From NCBI RefSeq assembly GCF_003952225.1, contig NZ_CP034437.1, positions 4,230,501 to 4,294,500 of the forward strand: 64,000 nucleotides of DNA, in the 5' to 3' direction. Position 1 is the first letter of the stretch. Each line of letters starts with the position of its first letter. Origin of the DNA: Paenibacillus albus. GTDB lineage: Bacteria > Bacillota > Bacilli > Paenibacillales > Paenibacillaceae. The translations under genes were made by a program, and so were the position numbers. This document shows positions 1 to 64,000 of this stretch, one piece after another. Below the pieces are notes generated by a model. That model was given only the letters and a program-made list of their open reading frames with translations. It made no database searches and was not told the DNA's origin.

Positions 1-1258
1 ATGTCTTTTTCAAACTGTAAGCGGGAGAAATCGAGCTTTCGCAAAATCGCCTTAAACAAGCTTTCATCAATTCCCTGCTCCCTGGCATAATCGGACAAGT
101 CTCCTCTTAAATGCGAAGTATCCTGGGAGACATAGGAGATTTGCAGCCCGCTGCCTTTTGGAAAGTGCCGGTATACGGTATAGGCTCGCCAAGAATCAGC
201 TTAAGCAGACTCGACTTTCCCGACCCGTTCGGCCCGGTAAGGGCGATTCGCTCTCCTTGGTTAATACTGAAATTGACGTCCTGGCAAATCGATTTACCCT
301 CATAGTGAATGGCCACATGCTCTAGTTCAACCAGTAGGGACTTCGGATAAACGAGCTGCGAAATTTGCAGGCTCTCCGAGGTTTCTATATTTTTGAGCAG
401 CTTGGATTTCTCCTCGATCGAAGATTGCTGTCGCTGCTCAATCGACTTCGAGCGTTTCATCATTTTAGCAGCTTTGTGGCCAATATATCCTTTGTCTACT
501 TTTGAGCCGGAATTGCGCGTTCCGTTTTTGCTTTTCTCCACCTCATGCGACCATTGGCCGGTTCTTTTGGAGGCATCGGACAGTCGTTTGATATCTTTGA
601 CGAGTTTTTCGTTTTCCTTCAACTCGAACTGATCCTGCAAATTTTTATTTGCCCACCAGCTGGAAAAGGTTCCTCTTTGAATTTCAATATTGGTTTTATT
701 AATCGACAGAATATGGTCCACACATTGGTCAAGGAACGCCCGGTCGTGCGACACCAGAATAAACCCTTTTTTACCGTTTAAATATTGGCTGACCAGTTTT
801 CTGGCGTGTACATCCAAGTGGTTGGTCGGTTCATCGATCAGCAGGAAATGATTTTCCTTTAAAAATAAGGCCGCTAGCTGCACCTTCGTTTGCTCTCCGT
901 TTGATAACGTGCTATACGGTCGGTACAGTACGTCTTCCGCTACTTTGAGCAGGGAAAGCTCGCGCTCCAGCCGCCAAAGCTCATAATCTGGGTAAATGTC
1001 GCTAACGACATCCATAGTCAGATTATCCGGATCATTGACGGAGAAAGGGAAATAATCAAAGCTGACCGGGGACGAGATGGTTCCACTGTATTCCATTTTT
1101 CCGAGAAGCAGCTTCATAAACGTCGTTTTGCCGCGACCGTTTCTGCCCGTGAATCCCAGTTTCCAATCGGTGTCGATCTGGAAGCTGACCTTCTCGAAAA
1201 TGTTGTCATAGCTGCCTTCATACGCAAAGGTCAGGTTGGATACTTGAATCGTTGACAT
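1..1258 (-). pseudogene. ABC-F ribosome-protection ATPase (Lsa/Vga-like), frameshifted and cut by the left window edge
   Basis: Soluble tandem-ATPase protein of the ABC-F family. Relatives of this type dislodge lincosamides, streptogramins and pleuromutilins from the ribosome. Seen: first NBD with Walker A GRNGRGKTT (about residue 40), signature LSNGEQ, Walker B LLIDEPTNHLD, a charged linker (about residues 205-290), and second Walker A GPNGSGKSS. No membrane segments. The frame breaks at the T4 run 156-159 (A4 on the coding strand). Adding one A restores a continuation reading GLQISYVSQDT to the window edge, so the open frame that ends at 107 with 20 aberrant residues is an artefact of a one-base deletion. 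ATG at 1258 is preceded by GGAGGTAAC. The gene may be a true pseudogene or a homopolymer sequencing error. A leader with a terminator hairpin lies upstream, as for regulated ABC-F resistance genes. Confidence 0.85.
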
Positions 1259-1277
1259 ATTTTGTTACCTCCTGTGT

Positions 1278-1324
1278 TGAAAAATAAATGAGCTGCGAGA
1301 AAAGTTACTTTTCTCGCAGCTCAT
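1278..1324 (-). terminator. Attenuator-type terminator hairpin in the ABC-F leader
   Basis: A perfect 16-bp inverted repeat (1288-1303 with 1309-1324, 5-nt loop). On the minus strand it is followed by TTTATTTTT and, about 20 nt later, by the Shine-Dalgarno site and start of the ABC-F gene. An intrinsic terminator between promoter and gene is the hallmark of transcription attenuation. Confidence 0.8.
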
Positions 1325-1500
1325 AACACACACAGACCAACCCTAACGAAGGGCTGGAACAGGTATATAAAGAGTAAAAGAATAAGTAACTTTCCTGCGG
1401 CCATAAGGAACAAAGCACTGCAAATACAGCTTTGTTTTATCCTCTAATACCGGCAAGAAATATTACATTATTCAATCACTCCTATCGTTAAGATTGGTGC
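1325..1500 (-). promoter_or_regulatory. ABC-F leader RNA with start-stop mini-ORF and possible antiterminator
   Basis: On the minus strand an AGGAG (1483-1479) is followed 10 nt later by ATG TAA (1468-1463), a minimal start-stop ORF. Next comes a hairpin (CAAAG/CTTTG arms, 1411-1434). Then AAAGTTACTT (1393-1384) is exactly complementary to AAGTAACTTT inside the terminator hairpin, so it could form an alternative antiterminator pairing. Short uORFs controlling ABC-F attenuators are known in Listeria lmo0919 and Bacillus vmlR. The start-stop assignment here is inference. Confidence 0.5.
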
Positions 1501-1760
1501 CATCATACCACAGGGCCGAAGGTGTTTCAACCCAATAAGGAGCTAGTCGATCAGGCTGACAATGATGCCAGCTGGATCGGCAGCCTACATAAATCGTCAA
1601 ATTCCCGACCTAAGCCGGGAAGAACCTCATCTGCGGACGGTGTTTCCTTGGATGGAGTTTCGATATAGTTCTAATAGTAGAAAACACCAGCTTATGCTTC
1701 CGATGTTAGTTCTCGCTTACAGGAAGAAGTATCTCAAAAACTCTTAGGGGGATTCACCAC

Positions 1761-2681
1761 ATGTCTGAACCCGTGCTTTCGCTTCGCAATTTGACCAAAA
1801 GGATCGGCAGACGCAATATTGTCGACAATCTCACATTCGATATCCCCGCAGGGGAAGTATTCGGATTTCTGGGCCCGAACGGCGCAGGCAAAACAACTAC
1901 CATCCGGATGATCGTCGGATTGATCTCGATGACGAAAGGAGAAGCGATCATCAAAGGCGTCTCCGTCCGCAGCCATTTTGAGCTCGCGATGACCCATGTC
2001 GGCGCTATCGTAGAAAATCCGGAAATGTATAAATTTTTGACCGGCTACCAGAACCTTGTTCATTTCGCGCGCCGCCACAATGGCGTCACGAAAGCGCGAA
2101 TCGACGAGGTCGTTGCGTTGCTCGGTCTGCAGAACCGGATCCACGAGAAAGTGAAACGCTATTCCCTCGGCATGCGCCAGCGGCTGGGCGTCGCTCAAGC
2201 GATTCTGCATCGCCCGTCCCTGCTCATTCTCGACGAACCGACGAACGGCCTGGATCCTGCAGGCATCCGCGAGCTGCGGGATTACTTGCGTAAACTGACC
2301 AAGGAAGAAGGCATCTCCGTCATCGTCTCTTCTCACCTTCTGTCCGAGATGGAGCTTATGTGCGACCGAGTCGCCATTATTCAGTCCGGTAAGCTCGTGG
2401 ATATCCGTTCCTTACAGGAAACCCGGGATACCGCGCAATCGAAAATCGTCATTGAGACCGGCGACATGCATGCCGCCCAGCGTCTGCTTGCTTCGGCATT
2501 CGATCCTACTTTCTTGACCATGTCTAACGGCCAGCTTGAACTGGCAGCGGAGAAGTCCGTCATCCCGCATATCACGAAGCTGCTCGTCAGCGCCGATATC
2601 GACATCCTCGGTATTCATGCCGTTCAGAAATCGCTGGAAGAACAATTCCTCGAAATAACAGGAGGTGAGATGGTTGTCTAG
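1761..2681 (+). CDS. ABC transporter ATP-binding protein (BcrA-like)
   Basis: ATPase subunit of an ABC-2 type exporter, 306 residues, cytoplasmic and membrane-associated. Seen: Walker A GPNGAGKTT (about residue 39), signature YSLGMRQRLG (about 134), Walker B LLILDEPTNGLD (about 154) and H-loop SSHLLSEM (about 187). The C-terminal 80 residues are a typical variable domain. Known relatives (BcrA and similar) export peptide antibiotics such as bacitracin or serve in self-protection; the substrate here cannot be read from sequence. ATG follows an AGGGGG ribosome site. Its 3' end overlaps the permease gene downstream, so the two form a translationally coupled pair. Confidence 0.92.
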   Translation: MSEPVLSLRNLTKRIGRRNIVDNLTFDIPAGEVFGFLGPNGAGKTTTIRMIVGLISMTKGEAIIKGVSVRSHFELAMTHVGAIVENPEMYKFLTGYQNLVHFARRHNGVTKARIDEVVALLGLQNRIHEKVKRYSLGMRQRLGVAQAILHRPSLLILDEPTNGLDPAGIRELRDYLRKLTKEEGISVIVSSHLLSEMELMCDRVAIIQSGKLVDIRSLQETRDTAQSKIVIETGDMHAAQRLLASAFDPTFLTMSNGQLELAAEKSVIPHITKLLVSADIDILGIHAVQKSLEEQFLEITGGEMVV

Positions 2682-3627
2682 TTTGTCAAAACTCACTCAA
2701 AATGAAAACATGAAAATTTACCGTCGGCCTCGCACTTGGCTGATGATCGCTTTCCTCCTCCTCGCCGTCGGGTTGATGAGCTTTCTGCTGAAATGGGATG
2801 AAAGAGGGCACGATCAGACCGATTGGAAACAAAACCTGACGCAGCAGAATGTTCACATGCAGAAAGAGCTGCAGGAGAACAAAGATCTGGACGCAGACGA
2901 TAAAACGCGGATCAATGACTCAATTAAACTAAACGAGTATTATATGGATCACGATCTTGATCCAAGCCAGTTATCGCTCTGGAGCTACGTGAACATTTCC
3001 GCAAGCCTCATTATCCTGGTCACGATACTGACGGTCATCATTGCCGCTGACATGATTGCCGCCGAATTCTCATGGGGGACAATCAAGCTGCTGCTCGTTG
3101 GCCCTGCATCGCGAACCAAAATTATGCTTAGCAAATACATTGCCACGTTTAGTTTCGCTTTGCTGCTGCTGCTGATTTGCTTCGCGGCTGCCTTTGCTGC
3201 GGGAGGCATACTTGAAGGCTTTAATGGGTTGACCCAGCCGCATGTGACGATCTCGGACGGAGTCATTCACGAAGGCTCGATGATCATGAACGCACTGCAG
3301 AAATACGCTTACTCCATCGTATCGCTGTTCATGTACGTCACAATGGCTTTCATGATATCATCCGCGTTCCGAAGCTCTTCGATGGCGATAGCCTTCTCGC
3401 TTCTGTTCATGCTGGTCGGCAATACGCTTTCCGGGATTCTGCAAGGCTACGAATGGGTCAAATACTTGCTCTTCTCGAACATCGATCTCACTCAGTACCT
3501 GGAAGGATCCACACCTCTGCGGCCGGAGATGACCATGTCCTTCTCCATCCTGATGCTGCTTGCTTATTATGTGGTATTCCAGTTGCTGGCATGGCTTCTG
3601 TTCACGAAGCGCGACGTGGCCGCTTAA
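2674..3627 (+). CDS. ABC-2 type permease partner (BcrB-like)
   Basis: Membrane subunit of the exporter, about 317 residues. Seen: one N-terminal TM after a basic NMKIYRRPRTW motif, an extracytoplasmic charged loop (about residues 45-100), then five more hydrophobic segments, the usual six-TM ABC-2 layout. The TTG at 2674 is preferred because GGAGG at 2661-2665 sits 8 nt upstream; a GTG at 2665 lies inside that Shine-Dalgarno site. The start overlaps the end of the ATPase gene. A strong terminator follows directly. Confidence 0.88.
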   Translation: MSSLSKLTQNENMKIYRRPRTWLMIAFLLLAVGLMSFLLKWDERGHDQTDWKQNLTQQNVHMQKELQENKDLDADDKTRINDSIKLNEYYMDHDLDPSQLSLWSYVNISASLIILVTILTVIIAADMIAAEFSWGTIKLLLVGPASRTKIMLSKYIATFSFALLLLLICFAAAFAAGGILEGFNGLTQPHVTISDGVIHEGSMIMNALQKYAYSIVSLFMYVTMAFMISSAFRSSSMAIAFSLLFMLVGNTLSGILQGYEWVKYLLFSNIDLTQYLEGSTPLRPEMTMSFSILMLLAYYVVFQLLAWLLFTKRDVAA

Positions 3628-3632
3628 TGTTG

Positions 3633-3687
3633 AAACGGGACTGTCCCCTAAGTCATCTTGATGACGATGGGCAGTCCCGTTTTTTTG
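3633..3687 (+). terminator. Intrinsic terminator after the BcrAB-like operon
   Basis: AAACGGGACTG (3633-3643) pairs with CAGTCCCGTTT (3672-3682), followed by a run of T. Confidence 0.88.
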
Positions 3688-3706
3688 TGTGATTGGAGGC
3701 TCAGTT

Positions 3707-4621
3707 CTATCGATGTTGTTCATATTGATTAAACCTTGTTATCACCCGTAACTGGGTAATTTCTTCTTCTGTAAGGGGAAGAGCTTCAGATGCACCAACG
3801 TTGTCTAATAATTGTTGTAAAGAGCTTGCCCCAGGGATGGTCACTGCTACCGAAGGATGTGATAAGGCATATCGAATAGCAAGCTGACTTATGTTCCGAT
3901 TGCTTAAATTGGCAATTTCTTGAAATTTAGAATGCAGTGAGCGGAGTGATTCGGCTGTATAATCCAAATATCCATTCAGAAGTCGATCTTGTCCTTCAGC
4001 CGACAGAATTCCTTTCGCCACTGGACCTCGAGCTATCATACTTACTTTATGCTCGGCCATCCAAGGTAGAATGGATTCTTCAGGCCGCCGGTCTAACATG
4101 CTATATTGACTCATAACACTAACAATCGATGAGCGGCATGTATATTCGCGAATCACATTCGGCCGAATTGAAGAGATGCCATAAAAGCGAATAACGCCTT
4201 CCCGCTTCAATTGTTCAAAGGCTTCAATTGTCTCCTCGATGGGATCATCCATCGTACCACCGTGCAATTGATATAAATCAATATAGTCGGTACGAAGCCG
4301 CTTCAAGCTCCCTTTCACTGCTTCGAGTATATAGGCTTTGGAAGCATCCCATACCCAGCCATCTCGTCCAGGAAGCCGGCGGTTCCCTACTTTCGTGGCT
4401 AGAATAACGTCTTCCCGGCGCCGCCCCTGAATAGCTGCACCTACGATTTCTTCATTCAATCCCTCATCGTACAAATCTGCTGTATCTAAAAAATTCACGC
4501 CGCATTCTAGTGCTGCATGAATAATCTCGCTTGCCTTTTTTTGATCTGTTCCTATCGACATGCATCCTAAACCAACCTCACCAACTATAAGCTCAGAATT
4601 GCCTAATCGATTCTGTTTCAT
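3707..4621 (-). CDS. Aldo/keto reductase
   Basis: NADPH-dependent carbonyl reductase, 304 residues, a TIM barrel of usual family length. The catalytic Asp-Tyr-Lys-His set is visible: D46 and Y51 in DTADLYD, Lys in ILATKVG (about 77) and His in YQLHGG (about 119). The C-terminal PGASSLQQL loop is the cofactor-phosphate-binding region. It lies 68 bp downstream of a tetR gene on the same strand, so the pair is probably co-transcribed and the regulator probably controls it. Substrate unknown; detoxification of reactive aldehydes or ketones is the usual role. Confidence 0.9.
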   Translation of the reverse strand: MKQNRLGNSELIVGEVGLGCMSIGTDQKKASEIIHAALECGVNFLDTADLYDEGLNEEIVGAAIQGRRREDVILATKVGNRRLPGRDGWVWDASKAYILEAVKGSLKRLRTDYIDLYQLHGGTMDDPIEETIEAFEQLKREGVIRFYGISSIRPNVIREYTCRSSIVSVMSQYSMLDRRPEESILPWMAEHKVSMIARGPVAKGILSAEGQDRLLNGYLDYTAESLRSLHSKFQEIANLSNRNISQLAIRYALSHPSVAVTIPGASSLQQLLDNVGASEALPLTEEEITQLRVITRFNQYEQHR

Positions 4622-4689
4622 AGTTTCAATACCTCCACATCAAATAATCGTTTCATACAGTCCGTTTAGCGCTGTCTGCGCAGCTCGAG

Positions 4690-5244
4690 TTATTGTTTTA
4701 CAAGGTGCTTCGTGTATGGTTCTAGCAAGAACATCAGTTGCTCAGTCGCTTCCTGCGCACTGCAGGGTATAGAATTATGGACCCACCATTCCAATACTCC
4801 AATTAGCCCAGAAGTCAAAAAATGAGTGGTTACGCCATGTGATAACTTGCTGTTTTCTGACTTTACAACGACCACTTCGGTTACTGTTTCGGCGATGGTT
4901 GCATATAAGCGGTTGCGGAAAAATCCAACACCCTCATTGCTGAGAAGCAGCTTGTAGATTGCAAAGTTTTCCTCCAAATATTCAAATAGGCTTTGAAACG
5001 CTCTTGCGTCTAAACGGGTGTCAGTACTATTGGCACAGTAATGCAGCAGCAGCTCAACATAGGCTTCAATGCATTTGTCAAGCAAGTCGAATTTGTCCAC
5101 GTAATGCAGATAGACAGTCCCTCGGTTTATGTTTGCGCGGTCAGCAATGTCATTAATGGTTATTTTCTCAAATCCTTTTTCAGCCAAAAGGTCGATGAAG
5201 GCCTTCATAATCGATTGCCTTGTTTTTTGTATTCTTCTATCCAC
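4690..5244 (-). CDS. TetR/AcrR-family transcriptional regulator
   Basis: DNA-binding repressor of 184 residues. The N-terminal helix-turn-helix is clear (ITINDIADRANINRGTVYLHY, residues about 25-45); the C-terminal helical domain is YbiH/TetR_C-like with no recognisable ligand signature. It starts the operon with the aldo/keto reductase and is divergent from the reductase-like gene at 5402. A perfect palindrome at 5283-5298 lies between the divergent genes and is the likely operator, which would give autoregulation plus control of the divergent gene. Confidence 0.9.
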   Translation of the reverse strand: MDRRIQKTRQSIMKAFIDLLAEKGFEKITINDIADRANINRGTVYLHYVDKFDLLDKCIEAYVELLLHYCANSTDTRLDARAFQSLFEYLEENFAIYKLLLSNEGVGFFRNRLYATIAETVTEVVVVKSENSKLSHGVTTHFLTSGLIGVLEWWVHNSIPCSAQEATEQLMFLLEPYTKHLVKQ

Positions 5245-5282
5245 AGAGGTCCCCTCCAGATATCCAACAAATTAGCGCTATG

Positions 5283-5298
5283 TGTTGAGTTCTCAACA
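5283..5298. promoter_or_regulatory. Palindromic operator candidate (TGTTGAG-TT-CTCAACA)
   Basis: Perfect 16-bp palindrome 39 bp upstream of the tetR start and about 100 bp upstream of the divergent gene. Size and place suit a TetR dimer site. Confidence 0.55.
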
Positions 5299-5401
5299 GT
5301 TCGAACAAATGCAACTATTGAAACTGTCTATTCAAATCAGTACGCTAAAAATATCAAACATCTGATTATAAATCAACATTTGTTCATTAAAGGGGATTGT
5401 T

Positions 5402-6331
5402 ATGAAAATACTTTTTTTTGGTCGCGGTGCTATAGGGACAATGTACGCTTGGGCGTTCGAAAATGCAGGCCATACCGTTGAGTTTTATGTGCGTGAAGGT
5501 AGAAAAGTGCAATATGGCTCACACGTAAACTTAGAGTTATGGGATACAAGGCGGAGCAAAAAAGACCGGATAGTCAAAGAAAAATGGCCTATTGTCATAC
5601 AGGAGGAAATACAGGAGAATCACGACTATGACCTGATATTTATAAGTGTGAACCCCGAGCAAGTATCAAGTGTTGTCAAATACCTTGCGCCTCGAGTCGG
5701 AAACGCAACAGTTCTGTTCTTCAATAATTATTGGCAAGATCCTCAATTAGCTGTTCATCCAATTCCGGCCAGTCAAATGGTATATGGCTTTCCCGGTGGC
5801 GGCGGTGGATATGAAGGAAACACGCTTTACGGTGGGATGTACAAGACCGTTCAGTTTGGAACATATGAATCCGAGCCTACCCCAAGAGATTTAACGGTTC
5901 GCAAGCTTTTTGCCGAGGCAGGCTTCAAGATAACGGTTCAAAAGGATATTCAAAGTTGGCTAAGGAATCACTACGCATTTAACGTTGCTATGGAAATCGA
6001 AGTATTAAAACGTGGAAGTTTTGCAAAAGTAGTCTCTTCACCCGAGGCGCTCACTGGATTAAGTCGTAATCTGAAAGAAATGATCCCTGTTCTGAAAGCG
6101 AAGGGCTCAAAACTTGATGTTATGACAAAGGTGGTAAGCGCCTTGCCATCGAGAGTTGTTGGATTTCTTCTAAGTCACGTTGTTTTTTCACCTAAAGGCA
6201 TGCCCTATGCACTTGTGGAGCATAACCACTATAAAGTGGGTTATGCCGTACAGGAGGTTATATCCGAAGCCAGAAAGCACGGAATAAATGCGCCGAGGCT
6301 TTACGCTGTAGAACACCTAATCGCGAAATAG
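5402..6331 (+). CDS. Ketopantoate reductase (ApbA/PanE)-family protein
   Basis: NAD(P)-dependent reductase-like protein, 309 residues. The N-terminal Rossmann motif GRGAIGT (residues 7-13) and the LIFISVNPEQ strand (about 80) match the ApbA/PanE family, and the C-terminal half is the helical ApbA_C region with an HYAFNVAMEIE segment. Real PanE enzymes have a conserved catalytic Lys and a GN motif that I cannot place with certainty, so a role in pantothenate synthesis is not supported; such TetR-divergent members are common in Firmicutes with unknown substrates. Start chosen from AAAGGGGATTGTT before ATG. Confidence 0.82.
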   Translation: MKILFFGRGAIGTMYAWAFENAGHTVEFYVREGRKVQYGSHVNLELWDTRRSKKDRIVKEKWPIVIQEEIQENHDYDLIFISVNPEQVSSVVKYLAPRVGNATVLFFNNYWQDPQLAVHPIPASQMVYGFPGGGGGYEGNTLYGGMYKTVQFGTYESEPTPRDLTVRKLFAEAGFKITVQKDIQSWLRNHYAFNVAMEIEVLKRGSFAKVVSSPEALTGLSRNLKEMIPVLKAKGSKLDVMTKVVSALPSRVVGFLLSHVVFSPKGMPYALVEHNHYKVGYAVQEVISEARKHGINAPRLYAVEHLIAK

Positions 6332-6345
6332 CCATTTCAAAGACA

Positions 6346-6377
6346 GCGGTCCCCCGTGGTACTTCACGGGGGACTGC
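6346..6377. terminator. Hairpin between convergent genes
   Basis: GTCCCCCGTG (6349-6358) pairs with CACGGGGGAC (6365-6374), extended by flanking pairs. GC-rich, but no T-tract on either side, so terminator function is likely but weakly supported. Confidence 0.55.
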
Positions 6378-6379
6378 GA

Positions 6380-8254
6380 CTAAATCGATGCATCCTTCAC
6401 TTCTACGGACAGCAGCTTGCCGTCTGCCTTAGATTCCTTGTACGTGATGTCGTACATACCTTGCGGGAACGAGATGGCAAACCGATAAACGCCGATTTTG
6501 TCGTCGCTTTGGTCGGTCAGTTCATGGGCTTCGTAGCCCAACTGAACGCCTGCCCGCGTCAGCAGCTTAAGTGTCTCCTGCAAGCTAGCCCCTTCATACC
6601 TGCCGCGAAGATCCTCCGTCCATGCCTTTTCGTCACGATCGGGAGTCTTCACTTGAACGCCTGCTCGCCGCAACGACTCAAGTATCTCGACGACCATCCG
6701 CCCGTCTCCTTCCTGCATCGCGCATGCGAGCGCAGTGTATGCCCGATTAAATGACTGCAGGTAATTCAGTCTGTTTTTGGCTGAAGAGAAGTCGAATAGC
6801 TGCTCATTGTTCTGCTTAGCAGAGAACCAATACGTGTGAAAATCGTTCGGATTCACCTGGCTCGTTCCCGTCAGCAGATACTTCCCGTCGTGCGAAACGC
6901 GGAACACTTGCGAGCTGTCAAACCGCGTCGGATACTGCAGCACGTAAATTTGGTTGCCATCCCCGCTAATCATCATCTGGACCGATAGAGGGTCATGGGG
7001 ATGCTCGCTTGCCGGCAGGATGGAAGCAGAGCCGTTGATGCTGGAATAATAGACGCTGCCGTCATCGGCCGTCTCTCGCACAAGCCGATACATCAGTCTG
7101 CTCGTATACGTGACCGGCTCTACGCTGATCATCGTTGTATTTCCGCTGACCGTGCGGACTTCTCGATTGATTTGCCACGTAATGTCGGCTACTCCCCTAA
7201 GGTCGGCCGGCCTTCGTTTGCCGGACAAGTCCGGGAGCTTGATGGATATCCGGTAATCCTCCATCTTCCATTCGTAAGCTGTATATCTCTGCTCTGACGA
7301 ATAGAAGACATCGGAGAAATTGGCATTATAAGAAATGCCTTCAAGCCGCTGTTTGCTGCCGAGTTGAAAAGCGCTTAAGTGCCGGCCCGAAGCCGCGAAA
7401 ATCCCCGAACCGACAAGGATGGGTACCAACAGCAGAATGACGACTTTCGATAAACCACTCATTTGAACCTCTTGAAATAGCGGCTCCGGAACCGTTTTCC
7501 GATCCAGCTTCAGACCAGTTGCCAAATTCCTCATTAGTGCTCCGATTAGCAATGTGCCTACGCAAGCGTAAGCAAGCAGAGGAACCGCATAGCCCCAAGG
7601 CGGTGCCGATGCTTTGAACGCACTTATAATTCCCGTGCACAGAAAGGCTAGCAGCGCTAAGGGGAATAACCTTCCGAAATTGCGGCGAAACAAGCGAGGC
7701 GCTCTCGACAAGGCTTCGTCGCAGCTGCATTCTTGAAGAACAATAAGATATGGCGTAAGCGAATATACGAATAATACGATAATGAGTAGAAGTCCAAACG
7801 GGATGAATACAGCGGTTAGGTAAATCGTCAACACGCCGAGCACGGTTTGAAAAACCGTCCATTTAAGCATGTCTTTGAAATACCTGCGGCCGCATGCGAA
7901 CAAAGGAAGCTTTTTAGCATTCCAAGCCCATCCTTTCAGCCCGCCGAGATACATCCCCCTTACAAAGCTCTGCAAGGCCAGTATGGCTGCCGAAACAACA
8001 AAACCTCCAATGCCCCACGACTGCCCTCCCTGCTTAAGGTACGTGTACGGCACCTTCAAGTCCGCAAGAGACGGCATGTATAGTGGAATTGTGGCATTGA
8101 AACCGGTAGACTGAACGACATTGCCAGAAGCCGTCGATACCGAAGGTTGCATATAGGGAAATACGGTAAAGCCGAAATAAATGCCAAGCCCTACTAACGC
8201 CGTAACGAGAACTTCAAACGCCAGCAGCAAAACAATCAAACGCGCATATGTCAT
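6380..8254 (-). CDS. Large polytopic membrane protein of unknown function
   Basis: About 624 residues, function not recognised. The N-terminal half has roughly six to seven hydrophobic segments, with a DUF975-like feel in the PYLIVLQECSCDEALSRAPRLFRRN stretch, which ends the region before a regular TM. The C-terminal ~330 residues, after a last TM near residue 290, look like an extracytoplasmic domain rich in beta strands, followed by a helical tail with LTRAGVQLGYE. ATG at 8254 is chosen because GTGGAGG lies 6 nt upstream; an in-frame GTG at 8278 lacks a site. It is transcribed alone and convergent to the reductase gene. Confidence 0.8.
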   Translation of the reverse strand: MTYARLIVLLLAFEVLVTALVGLGIYFGFTVFPYMQPSVSTASGNVVQSTGFNATIPLYMPSLADLKVPYTYLKQGGQSWGIGGFVVSAAILALQSFVRGMYLGGLKGWAWNAKKLPLFACGRRYFKDMLKWTVFQTVLGVLTIYLTAVFIPFGLLLIIVLFVYSLTPYLIVLQECSCDEALSRAPRLFRRNFGRLFPLALLAFLCTGIISAFKASAPPWGYAVPLLAYACVGTLLIGALMRNLATGLKLDRKTVPEPLFQEVQMSGLSKVVILLLVPILVGSGIFAASGRHLSAFQLGSKQRLEGISYNANFSDVFYSSEQRYTAYEWKMEDYRISIKLPDLSGKRRPADLRGVADITWQINREVRTVSGNTTMISVEPVTYTSRLMYRLVRETADDGSVYYSSINGSASILPASEHPHDPLSVQMMISGDGNQIYVLQYPTRFDSSQVFRVSHDGKYLLTGTSQVNPNDFHTYWFSAKQNNEQLFDFSSAKNRLNYLQSFNRAYTALACAMQEGDGRMVVEILESLRRAGVQVKTPDRDEKAWTEDLRGRYEGASLQETLKLLTRAGVQLGYEAHELTDQSDDKIGVYRFAISFPQGMYDITYKESKADGKLLSVEVKDASI

Positions 8255-8429
8255 CGATGCCTCCACTTCATCACTCACAGATTTAGAATATTATTCCAGT
8301 ATTTAGACGCGCCTGAGCCTGAAAGGTTGCGCTTAAGTAGATTTTCAAACGGAAAACAAAGCTGCCGAATAATTCTAATGGGATGAAGGTAAATCTAAAA
8401 CGGATGTATAGGAACTTGCCAAAGCTGAT

Positions 8430-8447
8430 TTGTAATCTAGTATACAG
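8430..8447. promoter_or_regulatory. Crp/Fnr-type box 1 (ABM gene 8529)
   Basis: TTGTAATCTAGTATACAG, one mismatch from the palindrome CTGTAA-N6-TTACAG seen at four other places in the window. A TATAAT at 8468-8473 starts 29.5 bp from the box centre, which puts the centre near -41.5, the class II activator position. Confidence 0.7.
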
Positions 8448-8467
8448 ACCTTTCCGAGGGTTCCCGA

Positions 8468-8473
8468 TATAAT
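8468..8473 (+). promoter_or_regulatory. -10 element of the ABM promoter
   Basis: Consensus TATAAT 56 nt before the start codon; no good -35, consistent with activator dependence through the box at 8430-8447. Confidence 0.6.
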
Positions 8474-8528
8474 TTGAAGTGTTCCCGGGAAACGAAAATT
8501 AGAAAATGAACTTTAAGGAGTAATTATA

Positions 8529-8876
8529 ATGAACACAAAAGAACAGAGTGTAATTATTGCACGCTTTCAATTAAAGCCTAACTCAGACAAACAAGCATTT
8601 TTTGATAATCTAAAGCCATTGTTTGATACCATGTCCAAAGAACCGACATTTGTTAATGGGATTGTTCATGAGAATGTCGACAATCCGGATGAAATCGTAT
8701 TCTATGAAATTTGGAATTGTTCGAAAGAGACTTGGCTGGCAGAAGAGGAAACGAAGGCTTACCGTCAAGGTCCCTATACGAAGGCAGCAGAGTTTTTACT
8801 GGGAAGAGAGCTTAGCTTCTACACACCGACTGCTGAGTGGGGAACTACGATTACTGTAGGCAAGCATTTTTCTTGA
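8529..8876 (+). CDS. Antibiotic biosynthesis monooxygenase (ABM) domain protein, YgiN-like
   Basis: Small dimeric alpha/beta-barrel protein of 115 residues. Seen: the VIIARFQLKPN first strand, the NPDEIVFYEIW central strand and the WLAEEETKAY helix, the usual single-domain pattern. Characterised relatives such as YgiN oxidise quinols or act on aromatic electrophiles without a metal. Strong ribosome site AAGGAG. A close paralogue lies at 31418-31750, and both carry the same Crp-type box, so they belong to one regulon. A terminator follows, then a degraded permease gene on the other strand. Confidence 0.9.
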   Translation: MNTKEQSVIIARFQLKPNSDKQAFFDNLKPLFDTMSKEPTFVNGIVHENVDNPDEIVFYEIWNCSKETWLAEEETKAYRQGPYTKAAEFLLGRELSFYTPTAEWGTTITVGKHFS

Positions 8877-8903
8877 AACAAAGAAAACTAAATAACGAAT
8901 AAA

Positions 8904-8964
8904 ATCCCCTCCAGTTCATATTGAGTTTACAAGGAACTCATTATGAACTGGAGGGGATATTTCT
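8904..8964. terminator. Long bidirectional terminator hairpin
   Basis: ATCCCCTCCAGTTCATA (8904-8920) pairs perfectly with its complement at 8942-8958, with an inner TGAGTT/AACTCA stem. It ends the ABM gene and the opposing remnant. Confidence 0.85.
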
Positions 8965-8982
8965 AATAGCTCGTTCCCTGAG

Positions 8983-9297
8983 CTAAGTGATGATCATCCT
9001 CACTGCGAACAGCAGCAGAGTGCCGCACATGATGCGAATCAGCAGTACGCTGCCGATACGTCGCGAGATTCTTGCGCCGATCCAGCCATCGAGGTTGCCG
9101 TAGCCATATGCGGCGGGAAGCGGAACAAAAGCAGCATCGTAGGAATGAGCAAAATACCACCACCAATGCCGAGCAATCCGGCAATTAAGCCAACACACCC
9201 CGCCAATTAACAGTGCGGGCAACGCGTTATAACCGTATTCTTGCTCCACGCCAGCGGCATCTCTGTATTTTCGCACATAGCGCCAGTTCCCTTTATA
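8983..9297 (-). pseudogene. TSUP (TauE/SafE) permease remnant
   Basis: Fragment of a sulfite-exporter-type permease. On the minus strand one frame reads KYRDAAGVEQEYGYN and LPALLIGGV, the next frame GLIAGLLGIGGGILLIP and FPPHMATATSM, and then the first frame resumes with GWIGARISRRIG and a last hydrophobic segment to a stop at 8983. The TSUP motif order is clear, but there are frame changes, the N-terminal half is missing, and about 130 residues are deleted between the TSM and GWIGAR parts. The upstream end merges with the 3' end of the Crp-family gene. Confidence 0.72.
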
Positions 9298-10009
9298 AGG
9301 TTTGATTCGATTTCATTTCTTTCAATGCTTTTTCTATATGAATCATGATTGTTTTTCTGCTGGTTAGGAGTATTCCTTCATTGGATAGTTCCTGTAAGGT
9401 AAGCGACACTGCTTCTCTTGTAGCACCAATCATATTAGCTAATTCTTGATGTGTCAGCGGTAAATCAATTTTCAGGTATCCATCTTCTTCAACTCCAAAT
9501 TTATGGGAAAGTCTGTCGAGAAAGTATAGTACTTTGCCTCGAAGATCTCTAAAAATCAGTTTTTCAACTAATTCATCCTGAAGTCGCAATCGCCTGCTTA
9601 TTTCGGATAAGAATGGAAAAGAAAGCTCTGGATATTTCGTTAAAAGAAGTCCGAATTGTTCATTCGGCATTCTATAGAACATCGTTTCTTCCATCGTTTC
9701 CACATAAGTTCCTTTATTGCCTAAAGAGAACGATTCAACTTCGCCGAACACTCCCCCATCGTCAAGAATGCATACGGTATATTCTTTACCGGCTGAATTG
9801 GTTTTATAGAATCTTACTTTACCAGAAACGATGAAAAACAAACCATTTTTCTCATGATCAGGCGTTTGGATGATGTGCTTTTTCGGCTTCGTAATTAGAT
9901 TTGAATCGTTCATGCCCTGATTCATCTCATCAATTATCTCCCCCGAAAGAGATTCAAATAACTTAATTTGCGACATACTGAATTTGGCTTCCATATGCTC
10001 CATTACCAC
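9293..10009 (-). CDS. Crp/Fnr-family transcriptional regulator (copy 1)
   Basis: Activator-type regulator, 238 residues. N-terminal cyclic-nucleotide-binding-like beta-roll (about 25-130, GLFFIVSGKVRFYK and VFGEVESFSLG), long dimer helix, and a C-terminal winged HTH (LTHQELANMIGATREAVSLTLQEL, about 185-210) whose recognition helix keeps the Arg-Glu pair of the family. No Fnr-type cysteine cluster, so no iron-sulfur sensor is visible. Last intact gene of an operon pirin-DUF-crp (gaps 19 and 12 nt) whose promoter carries box 2, so it is probably autoregulated. Paralogue at 32123-32826. Start GTG after GGAG; ATG six nt downstream is an alternative. Confidence 0.92.
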   Translation of the reverse strand: MVMEHMEAKFSMSQIKLFESLSGEIIDEMNQGMNDSNLITKPKKHIIQTPDHEKNGLFFIVSGKVRFYKTNSAGKEYTVCILDDGGVFGEVESFSLGNKGTYVETMEETMFYRMPNEQFGLLLTKYPELSFPFLSEISRRLRLQDELVEKLIFRDLRGKVLYFLDRLSHKFGVEEDGYLKIDLPLTHQELANMIGATREAVSLTLQELSNEGILLTSRKTIMIHIEKALKEMKSNQTL

Positions 10010-10021
10010 ATTTCTCCGTTC

Positions 10022-10357
10022 CTACTCTAGGAAATTAGAAGGTAAATAGCGGATATCGCCACTGCTGCCGATACTTAAAACTCTATCGGTCTCATTGTAA
10101 TGAAGGTCGCCATCTCCCGAATAAAACCACGTTTTCTGCTGAAGCCCATTCTCAAGCTCGTCAAAAATAAACACATTCAGTTCTTGTCTCCACTTTAGCA
10201 GCTCAGCGATTTCCATTTCCATTCCGACTGGAAGATAGACGGTTATCAGCTTTCTGCCGTTATCTTGAGCCTTCACTTCGAATTGAATTCGCGGATCAGT
10301 GTCTGTGTCTACGAACGTCCGTCCCCCTACAGCATGCTTGATCAAAAATCTGGCCAT
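10022..10357 (-). CDS. Hypothetical protein, 111 residues
   Basis: Not recognised. Soluble, mixed alpha/beta, with a VYLPVGMEMEIAELLKWRQELNVFIFDEL core and no cysteine, TM or signal peptide. It lies between the pirin gene (19 nt) and the crp gene (12 nt) on the same strand, so it is co-transcribed with both and is likely part of the same stress response. Ribosome site AAGGAGG before ATG. Confidence 0.75.
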   Translation of the reverse strand: MARFLIKHAVGGRTFVDTDTDPRIQFEVKAQDNGRKLITVYLPVGMEMEIAELLKWRQELNVFIFDELENGLQQKTWFYSGDGDLHYNETDRVLSIGSSGDIRYLPSNFLE

Positions 10358-10376
10358 TATGGCTCCTCCTTAATCC

Positions 10377-11102
10377 TTAAGGCAAGTCAATCAACATAAA
10401 GAACGTTTCATCTGCTTCTTGTACGCCTTCAAGCTTCAGCACCGTTTCATTCTCGATGCGAGCGGAATCCCGTCTGGACAGCAGCGAACTTGCATCGTTT
10501 GTGCCTGTTACCTCTAACCGTCCTTCAATGACGAACACAAACACCTTTCTTCCTGGTTGTTGTTTAAATGTCACCGTTGAGCCAGCTGTCAGTTTACTTA
10601 GATAAACAGTCATATCCTGATGCAATTTGGTGACCGAATGTTCGACCGAGTCGTTTGAAGCGATTGGCAGCAATCGACCGGGAAGCGAATTCGGATCATA
10701 ATTCGTTGTCTCATAAGACGGAGCTAACCCTCTTCTCTCTGGCTCGAACCAGAGCTGAAGCAGCGTGACATCTTCGGTATCTGAAGGATTATGTTCGGTA
10801 TGCACCACTCCTGTACCCGCAGACATTCGCTGCACCCCGCCAAATTTCGTGACCATCACGTTTCCTAAGCTGTCCTCGTGACGGAGCGCTCCATCTAGAA
10901 CAATGGAGAGGATCTCCATGTCGCTGTGCGGATGTGCGCCAAAACCACGACTTGGAGCAATCGTATCATCGTTCATGACGCGCAATGGGCCAAACGCAGT
11001 ATTCTTCTCATCAAAGTAACTACCGAATGAAAAGCTATGGCTGCCTTTCAGCCACCCCAAATCGAAGGAGTGTCTCGACTCTGCCGGGTACACGTTAATC
11101 AT
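10377..11102 (-). CDS. Pirin-family bicupin protein (YhhW-like)
   Basis: Two-domain cupin of 241 residues. The metal site of the N-terminal cupin is visible: HPHSDMEIL (His57/His59 region) and HTEHNPS (about 100-106). Known members have quercetinase (dioxygenase) activity or act as redox-responsive proteins. First gene of the pirin-DUF-crp operon. Start ATG follows AAGGAGAG. A Crp-type box (11165-11182) and a -10-like TAAGAT (11144-11139) lie upstream with the spacing seen at the other boxes. Confidence 0.92.
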   Translation of the reverse strand: MINVYPAESRHSFDLGWLKGSHSFSFGSYFDEKNTAFGPLRVMNDDTIAPSRGFGAHPHSDMEILSIVLDGALRHEDSLGNVMVTKFGGVQRMSAGTGVVHTEHNPSDTEDVTLLQLWFEPERRGLAPSYETTNYDPNSLPGRLLPIASNDSVEHSVTKLHQDMTVYLSKLTAGSTVTFKQQPGRKVFVFVIEGRLEVTGTNDASSLLSRRDSARIENETVLKLEGVQEADETFFMLIDLP

Positions 11103-11164
11103 ATCGCTCTCTCCTTATGTCTATATTTTGATCAGTCCATCTTAGCGCAGCATGCGAAAAATTT

Positions 11165-11182
11165 CTGTAATCTAACTTACAG
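11165..11182. promoter_or_regulatory. Crp/Fnr-type box 2 (pirin operon)
   Basis: CTGTAATCTAACTTACAG, perfect half-sites. The -10-like TAAGAT on the minus strand starts 29.5 bp from the centre. The -10 context GCTGCGCTAAGAT is shared with the promoter of the second ABM gene near 31780. Confidence 0.75.
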
Positions 11183-11205
11183 ATGTTCAATCCTTGAATG
11201 GATGT

Positions 11206-12582
11206 TTAGCGCGGAATCATTTGAAATAGATCATTCAAGGATTCGCTCATCGAAGGATGCGTGAAAATATGATCCCTTAAGAACGTATAGGGTTGACCCG
11301 TTACCATTGCGATATGAACGATATTTATCATCTCGTGAGATTCAGTACAAAACAACGTACAGCCTAGAATTCGATCCGTTTGTGCATCGACGACCGCTTT
11401 TAACAATCCTTCCGTTTCTTCGCTCAATTTGGCTCGAGGTATGGCTGCGGCAGGCAAGAGTGCAACCTTTACTTCATATCCAGCAGCAATAGCTTCTTGT
11501 TCCGTTAATCCTACACGAGACATCGGCGGGTCGATGAAGACGGAATAAGGAACCGGCTGGCGATCTTGGGTTGTCCGACGTTTGTTTCCATACAAATGAT
11601 CCATAATTATTCGGTGGTCATCCAACGAAATATATGTGAATTGTGGCCCTCCTACAACATCACCCATCGCAAAGATGTGAGGAACCGTTGTTTGCAACTG
11701 CTCGTTCACTTGCACTGCGCCTCGGTCGGTAATCGCTATACCTGCTTTCGAGAGTTGTAAGTCATCTGTATTCGGTTTTCTACCCGTTGCAACCAAGATA
11801 ACATCCGTTGTTTCTTGCCGCTTCTGATCAGCTTCTACATATGTAACGATTGCGCCATGTTCCGAATCTCTCACGGATTCAATGATTGTGTTGTTATGGA
11901 ATATGACTCCTTTTCTCTCTAATGAGCTTCGCACGGCTTGCGCAATATCTCGATCTTCCCTTTCGAGCAAGTCGCGATGCGAATCCAGAACGATAACCTC
12001 AGAGCCAAAACCGGCGTACATAGAAGCGAATTCCAATCCGATATATCCGGCACCGATGATAACGATGCGCTTAGGAAGGACCGTTCGTTCCATTAATGAA
12101 TTACTTGTGTGCACATGTTTACTTTCCTTGATCCCGTCAATATCGGGAATGATGATCGTGGCTCCAGTATTAATGTAGATTTGCTCGCCGTGAAGCATCA
12201 CAGTGTCGGTCTCCGTTTGTACGAAGATTTCATGCGGGGAAGCAAAAGATGCTTTACCCGTATAGAGTGTAACCGTTTCTTTCTTATCTAGGTTCTCGAA
12301 GTTTTTTTGCCGTAAGGCAGCGACCAATTTCATTTTCTTATCAATGGCTGAACGATATTCTGTGGCTTGATCCTCAAAACTCGATAATTTCTTTAATTGA
12401 GAAAGCTTAGAATGATGCACCAACGCCTTGGTTGGAATACAGCCGATATTGATACAGGTGCCTCCGTACATCATCTTGGACTGTTCGATCACTGCAACTT
12501 TCTTACCTCGATCAGCCAAAGCTGCGGCCAGCGTTTTACCGCCTTTTCCGAAACCAATAATAATTGCCTCGAAATGCTCCAC
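11206..12582 (-). CDS. rclA: FAD/NAD(P)-dependent disulfide oxidoreductase, RclA-like
   Basis: Class I pyridine nucleotide-disulfide oxidoreductase, 458 residues. Seen: FAD motif IIIGFGKGGKTLA (residues 7-19), redox pair C43/C48 in GGTCINIGCIP, NAD motif GAGYIGLEFASMYAGFG (about 178), second FAD motif IFAMGDVVGGPQFTYIS (about 310) and a C-terminal dimer domain. The IGFGKGGKT opening and MYGGTCINIGCIPTK segment match RclA/YkgC rather than lipoamide dehydrogenase; RclA protects E. coli from reactive chlorine and reduces Cu(II). Divergent from the SDR gene. Its 3' end abuts the pirin promoter. Confidence 0.85.
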   Translation of the reverse strand: MEHFEAIIIGFGKGGKTLAAALADRGKKVAVIEQSKMMYGGTCINIGCIPTKALVHHSKLSQLKKLSSFEDQATEYRSAIDKKMKLVAALRQKNFENLDKKETVTLYTGKASFASPHEIFVQTETDTVMLHGEQIYINTGATIIIPDIDGIKESKHVHTSNSLMERTVLPKRIVIIGAGYIGLEFASMYAGFGSEVIVLDSHRDLLEREDRDIAQAVRSSLERKGVIFHNNTIIESVRDSEHGAIVTYVEADQKRQETTDVILVATGRKPNTDDLQLSKAGIAITDRGAVQVNEQLQTTVPHIFAMGDVVGGPQFTYISLDDHRIIMDHLYGNKRRTTQDRQPVPYSVFIDPPMSRVGLTEQEAIAAGYEVKVALLPAAAIPRAKLSEETEGLLKAVVDAQTDRILGCTLFCTESHEMINIVHIAMVTGQPYTFLRDHIFTHPSMSESLNDLFQMIPR

Positions 12583-12702
12583 ATGAGTCCTCCTCCAACA
12601 ATCCGTTATCGAGTAATATGACCTCTATCCAATTGCTGCATTCATCATACGTCTGCTGCGGATGTCATACAGAATTGATGTTGATATCAAAAATAAATGT
12701 CA

Positions 12703-12720
12703 TTGTAATCTATCTTACAG
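12703..12720. promoter_or_regulatory. Crp/Fnr-type box 3 (SDR gene)
   Basis: TTGTAATCTATCTTACAG lies between the divergent RclA-like and SDR genes. The 18-nt block GTATTAAACTATGTTTGT begins 35 nt after the box start; the same block at the same distance occurs at box 5 before the MFS gene. Confidence 0.72.
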
Positions 12721-12737
12721 CTAGCTATCGGGAGTTC

Positions 12738-12755
12738 GTATTAAACTATGTTTGT
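12738..12755 (+). promoter_or_regulatory. Shared promoter core of the SDR gene
   Basis: GTATTAAACTAYGTTTGT, identical apart from one base to 32899-32916. The AT-rich TATTAAACT sits where a -10 element is expected for class II activation from box 3. Confidence 0.5.
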
Positions 12756-12852
12756 AGCTCTGGGGCATTAACGCAGCGCGGCTTCCGATTATGTAATTAA
12801 TGGCGGCGTACTGAAAAAAGGATAATCTCAAACAAAAAGGAGAATGATTAAT

Positions 12853-13602
12853 ATGGGTATTTTTGATGGGAAAGTAGCAGTCGTAACGGGGGGTACTAGC
12901 GGAATCGGCCTTGGTGCCGCGCAGATGTACGTTAAGGAAGGCGCACATGTCTTCATTACCGGACGTAGACAGGCAGAACTCGATGAGGCTCTAAAATTGC
13001 TCGGAAAAAATGCGACAGGCGTCCAAGGCGACGTTTCCAAGTTGGAAGACATCGATAAATTGTTTGAAACCGTTAAGCGCGAGAAAGGTCATTTGGACTT
13101 CCTTTTTGCGAACGCGGGACTAGGCTCGCTAGTCCCTCTTCAAGAGATTACAGAGGAGCATTATTACAAAACGTTCGATGTTAACGTAAAAGGAACTATT
13201 TTTACGGTGAAAAAAGCTCTGTCTCTGTTCCCGAACGAGATCGGATCGATTATTGTTGTCGGATCATTGGCTGCTGCGCATGGAGATCCCGCTTTTAGCG
13301 TATACGGCGGAACGAAAGCAGCTATCAGACAAATGGTCCGCAGCTGGATATTGGATTTGAAGGGCACGCAAATTCGCGTCAATGTAATTCACCCTGGATT
13401 CATCAACACACCAGCCTACGAACATTTATTCGGCAAAGAAGCTTTGCCGGCTGTGCTGGAAAGCATGGCAGAAAAAACACCGCTCGGCAGAGTCGGCACA
13501 GCGGAAGACATCGCCAAAGTCGTCAAATTCCTGTCCTCGGATGACAGCGCGTATGTGAACGGTATCGAATTGTATGTAGACGGCGGAGCTGGCCAATATT
13601 AA
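12853..13602 (+). CDS. Short-chain dehydrogenase/reductase
   Basis: Classical SDR of 249 residues. NAD(P) motif TGGTSGIG (about 14-21), NAG motif FANAGLG (about 86), catalytic Ser in VVGSLAA (about 138) and Tyr-Lys in YGGTK (about 151-155), C-terminal [12 protein letters not shown] at 12853 is preferred over the in-frame ATG at 12844, because AAGGAG (12837-12842) is one base from the latter but 10 nt from the former. Preceded by Crp-type box 3, so it is an inferred member of the stress regulon. Substrate unknown. Confidence 0.92.
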
Positions 13603-13655
13603 GCGTTAGACGGATTCGTGTCATGATTTGAAACAGATATTAAGTCAGATATTCA

Positions 13656-13696
13656 GGTGCAGTCACTCAAACTCTTGAGGAGACTGCGCCTTTTTT
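13656..13696 (+). terminator. Intrinsic terminator after the SDR gene
   Basis: GGTGCAGTC pairs with GACTGCGCC, inner stem CTCAA/TTGAG, then TTTTTT. The next 150 bases to 13850 hold no further signal I can name. Confidence 0.85.
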
Positions 13697-13850
13697 CATG
13701 CCGAAAAAACCACTATCCAAGTCATCCTCTTGCCATAACCGCTCATCAAGATTATTTTCGCCAACAGACTCGGTGTTTTCGCCATCGCTACCAGAAAAGA
13801 TCCTTCTTAAAATGGAAGTGAAAGCTTACTTCATATAAGGATGTGATCTT

Positions 13851-14816
13851 GTGTCTAACCAAATGATGAATGCTCTTGCGGTCACCGTTCTTGGAAAGAA
13901 GGCAGAGTTGATTTCCTTGCCAATACCGGTTGCAGACGCCAATTCGATCGTGATCAAAACCGCATACTCCAGCGTAAGTATCGGTACTGAGATGTGGATC
14001 GCGGAAGGGAAACGGAATGATTATGGTGAGGTCCCCTTCGTAAACGGTTATCAAGCAACCGGTAAGGTCGTTGCAATCGGCCCTGGAGCGGAAAACAAGG
14101 TCAAGCTCGGCGACCTGGTTGCTGTGTTCTGTTCCGGAGCCCACTCGGAATACGTCAAAGCTTCAATCGATCTCGTACATAAGTTGTCTAATCCAGATTC
14201 CATGCAGGCATGTTCCATGTTCGTGCAGCCAAGCGTTGCCGCAAACGCATGGAATCTTGCAAATCTGCAAACTGGCAATATTGCTTATGTTGTAGGACAA
14301 GGACTGGTTGGTCAATGCGCATCTATGATCGCGAAGCTTAGAGGCGCTTATGTAATCGCTTCGGATATTTCGGAGGAGCGTCTGATACGATCTCGTGCGA
14401 ATTGTGCTGACTGGGTGATTAACTCTACGGAGGAAAATGCGCTTGACGCGATATTACAGCAATTCCCTGAAGGCGTCGATGTCGTTGCCGAGTCGACGGG
14501 CTTTACGGCGCTGCTCGATGACGCGATGTCCGCTTGCCGTAGGAAAGGAACTTTTGTCTTCTTAGGATGGTATCCGGATCGGGCAAGTTTTCATTTCCAA
14601 ACGCCGCACGAAAAACAATTAAACGCCGTCTTCCCCTGTTTTATTGGCGATAGGCCAGTAAGAGAAAGCGTAATACGCTGGATCGAAGAAGGAAAACTGA
14701 ATATGAAGGCACTTATATCGCATGAGATTCATTGGAGTGAAGCGGACTATGTTTATAATCAACTATTTACTTCTGCGCGTAATTCCTATAACGGAATTAC
14801 GATCAAGTGGGAATAA
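13851..14816 (+). CDS. Medium-chain (MDR) alcohol/sugar dehydrogenase-like protein
   Basis: Zinc-type MDR fold protein, 321 residues. Seen: GroES-like N-terminal domain with VNGYQATGKVVAIG (about 65-78), Rossmann segment AYVVGQGLVGQCASMIAKLRG (about 145-165) and VVAESTGFTALLDDAM (about 205). The usual zinc ligands are not obvious (the GHE motif is replaced by NGY), so it may be zinc-free. GTG start with AAGGATGTG upstream. It stands alone, convergent with the AraC gene. Substrate unknown; sequences of this type occur in sugar/polyol metabolism. Confidence 0.85.
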   Translation: MSNQMMNALAVTVLGKKAELISLPIPVADANSIVIKTAYSSVSIGTEMWIAEGKRNDYGEVPFVNGYQATGKVVAIGPGAENKVKLGDLVAVFCSGAHSEYVKASIDLVHKLSNPDSMQACSMFVQPSVAANAWNLANLQTGNIAYVVGQGLVGQCASMIAKLRGAYVIASDISEERLIRSRANCADWVINSTEENALDAILQQFPEGVDVVAESTGFTALLDDAMSACRRKGTFVFLGWYPDRASFHFQTPHEKQLNAVFPCFIGDRPVRESVIRWIEEGKLNMKALISHEIHWSEADYVYNQLFTSARNSYNGITIKWE

Positions 14817-14898
14817 CGACCACGTTCGAGGTTGTGATGGAGCTCGATCTCGAGTTCGAGCCCCGGAAACTTCTCCTTGACCAGAGCTATTACTATGA
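14817..14898. other. Unexplained 82-bp spacer, possible gene scar
   Basis: Strongly patterned GAGCTCGATCTCGAGTTCGAG sequence, open in both directions, between the convergent MDR and AraC genes. The minus strand reads EKFPGLELEIELHHN-like codons, as if it were the scar of a deleted gene. Nothing firmer can be said. Confidence 0.25.
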
Positions 14899-15870
14899 TT
14901 ATTTAAGGTCCCGATAAACCTGCGGGGATACCTCTTTCAGCTTGCGGAACGCCGAAAAAAAGGTTTTATAGTCCGTGTAGCCTACCTCTCGAGCGATTTC
15001 TCCAAGTGCCTTGTCCGTATTTTTAATCAGCCTGGAAGCTTCCTCGATTCGCATCTGCTGGCCGTACTGGTAGACGGTCATGCCTGTCGTTTCTTTAAAC
15101 AACCGTGCGAAATAGTTTTTACTAAAGAAGGATTTGCGAGCCAAATCCTCGATAGCGATCGATTTCGCATAGTTAGCTTGAAGATGCTTAACTGCAGACT
15201 CAATCAAGGATAAACTGCGGCGAGGGCGAGGATCCTCGAGTTCCTCCCCTTTCAGGTGAAGCACGCGCATCATTTTGACGATAAATTGAATCAAATACGA
15301 ACGGAGAATAGCCTGATAACCTGAAAAGGCGTTATTGTACTCTAGACTCATATCATTTAAGAGAAGATCGATTTCGTTCAAGTTCCCCATAGAAAGCCGC
15401 AACCCGACCATCTGCGATTCATCCTCCCATAAGCCCTCGAATAAGTAAGACAGAGAAAGGCTGGAAAAGTCGTCGAAGGGCAGCAATCTATCATCAATAA
15501 ATCCCGGTTTAAAAAGCAGATTATATGTAATTAATTCATCGTCCGTTTCGCCCCGATAGAAAGCATGCTTGGTTCCATCATTGATAATAAAAACATCGCC
15601 GCGACCTACGCGATATTCCATCTCCCCGATCCGATGAAACCCGGAGCCTCTATATACATAACAAATCTCAAGAAAATCATGAGAATGATAAAACCATTGA
15701 TCTCGTTCTACTTCTGCATGACGAACTATACTGAAAAGCTCCCTGGGACGAAAAAAAGATTCTCCATATAGAATCCGATCCACTCCACACATCTCCTCGT
15801 GATAGTATGACTTTATTGTAGCATACGAGATTCGAAGCCGAGTGTTGTTGAGCTTGTCCAGACCTCTCAT
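14899..15870 (-). CDS. AraC-family transcriptional regulator with cupin sensor domain
   Basis: 323 residues. N-terminal cupin-like sensor (HSHDFLEICYVYRGSG and GRGDVFIINDGTKHAFY, about 62-105), helical linker, and a C-terminal double HTH (IAIEDLARKSFFSKNYFARLFKE and LGEIAREVGYTDYKTFFSAFRK, about 240-315). Such regulators usually sense sugars and control carbohydrate genes, but no sugar gene adjoins it. Its ATG lies 3 nt after the stop of the exported protein gene upstream on the same strand, so translational coupling is likely. A GTG inside CGVDR with GAGGAG 9 nt upstream is an alternative start. Confidence 0.88.
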   Translation of the reverse strand: MRGLDKLNNTRLRISYATIKSYYHEEMCGVDRILYGESFFRPRELFSIVRHAEVERDQWFYHSHDFLEICYVYRGSGFHRIGEMEYRVGRGDVFIINDGTKHAFYRGETDDELITYNLLFKPGFIDDRLLPFDDFSSLSLSYLFEGLWEDESQMVGLRLSMGNLNEIDLLLNDMSLEYNNAFSGYQAILRSYLIQFIVKMMRVLHLKGEELEDPRPRRSLSLIESAVKHLQANYAKSIAIEDLARKSFFSKNYFARLFKETTGMTVYQYGQQMRIEEASRLIKNTDKALGEIAREVGYTDYKTFFSAFRKLKEVSPQVYRDLK

Positions 15871-15873
15871 TTA

Positions 15874-17124
15874 TCATTTCCACGTATACCTAAGCTCCGA
15901 AACCGTTCCAACCACCAGATTCCTATGTTTAAAGACAAGTACATTCCCATCCCTGCGTACAAATTCAATCTGGTCGCCTGAATTCCCCATATCCGACGGT
16001 GTCTTCCACTTATCAAGAATCGTCACTTCATCCTCCGTCAGCAGCTCTTGATACAGCTCCACAGCCTTCTTCGTTCGGAAATCGATCAACAGCATATTGT
16101 TGACCAAATTAGGCTTAATTAACGCTAACCCCTCCGATGGCGATACGTACTCCACGGTGCACATTACGTCGTACAGGTAGCCGCTATCATCCATTGACCA
16201 CTTCAAATTGATCCGCTGCTTCAACGAGCCATCCGGCTTCACGACCTGCAGCTCATTGCCATCCAGGAATACCGCATATCCTTCGGCCATCTCCACGTAG
16301 TTAAACGGATGAGTGCCAAAGAAATGCACAAATGACTGGCGCACCAGCTTGCCTCGATATACGATCATCCGATACCGATCGCTGTTCCACTTCTGTCCCT
16401 CCATGATCTCCGGCCCATAATTATGAATAATCGACAGCATCGTCGAATCTTCTGCCAGCTTCACCGCTTTAATTGAATACTCCTCAAAAGCGCGAACCCG
16501 CGTCTGCCCAATCCAATGCGGCATTTCGCTGCCGGTCGAAGTGTAGATGATTCCGTTATCCCGGCGCACCCAGAACCACTGCTGTTCACTACCCGCCCGC
16601 ATGCTGCTAATCGTATAACGGATTATAACTTCACCTTGCTTCTTCACCATCATCGAAGCGCCCGACCAATTCACGACATCGCGTAACGGCAGGTAGAAAC
16701 TACCGTTCTTAAGCAGGGCCGCACCTGACATCGACCGCATGCCCCCATTCACGACAGCCTGCTGCGAGCCTTGCGGCCAGCTCAGTGTATGATTCGGCCC
16801 TGTCGATCTAACCAAGCCCGCCTTATAGTCCGATTCCCATAGGAGATCGGTGAACATACTGGCCAGCCGCTGCACGGACACAAAGGTTATGCCATTATCA
16901 ACTATGATAGATGAATCCTTCTTCTGCAGCTTCAATATCCAGCTGGCAGGGTTTAGGATGATGGAAGCGGGCATCGGATCTTTAGAAGAGGGACCCCTTT
17001 CGCCGTATTTTTTCCCTGGCATCCCATCTGCATCAGCATGCTCAACTGCGCCTGTTAATAATGAGCCTATAACAGCTGCTACCAGTATTAATTTCCAAAT
17101 TCCGACTGTCTTACGATTCCTCAT
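15874..17124 (-). CDS. Exported protein with copper-amine-oxidase-like stalk domain
   Basis: 416 residues with a Sec signal peptide (MRNRKTVGIWKLILVAAVIG, cleavage near residue 30). Residues about 55-170 resemble the copper amine oxidase N-terminal domain (PF07833-type): ITFVSVQRLASMFTDLLWESDYKAG and FYLPLRDVVNWSGASM. This domain is very common in Paenibacillus cell-surface proteins and has no oxidase activity. The rest looks like a beta-rich propeller-type sensor or binding region. Start ATG after GAGGTGGAG. Upstream partner of the AraC regulator in a two-gene unit; function unknown. Confidence 0.8.
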   Translation of the reverse strand: MRNRKTVGIWKLILVAAVIGSLLTGAVEHADADGMPGKKYGERGPSSKDPMPASIILNPASWILKLQKKDSSIIVDNGITFVSVQRLASMFTDLLWESDYKAGLVRSTGPNHTLSWPQGSQQAVVNGGMRSMSGAALLKNGSFYLPLRDVVNWSGASMMVKKQGEVIIRYTISSMRAGSEQQWFWVRRDNGIIYTSTGSEMPHWIGQTRVRAFEEYSIKAVKLAEDSTMLSIIHNYGPEIMEGQKWNSDRYRMIVYRGKLVRQSFVHFFGTHPFNYVEMAEGYAVFLDGNELQVVKPDGSLKQRINLKWSMDDSGYLYDVMCTVEYVSPSEGLALIKPNLVNNMLLIDFRTKKAVELYQELLTEDEVTILDKWKTPSDMGNSGDQIEFVRRDGNVLVFKHRNLVVGTVSELRYTWK

Positions 17125-17183
17125 CTCGCTCCACCTCTCTCCTGCCTATTAGCCATCCATGCAAAGACCGTAGTAATCACGGC

Positions 17184-17618
17184 TCATTTACCCTTTACGA
17201 TATTTTTATCAGTTAAAAACTCATCATAGAAGGTCTTTAGTCGGTCATTAATATCTTTAGTCATATGATAATAAACGCCATTGATATGGATATCTTGATT
17301 CGGTCCAAACGACATACCTATTATCTTTTTATTTTCTTTATCGTAAAGTTGAAGACCTCCACCGCCAGTCCAAGGATTTGGCTTAGTCTTCCGATATGCG
17401 GTTGCACTCATGGATTCGATCAAATAATTAATTTCAGGCTTATTCTCTGACTCATCGAACAAGCCGTTCCCCCCGTCTCGATATTCTATCTTTACGATAT
17501 CGTCCGGTGGGACAATTTCATTAAAGCTCAACGAGGCTGACGGTAGTTGAAGCTTATACAGTGCCACCACTCCAACCACTAGAACTATAATTACAATTAA
17601 TAATGCAGGTTTCCGCAC
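17184..17618 (-). CDS. Small membrane-anchored exported protein, DUF5301-like
   Basis: About 144 residues with one N-terminal TM (PALLIVIIVLVVGVVALYKL) and an outside domain containing IVPPDDIVKIEYRDGGNG and a C-terminal HINGVYYHMTKDINDRLKTFYDEF motif. The layout resembles the DUF5301 family; the assignment is tentative. GTG at 17618 is preferred since GGGGGG lies 6 nt upstream, whereas the longer frame starts without a site. Confidence 0.7.
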   Translation of the reverse strand: MRKPALLIVIIVLVVGVVALYKLQLPSASLSFNEIVPPDDIVKIEYRDGGNGLFDESENKPEINYLIESMSATAYRKTKPNPWTGGGGLQLYDKENKKIIGMSFGPNQDIHINGVYYHMTKDINDRLKTFYDEFLTDKNIVKGK

Positions 17619-17705
17619 ACAAATCCCCCCTCTGCTTTTGTAGACGATAAAGACGGGGATAGGTTGCATCATCCAAAACAATTCTCTCTTCCGTTTTCAG
17701 TGAAA

Positions 17706-18482
17706 CTACGATTCTTTCAGCATGGAATTCACAGACTTACTGAGCTGGCTGAAAATAAACTTAGGTGCGATTCGGTTCATGAGCTTCAACGCATTGCTTT
17801 GTCCTGGGCGAATTTCCAATTTATCCTGCTCCATCCCCCGAATTGCAATCCCAACCATTTTAGATACATTCATCGCTTTGGATCCTGCTAAAACAGCTTG
17901 ATCGAACGAGTCAACCAGCGGAGTTTCTGTCAACGGAGGCGCTAGTTCAAACACTTTAACTTTCGTATTTTTGAGTTGAACCCTTAACGACTGTGTATAG
18001 GAGTGAATTCCTGCTTTTGCTGCACAATACACCGGTGCGATAGGAAGCGGGACGAAAGCAAGTCCTGACGACACATTCATGATTGCGGCCGACTCTTGCG
18101 CTTTGAGATGCTCTAGAAATTGTTTCACCATCCAGATTGGACCGCTTAGATTCGATTCAATCTCGCGATTGAGATCTTGCAGATCGATGTCCTGATCATG
18201 AAGATTGATTTTACGCATGAAGCCTGCATTATTAATTAGTACGTTAAGCTTAGGGAACTGCTTTACCACGGTTTCGAATAAACGAGCTATCGCTTGAGGA
18301 TCCGCGGCATCGCTTTGTAACGTATGTACAGCCGGCAGTTGTTTCTTCGCAGCATCCAGCTTCGCCTTATCCCGACCAGTAATAATAACGGCATTCCCTA
18401 GCTTAAGCAGCTGAGTGGTAAATTCGAGGCCGATGCCAGAAGTGCCTCCAGTAATAAGAACTGTGTTTCCGTGCATTTTCAT
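17706..18482 (-). CDS. Short-chain dehydrogenase, DltE-like
   Basis: 258 residues. NAD(P) motif TGGTSGIG (11-18), NNAG motif (about 87), catalytic Ser in NVSSGLAF (about 137) and YCAAK (about 152-156). The FELAPPLTETPL segment replaces the usual PG motif and is typical of DltE/YoxD-type SDRs. Ribosome site AAAGGTTAGG. It lies downstream of an aldo/keto reductase but is separated from it by a terminator. Substrate unknown. Confidence 0.9.
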   Translation of the reverse strand: MKMHGNTVLITGGTSGIGLEFTTQLLKLGNAVIITGRDKAKLDAAKKQLPAVHTLQSDAADPQAIARLFETVVKQFPKLNVLINNAGFMRKINLHDQDIDLQDLNREIESNLSGPIWMVKQFLEHLKAQESAAIMNVSSGLAFVPLPIAPVYCAAKAGIHSYTQSLRVQLKNTKVKVFELAPPLTETPLVDSFDQAVLAGSKAMNVSKMVGIAIRGMEQDKLEIRPGQSNALKLMNRIAPKFIFSQLSKSVNSMLKES

Positions 18483-18527
18483 ATGAGTTCCTAACCTTTC
18501 TTTTTATGAGTACGAAGCTGCTATTCA

Positions 18528-18571
18528 CTAAAAAAGGCAACCGATCGCTACGGATCGGCTACCTCTCACCT
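18528..18571 (-). terminator. Terminator after the aldo/keto reductase gene
   Basis: CCGATC/GATCGG stem extended by GGCA and TACC arms; the minus strand runs into CCTTTTTTAG. Confidence 0.75.
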
Positions 18572-18595
18572 TAACAGGTATGGTCAGTTACGTGC

Positions 18596-19462
18596 TTATG
18601 CCGTAATTTGAGCAGCGATACCGTTCAATTCGGCTACGTCTTCGTCAGATAGCTTCAAATTGGTTGCACCTGCGCAGTTAACGATGTTCACTGCTTTGCT
18701 GGCGCCGGGAATCGGCAGAATGACTGGCGACAATTGAAGCAGCCATGCAAGTGCGATCTGTTGCGGCGATGCATCATAATGGCTGGCGATCCGTGAAAGC
18801 GTCTCGTTGCTGCCGATGCCTTGTGCGTTACCCATACCGTTTAGAGGGCTGTAGGGTAGGAAGGCAATGCCGAGCTCTTCGCAGCTTTTCAGCACGTCCA
18901 TGGATGAATGGTCAAACAAATTCATGCGGTTTTGAACAGATGCAACCGTTACGATTTTGCGGGCCTCTTCCAGCTGTGCAACGGAAACGTTCGACAGCCC
19001 CACGTGTACGATCTTTCCTTCCCGCTGCAATTCCGCGACTGTTCCCACGGATTCTGCAAAAGGAACCTTAGGATCCGGACGGTGGAATTGATAGAGCGTG
19101 ATTGCTTCCACGCCGAGCGCTCGCAAGCTGTCCTCGCACGCTTGACGCAGGTGTTCTGGACGGCCATCGGTTTCCCAGCGTCCCTCCGGACGAATGTGGC
19201 CTCCTTTTGTCGCGATAATCACTTCGGGACGATTATGTAATGCTTTTGCCAGTAAACGTTCGTTATGGCCGTTCTCGGTCGAATTCAAGCAGTACGAATC
19301 GGCCGTATCGAACAGCGTAATGCCTTGCTCCAATGCGGCATGCACCGCTCTGATGCCGTCTTCCTCTGAAGGGCGTCCATTAACGGACAAGGGCATTCCG
19401 CCCATTCCGATTTCCCCTACGATTATGTTCGTCGATCCTAGCTTACGTTGTAGCATTGTCAT
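18596..19462 (-). CDS. Aldo/keto reductase (second copy)
   Basis: 288 residues, TIM barrel. Catalytic set: Asp and Tyr in FDTADSY (about 51-57), Lys in VIIATKGG (about 86), His in YQFHRPDP (about 122). Compared with the enzyme at 3707 it has an inserted CLNSTENGHNE segment after the Tyr. C-terminal PIPGASKAVN is the cofactor site. Start ATG follows TTAAGGAGG with 8-nt spacing. Transcribed alone. Confidence 0.9.
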   Translation of the reverse strand: MTMLQRKLGSTNIIVGEIGMGGMPLSVNGRPSEEDGIRAVHAALEQGITLFDTADSYCLNSTENGHNERLLAKALHNRPEVIIATKGGHIRPEGRWETDGRPEHLRQACEDSLRALGVEAITLYQFHRPDPKVPFAESVGTVAELQREGKIVHVGLSNVSVAQLEEARKIVTVASVQNRMNLFDHSSMDVLKSCEELGIAFLPYSPLNGMGNAQGIGSNETLSRIASHYDASPQQIALAWLLQLSPVILPIPGASKAVNIVNCAGATNLKLSDEDVAELNGIAAQITA

Positions 19463-19607
19463 GATACAACCTCCTTAAAGATAGTTATGAAACTTCCAAA
19501 AGTAGTGACGAAATCTTCCATTTTCAAGTATACCAGTTCAGCTTTTTCTCTAGTAGTACTGAAAAAAAGTTCACTAGTCTATAACGTCCACCGCCACAAC
19601 CTTCTTG

Positions 19608-20903
19608 CTATGACTTCTGCGCCTTGCTGCCCTCGACGGCGCTGTTAATCGTGGTATCTAATTGCTTCAGGAAATCATTTACAGTTACGTTCGGATTCGC
19701 TAGATCTGATAATTGCTGTACCGCCGCTTGTAAAGCTACATTCTCATACGCGCTGATCTCCGTATATGCTGTGGAAGTATTTTCGAATAACGCCTGCGTA
19801 TTCTTACCGGCTGTCTCATTGACCGATGTGCCGAATTGTTCAATAATTTCCGGCGTTTGAATGACTGGGCCGATCCCTTGTTTTGCATATTCCATTTGCT
19901 TCTCCTCTGACAACATATACGCGATGATCTCGAATGCATCCTCTGCGTGTTTGGAAGTCGAAGATACATATAACGTAGACGTCTTCAGGAATGGTCCGAT
20001 CTTACTTCCCTCCTCGACGGTCGGAAAGCTAACAAGATCGAGATCCTGTGAGCCTTTCACACCTTCCTGTAATAAATGCACTCCATCTCCAAGCGCCATC
20101 GCGATGTTTCCGCCATAAGCAAACATCGTTTCTGCGGAGGTCGGATTAACTGCCTCTGTCTCTTGGTTAGCTGTAGGCGCAATCAGATCGCGGATCAGCG
20201 TCGCCAACTCCACCCATTTCGGACTTAATACGGTGGATTGATCCGTTGTCGCATCCAGGAAATGCAAGCCATACTCGTCTATCATATTAAAAATGCTGAT
20301 TTGGCTCGTATACGGTGTAAACCCGACATAACGCGATCCGGCGAATTGTTGATTTAGTTCGGCAACGTCCTTCCATGTCATGCCGTCATGCGGATAACTG
20401 ATATGCATCTCATCGAATACTTTCTTATTATAAAAGAGTGCACTTAAGTATTGGTTAAATGGCAATTCATAAATATGCCCTTCATTATTGTCAAACGCAT
20501 TGATTCGCTCGACCAGACCTGGACTAAACAGACTGAGATTCATCTGATGCATCTGGATGTAATCGCTTAGATCTAATCGGACTTGCTTCCAAATATCAGA
20601 CGGCGTAGCAATATGCTCAACATCCAATACCAGATCCGGGAATGTATCGTCCACCTCATGCCCTTCAAGTCCATTCAATCCGAGAGTTGAGTATGAAATA
20701 TCGTAATTCGGAAAATGATTGTTTAAATCGTCCTGCATCTCTTGCGGAACTCCCCCAAGCGCAGCGAACAATAGGGGCACTTTCGTCGTACTGTCTTCCA
20801 CCTTCGCAGGCTGATCGATCTTGGACGGTAATTTCTCGTTGTTGCACGCGACTAACGCCGTCGCAAGCAAGATCGTAGTGACGCATAAGGCTCCTCTTCT
20901 CAC
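19608..20903 (-). CDS. Extracellular solute-binding lipoprotein (family 1), orphan
   Basis: ABC-importer binding protein of 431 residues, lipid-anchored outside the membrane. Lipobox LVAC at residues 17-20 after a short hydrophobic signal. The body follows MalE/UgpB-type sugar-binding proteins: ELPFNQYLSALFYNKKVFDE (about 143), GMTWKDVAELNQQF, GNIAMALGDG (about 273), AFEIIAYMLSEEKQMEYAK (about 320). No permease or ATPase gene adjoins it, so it must use a transporter encoded elsewhere or act in signalling. GTG start after AGAGGTGG. Confidence 0.88.
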   Translation of the reverse strand: MRRGALCVTTILLATALVACNNEKLPSKIDQPAKVEDSTTKVPLLFAALGGVPQEMQDDLNNHFPNYDISYSTLGLNGLEGHEVDDTFPDLVLDVEHIATPSDIWKQVRLDLSDYIQMHQMNLSLFSPGLVERINAFDNNEGHIYELPFNQYLSALFYNKKVFDEMHISYPHDGMTWKDVAELNQQFAGSRYVGFTPYTSQISIFNMIDEYGLHFLDATTDQSTVLSPKWVELATLIRDLIAPTANQETEAVNPTSAETMFAYGGNIAMALGDGVHLLQEGVKGSQDLDLVSFPTVEEGSKIGPFLKTSTLYVSSTSKHAEDAFEIIAYMLSEEKQMEYAKQGIGPVIQTPEIIEQFGTSVNETAGKNTQALFENTSTAYTEISAYENVALQAAVQQLSDLANPNVTVNDFLKQLDTTINSAVEGSKAQKS

Positions 20904-21015
20904 AGCGATTCCACCTCTTATTTTTAAGGTTCATTCCTTCACTTTCCATAACAGACATGTTCTCTATGGACATTGAACAATCCTTCACATTTAGCTGGTC
21001 GAATCCCCTTTAATG

Positions 21016-21044
21016 AAAAAAAGCCGCTAAAATCGCGGCTTTTT
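21016..21044. terminator. Bidirectional terminator
   Basis: AAAAAAGCCGC pairs with GCGGCTTTTT. On the minus strand it ends the small-protein gene at 21054. Confidence 0.8.
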
Positions 21045-21053
21045 GCACATATA

Positions 21054-21236
21054 CTATGACTTATCCCACCCAAATAACATCTTCTCAAGCTTCGTCCTAT
21101 TCAATAAATAGACAATTGCTAGGAAGAACGGCACGGAAGCTAGCGAAGGGCGAATCATACCATCCGCCGTCCACATAAGATCACACACCATAAATATCAA
21201 TAGATTCGCGATCATATACTTTCGAAGTAATTCCAT
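21054..21236 (-). CDS. Small membrane protein, about 60 residues
   Basis: Two hydrophobic segments (ANLLIFMVCDLMWTADG and SVPFFLAIVYLLNR), basic C-terminal tail. Not recognised. The ATG at 21236 has GAGGG 8 nt upstream and is preferred to the in-frame ATG at 21251. The terminator directly after the stop supports a real gene. Confidence 0.6.
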   Translation of the reverse strand: MELLRKYMIANLLIFMVCDLMWTADGMIRPSLASVPFFLAIVYLLNRTKLEKMLFGWDKS

Positions 21237-21410
21237 TATGTTATCCCTCATACAATGTGATTTATCACTATCGTATTCGGCACAGATTCAATGGTGATGC
21301 CACATCGCATTTGGATTCGCCAATAGCATCCTTCAGCGCTGAAAGGAATTGGTGCCGAAACCGTCGAATACTGATTTTTAAAAGCCACAAACCTAAGGGG
21401 AGGTAAATCG

Positions 21411-21848
21411 ATGTCCATCAGTACGTCTCGAATATTTATTAATGCGCCTGTGGAACGGGTATGGGATACGGTAACAAAACCAGAGCTGGTCAAGCAATGG
21501 CAGTACGGCAGTGACCTCATCACCGATTGGAGTATTGGCAGCGAGATTCGGTTCCGCGCCGTATGGGAAGCTAATGTCTACGAACAATGGGGCAAAGTAT
21601 TAGAGTTTTCACCCTGCCACTCACTCAGTTACTCTCTCTTTGCCCCACGTCCCGACTTAGAGGACAAGCCCGAGAATTACTTCAAGATGAATTATATCTT
21701 GAGCGAAGATAAGGAAGGTACCTTGCTCACGATTGAACAGTATGACAATCGGCCGGGCTCTGAGGTTACCAATAGCGATTCGGAAGTCGAGGATGACGGT
21801 CAATCCGTACTTTCATTGCTTAAGCGGTTAGCAGAATCCATGAATTAA
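21411..21848 (+). CDS. SRPBCC / AHSA1-type START-like protein
   Basis: 145 residues of the Bet v1-like fold: opening SRIFINAPVERVWDTVTKPELVKQW, middle strand GSEIRFR, and the C-terminal LLKRLAESMN helix. The hydrophobic pocket binds small ligands in known members; the Aha1-like group is widespread and its substrates are mostly unknown. Very strong ribosome site AAGGGGAGG. Followed by an msrA remnant on the same strand. Confidence 0.9.
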   Translation: MSISTSRIFINAPVERVWDTVTKPELVKQWQYGSDLITDWSIGSEIRFRAVWEANVYEQWGKVLEFSPCHSLSYSLFAPRPDLEDKPENYFKMNYILSEDKEGTLLTIEQYDNRPGSEVTNSDSEVEDDGQSVLSLLKRLAESMN

Positions 21849-21875
21849 AGGTGATATGCCCGGGATGTATATTGA

Positions 21876-22088
21876 GTGGCATTCACCTTGTGTTTCGCTG
21901 AGCAGGTTCTAGAAGCCTCGATATTCTACCCCGCTGAGGAATATCATCAGAATTACCATAAGAAGGACCCTAAGTTCTATAAAGAGTCTCGGATTTATTC
22001 AGGTCGAGATGCGATCATCGAAAATATTAGAGTGACAAATAACATCATCAAGCAAAAGGCAGCCAGAGCGCCTTTTGCTTTTTTTTAG
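21876..22088 (+). pseudogene. msrA: Remnant of peptide methionine sulfoxide reductase A
   Basis: About 45 codons (21897-22035) match the C-terminal part of MsrA: ASIFYPAEEYHQNYHKKDP and FYKESRIYSGRDAIIEN. The catalytic GCFWG region and all upstream sequence are missing, and the reading frame then runs into the terminator, so this is a truncated relic. It has no ribosome site. Confidence 0.8.
22051..22086 (+). terminator. Intrinsic terminator
   Basis: AGCAAAAGGC pairs with GCCTTTTGCT, followed by T8. Confidence 0.85.
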
Positions 22089-22118
22089 AGATGGAATATC
22101 AGCTGCAGCACAACGTTC

Positions 22119-23075
22119 TCAAAACCATTTACTTCGGATTATTTCTGCCTCTCTAACCATTCTCTGGATTAGCTCCGAGACTTCCGGTATATCATTAATC
22201 AGACCGACAGCTTGTCCTGCCCATCCAAAACCCTCTTCCTGGTTGCTTTCATAGATCCAGCGTTTGTTCGCTTCCCCATTGATATATCGCTTCAGCGCCT
22301 CACTATCATTCGTCTCGCTTTCAAGCTCCATGAATTCGTCAATCAAAGGGCTTCGAAGCACTCTCGCAGGAGAGCTGATAGAGCGTTTGATGACAACGGT
22401 ATCCGCCGAAGTCGCTTTGACTAAAGCATTCTTATAGGAAGAAGACGCGCGCACACATTCCTTGGTGGCAATAAACCGCGTCCCCATTACAATTCCCTCC
22501 GCACCTAGTGCGTGGCAAGCCATCCAGCCTCGACCATCGCTTATGCCGCCTGATGCGACAACAGGAATACGGACAGCATCCACGATCTGGGGAACTAGAA
22601 CCATCGTTCCCACTTCATCACGTCCTAGATGCCCTCCTCCCTCATGTCCAACAACGATTACTGCGGATGCGCCAAGCTGCTCGGCTTTTTGAGCCTGTGT
22701 TCGGGACGAGACCAGTACTAGCGTTGTTAGCGATGCCGACTGCAGTAAGGGCATAAACGGCGCAGGATTTCCACCTGTTAGGGTAACGGCCGAAACCCTT
22801 TCCTCAATAGCAATTCGAATCCGCTCCTCCATATCGCCGCGGTGCATGCCTATAGCAAAGTTGATTCCAAAAGGTTTGTCCGTCAGCGTGCGAGTGCGTT
22901 CGATCTCCTCCCGCAATGTTTTGGCATCCGGAAGGCTCATAGCTGTGATCTGTCCGAATCCGCCGGCATTGGAGACAGCAGCCGCTAAATCGGAATAGCC
23001 CAAATAAGCAAGCCCCCCTTGCATAATCGGATACTTAATTTGAAGCAGTTCTGTCAACCGCGTATGCCATTTCAT
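22119..23075 (-). CDS. NPD-family flavoprotein (FabK / IpdC / nitronate monooxygenase-like)
   Basis: FMN-dependent TIM-barrel enzyme, about 318 residues. Seen: YPIMQGGLAYLGYSDLAAAVSNAGGFG (about 15-41), KPFGINFAIG (about 70), VVGHEGGGHLG (about 142) and IPVVASGGISDGRG (about 173), the FMN phosphate site. The QGG opening and absence of the nitronate-specific segments are nearer FabK enoyl reductase and IpdC than true nitronate monooxygenase. Last of six coupled genes; its ATG overlaps the SDR stop (ATGA) and has GGGAGAGGA upstream. In context it could be the enoyl-reducing step of the pathway. Confidence 0.85.
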   Translation of the reverse strand: MKWHTRLTELLQIKYPIMQGGLAYLGYSDLAAAVSNAGGFGQITAMSLPDAKTLREEIERTRTLTDKPFGINFAIGMHRGDMEERIRIAIEERVSAVTLTGGNPAPFMPLLQSASLTTLVLVSSRTQAQKAEQLGASAVIVVGHEGGGHLGRDEVGTMVLVPQIVDAVRIPVVASGGISDGRGWMACHALGAEGIVMGTRFIATKECVRASSSYKNALVKATSADTVVIKRSISSPARVLRSPLIDEFMELESETNDSEALKRYINGEANKRWIYESNQEEGFGWAGQAVGLINDIPEVSELIQRMVREAEIIRSKWF

Positions 23076-23914
23076 TGTGATTCCTCTCCCGAGTCGTATT
23101 GCTTCTGCTCTCGTTGCTTCCATTCTGCGAAGAAAGCATCTGCACCGCTAACGGACAGAACCGGCAGCGGCTTCTGCCAATAGGTGATTTGCGTACCGTT
23201 AACTCCAAAGACTTCACCGGTTAGCTCCGGATCCCGCTGTTTCAGGAGCAAGCCCACGAAGCGAGCGACATCGTCCGCTTCTCCAACCTGCCAGAAAGCA
23301 GGTAACGATTCATTGCGTTTCGCATATTTTGCTCTTAAATGTTCAATAACCGGGCGTGTCATATCCGTTAAGGCAGCAGGAGCAACTGCATTGATCCTGA
23401 TCTGATTGCGGCGCAGCTCGGCCGCGAGCGTCCACACCATCCCAAGCAATCCGGCTTTAGCTGAGCTGTAATTGACCTGACCTGCGGAGCCCATTAACCC
23501 TGCTGTTGAAGTCATTAGCAGAATGTCACCCCCATGAGGAGTCATCAAGGGAAGGGCTCGCTGGATACAGTAGAAAGCTCCACTCAAATGAACATCCAGC
23601 ACCGACTTCCATTCTTGATCTGTCATCTGCTGGCATTTACTATCCTGCAAATGACCGGCATTGTGAATCAATACATCAATTGTGCCAAACCGCGCCCCAA
23701 CTGCCTCAACCATCGACGTTACTTCTATCGGATCCGCAACATTCGCGCAATACCCCTCGGCTGTGCCGCCTTCGTGACGAATGGCTTCCACAACGGCGTC
23801 AATCCGCTCTTCATGCAAACCGTTAACCGCCACCTGATAGCCGCTGCGCCCGAGCTCCATTGCGATGCTGCGGCCAATCCCTCTGCTTGCTCCTGTAATG
23901 AGCGCTGTTCTCAC
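23072..23914 (-). CDS. Short-chain dehydrogenase, FabG-like, with C-terminal extension
   Basis: 280 residues. NADP motif TGASRGIG (7-14), HNAG motif (about 88), Ser in LMTSTAG (about 138) and YSSAK (about 152-156). Beyond the usual FabG end (VFGVNGTQITY) it carries about 40 extra residues (SVSGADAFFAEWKQREQKQ). Fifth gene of the operon; GTG start overlaps the preceding stop (GTGA). Likely the 3-ketoacyl- or hydroxyacyl-thioester step. Confidence 0.9.
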   Translation of the reverse strand: MRTALITGASRGIGRSIAMELGRSGYQVAVNGLHEERIDAVVEAIRHEGGTAEGYCANVADPIEVTSMVEAVGARFGTIDVLIHNAGHLQDSKCQQMTDQEWKSVLDVHLSGAFYCIQRALPLMTPHGGDILLMTSTAGLMGSAGQVNYSSAKAGLLGMVWTLAAELRRNQIRINAVAPAALTDMTRPVIEHLRAKYAKRNESLPAFWQVGEADDVARFVGLLLKQRDPELTGEVFGVNGTQITYWQKPLPVLSVSGADAFFAEWKQREQKQYDSGEESQ

Positions 23915-24267
23915 ACTGAGCAGACTCCCTTCTTAACGATGAAATCGCCCTTGGCAATGACAGCCCCATCTTCATTTTGTTCCGTAATCGTGACTAGAAT
24001 GCTATCGTTGTTGGCTTCATAGACAAAGCATGCCAGCGTATCTTGAACGAGTGGCCTCTGAAACTTCATGCTAGAGGACTGAATCCAATGTGTACGATGC
24101 TCAGCCAAGTAAATAGATTGTGCCAACCCCATAAGATACATCCCATGTGCAATAGGAGCGGGATAACCGGCTTGTCTAGCAGCTTCGTCCTGAAGGTGAA
24201 TAGGCGCGAGATCCCCAGTATGCTCCGCGTATTCCCGAATGGCTGCTGCAGTAATCTGTTTTCTCAT
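23911..24267 (-). CDS. MaoC-like hot-dog dehydratase, catalytic half
   Basis: 118 residues. Contains the hydratase-2-type active-site segment YAEHTGDLAPIHLQDEAARQAGYPAPIAHGMYLMGL (about 15-50), where Asp and His (D..x..IH) are the usual catalytic pair. Single hot-dog, so it needs a partner; the gene immediately upstream encodes a second, N-terminal-type hot-dog domain. Together they form one split double-hot-dog enzyme. Start ATG at 24267 overlaps the preceding stop by one base (TGATG). Confidence 0.85.
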   Translation of the reverse strand: MRKQITAAAIREYAEHTGDLAPIHLQDEAARQAGYPAPIAHGMYLMGLAQSIYLAEHRTHWIQSSSMKFQRPLVQDTLACFVYEANNDSILVTITEQNEDGAVIAKGDFIVKKGVCSV

Positions 24268-24644
24268 CAATTGTCACCAACGGCAATCAGCACCGTTTCC
24301 GCGGTCATGATGGGTTGGCCTGCGTATGTACAAGTTAGCGAATGGGTATACAAAACCAAATCGCCCCGACGTCCGTTCTTCTTCTCTACCTTGGTTAAAG
24401 ATAGAATACAATCCAGATCCATACCTGCTGTTAGCGGCGCCTTATAATCAAAATGTTGTTTCCCATGAATCAACGACTGGGGCAAGTCCATCCAAGGAGC
24501 GTCTGATTGCTTCCAGAACGTAATCGGCATCGTCGACGGTGCAATTAAAGCACCGCCTATCCGCTGTAAAGGTGCTGCAATGCAATTCGCATATTCGATG
24601 ATAGAATCTTCATCGAGATGAACCTTTAATTTAACGCTGTTCAT
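24267..24644 (-). CDS. MaoC/FAS1-type dehydratase, N-terminal hot-dog half
   Basis: 125 residues resembling the non-catalytic N-terminal hot-dog of double-domain MaoC enzymes (PF13452-type): STMPITFWKQSDAP, LIHGKQHFDYKAPLTAGMDLDCILSLTKVEKKNG. No D-x4-H active-site pair. Encoded directly before the catalytic half with a one-base overlap, which supports a heteromeric hydratase as in the ChsH1/ChsH2-type split enzymes. ATGA overlap with the thiolase gene upstream. Confidence 0.8.
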   Translation of the reverse strand: MNSVKLKVHLDEDSIIEYANCIAAPLQRIGGALIAPSTMPITFWKQSDAPWMDLPQSLIHGKQHFDYKAPLTAGMDLDCILSLTKVEKKNGRRGDLVLYTHSLTCTYAGQPIMTAETVLIAVGDN

Positions 24645-25792
24645 TCAATCGCCTCCACTAATACGGCAAGCCCTATTCCTCCGCCAATTCCCAGTGTAGC
24701 GATCCCGCGCCTGAAGGGATTCTGCAGCATCTCAGCATATAGGCGAGTCATCAGTATGGCACCGGATGCTCCATAAGGATGGCCGAGCGCCAATGCACCG
24801 CCTCCAGGATTAACCTTGTCCTGTGGCATTTGCAGCTCCTTTAGTGACGCCAGAACCTGGGAAGCAAAGGCTTCATTAAATTCCATCACGTCTATATCGG
24901 TTATTCGGAACTCCTGACGGCTTAACAGCTTGTGTACGGCTGGAACAGGTCCTATTCCCAAATCATGCGGATCGACTCCAGCAGTCTGTGCATCTACGAA
25001 ACGTAGTACAGGCTTCAGGTTTAGCTGCTCACACTTCTCACGGGACATGAGCAGTACGAGTGCAGCCCCATCATTGATGGGACAAGCATTACCGGCCGTT
25101 ACGGTGCCTTGTTCCATAAAGACAGGCTCTAACTTCTGCAGCTTCTCGATGCTAGTATCCGGCCTTGGACATTCATCTTCGGTGACCCAATGACCGTTTA
25201 CTTGAAGAGGCACAATCTCCTGCCGAAACCTGCCTGTTTGTTGTGAGATGACGGCCTTTTGATGACTTTCCAATGCGTATAGGTCTTGTGCTTCTCTGGA
25301 TATGTTGTATTTCCGAGCTACATTCTCCGCTGCCACACCCATATCCGGGTCGCCATAAGCGCTTGAGGTGAACGGAGCTCGTGTATAAAGCCGCGGTGTA
25401 CCAGTAAGCAGCTCTGGTTTAAACATTTTCCAAGGTGCCCGGCTTGTGCTCTCGACCCCTCCGGCCAAGTACACCTCCCCGGCTCCACTCTGTATGAAGC
25501 GGGCAGCCAGATGAATCGCTTCTAGTCCCGAACCGCACTGACGGTCAATCGTTAGACCCGGCACTGTAACGGGAAGCCCTGCTTCTAATGCAGCCACCCG
25601 TGCAATATTTCCTCCGGGCCCTACAACATTGCCGATGATGACATCATCAATCCATTCCGGAGGTACTTGTGTCTCCGAAACGATAGAACGAATTAAAGGT
25701 GCAAGCAGCTGCTCAGGCTCAAGCGTGCTTAATTGTCCGCCGATTTTGCCGATAGGGGTACGTTTGGCCATGACTATTACAACCTCAGTCAT
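24641..25792 (-). CDS. Thiolase-family protein lacking the second active-site cysteine
   Basis: 383 residues, full thiolase length. Nucleophile C86 in DRQCGSGLEA, N306 in NEAFA and H338 in GHPYGASGA are present. The C-terminal catalytic Cys of the usual CIGGG motif is Gly here (G368 in TLGIGGG). In classical thiolases that Cys is the proton base for the Claisen step, so the reaction may be altered, decarboxylative or thiolytic on special substrates. Second gene of the operon, ATGA overlap with the ligase gene. Confidence 0.92.
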   Translation of the reverse strand: MTEVVIVMAKRTPIGKIGGQLSTLEPEQLLAPLIRSIVSETQVPPEWIDDVIIGNVVGPGGNIARVAALEAGLPVTVPGLTIDRQCGSGLEAIHLAARFIQSGAGEVYLAGGVESTSRAPWKMFKPELLTGTPRLYTRAPFTSSAYGDPDMGVAAENVARKYNISREAQDLYALESHQKAVISQQTGRFRQEIVPLQVNGHWVTEDECPRPDTSIEKLQKLEPVFMEQGTVTAGNACPINDGAALVLLMSREKCEQLNLKPVLRFVDAQTAGVDPHDLGIGPVPAVHKLLSRQEFRITDIDVMEFNEAFASQVLASLKELQMPQDKVNPGGGALALGHPYGASGAILMTRLYAEMLQNPFRRGIATLGIGGGIGLAVLVEAIE

Positions 25793-27276
25793 TCCATCAC
25801 TTCTTTCACATATTCTTTCATCAGCTGACGCGCGATCTTTCCGCTGCTTGTATAGATGAACCGATCCACGGTGATCAGCTGTTTGGGGGCCTTGTAGCTT
25901 GCCAAATAATTACGGCAATATTCCTTCACTTCATTCAGACTCAAGCATTGATCTCCGCGCCATTGAACGATTGCGGTTACCTTCTCTCCCCATCGCTCAT
26001 CTGGCATTCCCACTACCATAACCTCCTGAACGGAAGGAAGCTGCTGCATAACCGTTTCCACTTCTTCGGGAAATACATTCAAGCCGCCGGTCACCACCTT
26101 GTTCATAGAGCGCCCGGCTAAGTATAAATACCCGTCGCTATCGGCTGACATGTAATCCCCGGTCTTAAGCCACCCATCTTGAAAAACCGCTGACGTTTCT
26201 TCGCTTAGCTGATAATACCCTGTGAATGTCATGCTGCTTCGAACGAAGAGCTGTCCGACTTCTCCGGCAACCTCCTGATCCTGCTCATCGCGAATGGATA
26301 TTTCAACACCAGAGAACGGCCGTCCCACCGAACCAGGTTTCTTTGCCTCATAGATGTCCATATAGCTGATATAGCTCGCCTCTGAAGAACCATAATATTC
26401 ATATAGCTTGGTCTGACCGCCAAACACTTCCCGGCATTGCCGCTTCGATTGCTCCGACCACTTTCCACCTGCGCTGATCAGGGCTTGAATAGACACTTTA
26501 CTGGGATTCGCCTGCTGGAGCAGTGATTCAATCATCGTAGGTACGACAAACAAGATCATTCCAGGAACAGCCGTACATACCTCCATCACTTTATTCGCCT
26601 GAAATTGCTTGATGAGATGAAAAGTCGCACCAAAGTACAGACTTTGCAGCATGGCAAACAACGACAATGAGTGTACGAGGGGACCTGGGGCCATACAATG
26701 CCTGATATCGAGTTGGAATGCTTCCCTCGTAGCTTCAAAGCTTGTTACCCAGGAGTGCGGAGTTCGCATGTACCCTTTTGGAATTCCCGTAGTTCCTGAA
26801 GTGAAACCGATAAATAACAATTCATTGCTCGCGATTAATTCGGATTTTGGAGGAAATGTGGCTACCCATTGCTCATAAGCACCTGCGTTCTCTTGCGATA
26901 ACACAATGATTTCAACTTGCTCGGCTTGGCTGGTGGGCAAATGAATATGATGAGCATACCTGTCTTCCGCAAAAATAATCCCCGGCTCACATTGAGCTAA
27001 AACAGCATTGATTTCAACAGAGCTCCACTTTGGATCCAGTGGTACAGGCACAAGCCCAGCGTAGATAGCCCCTAGAAAAATCTCCACAAACTCGACCCGA
27101 TTGCGAATCAAGATCGCTACCTTCCGATGGATATGACAACGCTGCTTCAGACCGTTAGCAACTCTCTGTACCCGCTCCGCCAATGAAGAATAGGTAAGAC
27201 TGTCCAGGCTGTCGGTGATGGCGACCCGATCTGGCATTCTCGAAGAATGACTCAGTAGAAAGGTTAGTAGATTCAC
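25789..27276 (-). CDS. AMP-dependent acyl-CoA synthetase / ligase
   Basis: Adenylate-forming enzyme of about 495 residues that activates a carboxylic acid to its CoA ester. P-loop FTSGTTGIPKG (about 158-168), A5-type YEYYGSSEASY (about 290), LKTGDYMSADSDGYLYLAGR (about 365-384) and a C-terminal GKIAR catalytic Lys. GTG at 27276 is chosen because AGGTG lies 8 nt upstream; the longer frame would start inside the promoter region. First gene of the six-gene operon. Substrate unknown. Confidence 0.92.
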   Translation of the reverse strand: MNLLTFLLSHSSRMPDRVAITDSLDSLTYSSLAERVQRVANGLKQRCHIHRKVAILIRNRVEFVEIFLGAIYAGLVPVPLDPKWSSVEINAVLAQCEPGIIFAEDRYAHHIHLPTSQAEQVEIIVLSQENAGAYEQWVATFPPKSELIASNELLFIGFTSGTTGIPKGYMRTPHSWVTSFEATREAFQLDIRHCMAPGPLVHSLSLFAMLQSLYFGATFHLIKQFQANKVMEVCTAVPGMILFVVPTMIESLLQQANPSKVSIQALISAGGKWSEQSKRQCREVFGGQTKLYEYYGSSEASYISYMDIYEAKKPGSVGRPFSGVEISIRDEQDQEVAGEVGQLFVRSSMTFTGYYQLSEETSAVFQDGWLKTGDYMSADSDGYLYLAGRSMNKVVTGGLNVFPEEVETVMQQLPSVQEVMVVGMPDERWGEKVTAIVQWRGDQCLSLNEVKEYCRNYLASYKAPKQLITVDRFIYTSSGKIARQLMKEYVKEVME

Positions 27277-27316
27277 TTCTAATTCACCTGCTTGGCGTTT
27301 AATGTCGCTGTCGTTT

Positions 27317-27352
27317 GTTAACCTATATAACAACCTTAAGTTAACATTTCAA
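27317..27352 (-). promoter_or_regulatory. Promoter and operator candidate of the six-gene operon
   Basis: TTGAAA (27352-27347), 17-nt spacer, TATATA (27329-27324) on the minus strand. GTTAAC occurs at 27317-27322 and again at 27340-27345 with AT-rich inverted flanks, an imperfect 29-bp palindrome covering the -10 and spacer. This is a good place for a repressor, but no regulator gene adjoins it. Confidence 0.6.
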
Positions 27353-27454
27353 TCACGATCATTCTATCAGCCACAAAATAACCTGTAAAGTCCTATTCGG
27401 ATAATCAGGACTATACGAGGAGCAATCTATGAACTCTCGACTAAGGAAGTTAAC

Positions 27455-27491
27455 ATAAAAAAACGAGAACACTGTGCCTTCAGTGTTCTCG
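27455..27491 (-). terminator. Terminator of the zinc-ribbon protein gene
   Basis: CGAGAACACTG (27464-27474) pairs with CAGTGTTCTCG (27481-27491). The minus strand ends in T7. Confidence 0.85.
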
Positions 27492-27504
27492 CTCGTTTAA
27501 TCTA

Positions 27505-27831
27505 TTATCCTACTTCATTTAAGTTAAAATTGGCGTTGCAGTTGGGACATTTGAGACTAAATTTCATGTCATATTTTTCACCAAACATGAATTCACCGTC
27601 AACCGCTGATTTCGACCAGCCTTTTCCTTTGAATGCTTTAGTAGAACTTCTTTTCAGTTGCGTATTGCAATGTTTGCAATAGTGTTTTGTGAAAAAATAC
27701 TCCTTTGCTTCTCCGAACGAAAAAGTTACACTCGTTTGGGTACCCGTAGGATAACCGTATTTAATAACAAATAAAATAGCGAGTATAATACCGATTCCGA
27801 TATAAACAAGCCAAAAAACAGACATATCCAT
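27505..27831 (-). CDS. Membrane-anchored zinc-ribbon protein, unknown function
   Basis: About 108 residues. One N-terminal TM (VFWLVYIGIGIILAILFVI) and a cytoplasmic or surface tail with two CxxC pairs (YCKHCN and LKCPNCNANF), spaced like a rubredoxin-type zinc ribbon with an insert. ATG at 27831 has GGGGG 5 nt upstream. Function not recognised; transcribed alone. Confidence 0.72.
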   Translation of the reverse strand: MDMSVFWLVYIGIGIILAILFVIKYGYPTGTQTSVTFSFGEAKEYFFTKHYCKHCNTQLKRSSTKAFKGKGWSKSAVDGEFMFGEKYDMKFSLKCPNCNANFNLNEVG

Positions 27832-27954
27832 TATTGCCCCCACTTTAACCTAAGTTTCAATGATCCCTCTGAACTTTACCATTCTAATTGAAATTTTTCT
27901 GTACATACACAAGCAATTTCCACCATTCCTATAGTCTGTGAATTTGATGCAAGC

Positions 27955-27991
27955 GAAAAAGGCCATTCACGCTGATCGGTGAATCGCCTTT
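27955..27991 (-). terminator. Terminator of the DUF4309 gene
   Basis: AAAGGC-ATTCAC pairs with GTGAAT-GCCTTT; the minus strand runs into GCCTTTTTC. Confidence 0.75.
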
Positions 27992-28032
27992 GTTCTTCAT
28001 TACATATGCTACACGATTATTGATAACTTGCT

Positions 28033-28617
28033 TCAACGTTTGAGCAAGTTGATATGATCAAGATTCGTACTCGAGTTGAAAATAAACGCAAGCTTGAATT
28101 TACCGCGGTTGTAGCTGATCTTCTGCTGTACCAAGGATCCGTTCCGGATAATGACCGAACTAGACGGCTTGCCCCACCGTCCAAGGAGCATTTTCTTCGA
28201 GATCCCCCCAATATTCGTCTGTCTTTCAATGTTAGTCCCGAAATAACGGATTTCCCGAACCTTGTTGAGCTTATATGCGATGGCATAACCGGGGTGTCCC
28301 ATCTCTGCGTGATACTGATCAAATCCATCTGAGTTTGATCTCACCTTGTCAGGTTGACCGAGCTTGCTTAGCACATTCTTTCGGGTGCTGATTCCAATCT
28401 TCAGCCCATTGACCGAACCGGGGAATTGACCGACCAATGCAGGTTTATAAAAGCTGTTCAAAGTCTTCAAGGCACTTGCCGCATCCTCGGCACTCCATCG
28501 TTTTACGCGACTCAGCTGTCCTGTAGCTTTATAGGTGTCGGCATGAACGGGAAAACCTGGTGCAAGAATAAGTCCGGCGAGCGCAGTGACTAGAACAATC
28601 TTCGAAGCATACTTCAC
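28033..28617 (-). CDS. Secreted DUF4309 (YjgB-like) protein, copy 1
   Basis: About 194 residues with a signal peptide (KIVLVTALAGLILAPGFPVHA). The mature part has a LNSFYKPALVGQFPG opening, a DGFDQYHAEMGHPGYAIAYKLNKVREIRYFGTN core and a WGKP...LDHINL end, the DUF4309 pattern. GTG at 28617 follows AGGAGG and gives a length equal to its paralogue at 34332 (roughly half of residues identical by eye). Function unknown; likely cell-envelope associated. Confidence 0.82.
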   Translation of the reverse strand: MKYASKIVLVTALAGLILAPGFPVHADTYKATGQLSRVKRWSAEDAASALKTLNSFYKPALVGQFPGSVNGLKIGISTRKNVLSKLGQPDKVRSNSDGFDQYHAEMGHPGYAIAYKLNKVREIRYFGTNIERQTNIGGISKKMLLGRWGKPSSSVIIRNGSLVQQKISYNRGKFKLAFIFNSSTNLDHINLLKR

Positions 28618-28762
28618 TGTAAAAGTCCCTCCTGAATATGTGCTGCTGATTGATAACATTCATCTTTGATAACTTTCCCCGATACCCCTTTGAATAATTC
28701 GCTTTGCGCATGAATGCTAAAAACCATTTTCCAGGATTGTTCCGATATGAAATACTAACCGC

Positions 28763-28802
28763 AAAAAAAGCTGGCTTCGGTACATAACCGAAACCAGCTT
28801 TA
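28763..28802 (-). terminator. Terminator of the azoreductase pair
   Basis: AAGCTGG-TTCGGT pairs with ACCGAA-CCAGCTT; the minus strand continues into T7. Confidence 0.85.
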
Positions 28803-28821
28803 TGATTTTTTACCGTAATAT

Positions 28822-29505
28822 CTAGAACGTTTTAGCGATTTCACGAGCTCTGCGAATCGCTTTCTCTTTAATCGTGTGAGCTTGATCAGATGCCGCGCCC
28901 ATTCCTTCTACGAAGATTCCTTCGAGACTCGGAACGCCGAGAAACTTCATGATGACGTTCAGATGGCGGTGACCCATCTCGAATGCGGCAAAATCTGATC
29001 CAGGTGACAATACGCTTCCGCTGGATTGAATGTGAACCGCTTTTTTATGCTCCAATAAACCGACTGGCCCTTTGCCTGGAACATATTTAAACGTTTTACC
29101 CGCTACACAGATGGAATCGATATAAGCCTTCAATACAGGCGGAAAGGAAAAGTTCCAGATCGGATTCACAAAGATATATTTATCTGCTGCCAGGAATTGA
29201 TCAACGAGCTCGTTCAATCGATTGAGTTTGGTTTGTTCGATAACGGATAGGGCTTTGCCTTCCCCCGCTTTTTTCCATCCTTCTACTACATTGGCATCTA
29301 TTTCAGGTATATCCGATTGGTAAAGATCAAGATGAACGATTTCATCTTTTGGGTTTGCTTTGGAATAAGCATCGATAAACGCAGAACCAACAGACATGCT
29401 ATATGAACTATCCAGGTTAGTTGGATGAGCCGTAATATATAGAACTCGTTCTTGCCGGTCGTTACCAGGCGTAGTACCGAACATTTTTTTCAAAAATTGA
29501 ATCAC
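28822..29505 (-). CDS. FMN-dependent NADH:quinone/azo oxidoreductase (AzoR-like), copy B
   Basis: 227 residues of the flavodoxin-like fold. FMN-binding [20 protein letters not shown] (about 24-43), [17 protein letters not shown] (about 110-126) and the [11 protein letters not shown] loop (about 155). Reduces quinones and azo compounds by two-electron transfer, protecting from thiol-reactive stress in Bacillus. Tandem duplicate of the gene 23 bp upstream; the extra N-terminal 20 residues ([19 protein letters not shown]) are unique to this copy. Confidence 0.92.
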
Positions 29506-29528
29506 GAGAACCTGACTCCCTTACCTAA

Positions 29529-30167
29529 TTAGAATGTTTTCGCCAGCTTCCATGCTTGTTGAATGGCGTTTTCTTTAATTTGGCGAGCTTGATCCGATGC
29601 TGCAGCCATACCTTCTACAAAGATAGCTTCAAAGCTTGGAACACCGATAAATTTCATAACGACGTCTAAATGACGATGACCGATTTCAAAATCAGCATAA
29701 TCGGAGCCAGGAGACAGCACGCTTCCACTTGCTTGAATATGGATGGCTTTTTTGCTGTCCAGCAAGCCAACAGGTCCTTTATCCGTGTATTTGAAGGTTT
29801 TTCCTGCAACGCATATCGAGTCAATGTAAGCTTTCATGACTGGAGGGTAAGAGAAGTTCCACGTTGGGTTAACGAAAACATACTTATCTGCTGCAACGAA
29901 TTGATCAACCAACTCACCAAGACGAGCAACTTTTGCTTGTTCTGCACTCGTCAATTGATCGAAGGAAGTGCCTGCCCCCAATTTGCCCCATGCGCTAAAA
30001 ACATCTGCATCAAGGCGTGGAATATCCATATTAAACAAGTCAAGGTGAGTGACTTCGTCATTCGGATTTGCTGCTACATAAGCCTCTAGAAATTGCTTGC
30101 CAACCGTCAAGCTATAAGAAGCCTCGGTTTCATTCGGATGAGCGGTGATATACAAAACAGTAGACAT
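29529..30167 (-). CDS. azoR: FMN-dependent NADH:quinone/azo oxidoreductase (AzoR-like), copy A
   Basis: 212 residues, same fold and motifs as the neighbouring copy ([48 protein letters not shown]). First of a two-gene operon. Ribosome site AAAGAAGGAT. The strong palindrome at 30221-30244 upstream is the probable operator; in Bacillus subtilis azoR genes are repressed by HxlR- or MarR-type redox regulators, but none is encoded here. Confidence 0.93.
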   Translation of the reverse strand: MSTVLYITAHPNETEASYSLTVGKQFLEAYVAANPNDEVTHLDLFNMDIPRLDADVFSAWGKLGAGTSFDQLTSAEQAKVARLGELVDQFVAADKYVFVNPTWNFSYPPVMKAYIDSICVAGKTFKYTDKGPVGLLDSKKAIHIQASGSVLSPGSDYADFEIGHRHLDVVMKFIGVPSFEAIFVEGMAAASDQARQIKENAIQQAWKLAKTF

Positions 30168-30220
30168 AATTATAATCCTTCTTTCAACTTTTAATCGGAC
30201 TGAATCCGTTGATTTATAGA

Positions 30221-30244
30221 TAAGAAACTATCTTAAGTTTCTTA
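30221..30244. promoter_or_regulatory. Operator candidate of the azoreductase operon
   Basis: TAAGAAACT-ATCTTA-AGTTTCTTA, a perfect 9+6+9 inverted repeat 54 bp before the azoR start. Confidence 0.65.
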
Positions 30245-30311
30245 CTTTTTGTATGTTACTATGTATATGTGTGATACGTCAACGATTATATACGAAAATA
30301 GCCGTGAAACG

Positions 30312-30343
30312 AAAAAAACGGATTGGCTGAGAGCCATCCGTTT
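30312..30343 (-). terminator. Terminator of the alpha/beta hydrolase gene
   Basis: AAACGGAT-TGGC pairs with GCCA-TCCGTTT (one bulge); T7 on the minus strand. Confidence 0.8.
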
Positions 30344-30371
30344 CCATCTGTACAATTATTCGGTTCACCTA

Positions 30372-31241
30372 CTAAAATCCGTAAACTCGGTTAAAGAAGC
30401 TTATAATACATTCAGAAACTGTACAACTCGCTTCTTCAAGAAGAAAATGTCCACCGCACAGAAGCACGAGTTCGACACAAGTTAATTCTCGTGCAAGCGC
30501 ATAGGCCCCTTCCAAAGTGAAAATAAAATCATTTTTCCCCCATGCGATTAAAGTCGGTGGCTGGTATGTACGTAAGTATTGCTGCCATTTGGGATATTGC
30601 TCTACATTATGCCGGTAGTCATAACCAAGCGCCAGCTGAATGGCGGCATTTCCCGGCCGATCAAGGAAGAACTGATCCATTGCATACCCGTCAGGACTAA
30701 TTAGAAAAGGACAACAAACACCATAAACATATTGCTTCTTCGTGAACTCCACATCGACCAGCGCTGCAAACGCCTTCTTGTTCGCTGGGCTGGGATCCGC
30801 CCAAAGAGCTTTAAATAAATCGAAAGGCTCGCCGAGGCCTTCCACATGCGCTACAGCATTTTGGATTACGAAACCCAGAACCCGCTCAGGCTGCCGAACG
30901 GCAATCCGGAACCCGATTGGCCCCCCATAATCATGGCAGTACAGAATATAACGAGATATACAGAGCCGATTAATCAACTCTCCAATAACTAGTGAAATAT
31001 GCTCGAACGTATACGAGAACTCATCCACTGAAGGCATACTGCTGTTTCCGTATCCAGGATAATCAGGGGCAATGACATAATAGCGATCTGCTAATAGCGG
31101 TATCAAGTCCCGAAACATGTGGGAAGAGCTAGGAAACCCATGAAGAAGGATAATTGCTGGATTACTCGGATTACCGGCTTCTCGAAAGAAGACTTCATAT
31201 CCTTCGATGTTCATTTTCTTATAAAGAACCTCTATCGGCAT
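30372..31241 (-). CDS. Alpha/beta hydrolase, haloalkane dehalogenase/epoxide hydrolase type
   Basis: 289 residues. Oxyanion HGFPSSSHMF (about 34), nucleophile Asp in CHDYGGPIG (about 104), acid Asp in WGKNDFIF (about 234) and His in CGGHFLLEE (about 262). An Asp nucleophile points to dehalogenase or epoxide hydrolase chemistry rather than a serine esterase. Many members of this group are annotated only as hydrolases and the substrate is open. Single gene with its own terminator. Confidence 0.88.
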   Translation of the reverse strand: MPIEVLYKKMNIEGYEVFFREAGNPSNPAIILLHGFPSSSHMFRDLIPLLADRYYVIAPDYPGYGNSSMPSVDEFSYTFEHISLVIGELINRLCISRYILYCHDYGGPIGFRIAVRQPERVLGFVIQNAVAHVEGLGEPFDLFKALWADPSPANKKAFAALVDVEFTKKQYVYGVCCPFLISPDGYAMDQFFLDRPGNAAIQLALGYDYRHNVEQYPKWQQYLRTYQPPTLIAWGKNDFIFTLEGAYALARELTCVELVLLCGGHFLLEEASCTVSECIISFFNRVYGF

Positions 31242-31355
31242 CTGCAGCTCTCCCCCTTGCTGTGCTCATCCGTCCTACATTCGTCATACTATCTGTATGA
31301 ACGTAAGGTCTTGATAAGTCCCTTGATGGTTCGTTAATCCCTACTCATGATATGA

Positions 31356-31398
31356 AAAACAGGCAGGAAGTTATAAATAAACTCCTCTGCCTGTTTTG
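31356..31398 (-). terminator. Terminator of the second ABM gene
   Basis: AAAACAGGCAG (31356-31366) pairs with CTGCCTGTTT (31387-31396); the minus strand ends in T5. Confidence 0.78.
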
Positions 31399-31417
31399 CT
31401 GCACCTTACAAGATTCT

Positions 31418-31750
31418 TTATACGTTCGTTATCTTACTTCCCCATTCGCCTTGCGGTTCCAGCCAACTGACACTTCTATCAATAACTAAATTCCCTAGTG
31501 TTTCTTCATAATTCTTGCGGTAAGGTTTAATAAATTCTTCTGCTAGCCAACTATCTCTAGTCCCTTGCCAAGTTTCATAAATGATTAAGTCATCCGGGTT
31601 ATCCAAGTCATTTGAGACAATGGCGCTGATGAAAGCCTTCTCTGATGACATTTCTTCGATTAGAGAAGACAACTCCTTGCGGAATTCGTCCCTTTTCCCT
31701 GGTTTAGCTTTGAAACGAATATTCAATTGGATTAGTTGATTGGACATCAT
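31418..31750 (-). CDS. Antibiotic biosynthesis monooxygenase (ABM) domain protein, copy 2
   Basis: 110 residues, paralogue of the protein at 8529: LNIRFKAKPGKRDEF, NPDDLIIYETWQGTRDSWLAEEFIKPY, and a shared WLEPQGEWGSKI end (copy 1 has TPTAEWGTTI). Starts ATG ATG after AAGGAGG. A Crp-type box (31800-31817) with a -10-like TAAGAT (31779-31774) precedes it with the same geometry as the pirin promoter. Predicted role: quinol or electrophile oxidation under stress. Confidence 0.9.
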   Translation of the reverse strand: MMSNQLIQLNIRFKAKPGKRDEFRKELSSLIEEMSSEKAFISAIVSNDLDNPDDLIIYETWQGTRDSWLAEEFIKPYRKNYEETLGNLVIDRSVSWLEPQGEWGSKITNV

Positions 31751-31799
31751 AATTCCTCCTTTGTTATGTGCCTATCTTAGCGCAGCACGCAACTTTAAT

Positions 31800-31817
31800 C
31801 TGTAATCTAATTTACAT
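31800..31817. promoter_or_regulatory. Crp/Fnr-type box 4 (second ABM gene)
   Basis: CTGTAATCTAATTTACAT, one mismatch from the full palindrome. Box centre to -10 edge is 29.5 bp on the minus strand. Confidence 0.72.
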
Positions 31818-31874
31818 CTTCACCACCTGTGAATATTTCAATGCCTATTAATGAAGAACGTCTTTTCAATTGGC

Positions 31875-32072
31875 ATGAGGGCGAACAAACTTGCAATTTG
31901 TAAAATTCGAGCTGGTCAGACCGTTGAAATTCCCTGACATGTAAAGCATGCCTGGAGAAATGCAACGAATGAAACCGTAAAGTTGGTCTTCGCATCGACT
32001 GCGAAAATGAGAGATTTCTTCGTTGAAATCAGACGTCCTGTGGCGACTGTTCAACCAGCAAAAAGCGAATGA
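31875..32072 (+). pseudogene. Cupin-domain protein remnant
   Basis: The plus strand reads KIRAGQTVEIP, an in-frame TGA, then HVKHAWRNATNETVKLVFAST and MRDFFVEI. This is the second half of a small cupin (motif xPxHVxHAWRN, followed by the usual C-terminal helix). The stop and the missing first cupin motif mark it as a relic. It lies directly beyond box 4, so it may once have been a divergent member of the regulon. Confidence 0.65.
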
Positions 32073-32101
32073 AAGGGATGATGTCCCGTTCATTCGCTTT
32101 T
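32056..32101. terminator. Bidirectional terminator after crp copy 2
   Basis: AAAAAGCGAATGAA pairs with TTCATTCGCTTTTT, inner GGGA/TCCC stem. Confidence 0.85.
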
Positions 32102-32122
32102 TGTTGTCTTCCGTTTGTTTTG

Positions 32123-32826
32123 TTACGAATAGGTTAACTCCAGTATTTCCGCTACTTTGACCGGTGAAATCGATAACGATTTCCTGCCGGTTTCAATTAC
32201 ATTTTCCTTCATTAGCGTCTTTAAAATCACGGATACCGCCTCGCGTGTAGCCCCAACCAAATTCGCAACTTCCTGATGCGTTAACGGAAGGTCAATTCTT
32301 ACATACTCTCCATCCTCGACTCCGAAACGTTCCGAAAGCTTGAGTAATAAATGGAGAATACGGTCCCGTACATCGCCAAGGGCTAACTTCTCAAGCATCT
32401 CATCCTTTTCTTTTAGGATTGTGCTCAGCTCTGATAACATTTTCATTGCAACTAAAGGACGTGCCGCTAAGAAATCTTCAAAATTTTGTTTGGACACCGA
32501 ACAAATTAGCGATTCCTCCATGGTTTCGATATAAAGTCCTCTCGTCCCAAAAGAGAAGGTATCGATCTCTCCGAAGATATTGCCTTTTCCTAGAATGACT
32601 ATGGTGAATTGCTTTCCTTCCTGATTCGTTTTATACAGTCGCAGTTTGCCTTCTTTTAGAAAAAACAACCCATCTTTGGAGGTTTCCGGTGTTTGTATGA
32701 GGCTTCCTTTAGGAATCGCATTAAAATGCGTCATGGGCGAAATATGATAAGCTCCGTTAAGTCATCAGAGGTCAACGTTTCAAATATGCTCATCTTTGAT
32801 AAATAGGAGCGTTTATCTAACAGCAT
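32123..32826 (-). pseudogene. Crp/Fnr-family regulator (copy 2), frameshifted near the 5' end
   Basis: The long frame (32734-32123, 203 residues) has the beta-roll (GLFFLKEGKLRLYK, IFGEIDTFSFG) and HTH (LTHQEVANLVGATREAVSVIL) and is clearly paralogous to copy 1. Its N-terminus is short, and its ATG at 32734 has no ribosome site. Upstream in another frame, ATG at 32826 follows a perfect AAGGAGGT (8-nt spacing) and reads LSKMSIFETLTSDDLTELIIF, the missing family N-terminus. One base is lacking at the AAA run 32740-32742. Either a real loss or a homopolymer error. Divergent from the MFS gene with box 5 between them. Confidence 0.8.
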
Positions 32827-32863
32827 GCTTGGTGACCTCCTTCACAGTTGGATAACTCCTTAA

Positions 32864-32881
32864 TTGTAATGTATATTACTG
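32864..32881. promoter_or_regulatory. Crp/Fnr-type box 5 (MFS gene, divergent crp2)
   Basis: TTGTAATGTATATTACTG. The core GTATTAAACTACGTTTGT starts 35 nt from the box start, exactly as at box 3. The box also lies 38 bp before the crp2 start, where it could repress or activate that gene. Confidence 0.68.
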
Positions 32882-32973
32882 CTGCCCACGCGAGGTTTGT
32901 ATTAAACTACGTTTGTGGTCGCGAGCATGTTCGCAGAGTCCGATAAAATAAAAAAGAATAGGGGAATTCATAT

Positions 32974-34128
32974 ATGTTCCGATTGTTTATGATTGCATTT
33001 GGCATATTCGGAATTATCAATACAGAGCTTGGCATCGTAGGAATTCTGCCTCAAGTTTCTACTGTTTACGGAATAAATGCTTCTCAAGCTGGATTACTGG
33101 TTAGTCTTTTCGCACTCGTCATCGCGTTGTTTGGACCTTTTATGACCTTGTTGTTTTCGGGTATCAATCATAAGAAAATGATGGTTACCGTACTAACCAT
33201 TTTCGTTCTGTGTAGTATTGTTGGCGCCTTTGCTCCCAATTATTCGGTTCTAATCATTGCTAGAATTATTCCAGCCTTCTTACACCCTGTTTATTTCTCG
33301 GTAGCTTTTATTGCCGCAGCCAATTCTGTAAGCAAGGAGCAAAGCATGAAAGCAGTCGGTAAAGTATTCATGGGTGTTACAGTTGGGCTTGTGCTTGGAA
33401 TTCCGGTCACCTCGTTTATTGCGGATGTTCTTTCGCTTCGCTCGGCATTGTTGTTCTCGGGAGCCATTAATGCAGTTGCTATGATAGGCATTGCCGCCTT
33501 CGTTCCTTCTATGCCTGTACATGGCAAAATGTCGTACTCAACACAGCTTGGAATATTGAAGAGGCCACAAGTTTGGTTAAGTTTAATTGCCTCTGCTCTA
33601 GTCATGTCCGGTGTATTCTCCGTATACAGCTACTTTGCTGAATATCTTGGTCAAATCACTCATATGTCAGGTAAACAAATCAGTTTGATGTTAATCGTAT
33701 ATGGCGTTGGCGGTATGATCGGCAATATCGTAGCCGGATATCTGTTTAGCAATAACATGATTAGAACTGCCCTGCTCTTTCCCTTTGTCTTCGGTTTCAT
33801 CTACTTGATGATTGATTTCTTTGGCCGATATATGATTCCAATGGCCGTGCTTGTACTGCTTTGGGGCATTATTACTACCATTAGCTTGAACTTCTCTCAA
33901 TTGTGGATTACATCTATCGCGACCGATGCACCTGAATTCTCCAATGGCTTGTTTGTCTCATTCACTAATCTAGGTATTACACTTGGCACGTTTATAGGAG
34001 GTTTCTTCATCTCTTATGTGGGACTTGAACAGATTGCCTGGAGCGGCATCGCCCTTCTGGCCCTTGGAGTGATTATGATCATATGGAGAGTTCGAAGCTA
34101 TGATTCGAAGAAGAGTCTGATTAGCTAG
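32974..34128 (+). CDS. MFS efflux transporter, DHA1 (AraJ/YdhP-like)
   Basis: 384 residues with twelve hydrophobic segments. Motif A-like loop GINHKKMMV after TM2, and the N-terminal FGIFGIINTELGIVGILPQ segment typical of the AraJ/YdhP/PbuE group. Proton-driven export of small molecules. The gene sits next to crp2 and carries box 5 with the promoter core shared with the SDR gene, so it is an inferred member of the stress regulon. Ribosome site AATAGGGGAATTC. Confidence 0.9.
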   Translation: MFRLFMIAFGIFGIINTELGIVGILPQVSTVYGINASQAGLLVSLFALVIALFGPFMTLLFSGINHKKMMVTVLTIFVLCSIVGAFAPNYSVLIIARIIPAFLHPVYFSVAFIAAANSVSKEQSMKAVGKVFMGVTVGLVLGIPVTSFIADVLSLRSALLFSGAINAVAMIGIAAFVPSMPVHGKMSYSTQLGILKRPQVWLSLIASALVMSGVFSVYSYFAEYLGQITHMSGKQISLMLIVYGVGGMIGNIVAGYLFSNNMIRTALLFPFVFGFIYLMIDFFGRYMIPMAVLVLLWGIITTISLNFSQLWITSIATDAPEFSNGLFVSFTNLGITLGTFIGGFFISYVGLEQIAWSGIALLALGVIMIIWRVRSYDSKKSLIS

Positions 34129-34162
34129 TGTACCGTTATCGCGAGATATCTCTCGAACAGTC

Positions 34163-34200
34163 GTAACTTTTTTGTTACTATTTCGAAACTTTTTTGTAAC
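34163..34200. promoter_or_regulatory. Paired GTAAC-T6 repeats upstream of DUF4309 copy 2
   Basis: GTAACTTTTTTGTTAC at 34163-34178 and GAAACTTTTTTGTAAC at 34185-34200, 22 bp apart (two helical turns). Possible regulator sites; no regulator is known. Confidence 0.35.
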
Positions 34201-34331
34201 GATCTCCACACGCGTCTAAGATAAGATGAGCTTGTAAGCATTGCAACCATCTCAACGACTCTTACGTCAATAATGATGCAAAACAATTCATAGAGCGGAC
34301 ACGATTCCGACAACATGAGGAGGAAATTCAA

Positions 34332-34919
34332 ATGAATTTTTATACATCTGCTAAAAAAATGGCGATTGCATCGGTGACAGCAGGAACGCTAATCCTATCT
34401 GTCGCTGGGACTATCCCTTCATACGCTGCTGCCAATACAGCTACTCCTGCCGCTGCCCCCGTGGACGCGCATATGATGGCCTTCCAAACATTAATGAGCT
34501 TTTACAAGCCTGCTCTGCAAGGCCAGTTCCCGAATTTACATGGCTTTACAATCGGCTCAACCTCGCATGAAACTGTCATCAAGGCTATTGGCGAAGCTGA
34601 ATCCCCAGCCAAGGATGCTGACGGCTTCGACGTCTATCATGCTGAAATGGGACATCCTGGCTACGCGTTCAATTACAAGCTGGATAAAATCCGGGAAATG
34701 CGCTATTTCGGCACGAACGTCGAGCGTCAAACGAATATTGGCGGTATAACTGCACGCATGCTGATCCAGCACTGGGGCAAGCCGAATGAATCCGTCATAA
34801 TCAAAGCAGGCAAAACCGTACAAAAGAAACTTACCTACGTTCGTGGAAAATACAAACTAGAATTCATTTTTAATGGCACAAGCGGTCTGGATTTGGATCA
34901 TATTAACCTCGTTAAATAA
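34332..34919 (+). CDS. Secreted DUF4309 (YjgB-like) protein, copy 2
   Basis: 195 residues with a signal peptide ending near SYAAA (residue about 34). The core YHAEMGHPGYAFNYKLDKIREMRYFGTNVERQTNIGG is nearly the same as in copy 1 at 28033. Strong ribosome site AGGAGGA. The two copies flank the azoR/ABM/crp2/MFS block, facing away from each other. Envelope role inferred only from the signal peptide. Confidence 0.85.
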   Translation: MNFYTSAKKMAIASVTAGTLILSVAGTIPSYAAANTATPAAAPVDAHMMAFQTLMSFYKPALQGQFPNLHGFTIGSTSHETVIKAIGEAESPAKDADGFDVYHAEMGHPGYAFNYKLDKIREMRYFGTNVERQTNIGGITARMLIQHWGKPNESVIIKAGKTVQKKLTYVRGKYKLEFIFNGTSGLDLDHINLVK

Positions 34920-34942
34920 GCGACCTCATATTTTCATATTAT

Positions 34943-34989
34943 AAAAAACCTCATCTTTGCTGCTAAACGCAGAAAAGATGAGGTTTTTT
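34943..34989. terminator. Bidirectional terminator
   Basis: AAAAAACCTCATCTTT pairs with AAAGATGAGGTTTTTT, inner CTGC/GCAG stem. It serves DUF4309 copy 2 and the DinB gene. Confidence 0.88.
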
Positions 34990-35013
34990 GTTTAATCAAA
35001 TATACACAGTTCG

Positions 35014-35478
35014 TTATCCGCGACTGACGTAGAAAGGCAGCTTCTCGATGCCGACGATTCTTAAATAAATGAATAATTGTCCTTTATGATGAATCTCATG
35101 TTCTTTGCCGTTTTGAAGCAGCTTCGCGCCAGTTGCCTTGTTGCCGAAGAACTCGATCTCCCGCTCCAACTCTTCTGCTGTAATCGTACGCAGAATCGCT
35201 TCCGTTTGTTTCGTATCTTCAGCTACGCCTGCCCGAAGTTCTTCGATCGTCGCGACTGGTTGACGCTTGGTGCCAGGAACGTATGCACCGTTCTTGACGG
35301 TCGACGCGAACATGCCCATCGCACTCGTCATATGCAGCACAAGTCCCGAGAGACTCATTGCGCTGTCCCACGGCTTGTACGACAATTGCTCCGTCGTAAC
35401 GTCCGCCAGCATCTCCTCGAGTACCTTGCGATGACTAAGCCAACCTTGAATGAAACCGTCAATCGTTGTTATCGACAT
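35014..35478 (-). CDS. DinB-family protein
   Basis: 154 residues, four-helix bundle of the DinB/YfiT type. The three metal-binding histidines are visible: VLHMTSAMG (H49), and HEIHHKGQ (H126 and H130 region). Members are metal-dependent and often thiol-transferases (bacillithiol-related in Firmicutes), otherwise unknown. Ribosome site AAGGAGAATTAGGAG. No operon partner. Confidence 0.88.
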   Translation of the reverse strand: MSITTIDGFIQGWLSHRKVLEEMLADVTTEQLSYKPWDSAMSLSGLVLHMTSAMGMFASTVKNGAYVPGTKRQPVATIEELRAGVAEDTKQTEAILRTITAEELEREIEFFGNKATGAKLLQNGKEHEIHHKGQLFIYLRIVGIEKLPFYVSRG

Positions 35479-35575
35479 CTCCTAATTCTCCTTTATGTAT
35501 CCTCTGATTACCGGTCCGACTACCAGGTCCGACAAGAACAGTATAGACGAAATCAAGCGTAAAAGCCCGTCTGGA

Positions 35576-36652
35576 TTAAGCGTGCCATCTCTTAACTCTA
35601 TCCATCAGCAATAAAAGTATTGGAATCATTAACATGTTTAGCGGCAAAATCCATGGTACCAATATCGATTGTCGGTAATCATTCGTAATATGACCTAAAT
35701 TGGACGTCAAGATGACGCAAAGAAACACCGAGATTGCAACATACCACACGATCCTCTTCCAATTCTTCGCTCCCACCCATTCAGCCAAACCATAACTTGT
35801 CCCGAACATACTCGCCGATACGGAGATAAAATGAGCAAATGCATAGATACAAATTGCAAACGCATCCACATTTTGAATGAAGTCAAGGATCGAAATCGTT
35901 CGAATGGAATCCACCCAAGGGATAATCAATTCTGACGCTTGATGAGGCCCAACGACTAATACGGATCCAATCGTTGATAGAATGACCCATAACGCGGATA
36001 ACCCCATTGCCCATAAAGCCGATTTCATCGTTTTCTTGGAATCGGTATGCTTTCCCATGATTATGAAGGGAACCATCGATCCCCCCATCACGTCAGCCAA
36101 GGCGGGAATCGCTCCTCTTAGCACGTTCTCCCCTCCAGTATCCGTATATATCGGCAGCAAATTGGACCATTCCATAACGCCAAACATGAGGAAGAACGGA
36201 ACGAAGCTAATTAGAAAATATAAAGGACCAATCACTTGGCTGCAATAACCAATCGCCATAATCCCCCCTTTGACGTTTACGTACACGACTAGCAGCAAGA
36301 AAGGAATCAGCACCATGAATACCGGAGTATTAGGCAGCAATTTAAGAAAGACATAATCTGCCCATTCTCTAAGAGTCACGGCGGTTAATAAAAACCAGCT
36401 TGCTATATAGAAGAATGCTGCTCCGCTTCCGAGCCATTTACCAAACAGCCTGCGACACAATGCAGGGAGGGATTCGTCCCTCGACAACAAGCTTGCCTTG
36501 ACTATGATAAACGTGAGCAGCATCACGGCAATTCCCATCACAAGCGAGATGATCCACGCATCTTGGTGTCCATATTGAAACGCTGGATTTAGTGCGTAAT
36601 GCACCTGAAAACAAAATATCATCCAAAACAATTGGTTGTTTGAGAGCTTCAA
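35576..36652 (-). CDS. Spore germination permease, GerB type (operon 1)
   Basis: 358 residues, about ten TM segments of the APC-like GerAB family (YQIHYALNPAF-type opening, YGHQDAWIISLV, and a PLYFLISFVPFFLMFG core). GerB subunits hold the germinant-binding site of nutrient receptors in the spore inner membrane. Last gene of an A-C-B operon, 32 bp after gerC. Expression in the forespore (sigma G) is known for the family; I could not fix a promoter here. Confidence 0.92.
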   Translation of the reverse strand: MKLSNNQLFWMIFCFQVHYALNPAFQYGHQDAWIISLVMGIAVMLLTFIIVKASLLSRDESLPALCRRLFGKWLGSGAAFFYIASWFLLTAVTLREWADYVFLKLLPNTPVFMVLIPFLLLVVYVNVKGGIMAIGYCSQVIGPLYFLISFVPFFLMFGVMEWSNLLPIYTDTGGENVLRGAIPALADVMGGSMVPFIIMGKHTDSKKTMKSALWAMGLSALWVILSTIGSVLVVGPHQASELIIPWVDSIRTISILDFIQNVDAFAICIYAFAHFISVSASMFGTSYGLAEWVGAKNWKRIVWYVAISVFLCVILTSNLGHITNDYRQSILVPWILPLNMLMIPILLLLMDRVKRWHA

Positions 36653-36684
36653 GAGCTATCCCCCTCTTTGTTACGTCGTAATCT

Positions 36685-37860
36685 TCATTTCCCCGCTTTT
36701 TCTCCCATATGGCGCAAGGAAACCTTGGATTGAACGGTAACTTGGACTTTGGGAAATCGCTCATCCCAATTTCGCTTGAGCCGTTTCCACTTCTCCGGGT
36801 ACCTATGGTGAATGACTTCCCCAACCCCGAAAATATCAAGCCCGTATTTATTCTGCACCGTATGGATCACGTCAGAAACTCGCTCCTGAACCTTCTTGTT
36901 GTACTCTTTTTCCAAAATCCGAATATCTTTATAATTGGTTAATTTCAAGTCGGTATCATTCTCATCCAGCATGCCTTCGCCTCTAAGAGTCAGCTTCACT
37001 TCGACAACTTCGCCTCTAACTTTCGTTTCGATCGTTCGCTCCATATGATGCAAAGCTATTGTCGCTAGCCCGCCTCCTTGAGTCAGATACTCCGTAATCA
37101 TCTGGGTTCGCAGGTAATCAGAAGCCCAAAGAGCAGCGATTGCTTCTTCACCCTGCAAATAACCGGCTAATTTCAATGATCGATCCAACAGGGCAATTTC
37201 GGTGACTGCTCCCTCATTGTCCGTATTGGAATCCTCATTCTTCTGATCTTCCTTATTCAGATGGATGACCTGCAGAATGGGCCTAACTCCATCGTGCTTC
37301 ACGATTTCCTTGATGTAGAGCATCGTCGTTTTCCGATCATCAATCCCCCTATAATGGATTTGACGAATCGCTTGTGTGACGGGAAAAGATTCTAGCTCTG
37401 CCTTTTCTTTAAGAAACTGATAGGCACTTGTCCCTTTGATTAAGAAGATTTTCGCGCGTATATTGCTTTCCGGATTGCGTCCGAATTCATCAAGCAGGTT
37501 CTCAAATCCATGTACTGCTGCTTTTTCACCGATGAAAATCGCGTCACGATGTCCAAGAAAGATTTTCCGAGATAATTTAGATTGAACCTTCTGAAAAGAA
37601 TCCTCTAGATTCTTGCCTACGGCCGACTTCACTAAGAAAGAAGCCCCTTTACCGCCGCCTTCCTCTCCGGTTGTTTGAGGAATACTGATCTCCGCACTAA
37701 TAAGAACTCGATTATTAGGTGCCCAGTCTAGCCCCGTCCCAATCCATATGGAACGTTGGTTGGGCTCAACCATATCCCAGCAACCTGTAGTCATCGTCAG
37801 AATAAGCAATGTGACTATAACAGATGCGGAAGATAAGCCTGGATTTTCCCCTCTTTTCAT
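36685..37860 (-). CDS. Spore germination lipoprotein, GerC type (operon 1)
   Basis: 391 residues. Signal with lipobox TTGC (Cys about 27) followed by the family motif CWDMVEPNQRSIWIGTGLDW. Three-domain Ger(x)C layout ending in VQVTVQSKVSLRHMG. Lipid-anchored on the outer face of the spore inner membrane and required for receptor function. Its ATG overlaps the gerA stop by 4 nt. Confidence 0.93.
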   Translation of the reverse strand: MKRGENPGLSSASVIVTLLILTMTTGCWDMVEPNQRSIWIGTGLDWAPNNRVLISAEISIPQTTGEEGGGKGASFLVKSAVGKNLEDSFQKVQSKLSRKIFLGHRDAIFIGEKAAVHGFENLLDEFGRNPESNIRAKIFLIKGTSAYQFLKEKAELESFPVTQAIRQIHYRGIDDRKTTMLYIKEIVKHDGVRPILQVIHLNKEDQKNEDSNTDNEGAVTEIALLDRSLKLAGYLQGEEAIAALWASDYLRTQMITEYLTQGGGLATIALHHMERTIETKVRGEVVEVKLTLRGEGMLDENDTDLKLTNYKDIRILEKEYNKKVQERVSDVIHTVQNKYGLDIFGVGEVIHHRYPEKWKRLKRNWDERFPKVQVTVQSKVSLRHMGEKAGK

Positions 37861-39377
37861 TCGCTTGGACTCCTTCGAGGCCAGCGCACTGTTCGGAGAG
37901 CGACGTCTCTAAGCCGTTTGAAATTCAGAGGAGCAACGGGCATGAGGTAACGTACCCCGAACGATTCCAATGTCACCAAGTGAATTAGAATCGCAATCAA
38001 GCCTAAGGAGAGTCCATATAAACCATAGATTCCAGCTAAGACAACGAGGAAAAATCGCAGCAGGCGGAGCGGAATCGAGAACCCGTAACGCGGTATTCCG
38101 TAAGCTGCGATCCCGGTAAGGGCAACCACGATTACAATCGGCGCCGAAATAATGTTAGCTTTTACCGCTGCTTCACCAACCACGAGCGCTCCGACAATGC
38201 TTACAATCGGACCTAACTGGGATGGCATGCGAATGCCTGCTTCCTGCAGACCTTCGAAGATGAAGTCCATGATGACAACTTCTATAACCGTGGGAAAGGG
38301 AGATTTCTCGCGAGCTGTAGCAATACTCTGATATAACGAACCGGGTAATAATTCCGGATTATAAGCTGTCAAAGCGACATATAAGGCAGGAAAGATCAAT
38401 GAAACCATCATCATGATGTACCTCACGGCTTTTCTGGCTACGACAAAATCGAATCGCTCATAATGGTCATCCGCAGATTGCATGCCAGTCCAGAACGTAA
38501 TCGGAAGAATCAATACGCAAGGGGTACAGTTGGCGATAATGGCTACTCTGCCTTCCATCAAGCTTGCAGCCGTCGTGTCGGGGCGATCTGTTTTCTGAAT
38601 TTGCGGGAAGGGCGACCATGGCGAGTCTTGGATATACTCCTCAATATAGGAGGAATCCAATATCCCCTTCAATTGTACGCCTTGCAATCTTTGACGCACA
38701 TTCTCAACTAGCGCATCAGGCGCAACCCCTTCTATATAAACGAGTACCACATCCGTTTGTGTTAGCTTTCCGACCGTGAACGATTCCATCTTTAACTGAG
38801 AAGATGGAATCCGTCTTCTCAGGAGGGAAGTATTGGTTCTTAATGTTTCAGTAAAGCTGTCTCTTGGACCTGAAATGACATTCTCGGTTTTGGATTCCTC
38901 AATTGAACGCTTCTCAAAACCGCTGGCATCGACCAGCAAGGCGGTACCTTCGCCGGACATGATAATCGCGATATTCGCTTTGAGCACGCCATTAATTAAG
39001 TCTTCCACTTTATTGGCATTCTTTGTCTGCCCAAACAGAACAAGATGATTTCTAATCAGGTTTCCCAGGCTTACTTCCTTGTTAGATGCTAGGGTATTCT
39101 CCGCGGACATCAGGAGTTGATTCATGGTTTGCTCCAATTGCTTCGTGTCCACAAGACCATCCACGTAAACAATTAGTATTTCTTCCTCACGCGGATTGGG
39201 AAGAACTCGAATCACCACATCGGAGCAATTTTTGAAAATCACCTTCAGCAATCGCTCGTTTTCTCTCATGTTCGAGCTTAATTCCTGCTTCTCGCCTTGA
39301 GCAGCCTCTTCCACAACAGAGAACATTCCCTTCATTCCTCGCCAAAATTTTCTAGCTTTATGTTGTCCAGCAATCAT
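37857..39377 (-). CDS. Spore germination protein, GerA type (operon 1)
   Basis: 506 residues. Large soluble N-terminal domain (to about 290) with LLKVIFKNCSDVVIR and TSLLRRRIPSSQLKMESFTVG, then the TM region with signature PFPTVIEVVIMDFIFEGLQEAG (about 365) and VGEAAVKANIISAP (about 407). GerA subunits form the oligomeric channel-like part of the germinant receptor. First gene of the operon. A downstream ATG (39335) with AGG-rich sequence is an alternative start. Confidence 0.93.
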   Translation of the reverse strand: MIAGQHKARKFWRGMKGMFSVVEEAAQGEKQELSSNMRENERLLKVIFKNCSDVVIRVLPNPREEEILIVYVDGLVDTKQLEQTMNQLLMSAENTLASNKEVSLGNLIRNHLVLFGQTKNANKVEDLINGVLKANIAIIMSGEGTALLVDASGFEKRSIEESKTENVISGPRDSFTETLRTNTSLLRRRIPSSQLKMESFTVGKLTQTDVVLVYIEGVAPDALVENVRQRLQGVQLKGILDSSYIEEYIQDSPWSPFPQIQKTDRPDTTAASLMEGRVAIIANCTPCVLILPITFWTGMQSADDHYERFDFVVARKAVRYIMMMVSLIFPALYVALTAYNPELLPGSLYQSIATAREKSPFPTVIEVVIMDFIFEGLQEAGIRMPSQLGPIVSIVGALVVGEAAVKANIISAPIVIVVALTGIAAYGIPRYGFSIPLRLLRFFLVVLAGIYGLYGLSLGLIAILIHLVTLESFGVRYLMPVAPLNFKRLRDVALRTVRWPRRSPSE

Positions 39378-39437
39378 TCCATTTTATTCTTGGGCTGCCG
39401 TGTTCGATTAGTTTTGAGCTATGTAAGCATAAAGAAA

Positions 39438-39467
39438 AACCGCCAAGGCACATCTGCCGTGGCGGTT
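39438..39467 (-). terminator. Terminator separating the MACPF cassette from the ger operon
   Basis: AACCGCCA pairs with TGGCGGTT, inner AGGCA/TGCC; the minus strand continues into GGTTTTTC. Confidence 0.82.
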
Positions 39468-39470
39468 CAT

Positions 39471-40715
39471 TTATTTGTGAGGATTTATGATTAACTTTCC
39501 ATCAAATGGTCGCCGATTTACTGCCCCTTTCAAAATAACAACATCTTTTAGATTGCGTATATCAAGTGGTTTCCAAGTGCCATCATCATGAGCCTCTTGC
39601 TTCGTCGCACCAGGTTTTAACGTAGGGAGTTTTTGTGGTATTAGTGCCGCAGGGTAACTCTTCCCTCGTTGTTGCGCATATGGCTGCGGATATACGGCAT
39701 CCCGAGGACTCTGAGCAGCATCAATGGCACAATCGGAGATGCATTCTAAATCATTTTGCAAATCTTGCTCGGATTTTAAAATTTCTTCTAAGGTCGCCGT
39801 TCCGGGTACTGTAAAATCATAATTATAATTGTGATCTAATATCCAACTAAGGGTATTTAAAATATCCAATTTCGCGAGTCGTTCGCGAGCACAAAACCGG
39901 ATAATATCCTGTGATTTACGAATTTCTTCTGCATTTAATGGCAAAGGACCATCTGCTATCGAGATTGGACTAAGCAACCACTCGTATGGCACCGAATGCT
40001 TCTCAGGTTCATTAATTAACGCCGCAAACCAATCGTTGGTGAGCTGCAACAATTCGCTTGGATCCGTCGGGTCTTTAAAATGTATAGATGGTCCTCCTTC
40101 TGTATACAACTGACAATACGCTGAAGCTTCGTTTTCTTTTATGGAGCTACTGAGCTTCATTGCAGCATCTGCTGAGAAAAATCCATAAGATCCGTTCATC
40201 TCCGCCTCAATCTTTTGACTCTTGTCGAGACTATTAGTCACGATCTGAATGACTGCAACGAAAACGCCCCCCCGTTTGCAGGCCCGGCAAAACATATCTC
40301 CGTAATGATTGGCGAATATGTCCGGTTTGTCGACCAGCTCGCCAGCTTCAGGGGTAAGCTTGCAATGGTCGATGCTTAAATCAGCCAGTTTAACCGTTGC
40401 CGTAATGGACATGAATATGGAAGACGATGAAACCTTGGTGCTCTCTGCGAAGCTGAAACGCGCAGAAATACCAGCGCCGAAAGAGGCGCACCCATACGAA
40501 GCATTAACGTCGATTCCTAATTGTTTCTCTAATTCTTCCGTACTCGTAATGCGACTCAATGTGAAATATTGACTGGCAGGTCCGGCTGCAAAAACGTTGC
40601 TAGAAGGCTCCGGGACAACGACAAGATTTGCACTAGAACCCGATAAATGCTTTACCCCTACACCGAAATTGAATCCCGCTTTGTGTGGTAGAATCAATTC
40701 TTCCAAAGAAATCAC
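39471..40715 (-). CDS. MACPF-like putative pore-forming protein
   Basis: 414 residues, no signal peptide and no TM helix. Residues 138-150 (YGDMFCRACKRGG) fit the MACPF signature Y-G-x-x-F-x6-G-G, with the usual Thr-His replaced by Asp-Met. It is preceded by amphipathic Ser/Ala-rich stretches (SITATVKLADLSIDH) and followed by QKIEAEMNGSYGFFSADAAMKLSSS, which resembles the TMH regions and SYG motif of MACPF/CDC proteins. The C-terminal 150 residues are a helical then Pro-rich tail. Last gene of a four-gene cassette. Predicted to insert beta-hairpins into a target membrane; assignment rests on the motif and should be treated as probable. Confidence 0.7.
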   Translation of the reverse strand: MISLEELILPHKAGFNFGVGVKHLSGSSANLVVVPEPSSNVFAAGPASQYFTLSRITSTEELEKQLGIDVNASYGCASFGAGISARFSFAESTKVSSSSIFMSITATVKLADLSIDHCKLTPEAGELVDKPDIFANHYGDMFCRACKRGGVFVAVIQIVTNSLDKSQKIEAEMNGSYGFFSADAAMKLSSSIKENEASAYCQLYTEGGPSIHFKDPTDPSELLQLTNDWFAALINEPEKHSVPYEWLLSPISIADGPLPLNAEEIRKSQDIIRFCARERLAKLDILNTLSWILDHNYNYDFTVPGTATLEEILKSEQDLQNDLECISDCAIDAAQSPRDAVYPQPYAQQRGKSYPAALIPQKLPTLKPGATKQEAHDDGTWKPLDIRNLKDVVILKGAVNRRPFDGKLIINPHK

Positions 40716-40758
40716 TCCTTCATTATTTTCCGCGATTTCTGTTACAGAAGCATTTCAT

Positions 40759-41289
40759 TCATAAATGCGTGGGATTCGTACCGTCCTGCGAGAATGTAAC
40801 GGGAACAACTGTACCTGGCTCCGACGATTCCAGGTCAAGGAAGAGCTGGTACAGATCCACGCCCACATACTGCCCACCCGGGGCTCCACCGATAATTTCG
40901 ACCAGCGCTAAATGCAGGTGAGGCGGAATTCCGCCAAAGCTATGCACTCGTCCTAACACGTCGCCGCGAGCGACTGTAGTTCCGACGGCTATTTCTGCCG
41001 GCACATCCGTGAGGTGAGTATAAAAGCCGCCCATCATGTCGTTTGGAGCACGCATAAAAATTTGTGCACCGTACACTTTGCCATTGTCTTGTACCGGGTC
41101 ATGCGGTTGAAACTTCGTGATGTGAGCGTCAAATGCCGCATATACCAAGGTGCCATCATCGGCCCCGAGATCCATACCGTACTGGATATACCAATTCGAT
41201 CCCTGGTGACCTCCTTGGCTTGGTCCGCCAAGCCCTCCAGTAAATCCTGAATTATCGACAGCCATGGATATATCGATATCGAAACTCAT
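40759..41289 (-). CDS. Degenerate M23 (lysostaphin-like) domain protein
   Basis: 176 residues of the duplicated-hybrid-motif fold. D40 (QYGMDLG), H92 (GGFYTHL) and the HLH motif H124/H126 (IPPHLHLALVE) match the M23 zinc site, and GTTVARGDVLGRV is the usual GxxVxxGQxIG strand. The first zinc ligand His is Gln here (Q36). It may therefore be an inactive, peptidoglycan-binding form, or may bind metal differently. No signal peptide. ATGA overlap with the muramidase-type gene upstream, so the two products are made together. Confidence 0.78.
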   Translation of the reverse strand: MSFDIDISMAVDNSGFTGGLGGPSQGGHQGSNWYIQYGMDLGADDGTLVYAAFDAHITKFQPHDPVQDNGKVYGAQIFMRAPNDMMGGFYTHLTDVPAEIAVGTTVARGDVLGRVHSFGGIPPHLHLALVEIIGGAPGGQYVGVDLYQLFLDLESSEPGTVVPVTFSQDGTNPTHL

Positions 41290-41948
41290 TGAATCTCCTC
41301 CTCAACGGGCGACACCGAAGCTGGTAATTGGCTCGCGATCTCAGTTGGTATGTCCGCTGATTCCCACGTAAAACTATCGCCAGGAATAGCGCCTTCGACT
41401 TCTTGGATCTTGTTTTGCATGACCACCATCTGTCCGTCAGTCAGGTCGCCGATCCTAGTATCTACCGTTACGCCCTCATGAGACAAAGCCGCTGCCACGG
41501 TTTCGGCGTATGCGAAAGGGTTATTACCGTCTGACGCAGGAGCATATTTGTTAAATCCGGCTTGAATGGACAGGTCCGCGTAAGCAGGGCTGCGAAGCAG
41601 TGAAGCGATCGCGTTAAATCCATCGTTCCAGGTCGGAAAAATCAAGAAGTTATGCCAGTTGAACTTATCGGGATACTGACCGTAGTCATGCCCTCCGATT
41701 GAGCCGGTGATGTTCCCAGGATTGTTGTTGAGCCACGCGAAGCTGCCTTCATGGTTTCTCATGTGCGGGCGTCCGCGTACGATTTCATCGGCATGGATCA
41801 CGAAATTATAGATTTCCTTTCCATGGCCTAGGTAATCGTTAGGATCATTGGGATTCGAATTCGGGAACCATTGAGCTCTCGGGATGCTCTTCTCAAGTGA
41901 GATATTTCCATTCCAGTACCAAACGTGATCTCCTAGCTCTAGTGTCAT
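41286..41948 (-). CDS. P5-like (NPGNI-motif) muramidase-type protein
   Basis: 220 residues, no signal peptide. Residues about 60-165 carry the pattern of phage structural protein P5 / lytic-transglycosylase-like domains: LNNNPGNITG (73-82), FLIFPTWNDGFNAIASLL and FNKYAPASDGNNPFAYAETVAAAL. Such domains cleave or bind peptidoglycan in phage virions and in toxin-delivery loci. The catalytic Glu is probably in RNHEGSFAW just before NPGNI. A 60-residue acidic tail follows. Second gene of the cassette. Confidence 0.75.
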   Translation of the reverse strand: MTLELGDHVWYWNGNISLEKSIPRAQWFPNSNPNDPNDYLGHGKEIYNFVIHADEIVRGRPHMRNHEGSFAWLNNNPGNITGSIGGHDYGQYPDKFNWHNFLIFPTWNDGFNAIASLLRSPAYADLSIQAGFNKYAPASDGNNPFAYAETVAAALSHEGVTVDTRIGDLTDGQMVVMQNKIQEVEGAIPGDSFTWESADIPTEIASQLPASVSPVEEEIQ

Positions 41949-41985
41949 TTTACGATACCTCTCTCTCAGTAAGTTATTGTTTACG

Positions 41986-42044
41986 GTAACGAAGTCACCT
42001 GTTAGTGCGCATTATTATCTGGTGATAGGTGGTGACTTTGTTAC
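41986..42044. other. Long hairpin inside the MACPF cassette
   Basis: GTAACGAAGTCACC (41986-41999) pairs with GGTGACTTTGTTAC (42031-42044), one wobble, 31-nt loop. No T-tract, so it is more likely a processing or stability element, or a partial terminator that sets lower expression of the three downstream genes. Confidence 0.45.
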
Positions 42045-42081
42045 TCGACGACAAACGGATGACAAAACGGCAACTTCTACT

Positions 42082-43167
42082 TTATGGTGAAATAGATGTT
42101 GGATTAGCTGATGGTGTGAGTAGTTTTTGTTTTATCTGCACATCGCGATATGGAGTCAATATCCAATTTGTAGTCATTATTGGGAAGATATAGCGATAAG
42201 CATCGAATCCCTCGCCAACCTTGATCGGTTTTAGCCAGTTGCTTCCGCCAGTCTTCCAGTCTTTATGCTTATACAGAAGCAATTCGCCGCTATACTCTAG
42301 AGCATAAATAGATCCATTTCCGGTCCCGATAATTTGTTTGAAATCTTGCCAGCTGCTGCCCATCTTCTTGGGTCCATCCCATTCGTCTTTTCCATTTAGG
42401 TAACCTTCATGTTTAAACCAGAATAAAGTTCCGTCATTGGCTACCGCATAGATCACCCCATCTCCGACGGAAACAATGAATTTATAATTCCAATCGGATC
42501 TGACGAGCTTTGGACCCAGCCACTTATCTCCGCCATTATTGAAATCAACGTGTCGATACCAATATAAATTACCATCTGATCCGAGAGCATAGAGAACGCC
42601 ATTGCTTGCAGGTATTATTTTGGCAAAAGACCACGCAGAGCCTACTTGTTCGGGAGCTTTCCATTGATTCGATCCGTCTTTATAACCATCATGCTCATAC
42701 CAGAACAAGTCGCCTCCCGATTTCAAAGCGTAGAAATGGTTATCTCCGGCAGGAAACACATTTGCAAATTCATCCCAACCGCTACCGACCTTTTTGGGAC
42801 CTTCCAACTCTCCTGGTAAACTGGGATCTGATGAGGGTTTATGTTTGTACCACATCAGATCTCCATTATCTTTCACTCCGTATATATATACATCTTTCGA
42901 TGGCTCCTCATCGGGTTTATCTCCGTTGGTTTTGTTAGCGTCATCACTACCTACTGCGTTGTTGTTTTCTCCCTTAGAGTTGGAACCTCCCTGAGAATTC
43001 TGCTTACCGGGATTCCCAGCATCCGTTTCTTGGCCAAAAGCAACGAGCCCAGCCTGGTTAAGCGCAATGATCAAACCGGTTACCGCAGTAATTATTCCAG
43101 CCATTGCTGTCAAGACACCTGGGAGCGTCTGCCACCAAGACTGTGGTTTAGGTGGTTTGCTATTCAT
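42082..43167 (-). CDS. Membrane-anchored five-blade tachylectin-2-like propeller protein
   Basis: 361 residues. N-terminal TM (PGVLTAMAGIITAVTGLIIAL, about 16-38), a low-complexity Gly/Asn/Asp/Lys linker (about 45-88), then five repeats of about 47 residues from residue 90 to 330, each with a YAL..DGDLFWYxH strand, a Gly-rich turn and a W..P..VGSxW segment. Five such repeats match tachylectin-2, which binds GlcNAc/GalNAc. Predicted glycan-binding anchor of the cassette, possibly attaching to peptidoglycan or chitin-like sugars. First gene of the cassette, start ATG after AAAGGGAGAG. Confidence 0.82.
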   Translation of the reverse strand: MNSKPPKPQSWWQTLPGVLTAMAGIITAVTGLIIALNQAGLVAFGQETDAGNPGKQNSQGGSNSKGENNNAVGSDDANKTNGDKPDEEPSKDVYIYGVKDNGDLMWYKHKPSSDPSLPGELEGPKKVGSGWDEFANVFPAGDNHFYALKSGGDLFWYEHDGYKDGSNQWKAPEQVGSAWSFAKIIPASNGVLYALGSDGNLYWYRHVDFNNGGDKWLGPKLVRSDWNYKFIVSVGDGVIYAVANDGTLFWFKHEGYLNGKDEWDGPKKMGSSWQDFKQIIGTGNGSIYALEYSGELLLYKHKDWKTGGSNWLKPIKVGEGFDAYRYIFPIMTTNWILTPYRDVQIKQKLLTPSANPTSISP

Positions 43168-43386
43168 GCTCCGCTCTCCCTTTTAATTTGAATTTGTGGA
43201 GAAATGCTTGTTAGTTCATTCACCAACTTTTTCCAATATCAGTAAAATCAAGGTGAGTTGAGGATATCATGACCCTGGAGCAAAAAGATATTATCCGAAA
43301 GTTGTATTTTAAGTTGTAGTTTGGGAGAAGTTATCGCCACTTCGTTCCCGTTCGCGGAACAAGGCCGCAGGTTGATGAGGAAAATA

Positions 43387-43425
43387 AATAAGCTGTCTCC
43401 GGTACAATACCGGAAACAGCTTATT
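43387..43425 (-). terminator. Terminator of the ABC-class ATPase gene
   Basis: AATAAGCTGT and CCGGTA pair with TACCGG and ACAGCTTATT. A T-rich tract follows on the minus strand. The rest of 43168-43445 holds no gene. Confidence 0.75.
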
Positions 43426-43445
43426 AGGTCGAGCTTGTTCTCTGC

Positions 43446-45167
43446 TTATTCATATACCGGCGAACTCATTCTGGAGAAAGAAAACAACACATCGTGCAAT
43501 GCGGGTAATTCCAGATCATGAGGAATATCAAAGCTGTTTGAATAGATGGCATCAAGCCCTTGTTCGGTGAGAAGGTCGAATACTTCTTGAACGGAACGAT
43601 ATAGATTGAATTTCGATTCCCTCGTCCGGTTGGCCAAATATCGGATGATATATGCAATTGTCGCTAATTGCTGCTGTGAAATGATCGTATCCAAACGTGA
43701 TACATCCACCGTATCTTTGCCCAGATGAATCGTATTTCTGCCGACATTCACGTATTCAAAGATCCGATTACTCTCCTCATCCTTTTTGAAAGTGGTTAGA
43801 GAGTCCGTTTTCACCCATCTTTCCAGCTTCCACTGCACCTCATGCTCATCATCTCTATCGTAGAATTCATAGGAATGCTGCCGGAATGGCTTTAATTCGC
43901 GATTGAAGTTATGCAGGGAATAGTTATTCATCATGTACACATTATCAGCCAAGTCCAGATACTCACTGGTTCCGCCAATAATAAGAATGGTAGAAACCCC
44001 CGCTTTGGTATACAAATGACGGACGCGATCCGTAAAAGGGACAATAGGATCATCTTGGATAATTTGCTTCATACGGGAGTCGCGTATCATAAAGTTGGTA
44101 GCTGTCCGGTCTTCATCAATCAGCAATGCTTTGCATCCGAAGGATACGGCCTCGATAATGTTAGCCGCTTGCGAGGTGCTTCCGCTGGCATGCTCGGAAT
44201 TAAATGCCTTGGTATTGGAATGCGGAATATCCCGTATAAAAGGCGTAATGTCCAGGGAGGTTACACTGCGTCCGTCCTCAGCAATGATTTTGCAGCTTCT
44301 CTCTTCGGTTATGCAGTACTCGCGCCCATCCTGGGGAACATGATTGTAAATGCCCGACAGCATACTGTCTAACAGGGTGCTTTTCCCTGAATAGCCGCCT
44401 CCTGTTATAACGGTAACACCTTCTGAGATTCCCATTCCTTTAATGACAAAACCGTCCGATAATGTAAATTCGATTTCATCTTCAGCCGGAGAAATAAAGG
44501 GAACAGCCTTGCCGAGTGGTTTGTCACCTTTCCCCCGCGGGAGAACACTGTTATTGGCTAAGAAGCATACCAGCTTCCGCTCCTGCAATAAAGCTCTGAT
44601 CTCCAACTGTCTTCTATACACGGTATTAAATTGAACGCAGGCATCATTGTCGAAGAAGGCGACAAAATCTCTGATCGCCTTTCCTAATTCCTTTCTCACG
44701 ATCTTCACGGATGCTTTGCCTGCAACAACATTCCGTTTCTCCATCATGTGCACAGGGAAACGAATGACCATCGCGAGATTCAGCATATCATCGTTAAAGA
44801 AACAGCTATTGCGGAAAATTACTTTTTGGTTAGGTTCATGAACGAATATTTTGCCCGTGAATTTCTCTTTCCCCGTCTTATGCTCTTGTGCCAAATCGAT
44901 CTCATTGATAAGTGAACCAAAAGCCCGCAAACAAAAGTCGGCCGTTGATGCATCTAAAGCTCTGTCGCGGTGTTCGAGGTTTAACATCTGGACGGGAATT
45001 TGAAGCGTAAACTTCACAAATTCAGGTCTAGATTTATGCGTTTCATTGCAAATAATCGTGACTCCATTGTAGGAATACACGTTATCGTTTTTATATAAGG
45101 CTCTTAATGATGTCACGTCGGAGAGATCACATGAGCCTAATAATTTGATGAGTCTGTTAATAGCCAT
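43446..45167 (-). CDS. Predicted ATPase of the ABC class (PF09818-type)
   Basis: 573 residues, soluble. N-terminal domain with IPVQMLNLEHRDRALDAS; central P-loop GGGYSGKST (about 257-265); ABC-like LIDEDRTATNFMIRD (about 348), where ATNFM is a family hallmark; and a C-terminal helical region (about 490-560). Not a transporter: no TM and no partner permease. The family occurs in bacteria and trypanosomes (MRB1590, an RNA-binding relative), and its bacterial role is unknown. Stands alone, downstream of an MFS gene. Confidence 0.85.
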   Translation of the reverse strand: MAINRLIKLLGSCDLSDVTSLRALYKNDNVYSYNGVTIICNETHKSRPEFVKFTLQIPVQMLNLEHRDRALDASTADFCLRAFGSLINEIDLAQEHKTGKEKFTGKIFVHEPNQKVIFRNSCFFNDDMLNLAMVIRFPVHMMEKRNVVAGKASVKIVRKELGKAIRDFVAFFDNDACVQFNTVYRRQLEIRALLQERKLVCFLANNSVLPRGKGDKPLGKAVPFISPAEDEIEFTLSDGFVIKGMGISEGVTVITGGGYSGKSTLLDSMLSGIYNHVPQDGREYCITEERSCKIIAEDGRSVTSLDITPFIRDIPHSNTKAFNSEHASGSTSQAANIIEAVSFGCKALLIDEDRTATNFMIRDSRMKQIIQDDPIVPFTDRVRHLYTKAGVSTILIIGGTSEYLDLADNVYMMNNYSLHNFNRELKPFRQHSYEFYDRDDEHEVQWKLERWVKTDSLTTFKKDEESNRIFEYVNVGRNTIHLGKDTVDVSRLDTIISQQQLATIAYIIRYLANRTRESKFNLYRSVQEVFDLLTEQGLDAIYSNSFDIPHDLELPALHDVLFSFSRMSSPVYE

Positions 45168-45265
45168 TCGCCTCCTGCTGGTTATGGCTATAATTGTGAC
45201 ATTTTCCCTATTTCATTACAAAGTAACTTTTTTATTAAACTGTTTTTTATCAACTTATCATGTTC

Positions 45266-46534
45266 TTACACTAGTGCTCCTTGAGACTCCTTCCGCTTAC
45301 TAATCCGAATCGCCATTAAGGCAGCGAACAAACAAATAAGTCCTGCGCCGAAGAATGTCGGTGAGTAGGTTCCCGTCCATTCTCTGAGAACACCTGCGAA
45401 GAATGCAGCTGCAGATGCGCCAACTTGGTGAGCGACGACCACCCATCCGAATACCATACCGGCCTTCTCTTTACCGAACTCTTGCCCGGCCAGCTTAACC
45501 GTTGGCGGAACAGTCGCGATCCAATCAAGTCCGTAAAAAACAGAGAAAATGAATAGTGTAGATTGTCCCCCATCTAATGCGTAAGGCAAGAACATAAGAG
45601 AAAGTCCGCGAAGCCCGTAGTACCAGAACAGCAGCTTGCGAGAGTCAAAACGATCCGTCAACCAACCGGATAATGTCGTGCCGATCAGATCGAACATGCC
45701 CATTAACGCGAGCAGTCCGGCAGCCATCACCTCAGGAATGCCATGATCGCCGCAAGCCGGAATCAGATGAGTGCCGATCAAGCCGTTGGTAGAAAACCCG
45801 CAAAAGAAGAACGTGCCCGCGAGTAACCAAAATGTTTTGCTCTTCACCGCCTGACGCAATGTCGATAACGGAGTAAGAAAAATACTGCCTTGAAACGGTT
45901 CAGGTTGCACAAGCTCATCCGAGCCATAAGGGGCGATCCCTTTCTCAATAGGGTGATTTCGCATCCAGATTGCCACAATCACCAATACGAGTACAATAAC
46001 TCCAACAGCGGTATAGACTGCGTATCGCCAGCCATTTTCAACCGTGATATGTGCCAGCAAGGGCAGGAATAGCAATTGTCCAGTTGCTGCACTAGCGGTC
46101 AATATGCCGACGAATAGTCCTTTACGTTTCACGAACCAGCGATTAACTACCGTAACGCCTAGGACATTAGCCATCATTCCGGTAGCTAATCCCGAGACGA
46201 TGCCCCAGAGCAGCTCATACTGCCAAAGCTGCGTCATAAGCGGAGTGAGCGCCATGCTTGTGGCCAAGACGGCCAGTGAAATAACCATCGTGCGACGAAT
46301 GCCGAACTTGGACAGTATAGCTGCCGAGAATGGCCCTACTAGGCCATATAGGAAAATGCCGACGGAGATAACGCCTGAGATGGAGCTCCGGTCCCACCCA
46401 AACTCGGTTTCAAACGGGACCATTAATATACTCGGCATCGAACGGATGCCGGCAGAAACGAGAAGCGTGATAAACGCGATAAGCACAACGATCCAGCTGT
46501 AATGCCAGGAAGAAGATTTAACTTTAGTATCCAT
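45266..46534 (-). CDS. MFS transporter (monocarboxylate/oxalate-formate type)
   Basis: About 422 residues with twelve TM segments. Motif A-like SKFGIRRTMV after TM2, and a central loop followed by the second repeat (GWLTDRFDSRKLL). ATG at 46534 has GGAG 8 nt upstream. Two identical TetR operators (46591-46626) lie in its promoter and match those before the tetR gene at 48043, so the exporter belongs to that regulator's regulon. Substrate unknown. Confidence 0.88.
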   Translation of the reverse strand: MDTKVKSSSWHYSWIVVLIAFITLLVSAGIRSMPSILMVPFETEFGWDRSSISGVISVGIFLYGLVGPFSAAILSKFGIRRTMVISLAVLATSMALTPLMTQLWQYELLWGIVSGLATGMMANVLGVTVVNRWFVKRKGLFVGILTASAATGQLLFLPLLAHITVENGWRYAVYTAVGVIVLVLVIVAIWMRNHPIEKGIAPYGSDELVQPEPFQGSIFLTPLSTLRQAVKSKTFWLLAGTFFFCGFSTNGLIGTHLIPACGDHGIPEVMAAGLLALMGMFDLIGTTLSGWLTDRFDSRKLLFWYYGLRGLSLMFLPYALDGGQSTLFIFSVFYGLDWIATVPPTVKLAGQEFGKEKAGMVFGWVVVAHQVGASAAAFFAGVLREWTGTYSPTFFGAGLICLFAALMAIRISKRKESQGALV

Positions 46535-46590
46535 TTCCTTCACTCCAATTCAATTGTTACTTGAGCTCAGAAGTAAAAATAACATTTCTG

Positions 46591-46626
46591 GACCGATCGG
46601 TCAATAATTATTTAGACCGATCGGTC
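46591..46626. promoter_or_regulatory. Tandem TetR operators before MFS 1
   Basis: GACCGATCGGTC twice (46591-46602 and 46615-46626), each a perfect 12-bp palindrome, start-to-start 24 bp. The upstream context AATAACATTTCTG is the same as at 48646-48658. Confidence 0.82.
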
Positions 46627-46664
46627 CCAAATTAATAGATGTATCTAACCTTACAACGTCAAAC

Positions 46665-46686
46665 AAGCCTCCGTATGCGGAAGCTT
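46665..46686 (-). terminator. Terminator of MFS 2
   Basis: AAGCCTCCG pairs with CGGAAGCTT (one mismatch) around a TATG loop, 22 bp after the MFS 2 stop. Confidence 0.65.
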
Positions 46687-46707
46687 CTTTGAATTAACAA
46701 GGAAAAC

Positions 46708-48030
46708 CTATTGTTCAGTCCCTCTCCGACTTGCCAATATATATCGAAGCAGTCCGCATAATGAGCATATACATACTGCGATCAGGACCATATACACGAA
46801 TTCATAGGCATGGATCAGTGAATGTTTATGCTCATATTCGAGTAGAATCCCGCAAACCGCAACAGATATTGACCCTCCGAAAAACTGAATTAGCTGCATA
46901 AATCCCATGCCAGAACCAATCAGGTTGGATGGCAAAATCCGAGAAGTTTCATTATTTAATGATGCTAATGATGCGGATGCCGCTGGCGAGAAGAATAAAT
47001 AACCCATTAAGATGACCATAGTTGATGTACCTACAATCATCCAAAAAACGATCAATACAAGTGCCAAGGTGACATGTGCGGAAGCGAGGACACGCATATT
47101 GCCGTATCGATCGATCCATCTGCCGACAAAACGAGTCATAAATGCAGATAATACGGCACCTGGCGCAATGGTAAGTCCGATAATCAACGGGGAGTGCCCG
47201 AATACATTCGCGAGTACTAAAGGCATAATAAACAAATTTCCTAGATTCAGAACTAGAATGCAAAAGCCGATAAGCAATAGTTTTCTATACTTTGGTATGG
47301 CAAAAATTTCCGGATTAATGAAGGATTCCTTATTCCGCTTCAGATGCCAGGTATGGAGAGCAATAGATAGAATTCCGACAATGAGCCAGATTAACGATCT
47401 CTGAGTCACTGCAGTTAGAAGCGCAACCGCGTTTACGATCGTCAAGACTGCACCCCATATATCAAACCGGAAAGGTTTAGGCTGCTCTCTGGGGAGGAGC
47501 CAGAGCAGCACGGGCAAGAGAATTAGCACAAGACTCGTAACCCCGAATAATCCGTTCCAACCGATAAACTCCGTTATAACTCCGCCTACGATCGGTCCCA
47601 TTCCGAAGGCCATGGCAGATCCAGCCGAAATCAGTGCAATGGATCGCCCTCTTCTTTCATATGGAATATACCGACTAGCGATAACAAGACCGAGTCCCGC
47701 GGTCACTCCCGCGCCTGCAGACTGTGCGATTCGAGCAAACAAAAGCGTTTCGAAACTTTGCGCAAAAATGCCAAAGACAGATGCCAGACCCAGTATCAAG
47801 AGTCCGACCGTCAACAGCCGGCGAATAGCTAGCACATCGGATAGTCTGCTGTAGATCACAGTTGATAGTGCATATCCGATAGAGTAGCTTGAAATAATCC
47901 ATGAACCTAGAGACGCAGAAACGCCAATATCTTGAATAATACTTGGTATTGATACATTAAACATGGTCGTGTTCATAATTACGATGAACAGTCCGAAAGT
48001 CCACACTGGCATTACAACTTTGTCATTCAT
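46708..48030 (-). CDS. MFS multidrug-type exporter (14-TM-like, DHA2/Tet38 type)
   Basis: 440 residues. Opening NTTMFNVSIPSIIQDIG and motif SRLSDVLAIRRLL after TM2, with RIAQSAGAGVTAGLGLVIASRY and a motif C-like AFGMGPIVGGVITEFIGW that mark drug:H+ antiporters. Encoded 12 nt downstream of its tetR gene, so the two form one operon controlled by the operators at 48659-48693. Confidence 0.9.
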   Translation of the reverse strand: MNDKVVMPVWTFGLFIVIMNTTMFNVSIPSIIQDIGVSASLGSWIISSYSIGYALSTVIYSRLSDVLAIRRLLTVGLLILGLASVFGIFAQSFETLLFARIAQSAGAGVTAGLGLVIASRYIPYERRGRSIALISAGSAMAFGMGPIVGGVITEFIGWNGLFGVTSLVLILLPVLLWLLPREQPKPFRFDIWGAVLTIVNAVALLTAVTQRSLIWLIVGILSIALHTWHLKRNKESFINPEIFAIPKYRKLLLIGFCILVLNLGNLFIMPLVLANVFGHSPLIIGLTIAPGAVLSAFMTRFVGRWIDRYGNMRVLASAHVTLALVLIVFWMIVGTSTMVILMGYLFFSPAASASLASLNNETSRILPSNLIGSGMGFMQLIQFFGGSISVAVCGILLEYEHKHSLIHAYEFVYMVLIAVCICSLCGLLRYILASRRGTEQ

Positions 48031-48042
48031 GTTGAACCTTCC

Positions 48043-48618
48043 TTATTTTAATACCGACATATTCATTTCGATAATGCTGCTTAGTTTTTCCCTGTCTGGA
48101 TTTGTTTTAACCATCACGCGAAGTCCAATTAAGGCATTATTCAAGAAAGATGCTAATTGAACGGAGTCAAGCGTTTCATCGAACTCACCGGATTGCTGGC
48201 CCTGCACGATCAAATCACGGATAATCCCCTCTACATGCTCCCAATTCACACGTACGGAATCCCTTGCCTCATCATCATGATTGGATAACTCAACGGCTGC
48301 ATTTACAATGAAACAGCCCTGTGGCTTATCTTCACGCTCTCGGATCGCGCTATCAAAAAATTGTTGTATGGTTTCTTTGGACGAGCGGGAACTCTCAACT
48401 CGATGCTTTAAAGAAGTTTCATATCGCTCGCAGTAGCGTTTTAATGCGAGGTTGTAGAGATTCCTTTTCTCTCCGAAGGTATCGTATAAGCTGCCCTTGT
48501 GTATGCCCATATGAGTGACTAGTTGCTGTAAAGATGTCTTTTCATAGCCTTGCTCCCAGAACAGGTTCATCGCCTTATGCAATACGAATTCTTGATCAAA
48601 TTCTTTGGTCCTAGCCAT
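48043..48618 (-). CDS. TetR-family repressor of the two MFS genes
   Basis: 191 residues. HTH TSLQQLVTHMGIHKGSLYDTFGEK (about 28-51), and a C-terminal TetR_C-type domain with GCFIVNAAVELSNHDDEARD, as in NemR/YxaF-like regulators. Its single Cys in KPQGCFIV is positioned as in electrophile-sensing NemR-type proteins, which is suggestive only. ATG at 48618 follows GGAGGG; the longer frame from 48675 starts inside the operator. Confidence 0.9.
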   Translation of the reverse strand: MARTKEFDQEFVLHKAMNLFWEQGYEKTSLQQLVTHMGIHKGSLYDTFGEKRNLYNLALKRYCERYETSLKHRVESSRSSKETIQQFFDSAIREREDKPQGCFIVNAAVELSNHDDEARDSVRVNWEHVEGIIRDLIVQGQQSGEFDETLDSVQLASFLNNALIGLRVMVKTNPDREKLSSIIEMNMSVLK

Positions 48619-48658
48619 TGCGTACATCCCTCCTACAAAAGCAAAAATAACATTTCTG

Positions 48659-48693
48659 GACCGGTTGGTCAACAAATACTTGAACGATCGGTC
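48659..48693. promoter_or_regulatory. Tandem TetR operators before tetR-MFS 2
   Basis: GACCGGTTGGTC (48659-48670) and GAACGATCGGTC (48682-48693). Same consensus, spacing and left flank as before MFS 1, with a few mismatches that suggest weaker autorepression. Confidence 0.78.
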
Positions 48694-48811
48694 CAGATTA
48701 AAAAATCTCTTCTCCTTGCCATTGCGGTTTACCCGCTATGGTTTAGCTTTGTTCCAAAGGATTCATAGCTGTTTCTTGGTCTGCATATTACTAGGCTAAA
48801 AACAGGTTCGC

Positions 48812-50584
48812 ATGGGAGGCTCAAGACGCACTATGATCACCAACCCGAACTTCCTCCTCATCATTGTTGATGAGGAGCGCTTTCCTCCTGTCTACGAGAG
48901 TGATGAAATTCATGCTTGGCGAATCAAGAACCTCCCGGCCCATGAGCGACTGCGCGCAAACGGCGTGGAGCTGCACAGGCATTATATCGGCAGCGCAGCC
49001 TGTTGTCCAAGCCGGGCAACAATGTTCACCGGACAATACCCTTCGCTTCACGGTGTCTCTCAAACGAATGGCATTGCCAAGGAGGCATTCGATTCTGATA
49101 TGTATTGGCTTCCTCCGCATACAGTGCCTACGATCGGCAATTACTTTCTCGAAGCGGGATACCAGACGTACTATAAAGGCAAATGGCATATTTCGTTTGA
49201 AGATCTTCTCGTTCCTGGAACTCACGACGACTTGCCAAGCTACAATACCTCGACCGGGGTACCTGATCCGCAGCGGGAGCAACTGTATATGGCCGCAGAT
49301 CCGCTGCACGCGTTCGGCTTCTCATCTTGGATTGGACCCGAACCACACGGCCGAAGTCCTCGTAATTCCGCTTCCTCTGCGGCAAAGGGCTTAAGCGGCA
49401 GAGATGTTGTTTACGGCACCGAAACTGTTGAGTTGATTGATGCGCTGGATCGTGAGAAGAAAGCCGATACAAAGGCGCGGCCATGGCTCGTCGTCGCCTC
49501 CTTCGTAAACCCTCATGATATTACGCTGTTTGGCTCGTTTACCGAACATATGCCGAACCGCTTCCACTTCCAGGTCGATCCGATGGCCGATGTCCCTCCC
49601 CCGCCAACGATTGGGGAAAGGTTGAATGAAAAGCCTGACTGTCAGGCCAGCTACAGGAATACGTATCCGAAAGCCATACAGCCTATCGTCAACGAGCCCT
49701 TATATAGAAAGCTGTACTATCAGCTGCAAAAGAATGCAGATCAGCAAATCGCTAGGGTCTTAGATGCGCTCGACCGTTCTTCGTTCCGCGACGATACGAT
49801 CGTTATTTTCACTTCAGATCATGGTGATCTGCTCGGAGCCCACGGTGGGCTGCATCAGAAAATGTACTGCGCCTATGAAGAAGTGCTCCATGTTCCTTTC
49901 CTTATTCATAATAAACGTCTCTTTCCGGAGAGGCAGAGCGTGACTGAGCTAACCTCCCACATCGATCTGCTTCCGACCATGCTTGGTCTCGCGAATGCTG
50001 ACGTCTCCGGCATCCAGTGCCGTTTGCAAAGCCGTTTCAGTGAAGTCCGCCCCTTCGTCGGCCGCGATCTAACCTCTATCTTGATAGGCCAAACGGATAG
50101 CCGCGAATCTCAACGCCTCGGGGAGCCGGTTTATTTTATGACCGACGATGATATCACCCGCGGCCAGCATCAACGCAATATATTGGGAAGACCCTATGAC
50201 TCCGTCGTTCAGCCTAACCACATCGAGACCGTGATCGCCGATCTACCTAGTGCGCAAGGACAGCCGGTCCGGCAGTGGAAATATTCCCGCTACTTCGATA
50301 ATGACCGTTTCTGGAGCGAACCTGGCGTGCGCGATGTAACGATGCAGATTGGCGAATCAGAGTATACACCGGTGTCATCAGCCTTCTCCACTTGCCGGAT
50401 TCAGATCAAAACCGTCCCAGTTCCCGAACAATTCGAGCTTTACGACTTAACTGGAGATCCACTAGAAACGCGTAATCTCGCCCATCCGGCGTGGGCCACG
50501 ACGCAGACAGAGGCAATCAGAGCCCGAATGGCCAAATTGTTGGTGGAACAACGAAGTCAGAAACGGCTGAATCCCATTCATTGA
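48812..50584 (+). CDS. Sulfatase (formylglycine-dependent)
   Basis: 590 residues of the alkaline-phosphatase-fold sulfatase family. The CxPSR signature with the modified Cys is SAACCPSRATMFTGQYPS (C64). Metal ligands are in the first DEE region (NFLLIIVDEE), TIVIFTSDHGDLLGAHGG (about 328) and the YYKGKWHIS segment (about 140). No signal peptide, so it is intracellular. A formylglycine-generating or anSME-type activator must act on it, but none is encoded in the window. It stands alone. Possible substrates are organic sulfates or phosphonates. Confidence 0.9.
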   Translation: MGGSRRTMITNPNFLLIIVDEERFPPVYESDEIHAWRIKNLPAHERLRANGVELHRHYIGSAACCPSRATMFTGQYPSLHGVSQTNGIAKEAFDSDMYWLPPHTVPTIGNYFLEAGYQTYYKGKWHISFEDLLVPGTHDDLPSYNTSTGVPDPQREQLYMAADPLHAFGFSSWIGPEPHGRSPRNSASSAAKGLSGRDVVYGTETVELIDALDREKKADTKARPWLVVASFVNPHDITLFGSFTEHMPNRFHFQVDPMADVPPPPTIGERLNEKPDCQASYRNTYPKAIQPIVNEPLYRKLYYQLQKNADQQIARVLDALDRSSFRDDTIVIFTSDHGDLLGAHGGLHQKMYCAYEEVLHVPFLIHNKRLFPERQSVTELTSHIDLLPTMLGLANADVSGIQCRLQSRFSEVRPFVGRDLTSILIGQTDSRESQRLGEPVYFMTDDDITRGQHQRNILGRPYDSVVQPNHIETVIADLPSAQGQPVRQWKYSRYFDNDRFWSEPGVRDVTMQIGESEYTPVSSAFSTCRIQIKTVPVPEQFELYDLTGDPLETRNLAHPAWATTQTEAIRARMAKLLVEQRSQKRLNPIH

Positions 50585-50644
50585 AATGACGTTTGACGAG
50601 TAAAAAAGTTGTATCCGCAAAATTATGAAACCGCGTAAAAACGG

Positions 50645-50671
50645 CAAAAAAAATCCGCTATTAAGCGGATT
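50645..50671 (-). terminator. Terminator of the gene at 50675
   Basis: AATCCGCT pairs with AGCGGATT; T8 follows on the minus strand. Confidence 0.85.
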
Positions 50672-50674
50672 CAC

Positions 50675-51028
50675 TCATACCAGTCTTGTTAATTCACTGT
50701 TGATTACTCGATGCGCGGCAACAAAACGATCTTTCGGACTAATCCCAAACGATGCAAACTGCACCTTCGATTGATTGCTAATCATTTGGACTTCATACTG
50801 CTTCGTATTTCCCACAAAAAAGCTATTATATGAGGAAGCGTTTGGTTTCACAGTAAACGCAACATTATGAATCAATTTCTTCCGTCCGTTTAATGCATAC
50901 ACTTTAATTCTTACTCTGGCATTAGTATGTTGATTCTGGTTAAGCGAGTTTACAACAATATCTTTGGATACTGTCTTATCTTTCTCCGTTAAGTTATTCA
51001 GAGGTCCAGTCGTATATTTACGAATCAT
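50675..51028 (-). CDS. Hypothetical protein, 117 residues, beta-rich
   Basis: Opening MIRKYTTGPLNNLTEKDKTVSKDIVVNSLN, then alternating strands with RVRIKVYALNGRKK and VAFTVKPNASSYNSFFV, a CARDB-like immunoglobulin pattern. No signal peptide. ATG at 51028 has GGGGAG upstream. Similar short proteins appear in spore-formers and may be coat or exosporium parts, but this is not established. Confidence 0.7.
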   Translation of the reverse strand: MIRKYTTGPLNNLTEKDKTVSKDIVVNSLNQNQHTNARVRIKVYALNGRKKLIHNVAFTVKPNASSYNSFFVGNTKQYEVQMISNQSKVQFASFGISPKDRFVAAHRVINSELTRLV

Positions 51029-51123
51029 ACCTACTCCCCTTTCATAAACAAGATATTGTGAGAAAATCATGTCGCTGTCATATCTTATTTAATCAGGGGT
51101 TTATCGGATTGGGCGCTACCGCC

Positions 51124-51522
51124 TTAGCTCAAAGAGTCAATCATTTTTTTGGCGTATGAATCGAACTCACAGTATTTTTCAATCTCGGTAGGGGACGTTG
51201 CAATCCTCAGTAAATCAGGCAGCAATTCCCTCTTCACTTCAATTGGTAACTCAGGAATAAGGTAACATAGGCATGAATTCTGCCAGCAGTCATCGCCACT
51301 ATTCAAAACCAACTTAATTTGAGGGATGATATCATTCGCTCTAAAGGTTGCGAGTATCTTGCATAGATCAGGCGCGATTGGCCAATTAATGTTCTGAATC
51401 CATTCGAAAAGTTCAGGTATTATCGGATTGATATCTATTTTGTTGAGATCCAACTTCCTCAATTTACCTAAGACTTCATAGTCGAATTTATAGGTTGGAA
51501 CCAAATCACGGATCGGAAACAT
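51124..51522 (-). CDS. DUF5071-like protein
   Basis: 132 residues, helical, with LFEWIQNINWPIAPDLCKIL (about 38-57) and a following WQNSCLCYLIPELPIEVKREL segment, the pattern of the DUF5071 family often found as small immunity-like or housekeeping proteins. No close operon partner; the small membrane protein gene is 32 bp upstream on the same strand. Confidence 0.78.
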   Translation of the reverse strand: MFPIRDLVPTYKFDYEVLGKLRKLDLNKIDINPIIPELFEWIQNINWPIAPDLCKILATFRANDIIPQIKLVLNSGDDCWQNSCLCYLIPELPIEVKRELLPDLLRIATSPTEIEKYCEFDSYAKKMIDSLS

Positions 51523-51554
51523 CTAGCCCTCCCCCTTTCACTCTTGAATTAAAG

Positions 51555-51778
51555 TCATGTAGAAAAGATAAATAAGAAACCTACAACAACTATCCCCCAC
51601 AAATCCATCTGTAAATAATGATTACCTTAGGACTCGGTTTTCGACCGTCACCATGCTTTTCAAACGAGTCGTTCATTCCTTCCCACATCACAAAGCTACC
51701 TATCTTCCAAAGATGGTCCGGAAATAACAAGAAATAAAGTCCGATAATAATCAGCGATGGACCTATGTATGTATTCAA
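51555..51778 (-). pseudogene. Small two-TM protein (DUF6199-like), frameshifted at a G-run
   Basis: TTG start after AGGAGAAGAGG. First TM PSLIIIGLYFLLFP, then WKIGSFVMWEGMND and a short KPSPKVIIIYRW segment typical of the DUF6199 layout. The frame ends at CGG*, but restoring one G in the run 51594-51598 reads on with IVVVGFLFIFST to a stop at 51555, supplying the missing second TM. Either a recent loss or a homopolymer error. Confidence 0.65.
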
Positions 51779-51937
51779 ACTTAATCCTCTTCTCCTAGTT
51801 CAGGCTCTGGCAGTTAATTGGCGCACTGCTGAGTGTCGGTTCAACGACTTTCTCCCTCTTAACAGAAGTATTCCAAGCAATTCCACAATGTATCAACATT
51901 CCTTGTTTTCATTGGACGAATACACCCGTAAGCCAAA

Positions 51938-51966
51938 CAGGCTGCCAAATGGCAGCCTGTTTTCTC
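51938..51966. terminator. Bidirectional terminator after the ABC exporter
   Basis: AACAGGCTGCC pairs with GGCAGCCTGTT around AAAT. The region 51800-51937 holds nothing I can name. Confidence 0.82.
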
Positions 51967-51983
51967 GCTTAACTTCTAATGTT

Positions 51984-53828
51984 CTAGCTACTCCGTTTAC
52001 TGGTCAAGCTGCCATGATACAGATCACTATACAGCCCCTGCTTCCTCAACAGATCTTCATGAGGGCCCTGCTCCACCAGAAATCCATCCTTGAGCACCAG
52101 AATGCGGTCGGCCTCGCGGATTGTATTCAGTCTGTGAGCGATAACAAAGCTCGTTCGTCCTTCCATCAAACGCTTCAAGCCTTCCTGGATTTTGATCTCA
52201 GAAACAGTGTCGATACTGCTCGTCGCCTCGTCCAATACGAGAATCGCTGGATCGGCCAGGATCGCGCGCGCGATGGCAAGGAGCTGTCGCTGTCCCTGAC
52301 TGATGCCGCTGCCATCAGCAAGCAGCTTCCGGTCGTAGCCGCCGGGCAGCCGCATAATGAATGAATGGGCGTTCGCGAGCTTGGCCGCTTCTTCTACCTG
52401 ACTGTCGGTGGCATCTAGTTTGCCGTATCGTATATTGTCGCGGATCGTACCTTCAAACAGAAAGGAATCCTGCAGCACGAATGCCATATGGGAGCGCAGG
52501 CTTTCACGCTTGATCGTTCGGATATCCCGCCCATCCAACGTGATCGTGCCCCCATCTGTATCATAGAAACGGGAGAGCAGTTGAATAAGCGACGTCTTAC
52601 CCGCTCCCGTTGGCCCGATAATGGCTATCGTTTCACCGGGCTTCGCCTCAAAGCTGATCTCCTTAAGTGTATTTCTTCCTGCCTCGTAAGCGAAGGACAC
52701 TTTGTGGAAGACGATCGCACCTGCCACGGCATCAAGCGCAACGGCGGTATGCTCGTCCACGTCTTCTTCCTGTTCGTCCACGATTTCGAATACCCGTTCT
52801 GCTCCTGCAATGGCGGACAAGAGAGTGTTCCATTGGTTGGCCAGATCATTAAGAGGTCTGGTAAACTGCCGGGCATACTCGACAAAGACGATAATGACCC
52901 CAACGGTTATCGCGCCACGGATAGCCAATATTCCGCCAACACAGGCAATTACGGCAAAGCTTAAATTATTGAGACCGTTCATCAGCTTGGGAATGAAGCC
53001 CGATATGGTTTGTGCCCAGAAACCAGAATATTTGATGCGCACATTGCGTTCATGAAACTCCCTAATAACCCGCTCTTCTTGCGAGAACGCCTTGATAATT
53101 CGCTGACCGGACAGCGTTTCTTCCACGAACCCGTTCAATTCCCCCAAATTCCGCTGACGCTCCTTGAATAGCGCTCCTGTCCGCCGCGTAATCCACCGCA
53201 TCCCGAGCACCATAAGCGGAACGACAAAGAAAGTAAGAAGCGTGAGCAGCGGACTGAGCAGCAGCATGACGACGACAGTGCCTCCCAGCATCAGTACGCT
53301 GGATAGCAGCTGGATGGCCGAGCTGTTGAGCGTAGAGCTCACGCTGTCGATGTCATTGGTCATGCGGCTCATGAGATCGCCCTGACGATTTTTCCCGAAG
53401 AACGGGATTGGCAGGCGATGCAGCTGCGCGAAGAGATCGGCGCGCATCCTCAGAACGGTTTCCTGGGCGATCTGAATCATCCATATATTTTGCAGCCAGC
53501 CCACAATGGACTGAAGCACATAGACGCTTGTTAAACCAAACAGAAACAGCAGCCATGGCCTGCCGCCTGGTCCCTCCAGGTAATCGTCAATTGCCATTCC
53601 GATCAGATATGGACCAAGCAGCGTTAGCCCGCAGCTTCCTATAACCAGCAGCATGACAATCGACAATCTACCTCTCCGGTGCGACAGATAATGCCAAATC
53701 CGTCTGAGCGTTCCTTGCCAGTCCTTAGCTTGGGCTTTGGGACGCTTGCCCGCTGAAGATACGCCTTGCTCGGCATCTTTCCCGAGCGGCTTGGGATACC
53801 GGAAGGGCTCACGTAAGGCTTCCCACAT
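51984..53828 (-). CDS. ABC exporter half-transporter with the competent ATP site (BmrD/YheH-like)
   Basis: About 614 residues: six-TM domain (about 55-330) plus NBD. Walker A GPTGAGKTS, degenerate signature ISQGQRQLL, Walker B AILVLDEATSSID with catalytic Glu, H-loop FVIAHRLNTI. Forms a heterodimer with the product of the overlapping gene upstream. ATG at 53828 (AAGGAGGG upstream) overlaps that gene by 20 nt and is preferred over 53918. Exports drugs or lipids; the heterodimer type is known from BmrCD. Confidence 0.9.
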   Translation of the reverse strand: MWEALREPFRYPKPLGKDAEQGVSSAGKRPKAQAKDWQGTLRRIWHYLSHRRGRLSIVMLLVIGSCGLTLLGPYLIGMAIDDYLEGPGGRPWLLFLFGLTSVYVLQSIVGWLQNIWMIQIAQETVLRMRADLFAQLHRLPIPFFGKNRQGDLMSRMTNDIDSVSSTLNSSAIQLLSSVLMLGGTVVVMLLLSPLLTLLTFFVVPLMVLGMRWITRRTGALFKERQRNLGELNGFVEETLSGQRIIKAFSQEERVIREFHERNVRIKYSGFWAQTISGFIPKLMNGLNNLSFAVIACVGGILAIRGAITVGVIIVFVEYARQFTRPLNDLANQWNTLLSAIAGAERVFEIVDEQEEDVDEHTAVALDAVAGAIVFHKVSFAYEAGRNTLKEISFEAKPGETIAIIGPTGAGKTSLIQLLSRFYDTDGGTITLDGRDIRTIKRESLRSHMAFVLQDSFLFEGTIRDNIRYGKLDATDSQVEEAAKLANAHSFIMRLPGGYDRKLLADGSGISQGQRQLLAIARAILADPAILVLDEATSSIDTVSEIKIQEGLKRLMEGRTSFVIAHRLNTIREADRILVLKDGFLVEQGPHEDLLRKQGLYSDLYHGSLTSKRSS

Positions 53829-55545
53829 ATGCCGCTCCCTCCTTCCCGAATTGGGATTCATAAATACGCCGATATAAGTCGTCGCTTGCCAGCAGCTGCC
53901 CGTGAGTTCCTTGCGCAATGAGACTGCCCTCGTCCATCAGCAGAATCAAATCCGCTCCTAACGTGGAGCTGATCTTCTGCGTAATCAGGAGCGTCGTGCA
54001 GGACATGCTCTTGAGTGCCTGCAACAATGCCGCTTCCGTTCGGACATCAAGCGCGCTGGTGCTGTCATCCAGCAGCAGAATAGCCGGCTTGCGGATCAAG
54101 GCGCGAGCGATTGACAGCCTTTGCTTCTGCCCTCCGGATAGATTGACACCACGCTGTCCAAGGAGGGTATCGTACTGATCGGGCAGCTTCACGATTGTCT
54201 CATGAATTTGTGCCAGTCTAGCAGCTTCCATCACTTGCTCCATGCTGGCATCCTCCAAGCCCCAAGCGATATTATCCCGTATCGTGCCGGAGAACAGCAG
54301 CACCTCTTGGGACACATAGCCGATGGAACGGTGCAAATATTCCAGATCCAGCTCGCGCGCATTCCGTCCGTCGATGCGTACGCTGCCTGCGGTTTCCTCA
54401 TAAAGACGCAGAACAAGCTGCATCAACGAAGATTTGCCCGAGCCGGTAGCCCCCAGGATCGCCACGGTATCGCCCGGACGGACCTTGAAGCTAATATCCA
54501 CTAGCACGCGGGCTTCGGAGTTCGGGTATTGGAAGGAAACATGTTCGAATTCTATGCCCCCTTCACACTGCCCTTCGGGATTACGGCCCGACCTGCTTGG
54601 CGCTTCGCTGTCCGTGTTCAGCGCTTCATCAACACGCTGAGCAGATGCACGGGCTCTGGAGAAGGTTGCCACGATCATGGAGAAAGCCGACAGGGCGCCA
54701 GCCGTCCGGAGCGAGTAATTCACAACCGCCACCACCTCGCCTGCAGTCGCTGTCCCCATGCTGATTTGCTTATGCCCAAACCAAAGCACGGCAATAATGC
54801 CTGCGTTCATAATTAGCAGTATGAATGGCATCGTAATTTCCGTCAGACGCAAGGCGGAGACCGTACTCTTCATTAATTCCTGGCTCAGCTTTGCAAAGCG
54901 GCCTACTTCTTCCTTACGCCGGACAAATACGCGGATCAGCCGCATGCCGGTCAGATTCTCCTGCATGACGCGGTTCAGCGTATCCAGTCTCATTTGAACC
55001 ATTTTGAATAAAACGGAAGCTCTCTTCATGATCCAAATGACGAATATGAGCAGTGCCGGAACGGTCAATGTGAGCAAGAAACCTAACTGCAAATGGACGA
55101 CAAGCGCCATGATAATGCTGCCAATGACAACAAGCGGCATGCGCAGCATAAACCTCAGTCCCATGAATACCGTATCCTGAAGCTGCGTAACATCATTCGT
55201 TAACCGGGTAATGAGCGATGATGTGGCAAAGCGGTTAAAAACCGGATAAGCGAAGCCCTGTACCTTGGTGTAAAGGGCATCCCGGACATCGAACGCAAAT
55301 CCCTGACTAGCATGCGAGGCAAAAAAAGAACTCAGAATACCTGCGAAGAATGCGGCAACCGAGCCCACGATCAATATTCCACCCCACAACAGCACCACCG
55401 ACGTTTCCTTTTGCGAGATCCCTTCATCAATAATGACTGAAATGAGAAATGGCTGAATCAGCTCTACTGCCAGTTCAACCAACATCATAACGACAGCCAT
55501 GCCGGCTGCAACCCTGTATTTCCCCAAAAACCGCAACATGTTCAT
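53809..55545 (-). CDS. ABC exporter half-transporter with the degenerate ATP site (BmrC/YheI-like)
   Basis: 578 residues, six TM plus NBD. Walker A GATGSGKSS, canonical signature LSGGQKQRLS, Walker B AILLLDDSTSALD where Asp replaces the catalytic Glu, and LLITQKISS where Gln replaces the H-loop His. This is the usual mark of the degenerate half of a heterodimer, complementing the partner. ATG at 55545 follows GGAGGAACACAGGC and is preferred to 55581. First gene of the two-gene operon. No leader peptide like that of bmrCD was found. Confidence 0.9.
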   Translation of the reverse strand: MNMLRFLGKYRVAAGMAVVMMLVELAVELIQPFLISVIIDEGISQKETSVVLLWGGILIVGSVAAFFAGILSSFFASHASQGFAFDVRDALYTKVQGFAYPVFNRFATSSLITRLTNDVTQLQDTVFMGLRFMLRMPLVVIGSIIMALVVHLQLGFLLTLTVPALLIFVIWIMKRASVLFKMVQMRLDTLNRVMQENLTGMRLIRVFVRRKEEVGRFAKLSQELMKSTVSALRLTEITMPFILLIMNAGIIAVLWFGHKQISMGTATAGEVVAVVNYSLRTAGALSAFSMIVATFSRARASAQRVDEALNTDSEAPSRSGRNPEGQCEGGIEFEHVSFQYPNSEARVLVDISFKVRPGDTVAILGATGSGKSSLMQLVLRLYEETAGSVRIDGRNARELDLEYLHRSIGYVSQEVLLFSGTIRDNIAWGLEDASMEQVMEAARLAQIHETIVKLPDQYDTLLGQRGVNLSGGQKQRLSIARALIRKPAILLLDDSTSALDVRTEAALLQALKSMSCTTLLITQKISSTLGADLILLMDEGSLIAQGTHGQLLASDDLYRRIYESQFGKEGAAYVGSLT

Positions 55546-55669
55546 GCCTGTGTTCCTCCGCCAAGTTTTGAAATCTTTCATTTCTTTAGTTCATTATATA
55601 CAAGTTATATAGATTAAAGCGATTACAAATCGATAAACTTGCAGCTAAAATCACCACCAGGGAGACAAT

Positions 55670-55698
55670 TTGCTCATTACACTTTTATGTGCTATAAT
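55670..55698 (+). promoter_or_regulatory. Promoter of the cold-shock gene
   Basis: TTGCTC (55670-55675), 17-nt spacer, TATAAT (55693-55698). Implies a leader of about 120 nt. Confidence 0.75.
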
Positions 55699-55724
55699 CA
55701 GTTTATAAGCAGCTTTAACATAAA

Positions 55725-55792
55725 CTCACATATTGAAAAAGTGATCATTTGTGTATGGTAACTTTTTCAATGTGCGAGTTTTTTTATTTTTA
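55725..55792 (+). promoter_or_regulatory. Terminator-like hairpin in the cold-shock leader
   Basis: CTCACATATTGAAAAAGT (55725-55742) pairs with ACTTTTTCAATGTGCGAG (55761-55778) apart from one mismatch, followed by TTTTTTTATTTTT. It stands 50 nt before the start codon, as an attenuator or temperature-sensitive structure would. Confidence 0.7.
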
Positions 55793-55827
55793 AAGCATGT
55801 TAAATACAATTTGGAGGTAATTTAATT

Positions 55828-56028
55828 ATGGAAACAGGAACAGTGAAATGGTTTAACGCAGAGAAAGGCTTTGGATTTATTGAAATGGAGGGCGGAAGTG
55901 ACGTCTTCGTTCATTTCTCCGCAATTCAAGGGGATGGATTCAAATCGTTGGACGAAGGTCAACGCGTTCAATTTAATGTAGCTCAAGGCAACCGCGGTCC
56001 TCAAGCCGAAAATGTTGTAAAACTGTAA
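55828..56028 (+). CDS. Cold-shock protein (CspA/CspB family)
   Basis: 66 residues, five-strand OB fold. RNP1 KGFGFIEM and RNP2 VFVHFSAI are intact, with [10 protein letters not shown] at the start. Binds single-stranded RNA and DNA as a chaperone. Ribosome site GGAGG. Long leader with a terminator-like hairpin suggests post-initiation control; a terminator follows. Confidence 0.95.
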
Positions 56029-56037
56029 TACACTGTG

Positions 56038-56074
56038 AACTGTCCTTAACAAGTGTTAAGGGCAGTTTTTTTAA
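56038..56074 (+). terminator. Terminator after the cold-shock gene
   Basis: AACTGTCCTTAAC pairs with GTTAAGGGCAGTT (one mismatch), followed by T7. Confidence 0.88.
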
Positions 56075-56104
56075 ATCACCTTTAGAGAAGAGGCTAACCT
56101 AATC

Positions 56105-56356
56105 ATGGCAAATGAAAAACCGCTATTCGCTGCTAAGCAAGAATTAAAGACAGATCAGGATTTCGAATTAGCGATGTTGCATAAAGAACCAATTGAAGCC
56201 TACCAAGATCGAATGCGTATGAGACCGATTTCGACAATTAAATCTTACAATGATCACTCCGTACGTATTGTCGATGGAACAACCATCGTCCGTGGCTCAA
56301 GTCGTTTTTTCACATTAAGTGAAGAGGATAGGCTGAAATACATTTCAAATTTGTAA
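56105..56356 (+). CDS. Hypothetical small protein, 83 residues
   Basis: Charged, soluble, with KTDQDFELAMLHKEPIEAY (about 16-34) and RIVDGTTIVRGSSRFFTLSEEDRLKYI. Not recognised. Ribosome site AGAGAAGAGG. Between two terminators, so it has its own transcript or is reached by readthrough from the cold-shock gene. Confidence 0.65.
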   Translation: MANEKPLFAAKQELKTDQDFELAMLHKEPIEAYQDRMRMRPISTIKSYNDHSVRIVDGTTIVRGSSRFFTLSEEDRLKYISNL

Positions 56357-56366
56357 TACTGTAGAA

Positions 56367-56400
56367 TTGGAGGGGCACTCGCGCCCCTCCTTTTTCTTTG
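56367..56400 (+). terminator. Intrinsic terminator
   Basis: GGAGGGGC pairs with GCGCCCCTCC, then TTTTTCTTT. Confidence 0.88.
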
Positions 56401-56422
56401 AAGCAAGGCCGTTACGATGTGC

Positions 56423-57250
56423 TTATGAAACGATTTCGCCCCGTACTTCGCGCTGATTATGAATCCAACCTACCATATATTCGGCAACCTCTTGGTATCC
56501 CTGTTCTGCAATAATCCAATGCGTGCGTTTGGGGAACTCTACAAACGAAGTCGCAGCTCCTGAGTTTTGATCGTATAACCGGAAATTATTTTTCACCATG
56601 ACGGCAGGCACGATATGATCATCCTCTCCCGCAATGATGAGAAGCGGCCCACGGTTGCCGTTCTTAAAGTTTATCGCAAATGGACTAGCTGGATTTAAAG
56701 CAGCAAGCGCGCTTTGGAAGAAGATTTTGCTCGTTTCCGGAACGGAGTAGCCGAAAGCTTCTTTTTGTTCGCCTGCAGCCATGTTATTAACGAATGCGTA
56801 TTGAAATTGCTCGAACGTCAGCTTAGCCGTTCGCTTCCATGGCATAAGAAGAATGGAAGACACTGACTTGGAAGCCGATTTATACGCCCCAGGGTTAATC
56901 CCTTTGGATGCGGCGGGATCGATCGCGATGCCAGCAGCTCCCAAGTTACGATCCATAAGGAGTTGTACGATCAAACCACCGAACGAATGTCCGATTAGGA
57001 TTGGTTTTTCCGGTAAAGTTCTTAATATTCTTACATAATGATTTACAATCTCCGCAAGCCCAAGCTTTCCGAGTTCCGGGGAAGGGTTCTTCCGTAACTC
57101 CTCGATGCTGCGATCATGATGAGGCCAGGCAGGAGCAAGGGTCTTGAACCCACGCTCATCAAAATAGTTCCTCATTGGCGACCAGCTATCCGGAGTCATA
57201 AAAGCGCCATGTATGAACAAGATTACTGGTTGATTCGATTGTTTTGTCAT
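56423..57250 (-). CDS. Alpha/beta hydrolase
   Basis: About 275 residues. Oxyanion FIHGAFMTPDSW (about 11), nucleophile Ser in IGHSFGGLIVQLL (about 87), acid Asp in AGEDDHIVPA (about 211) and His in RTHWIIAEQG (about 248). A Ser-His-Asp triad, so an esterase/lipase-type enzyme, unlike the Asp-nucleophile hydrolase at 30372. ATG at 57250 has AGAGGG 8 nt upstream; the longer frame adds a spurious 41 residues. Single gene. Confidence 0.85.
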   Translation of the reverse strand: MTKQSNQPVILFIHGAFMTPDSWSPMRNYFDERGFKTLAPAWPHHDRSIEELRKNPSPELGKLGLAEIVNHYVRILRTLPEKPILIGHSFGGLIVQLLMDRNLGAAGIAIDPAASKGINPGAYKSASKSVSSILLMPWKRTAKLTFEQFQYAFVNNMAAGEQKEAFGYSVPETSKIFFQSALAALNPASPFAINFKNGNRGPLLIIAGEDDHIVPAVMVKNNFRLYDQNSGAATSFVEFPKRTHWIIAEQGYQEVAEYMVGWIHNQREVRGEIVS

Positions 57251-57550
57251 AAACAAACCCTCTTTCTCTACAAGTATGATCATGCGGTGATGCTTGCTTT
57301 CCACAGTTAAGATCATAGCAAGAACGAGAAAGGCCAACCGTAACTTCGTCACATATGGTTTAGGGCAGACCATCAGCCCAAATAGAAATCAAAGAAAGGA
57401 CGCTAGACATTATACATGCCCACCGTCCTTCCATATCTTCACGTCAACGTTCTTCGGCAGAACAATTGACCCCCATATGATCCCCATCCAGAGAAGCTAA
57501 TTATACATTGTTATCGACTGGTTCTTACCCTACAGTTTGTACAAGAGTCA

Positions 57551-57575
57551 GGCTTTCCTCCATGAAAGCCTGTTT
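57551..57575. terminator. Hairpin upstream of germination operon 2
   Basis: CAGGCTTTC pairs with GAAAGCCTG around CTCCAT, followed by TTTG. Weak terminator; it separates upstream reading from the ger operon. The rest of 57374-57641 shows no gene. Confidence 0.55.
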
Positions 57576-57641
57576 GCATGGCATAAAATGAGAGCCAATT
57601 GGAAACTTTATCTAAATAACGATTGACAGGAGGATCAGACT

Positions 57642-58724
57642 TTGAACGGCAAAATCACCCCTTTCCAGCTGTCTATGCTGCTGATCACGTTCATCGGAAT
57701 CTCCAACCATGTTATCTTGATTCCCGTCTTGCTGGATACCGCGAATCGAGACGCTTGGATCTCTGTCATTGCAGCCATTATCCCTTCGATCCTTCTCGGC
57801 TTGCTGTATGGCTATCTCTACAAGCATATTCCCGCTTCGCTCTCTACCTGGGTGAAAGAGAAAACAAACACGTTTATGTGGTTTATATTCACGCTACTAT
57901 TCTCCATATATTTCTTAGCGCAGGCGAGCATCAGCATACGGGATACGATCGTGTGGTCCAACTCCTCTTACTTGACCTATACGCCGCCATGGGTAGTCGG
58001 TTTATGTCTCATCGGCATTTGTTATTACACGGCACGAAAGGGACTAGCCGCAATCGCAATCACCAACGGCATCCTTCTGCCCTGGATCATTATGGCCGGC
58101 TTATACGTCATGACGGTGAACTTTCAATATAAAGACTACAACTACTTATTTCCTATATTTCAACATTCGGCGCAATCCATCGCAACAGGTTCATGGTACA
58201 CGACGTCGGGCATCACGGAAATCATCCTTGTGCTCTTCCTGAAGGACGAAGTCCAAGGAAAGCTGTCGCGAACCAACATCACATTGATTGTTCTCATGTT
58301 GATTGAACTGACATTAGGGCCATTGGCGGGAATAATCGCCATGTTCGGTCCCTTCGAAGCTACGCTGCTGCGATACCCGGCTTACGAGCAGTGGCGAATG
58401 GCAGCAATCGGAAGCATGTTTGGCCAAACCGACTTCTTGTCCATTTATCAATGGCTGGCCGGAGCGTTTATCCGAATCTCTTTAGCTATCTACATCATCC
58501 ATACCCTCTGGGTGAAGAAATGGAAGCATCCCGAGCTTTTGCTGATTATGATCTCGCTTCTCCTCCTTGTCATCAACTTGCTTAAGCTTTCGGATGTACA
58601 GTTCCACAGTCATATAAAAACATACTATACAAGTTCAGGCATCATATGCGGCGTGAGTACCATCGTACTCCTAATATGTATTTGGACTGGAAAGAACAAG
58701 AAGGCGGTGCAGCAAAATGGCTAA
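57642..58724 (+). CDS. Spore germination permease, GerB type (operon 2)
   Basis: 360 residues with ten TM segments (opening TPFQLSMLLITFIGISNHVILIP). APC-fold germinant receptor subunit, distinct in sequence from the operon 1 protein. TTG start with AGGAGGA upstream. First gene of a B-A-C operon; its end overlaps gerA by 8 nt. Confidence 0.92.
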   Translation: MNGKITPFQLSMLLITFIGISNHVILIPVLLDTANRDAWISVIAAIIPSILLGLLYGYLYKHIPASLSTWVKEKTNTFMWFIFTLLFSIYFLAQASISIRDTIVWSNSSYLTYTPPWVVGLCLIGICYYTARKGLAAIAITNGILLPWIIMAGLYVMTVNFQYKDYNYLFPIFQHSAQSIATGSWYTTSGITEIILVLFLKDEVQGKLSRTNITLIVLMLIELTLGPLAGIIAMFGPFEATLLRYPAYEQWRMAAIGSMFGQTDFLSIYQWLAGAFIRISLAIYIIHTLWVKKWKHPELLLIMISLLLLVINLLKLSDVQFHSHIKTYYTSSGIICGVSTIVLLICIWTGKNKKAVQQNG

Positions 58725-60102
58725 TATTAGCGAAAGCGATATCCGGCTGTTATTCGAAGACTGCGGCGATGTGATTATCGAGAAGAAGGACGACTTTCTA
58801 TTCCTCTTCTGCCAAGGTATGGCGAACCGGGAGCAAATCAATGAAATCAGCATCTGCGGCGCAGAGATTTGGCGTCAGCACCCTGTCACCTTAACCTCGC
58901 TATGGAAGAACGAGCTCGCTTCTTATGTATTTAATGGCAACTTGCTCCTGTACGATCTAGAATCGGCTTGCTTTTACACGCATTACGTTGCAGACCCTCC
59001 CCAAAGAACCACGGAGGAGTCCGTAACAGAGACATCTGCGAAAGGTGCGCGCGACGGATTTACCGAAAGCATCTCGACCAATCTGGCGTTAATCCGCAAA
59101 AGGCTGGGAACCCCTACACTGAAGGTGGAATCCTTTACAATCGGCGTCAGGAGCCAGACCGCGATCAAATTGCTGTATATTCAGGATATCGCCAATAAAG
59201 CGACGATCGACGAGGCCAGAGCAAGATTGCGCAAGATACAGATCGATGCGCTCATTACGAGCTCGCAACTAGAGGAAGCCATCTCGGATAAGTCGTATAC
59301 GGTGCTGCCTCTTATCGACAATACCGGACGACCCGATTTTGCCGCAGAGTGCCTGATCAGCGGTCGTTTCGTGATCTTGCTTGACAACTCTCCGCTCGCC
59401 ATTATCGCACCTATCACGCTTACTTCGCTCATCAAATCGCCGGAGGACGGTTATTTTCGCTCGGTGATCAGTTCTTTTCAACGCTTAATGCGATTTGGCG
59501 GCTGGTATTTGGCCTTGTTTCTGCCCGGCTTCTACATCGCGCTGATCGGATTTAATTTCGAGCAGGTGCCGCTGCCTTTGTTAGCCACAATCGCAACCAA
59601 CCGGATCGGACTTCCGCTCTCGCTTCCATTCGAGACGATTACCGTGCTGGTCTTGTTCGAATTGTTCAAGGAGGCCGGGCAGCGTCTGCCAAAATCGGTC
59701 GGGCCAACCGTCACCGTTGTCGGCGGGATTATCGTAGGCGATGCTGCCATACGAGCCGGCATTACCTCACCTGCAGTAACCGTTGTAGCCGCGACGACCG
59801 TAATCGCCGGCTATACGCTGGTCAATCCCACGCTAAGCGGCATCGTATCTATCGTGCGGATCGGCATTATGATCATCTCTTCGATTCTAGGGATGTTCGG
59901 ATTCTTCATGTCCATCTTCTTTGTCGTCGCTTATTTAGCCGATCTCAAATCATTCGGGATTCCATACCTCTCTCCAATCGCACCGCCATCCTGGAAGGAT
60001 CTCACTGGGGCGCTTCTGAAGAAGCCGGCGAACAACATGAGGAAGCGGCCGCAGAACCTCCACTTACAAGACGATACGAAGATGAAGGACGAACAGCCAT
60101 GA
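58717..60102 (+). CDS. Spore germination protein, GerA type (operon 2)
   Basis: 461 residues, slightly short because the N-terminal soluble domain lacks the first 40 residues of copy 1. ISTNLALIRKRLGTPTLKVESFTIG (about 110), then TM region with PLSLPFETITVLVLFELFKEAG (about 305) and VGDAAIRAGITSP (about 342). Same role as copy 1. Followed by gerC with a 4-nt overlap. Confidence 0.93.
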   Translation: MANISESDIRLLFEDCGDVIIEKKDDFLFLFCQGMANREQINEISICGAEIWRQHPVTLTSLWKNELASYVFNGNLLLYDLESACFYTHYVADPPQRTTEESVTETSAKGARDGFTESISTNLALIRKRLGTPTLKVESFTIGVRSQTAIKLLYIQDIANKATIDEARARLRKIQIDALITSSQLEEAISDKSYTVLPLIDNTGRPDFAAECLISGRFVILLDNSPLAIIAPITLTSLIKSPEDGYFRSVISSFQRLMRFGGWYLALFLPGFYIALIGFNFEQVPLPLLATIATNRIGLPLSLPFETITVLVLFELFKEAGQRLPKSVGPTVTVVGGIIVGDAAIRAGITSPAVTVVAATTVIAGYTLVNPTLSGIVSIVRIGIMIISSILGMFGFFMSIFFVVAYLADLKSFGIPYLSPIAPPSWKDLTGALLKKPANNMRKRPQNLHLQDDTKMKDEQP

Positions 60103-61208
60103 AGCGAGCCTTGAAGCTGGTATTGGTCTTCTGCATCGTGTTATCCCTTTGCAGCTGCTGGGACGTCAAGAATATTCAATATTTCAACTTCGTTAACGTG
60201 ATCGGAGTGGATTACGTCGATGGCAAATATAAGATTTATGCGCAAATCAATGACCTGACAACGATGTCCAAGCAAGAAGGCGCTGCACCAAGTCCTAGAC
60301 CTGTCGTTATAGGAACTGGAGAAGGCTATAGCATTGGGATGGCCGTGTTCGATCTGCAGAAGGAGAGCCAGATGCGAATGGATTGGACGCAGAACAAAGC
60401 GTTCATATTCAGCGATCGATTGCTTGCCAGAGGAATCTACGAGATTCATGATGAATTGATGCGAACACGCGATCAGCGCTATACACCATGGGTGTTTGCG
60501 ACTAATGAAGATCTTGCCAAGATTCTTATCACAATGCCGATCACAGGCAGCTCTTATGTGTCCACGCTGTATTACCAGCCCGATCTCTTATATAAGCAGC
60601 TGCAATCTTCCTTTGAGCCGATTAAATATCAGCATTTTATCCGATCTTCAAGGGAACCGTTCGAGACGACCTTGCTTGACCATGTAAAACTATCTAAAAG
60701 CTGGAAAAAAGGTCGTAAAACGTTTACGCTGCCAATCGTGGATGGCTTGGTCGCCTTAAAGGGTGGCAAAAGTATAACCCGATTCAACCGTGAAGAAGCA
60801 ACCGGCGTGAAATGGTTAAAGAAGAAAACGCAGCGCGGTCTTCTCCCAATTAAGGATGAACAAGGACATTTCGTTGGAACTGCAGCACTGAAGAACAATA
60901 AATTGAAGAAAACCGCCGCTTATAAGGACGGAAAACGAATTGTTATTCTAAATTTAAGCATGAACGCCGTTCTCCGGGAGCAGATGGAGCCGCATGGGTT
61001 AGAAGAAATGAATAAGCTGCTTGAGAAGAGCCTATACGATGAAATTATGAAAACCTATGAGGTTGGCAAGCAACGATCCGTCGATATTTACTCCTTGAAT
61101 GAAGTCTGGTATCGCAAGGGGCTTGCCGTAGGCGACGATATTCCTGGTATCGAGGTGCATGTCAAAGTTAAGCTTATGGCTACGAGCATGCTCGAGCTGC
61201 GGAAATAA
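60099..61208 (+). CDS. Spore germination lipoprotein, GerC type (operon 2)
   Basis: 369 residues. Lipobox LCSC (Cys about 20) and CWDVKNIQYFNFVNVIGVDY, the GerC opening. Ends VEVHVKVKLMATSML. Together with the two preceding genes it forms a complete second germinant receptor. No clear terminator follows. Confidence 0.92.
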   Translation: MKRALKLVLVFCIVLSLCSCWDVKNIQYFNFVNVIGVDYVDGKYKIYAQINDLTTMSKQEGAAPSPRPVVIGTGEGYSIGMAVFDLQKESQMRMDWTQNKAFIFSDRLLARGIYEIHDELMRTRDQRYTPWVFATNEDLAKILITMPITGSSYVSTLYYQPDLLYKQLQSSFEPIKYQHFIRSSREPFETTLLDHVKLSKSWKKGRKTFTLPIVDGLVALKGGKSITRFNREEATGVKWLKKKTQRGLLPIKDEQGHFVGTAALKNNKLKKTAAYKDGKRIVILNLSMNAVLREQMEPHGLEEMNKLLEKSLYDEIMKTYEVGKQRSVDIYSLNEVWYRKGLAVGDDIPGIEVHVKVKLMATSMLELRK

Positions 61209-61300
61209 CCAGGTACGCGTCAAACACGAAACTGCCCGCAACTGAACGAAGGCAGCCGATCGCTTAGATTCGTCTGCCTATCGTCAGAGCCCAGATTCCA

Positions 61301-62167
61301 TCAGTTCTTACTTTTTATTGTTCGAAGGATGAAGGAGGAAAAGTCATTTGGCTTTCGACCTAATATCCAGGTTAGAACATTGGAATTGCCGACAGATCCA
61401 TGTTCATTGTAGTGCTGAAACATCTTTAATATTGTAGCTGCTTGGTAATCTCCCGTCCCGCGCTTTTTCAACTCTGCTGCGAGCATTTCATCTTGAGGCG
61501 TTTCAACTTTGATCTCATGGCCAAAATGCTGTTCCATTGCTGCTAGCATATCAGACAAAGATAAATTTTCAGGCCCGCAAATTTCATAGGTAGCCCATTT
61601 ATGTCCTGGACTAGTAAGAATGATTGCAGCTGCCTCGGCTAAGTCTTCTAAGTCAACCATGCCTATACGAGTTTCTGGAGTCGTAAAATACTTTTGTCTA
61701 AAGATACCTTGTTCACTAAGTAACTTCCAGGACTCGTGAATATTCTGCATCAATACCCCTGGCTGAATAATCGTGTAAGGGATACCTGAATTCACAAGAA
61801 GCTCCTCAACCATAAGTTTATTGTGATGGTGCGGCATCTCTTGAATTGCGGGATGGATGACGGAATGGAATACGAAATGTTCTACTTCGGCTAAGCGAGC
61901 TGCTTTTAATATCACTTGACCGATTTGAACTTCATCGGGATTCATAGCCGAACAAATGTGGTATACAGCCCTAACTCCAACAAATGCTTCGTTTACAGCC
62001 TTTTGATCCATCATATCTCCTGCAACTACTTCCATCTCACCTAATAACTTGATTTCCTCCATTTGTTCAGTTCTATGAACAAGAGCCCTTATTCGCTCTC
62101 CTTTAGAAAGTAAAGCTTTAATTACTGCACGACCAGTTTTCCCGTTCGCTCCAGTTATAAGAATCAT
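61301..62167 (-). CDS. NmrA-like NAD(P)-binding protein (atypical SDR)
   Basis: 288 residues. Rossmann motif ITGANGKTGRAV (about 4-15), SAMNPDEVQIG and HFVFHSVIHP (about 100), IIQPGVLMQN (about 130). It lacks the YxxxK catalytic pair, as in NmrA/HSCARG and the QOR-type NADPH sensors, so it may be a redox sensor or a quinone/ether reductase. ATG at 62167 is preferred because GGAGGG lies 9 nt upstream. Confidence 0.88.
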   Translation of the reverse strand: MILITGANGKTGRAVIKALLSKGERIRALVHRTEQMEEIKLLGEMEVVAGDMMDQKAVNEAFVGVRAVYHICSAMNPDEVQIGQVILKAARLAEVEHFVFHSVIHPAIQEMPHHHNKLMVEELLVNSGIPYTIIQPGVLMQNIHESWKLLSEQGIFRQKYFTTPETRIGMVDLEDLAEAAAIILTSPGHKWATYEICGPENLSLSDMLAAMEQHFGHEIKVETPQDEMLAAELKKRGTGDYQAATILKMFQHYNEHGSVGNSNVLTWILGRKPNDFSSFILRTIKSKN

Positions 62168-62301
62168 AAACATCATCCCTCCATGCTCGCTTTATAGTCG
62201 AAGCATACTGGATCTCATTTATTTATTCCAACGCATTTCATGTTATGTCCTTATTGATTAGAAGGAATGATTGATAAGAACGTACTTGAAAGTCATAAAT
62301 T

Positions 62302-62329
62302 AAAAAGGCAGCCGAATCGGCTGCCTTTG
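62302..62329 (-). terminator. Terminator of the beta-galactosidase gene
   Basis: AAAGGCAGCCG pairs with CGGCTGCCTTT around AAT; the minus strand continues into TTTTTAATT. Confidence 0.85.
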
Positions 62330-62357
62330 TTCATGCATCTGAATACTTCTAATTGAA

Positions 62358-64000
62358 TTACTCCATAAACGCTGCCGAATCCTCAAACCGGATAACGCCA
62401 GGTGCTTTGCCATCCGTTTCAAACATGATCACTTCGTTAATGCCCGCCTTCAGCAGCGGCGCAGGGATATACAGTCTGCGCTGCGGACCGATCTCCCAGA
62501 AGCGGCCAAGATTGAAGCCGTTAACGAACGCAACGCCTTTGCCCCATCCCGTGAAATCAAGGAAGGTGTCTGCAGGCTCGTCCACTTCAAGCTCGAAGCG
62601 ATAGAACGAAGGCGTGCCTTCGGCGTACGCTTTGGAATAATCGAGCAGCTCCAAGTTGTCCAGCGGAAGGGTATAATGCGTCCACCTGCTTTGGAAAGCC
62701 CCGTTGACGATAACTCCGCCTTTGATGCCCTTGGTTTGGCTGTTCATTTTGACCGAATAATTCACCCGTCCCATATTCTCGACGAGCACGGCTAGCTCGT
62801 TATCCGGCTCGGTCAGGTCGAAGGCTTCTGCGCCTTCCATCTCCAAGTCGTATTTGGTGAATAGCGGCTTCTGATTGATAAATACATTAGCCCGGTCGGT
62901 GCATTGAATCAATCGGAAATCCTCAATGCGCCTGTTCTTCCCGAGGTCCGTCGTATAAAGAAGGTAACCGGTGGACTGGTCCAACGCTTCCATCGTCAGC
63001 GGATATGGCGACTCCACCGGCACGGCCAGCAGATCCGCGACGGCAAACAACGATACCCGCTCCTTCGCCGTTACTTCCCCGAATGCTTTCTTGCGGATGA
63101 CCGTGGACAGCTCCACTTTCGGAAGCTCGACATATCGCGAGATGACCTCTTGGAACGCTTTATATTTAGGCGTAATCTCGCCCCATTCCGTCAGCAGCGC
63201 ATCATAATCGTACGATGTCGTATCCGGAGCAAGCTTCTCGTAATAGTTGGCTCCGCTCGTGAAGCCGAAGTTCGTTCCGCCATGGAACATGTAGATGTTG
63301 ACGCTGCCTTCTTCCAAGATGTCCGCGAGTTCACGCGCCGCGCTGTCGGCATCACGCGTCTGATGCTTGTCGTCTCCCCAAGCATCAAACCATCCGATCC
63401 AGAACTCCATTACCATCAGCGGCTTGACTTCGCCATGGAACGCCTTGAGCTTATTGAAATGCTCCTTGATGCCGGAGCCACAGTTGATTGTGGCAAGCGC
63501 AGCGTCTTGAATAGAGCCATTCTCCAGCATGTCATGCCAAGGTCCGTCGGAGGTAACAAGCGGTACGTTAACGCCGTGCCGCTTCATCATATCAGCCATT
63601 GCATACAAGTACGACTTATCGTTGCCGTAGCCGCCGTATTCGTTCTCCACCTGCATCAGAATAATAGGCCCTCCGCTGCCGATCTGCAGATCATTCGTTT
63701 CCTCGAAGAAACGAGCAAAATAACGGTCGATTGCATCTAGATATGGAGGATAGCTGAAGCGGAGCTTCATATCTCCATCCTTCAGGAGCCAGTATGGCAG
63801 TCCGCCAAACTCCCACTCGGCGCAGATGTAAGGGGATGGCCGCAAAATAACGTACAGCCCCAGCTCTCCCGCCGTTTGGATAAACTTCCTAACGTCAAGC
63901 ATGCCTTCAAAGTTAAACTCGCCTTCGCGAGGCTCATGCTTATTCCAAGGCACATACGTTTCGACGGTGTTGCAGCCCATTGCTTTAAGCTTCTCTAGCC
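62358..64000 (-). CDS. Beta-galactosidase, GH35 family, 5' end cut by the right window edge
   Basis: At least 547 residues seen; the reading frame stays open to the window end (LEKLKAMGCNTVETYVPWN), so the first about 40 residues are missing. Catalytic acid/base Glu is in MQVENEYGGYG and the nucleophile Glu in MVMEFWIGWFDAWG; MFHGGTNFGFTSGA is also diagnostic of GH35. The C-terminal beta-sandwich domains (WGKGVAFVNGFNLGRFWEIGPQRRLYIP) are typical. No signal peptide information. Probably hydrolyses beta-galactosides of plant oligosaccharides. Confidence 0.93.
   Translation of the reverse strand, partial: LEKLKAMGCNTVETYVPWNKHEPREGEFNFEGMLDVRKFIQTAGELGLYVILRPSPYICAEWEFGGLPYWLLKDGDMKLRFSYPPYLDAIDRYFARFFEETNDLQIGSGGPIILMQVENEYGGYGNDKSYLYAMADMMKRHGVNVPLVTSDGPWHDMLENGSIQDAALATINCGSGIKEHFNKLKAFHGEVKPLMVMEFWIGWFDAWGDDKHQTRDADSAARELADILEEGSVNIYMFHGGTNFGFTSGANYYEKLAPDTTSYDYDALLTEWGEITPKYKAFQEVISRYVELPKVELSTVIRKKAFGEVTAKERVSLFAVADLLAVPVESPYPLTMEALDQSTGYLLYTTDLGKNRRIEDFRLIQCTDRANVFINQKPLFTKYDLEMEGAEAFDLTEPDNELAVLVENMGRVNYSVKMNSQTKGIKGGVIVNGAFQSRWTHYTLPLDNLELLDYSKAYAEGTPSFYRFELEVDEPADTFLDFTGWGKGVAFVNGFNLGRFWEIGPQRRLYIPAPLLKAGINEVIMFETDGKAPGVIRFEDSAAFME

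Follow-up and report, generated by a model that had tools for sequence, protein, structure and literature searches.

A probable MACPF/CDC-superfamily protein and a separate hydrolase-M23 module at a four-gene locus of Paenibacillus albus

In the 64,000-nucleotide stretch of Paenibacillus albus DNA analyzed here (the window), four genes of the minus strand encode a tachylectin-like lectin, a peptidoglycan hydrolase, an M23-fold protein and a probable MACPF/CDC-superfamily protein. The hydrolase and M23 genes form a module separate from their neighbors, and the set of four is not a conserved cassette. On balance we lean towards a variable accessory locus made of separate units: a signal-less pore-former of a rare, horizontally spread bacterial family, a signal-less peptidoglycan-acting hydrolase-M23 pair and a membrane-anchored lectin that is probably a unit of its own. 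The pore-former would be released by lysis, and the wall enzyme would aid either that release or access to the target.

The ORFs lie at 43167-42082 (lectin, 361 aa), 41948-41286 (hydrolase, 220 aa), 41289-40759 (M23 protein, 176 aa) and 40715-39471 (MACPF-like protein, 414 aa from a GTG codon). The original prediction described same-strand genes with one ATGA overlap and short gaps; the common strand and the overlap (41286-41289, hydrolase/M23) were found as described, but the gaps are uneven, with 43 nt from M23 to MACPF and 133 nt from lectin to hydrolase (41949-42081). The longer gap holds an imperfect inverted repeat (GTAACAAAGTCACC/GGTGACTTCGTTAC), and its hydrolase-side 62 nt are part of the hydrolase-M23 module. 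Just after the MACPF stop, on the same strand, a terminator-like hairpin with a T run (39480-39425; RNA fold -23.1 kcal/mol) was absent from the terminator-scan output, which placed an 18-pair terminator at 43425-43387, between an upstream ATPase gene and the lectin gene. The sigma-70 and terminator scans gave about as many matches as shuffled sequence (sigma-70, 7 observed versus 7.2; terminators, 5 versus 4.5), and matches to the sporulation promoter consensus were uninformative upstream of the lectin (3 versus a shuffle mean of 1.9), the hydrolase (1 versus 0.75) and the MACPF gene (0 versus 0.1). Three of the four products lack a hydrophobic N-terminus, in agreement with the earlier statement that three lack a signal peptide, as judged by a hydropathy scan and not by a signal-peptide predictor.

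For the MACPF-like gene a TTG at 40706 (411 aa) is the likelier start, since AAGGAG lies eight bases upstream and the relative in genome G007 begins at the equivalent place. The MACPF signature Y-G-x-x-F-x6-G-G was correctly read: YGDMFCRACKRGG is the only match to [YWF]G..[FY].{6}GG in the window (337 stop-free frames of at least 60 aa; 43,326 residues). The same pattern gave 24 matches at other loci; by their letters all of these read as the motif of this family or duplicates of it. Two family members, L007 and L008, depart from the pattern. The placement of the family comes from profiles. A 13-row profile (A7), from which the overt MACPF member had been left out, found as its strongest PDB match Aeg-L (9uj0; E 3.3e-8 over about 200 N-terminal positions), whose aligned letters bear the same signature, and also the solved Mpf2Ba1 (E 7.3e-5 and 1.3e-4). 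A literature search found no publication on Aeg-L 9uj0. When the overt member was included, the profile reached the Gram-negative insecticidal protein 6fbm (5.6e-6), perforin-like protein 1 (0.0035) and, weakly, 2qp2 (0.089). Relative L017 matches the Pfam MACPF model at 69.3 bits and aligns with profile A1 in hhalign (probability 94, E 1.5e-7); a Streptomyces member, which the window protein finds at E 2e-12 in 7.3 Gb searched, gives a sub-cut-off MACPF match (17.5 bits, E 0.0048). The Pfam model matches L017 and misses the other 15 of the 16 family rows scanned, several of them partial, and the window protein by itself had no match to accepted MACPF/CDC members.

Such profile evidence supports the membership of this family in the MACPF/CDC superfamily. 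A MACPF fold for the window protein, which the original prediction expected to see in a confident model, is supported rather than demonstrated: the two AlphaFold models were of low confidence (mean pLDDT 44.9 and 52.7). The four best Foldseek matches of the weak model were stonustoxin, two CDCL entries and Mpf2Ba1 (E 0.012 to 0.073, none significant), and in VIA-align 49 of 50 rows matched one helical stretch, which leaves families missing there still possible. Mpf2Ba1, an insecticidal MACPF protein of Pseudomonas monteilii (PDB 8b6u, 8b6v; PMC10344926), resembles the window protein as a solved bacterial relative with the GG signature, but the likeness is at the level of the family profile, over about 170 positions, and the C-terminal regions differ; nor do the parts of PMC10344926 drawn on here mention a partner wall enzyme.

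The hydrolase can be placed more directly. It carries the NPGN motif, matches a PHROG endolysin profile (1.3e-8) and, as a profile, the solved Enc34 endolysin domain 7q47 (E 0.0027; next unrelated match 0.37). The peptidoglycan-acting NPGN domain of the original prediction was therefore confirmed, but the name P5-like muramidase fits less well than that of an Enc34/PHA02564-like NPGN hydrolase. For the catalytic domain of Enc34 (PHA02564 family) a beta-N-acetylglucosaminidase activity has been proposed (PMC8943055). E185-G186 are invariant in all three aligned rows, and E185 is a candidate catalytic glutamate, for which the counterpart sought was Enc34 Glu131; the 7q47 alignment stops before these residues. 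In contrast to Enc34, a phage lysis protein with a C-terminal transmembrane domain, the window hydrolase has no transmembrane part and is paired with an M23 protein. The latter, which has its own SD-like GAGGAG, matches Peptidase_M23 (PF01551) at 38.7 bits, above the cut-off of 28.7. The zinc site of M23 proteins follows the motif HxxxD...HxH; read by eye, the first zinc-ligand His is here a Gln (WYIQYGMD), as it also is in G265, and the HLH is kept. The site is incomplete, in keeping with the degenerate M23 of the original prediction.

That these two genes constitute a separate module is evident from genome G265, where DNA homology (80.6% identity) spans exactly 40768-42010 and the hydrolase and M23 protein are one fused ORF; G179 matches in pieces at 79-80%. 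Neither genome gave a MACPF match in a single-protein search, although the same search missed fragments in G125 and G285 that a profile later found. Conversely, G007, which holds the nearest MACPF relative and is the sole other MACPF carrier among 22 genomes of the genus, gave no hydrolase match, and the only hydrolase match among the 22 was in the window's own genome. Relatives of the M23 protein and the lectin were found by tblastn at none of 19 other MACPF loci. Conservation of the four genes together, as originally expected, thus fails among the 22 genus genomes, G265, G179 and G007; no other copy of the exact set was found in the genomes searched, and a conserved four-part machine is unsupported.

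The description of the lectin (43167-42082) as a membrane-anchored five-blade tachylectin-like propeller agrees with its Tachylectin match (PF14517, 1.3e-27), its single N-terminal hydrophobic helix (residues 18-36, hydropathy scan) and five repeats counted by eye; sugar binding is predicted. Tachylectins occur in 2 of the 22 genus genomes, and that of the second carrier (G019) is a different protein, away from any relatives of the four genes. The lectin is probably a unit apart from both the hydrolase-M23 module and the MACPF gene.

Three relatives share the upstream ATPase gene (86-92%), with homology ending at 43437-43451, and in the stretch examined beside it they have none of the four genes. 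An insertion island framed by these relatives was rejected, for all three also lack the adjoining germination genes; where ORFs were listed, in two of them, the neighbors of the ATPase gene differ, and consequently no clean empty site can be demonstrated. A prophage-cargo origin is unsupported: the MACPF protein had no match in a phage collection and the hydrolase two distant records, with neither confirmed among viral contigs. Cargo of an extracellular contractile injection system was rejected on a search confined to the sheath family PF04984 (0 of 1 in the organism's own genome; control positive in 3 of 14), and a defence system on PADLOC (0 of 5 proteins). The MACPF family itself is rare and scattered in bacteria, and has probably spread horizontally.

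The narrower idea that a wall enzyme is linked to a MACPF pore-former receives some independent support from loci in other phyla. Strong peptidoglycan-domain links, counted without a matched control, occur at 4 of 21 other MACPF loci. At L033 two PG_binding_1 stretches are fused to the MACPF relative (9e-24), with an Amidase_2 neighbor (2.8e-13); G007 has a PASTA piece (7.4e-5), allotted to it by elimination, and a PG_binding_1 ORF about 3 kb away (25.0 bits versus 23); at L009 an LGFP-repeat gene lies 52 bp upstream (1.1e-49); and at L035 an NPGN remnant abuts the MACPF stop (4.7e-14). This remnant is the sole NPGN match at E 0.001 in its 5.5-Mb metagenome-assembled genome, and by an arithmetic estimate adjacency within 1 kb would arise by chance at about 4e-4 in that genome and at less than 1% over 19 loci. 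The PASTA-like tails of L030, L034 and L035 (Pfam E 0.047, 0.04 and none) were left out of the strong links, and a profile of four such tails reached the PASTA domains of PknB at E 0.26-0.74 only.

In the reading that we favor, the MACPF protein would build up in the cytoplasm and leave by lysis. This could be self-lysis, which the NPGN hydrolase would help along as in a type 10 secretion system, or lysis of the mother cell at sporulation. Once freed it may oligomerize and then insert a beta-barrel into target membranes. The fused peptidoglycan-binding domains suggest that at least some relatives work in part through contact with the wall.

Two alternatives are possible but less probable. In the first, the hydrolase lyses or perforates only the wall of the producer, freeing the MACPF protein, and never acts on targets. 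The absence of a hydrophobic N-terminus from both proteins agrees with this, as does the release of signal-less toxins with a peptidoglycan hydrolase by type 10 secretion systems (PMC10847048), but a hydropathy scan of the four products found nothing holin-like, no holin or spanin is among the four genes, the peptidoglycan-binding domains on the MACPF relatives would be left unexplained, and G265 has the hydrolase-M23 module with no MACPF match. This alternative is a narrower form of the favored reading, and the odds of the two overlap. We know of no type 10 secretion system with a MACPF protein. In the second, which we also hold only tentatively, the genes are chance neighbors in an accessory hot spot, where a pore-former directed against eukaryotes, such as insects or protists, lies beside a lysin module and a lectin that are both unrelated to it. 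The exact module boundaries fit it, as do the insecticidal proteins among solved MACPF relatives (PMC10344926) and the GC content (0.50-0.52 for hydrolase and M23 versus 0.44 for MACPF and lectin, though the window's genes span 0.37 to 0.54); the wall links at 4 of 21 loci, and in particular the L035 remnant, make pure accident less likely.

A narrowed, antibacterial form of the wall-penetrating membrane-attack system first proposed, in which hydrolase and M23 protein open the target wall, the MACPF protein pores the membrane and the lectin provides immunity or docking, is unlikely: the domains fused to MACPF relatives (L033, G007), the amidase, LGFP and NPGN neighbors and the killing of bacteria by Bacteroidota CDC-like proteins (PMC11169675) speak for it, but joint action of all four is not supported, the set is not conserved, M23 and lectin relatives are missing from all 19 loci searched, the M23 zinc site is incomplete, no immunity gene was identified and no strong wall link was seen at 17 of 21 other loci. 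Those Bacteroidota proteins, MACPF/CDC pore-formers with an immunity gene adjoining in one case, are described in the parts of that source used here as two-component, with lipoprotein signal peptides and PF01289. A two-component toxin of that kind was rejected for the window protein, which has no hydrophobic N-terminus, no PF01289 match and one family match in the genome.

A literature search on tachylectin, MACPF and peptidoglycan returned, by title and the start of the abstract, only work on animal immunity, and among the matches listed no title concerned a pairing of MACPF protein and wall enzyme. To our knowledge, MACPF proteins in the strict sense, in contrast to CDC-like pairs, have not been demonstrated to be aimed at walled cells. 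It is a doubtful conjecture that the family and its fused or adjoining peptidoglycan-binding and -cutting partners breach walled bacteria by wall opening and then pore formation; modular docking domains at the C-terminus (PASTA, PG_binding_1, lectin-like) would pick the target. The family largely escapes the Pfam MACPF model yet joins MACPF pore-formers by profile. Its members in Bacillota, Actinomycetota, Alphaproteobacteria and a Planctomycete include some with peptidoglycan modules fused or adjoining; these modules would make the aiming of some bacterial MACPF proteins at walled cells a testable proposition.

The four open reading frames lie on the minus strand, where the original prediction had placed them: a lectin gene (43167-42082; 361 aa) is followed by the gene of an Enc34/PHA02564-like peptidoglycan hydrolase with an NPGN domain (41948-41286; 220 aa), by an M23 gene that overlaps it through an ATGA (41289-40759; 176 aa) and, last, by the gene of a probable MACPF-family protein (40715-39471; 414 aa). 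Pfam identifies an ABC-class ATPase gene (PF09818) upstream and a gerA/gerC/gerB-type germination operon downstream. The latter probably lies outside the four-gene unit, because RNA folding places a hairpin with a T run after the last gene, a structure absent from the list of the terminator scan. That scan reports an 18-pair terminator-like site between the ATPase and lectin genes. The 133 nt separating lectin from hydrolase (41949-42081) carry an imperfect 14-bp inverted repeat with no T run, possibly an operator or the edge of a module. GC content is 0.50-0.52 in the hydrolase-M23 pair versus 0.44 in the lectin and MACPF genes, both within the window's range (0.37-0.54). The genome is a single 6.6-Mb contig.

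Taken alone, the 414-aa protein has no match in Pfam, NCBIfam, PHROGs or the PDB sequences. One relative, at locus L017 (genome G727), is fully matched by the MACPF model of Pfam (69.3 bits), and hhalign places a profile built from five other members against it across the signature, with a probability of 94%. A 13-row family profile without L017 matches two solved structures, Mpf2Ba1 (7.3e-5) and Aeg-L (3.3e-8), the next match standing at 0.38; the aligned letters of Aeg-L contain the signature of the window's family. With L017 included, the family profile also matches 6fbm (5.6e-6), perforin-like protein 1 (0.0035) and 2qp2 (0.089). Predicted structures of the window protein are weak, both from 7 rows (pLDDT 44.9) and from 16 (pLDDT 52.7, pTM 0.33), and the top Foldseek ranks on the weak model are stonustoxin, CDCL entries and Mpf2Ba1, none at a significant score (E 0.012 to 0.073). 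Because profile matches are present but the structure models are weak, we call the protein a probable member of the MACPF/CDC superfamily, an assignment in which we have considerable confidence. At L017 (6190-8558), an endonuclease/exonuclease/phosphatase-family gene lies 2 bases upstream of the MACPF gene.

Judging from the sequence, the window's MACPF gene more likely starts at a TTG at 40706, since AAGGAG lies eight bases before it and the start of the relative in G007 agrees. The product of 39471-40715 has eight cysteines and no hydrophobic N-terminus; several of these cysteines (in MFCRACKRG and FCARE/YCARQ) are common to the G007 pieces and absent from the other alignment rows. Bacterial MACPFs outside Bacteroides are said in PMC2954219 to be without lipoprotein signals, a statement that the signal-less window protein fits, unlike its relatives at L059 (5537-7168) and L008 (7857-9737), which by eye begin with lipoprotein-like signals. 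Relatives occur in 2 of 22 genus genomes (its own counted) and in 4 of 295 family genomes; matches to the five-member profile A1 come from five genomes among 344 of the order and from one among 398 of the phylum. Others lie on three plasmids (Alphaproteobacteria, Deinococcota, Actinomycetota), at 11 loci of genome_contigs and in 3 of 385 genomes around that of the Plastoroseomonas locus L033, itself included. Including the window, this gives 22 known loci, some fragmentary; G198, a genome of the same family, and Paenibacillus castaneae L028, whose proteins have identical first 60 residues, length and neighbours, are counted once.

The expectation that the four genes would be conserved together was not borne out: as far as searched, the set occurs solely in the window's genome. 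By tblastn against 19 other MACPF loci, lectin and M23 protein were found at none and the hydrolase at one, in a test of limited sensitivity, as the MACPF query overlooked its own relative at 7 of the 19; two further MACPF loci, found later, gave no match to the NPGN domain. In three relatives from the genus, which carry the upstream ATPase gene at 86-92% identity, the stretch examined lacks all four genes.

A hydrolase match is present in 3 of the 295 family genomes. G265 carries hydrolase and M23 as a single 401-aa ORF (83% and 87% identity to the window genes) and in G179 both genes are broken; neither shows a MACPF match among the 295 genomes searched and G007, carrier of the closest MACPF relative, shows no hydrolase match, so the pair travels independently. 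The window and G265 are homologous at the DNA level over exactly 40768-42010, a stretch that begins 62 nt ahead of the hydrolase start and stops at the end of M23. Within L025 4501-8059, the fused G265 protein adjoins a Lamin Tail Domain and LGFP-repeat protein (Pfam) and, by eye, an amidohydrolase-like gene. The window's NPGN domain aligns to the catalytic domain of the Enc34 endolysin (7q47; E 0.0027), a domain proposed to act as a beta-N-acetylglucosaminidase with Glu131 as catalytic residue (PMC8943055). E185-G186 is invariant across three rows, and E185 is a candidate counterpart of Glu131; the alignment to 7q47 ends ahead of this pair. The M23 domain scores above the Pfam cut-off, and its catalysis is doubtful because the first metal ligand is Gln, in the window as in G265.

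The narrower idea of a wall enzyme tied to a MACPF pore-former is kept alive by strong wall links at 4 of 21 other MACPF loci (a count without matched control), but no strong link was seen at the other 17. At L033, two PG_binding_1 stretches lie on the MACPF-family protein itself (9e-24) and an Amidase_2 gene lies 0.9 kb away on the opposite strand (2.8e-13). In G007, a C-terminal MACPF piece carries PASTA (7.4e-5, the match assigned by elimination), with a PG_binding_1 ORF (25.0 bits, cut-off 23) ~3 kb from it. At Streptomyces L009, the gene 52 bp upstream encodes LGFP repeats, present also in the neighbour of the G265 fusion. L035, in the Pirellula MAG, has an NPGN remnant that is truncated, lies on the opposite strand and is the genome's single NPGN match; its matched stretch abuts the MACPF stop. 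Sub-threshold matches comprise PASTA-like tails at L030 and L034 and a ricin-type lectin tail at L058 (E 4.7e-5; 24 bits versus 29). Wall domains occur in 3 of 28 selected neighbour ORFs, drawn from 15 of the 21 loci; for scale, PG_binding_1 occurs at 6 places across the whole genome G000. The two members found last, around L033's genome, show no strong wall link; L058 is one of them.

Within L006 1-14065 (contig C34), the broken G007 relative lies among extracellular-type-domain proteins without obvious signal peptide (trypsin-like with TIG, Peptidase_S74 chaperone, hemopexin repeats, PG_binding_1); a 1487-aa protein also encoded there has no Pfam match above cut-off. By eye, look-alike small genes precede the MACPF-family gene in Aurantimonas (L034, 5237-5872) and the Pirellula MAG (5217-5918); they have no Pfam match and may represent a conserved partner.

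Bacterial MACPF toxins, CDC-like antibacterial toxins (PMC11169675) and endolysin-aided release are already known kinds, and bacterial MACPFs have been suggested in print as possible bacteriocins (PMC2954219); in the literature searched we found no report that links a MACPF family with peptidoglycan modules. The hydrolase may be a neighbour unrelated to the MACPF gene, it may aid release of the MACPF protein, for which type 10 secretion offers a precedent (PMC10847048), or it may open the target wall. By our own judgement, as for superfamily membership, a functional link between hydrolase and MACPF protein is tentative and a part for the lectin unlikely. The MACPF gene taken alone is best read as encoding a signal-less pore-former freed by lysis, which would stay in the cell until then and afterwards act on target membranes.
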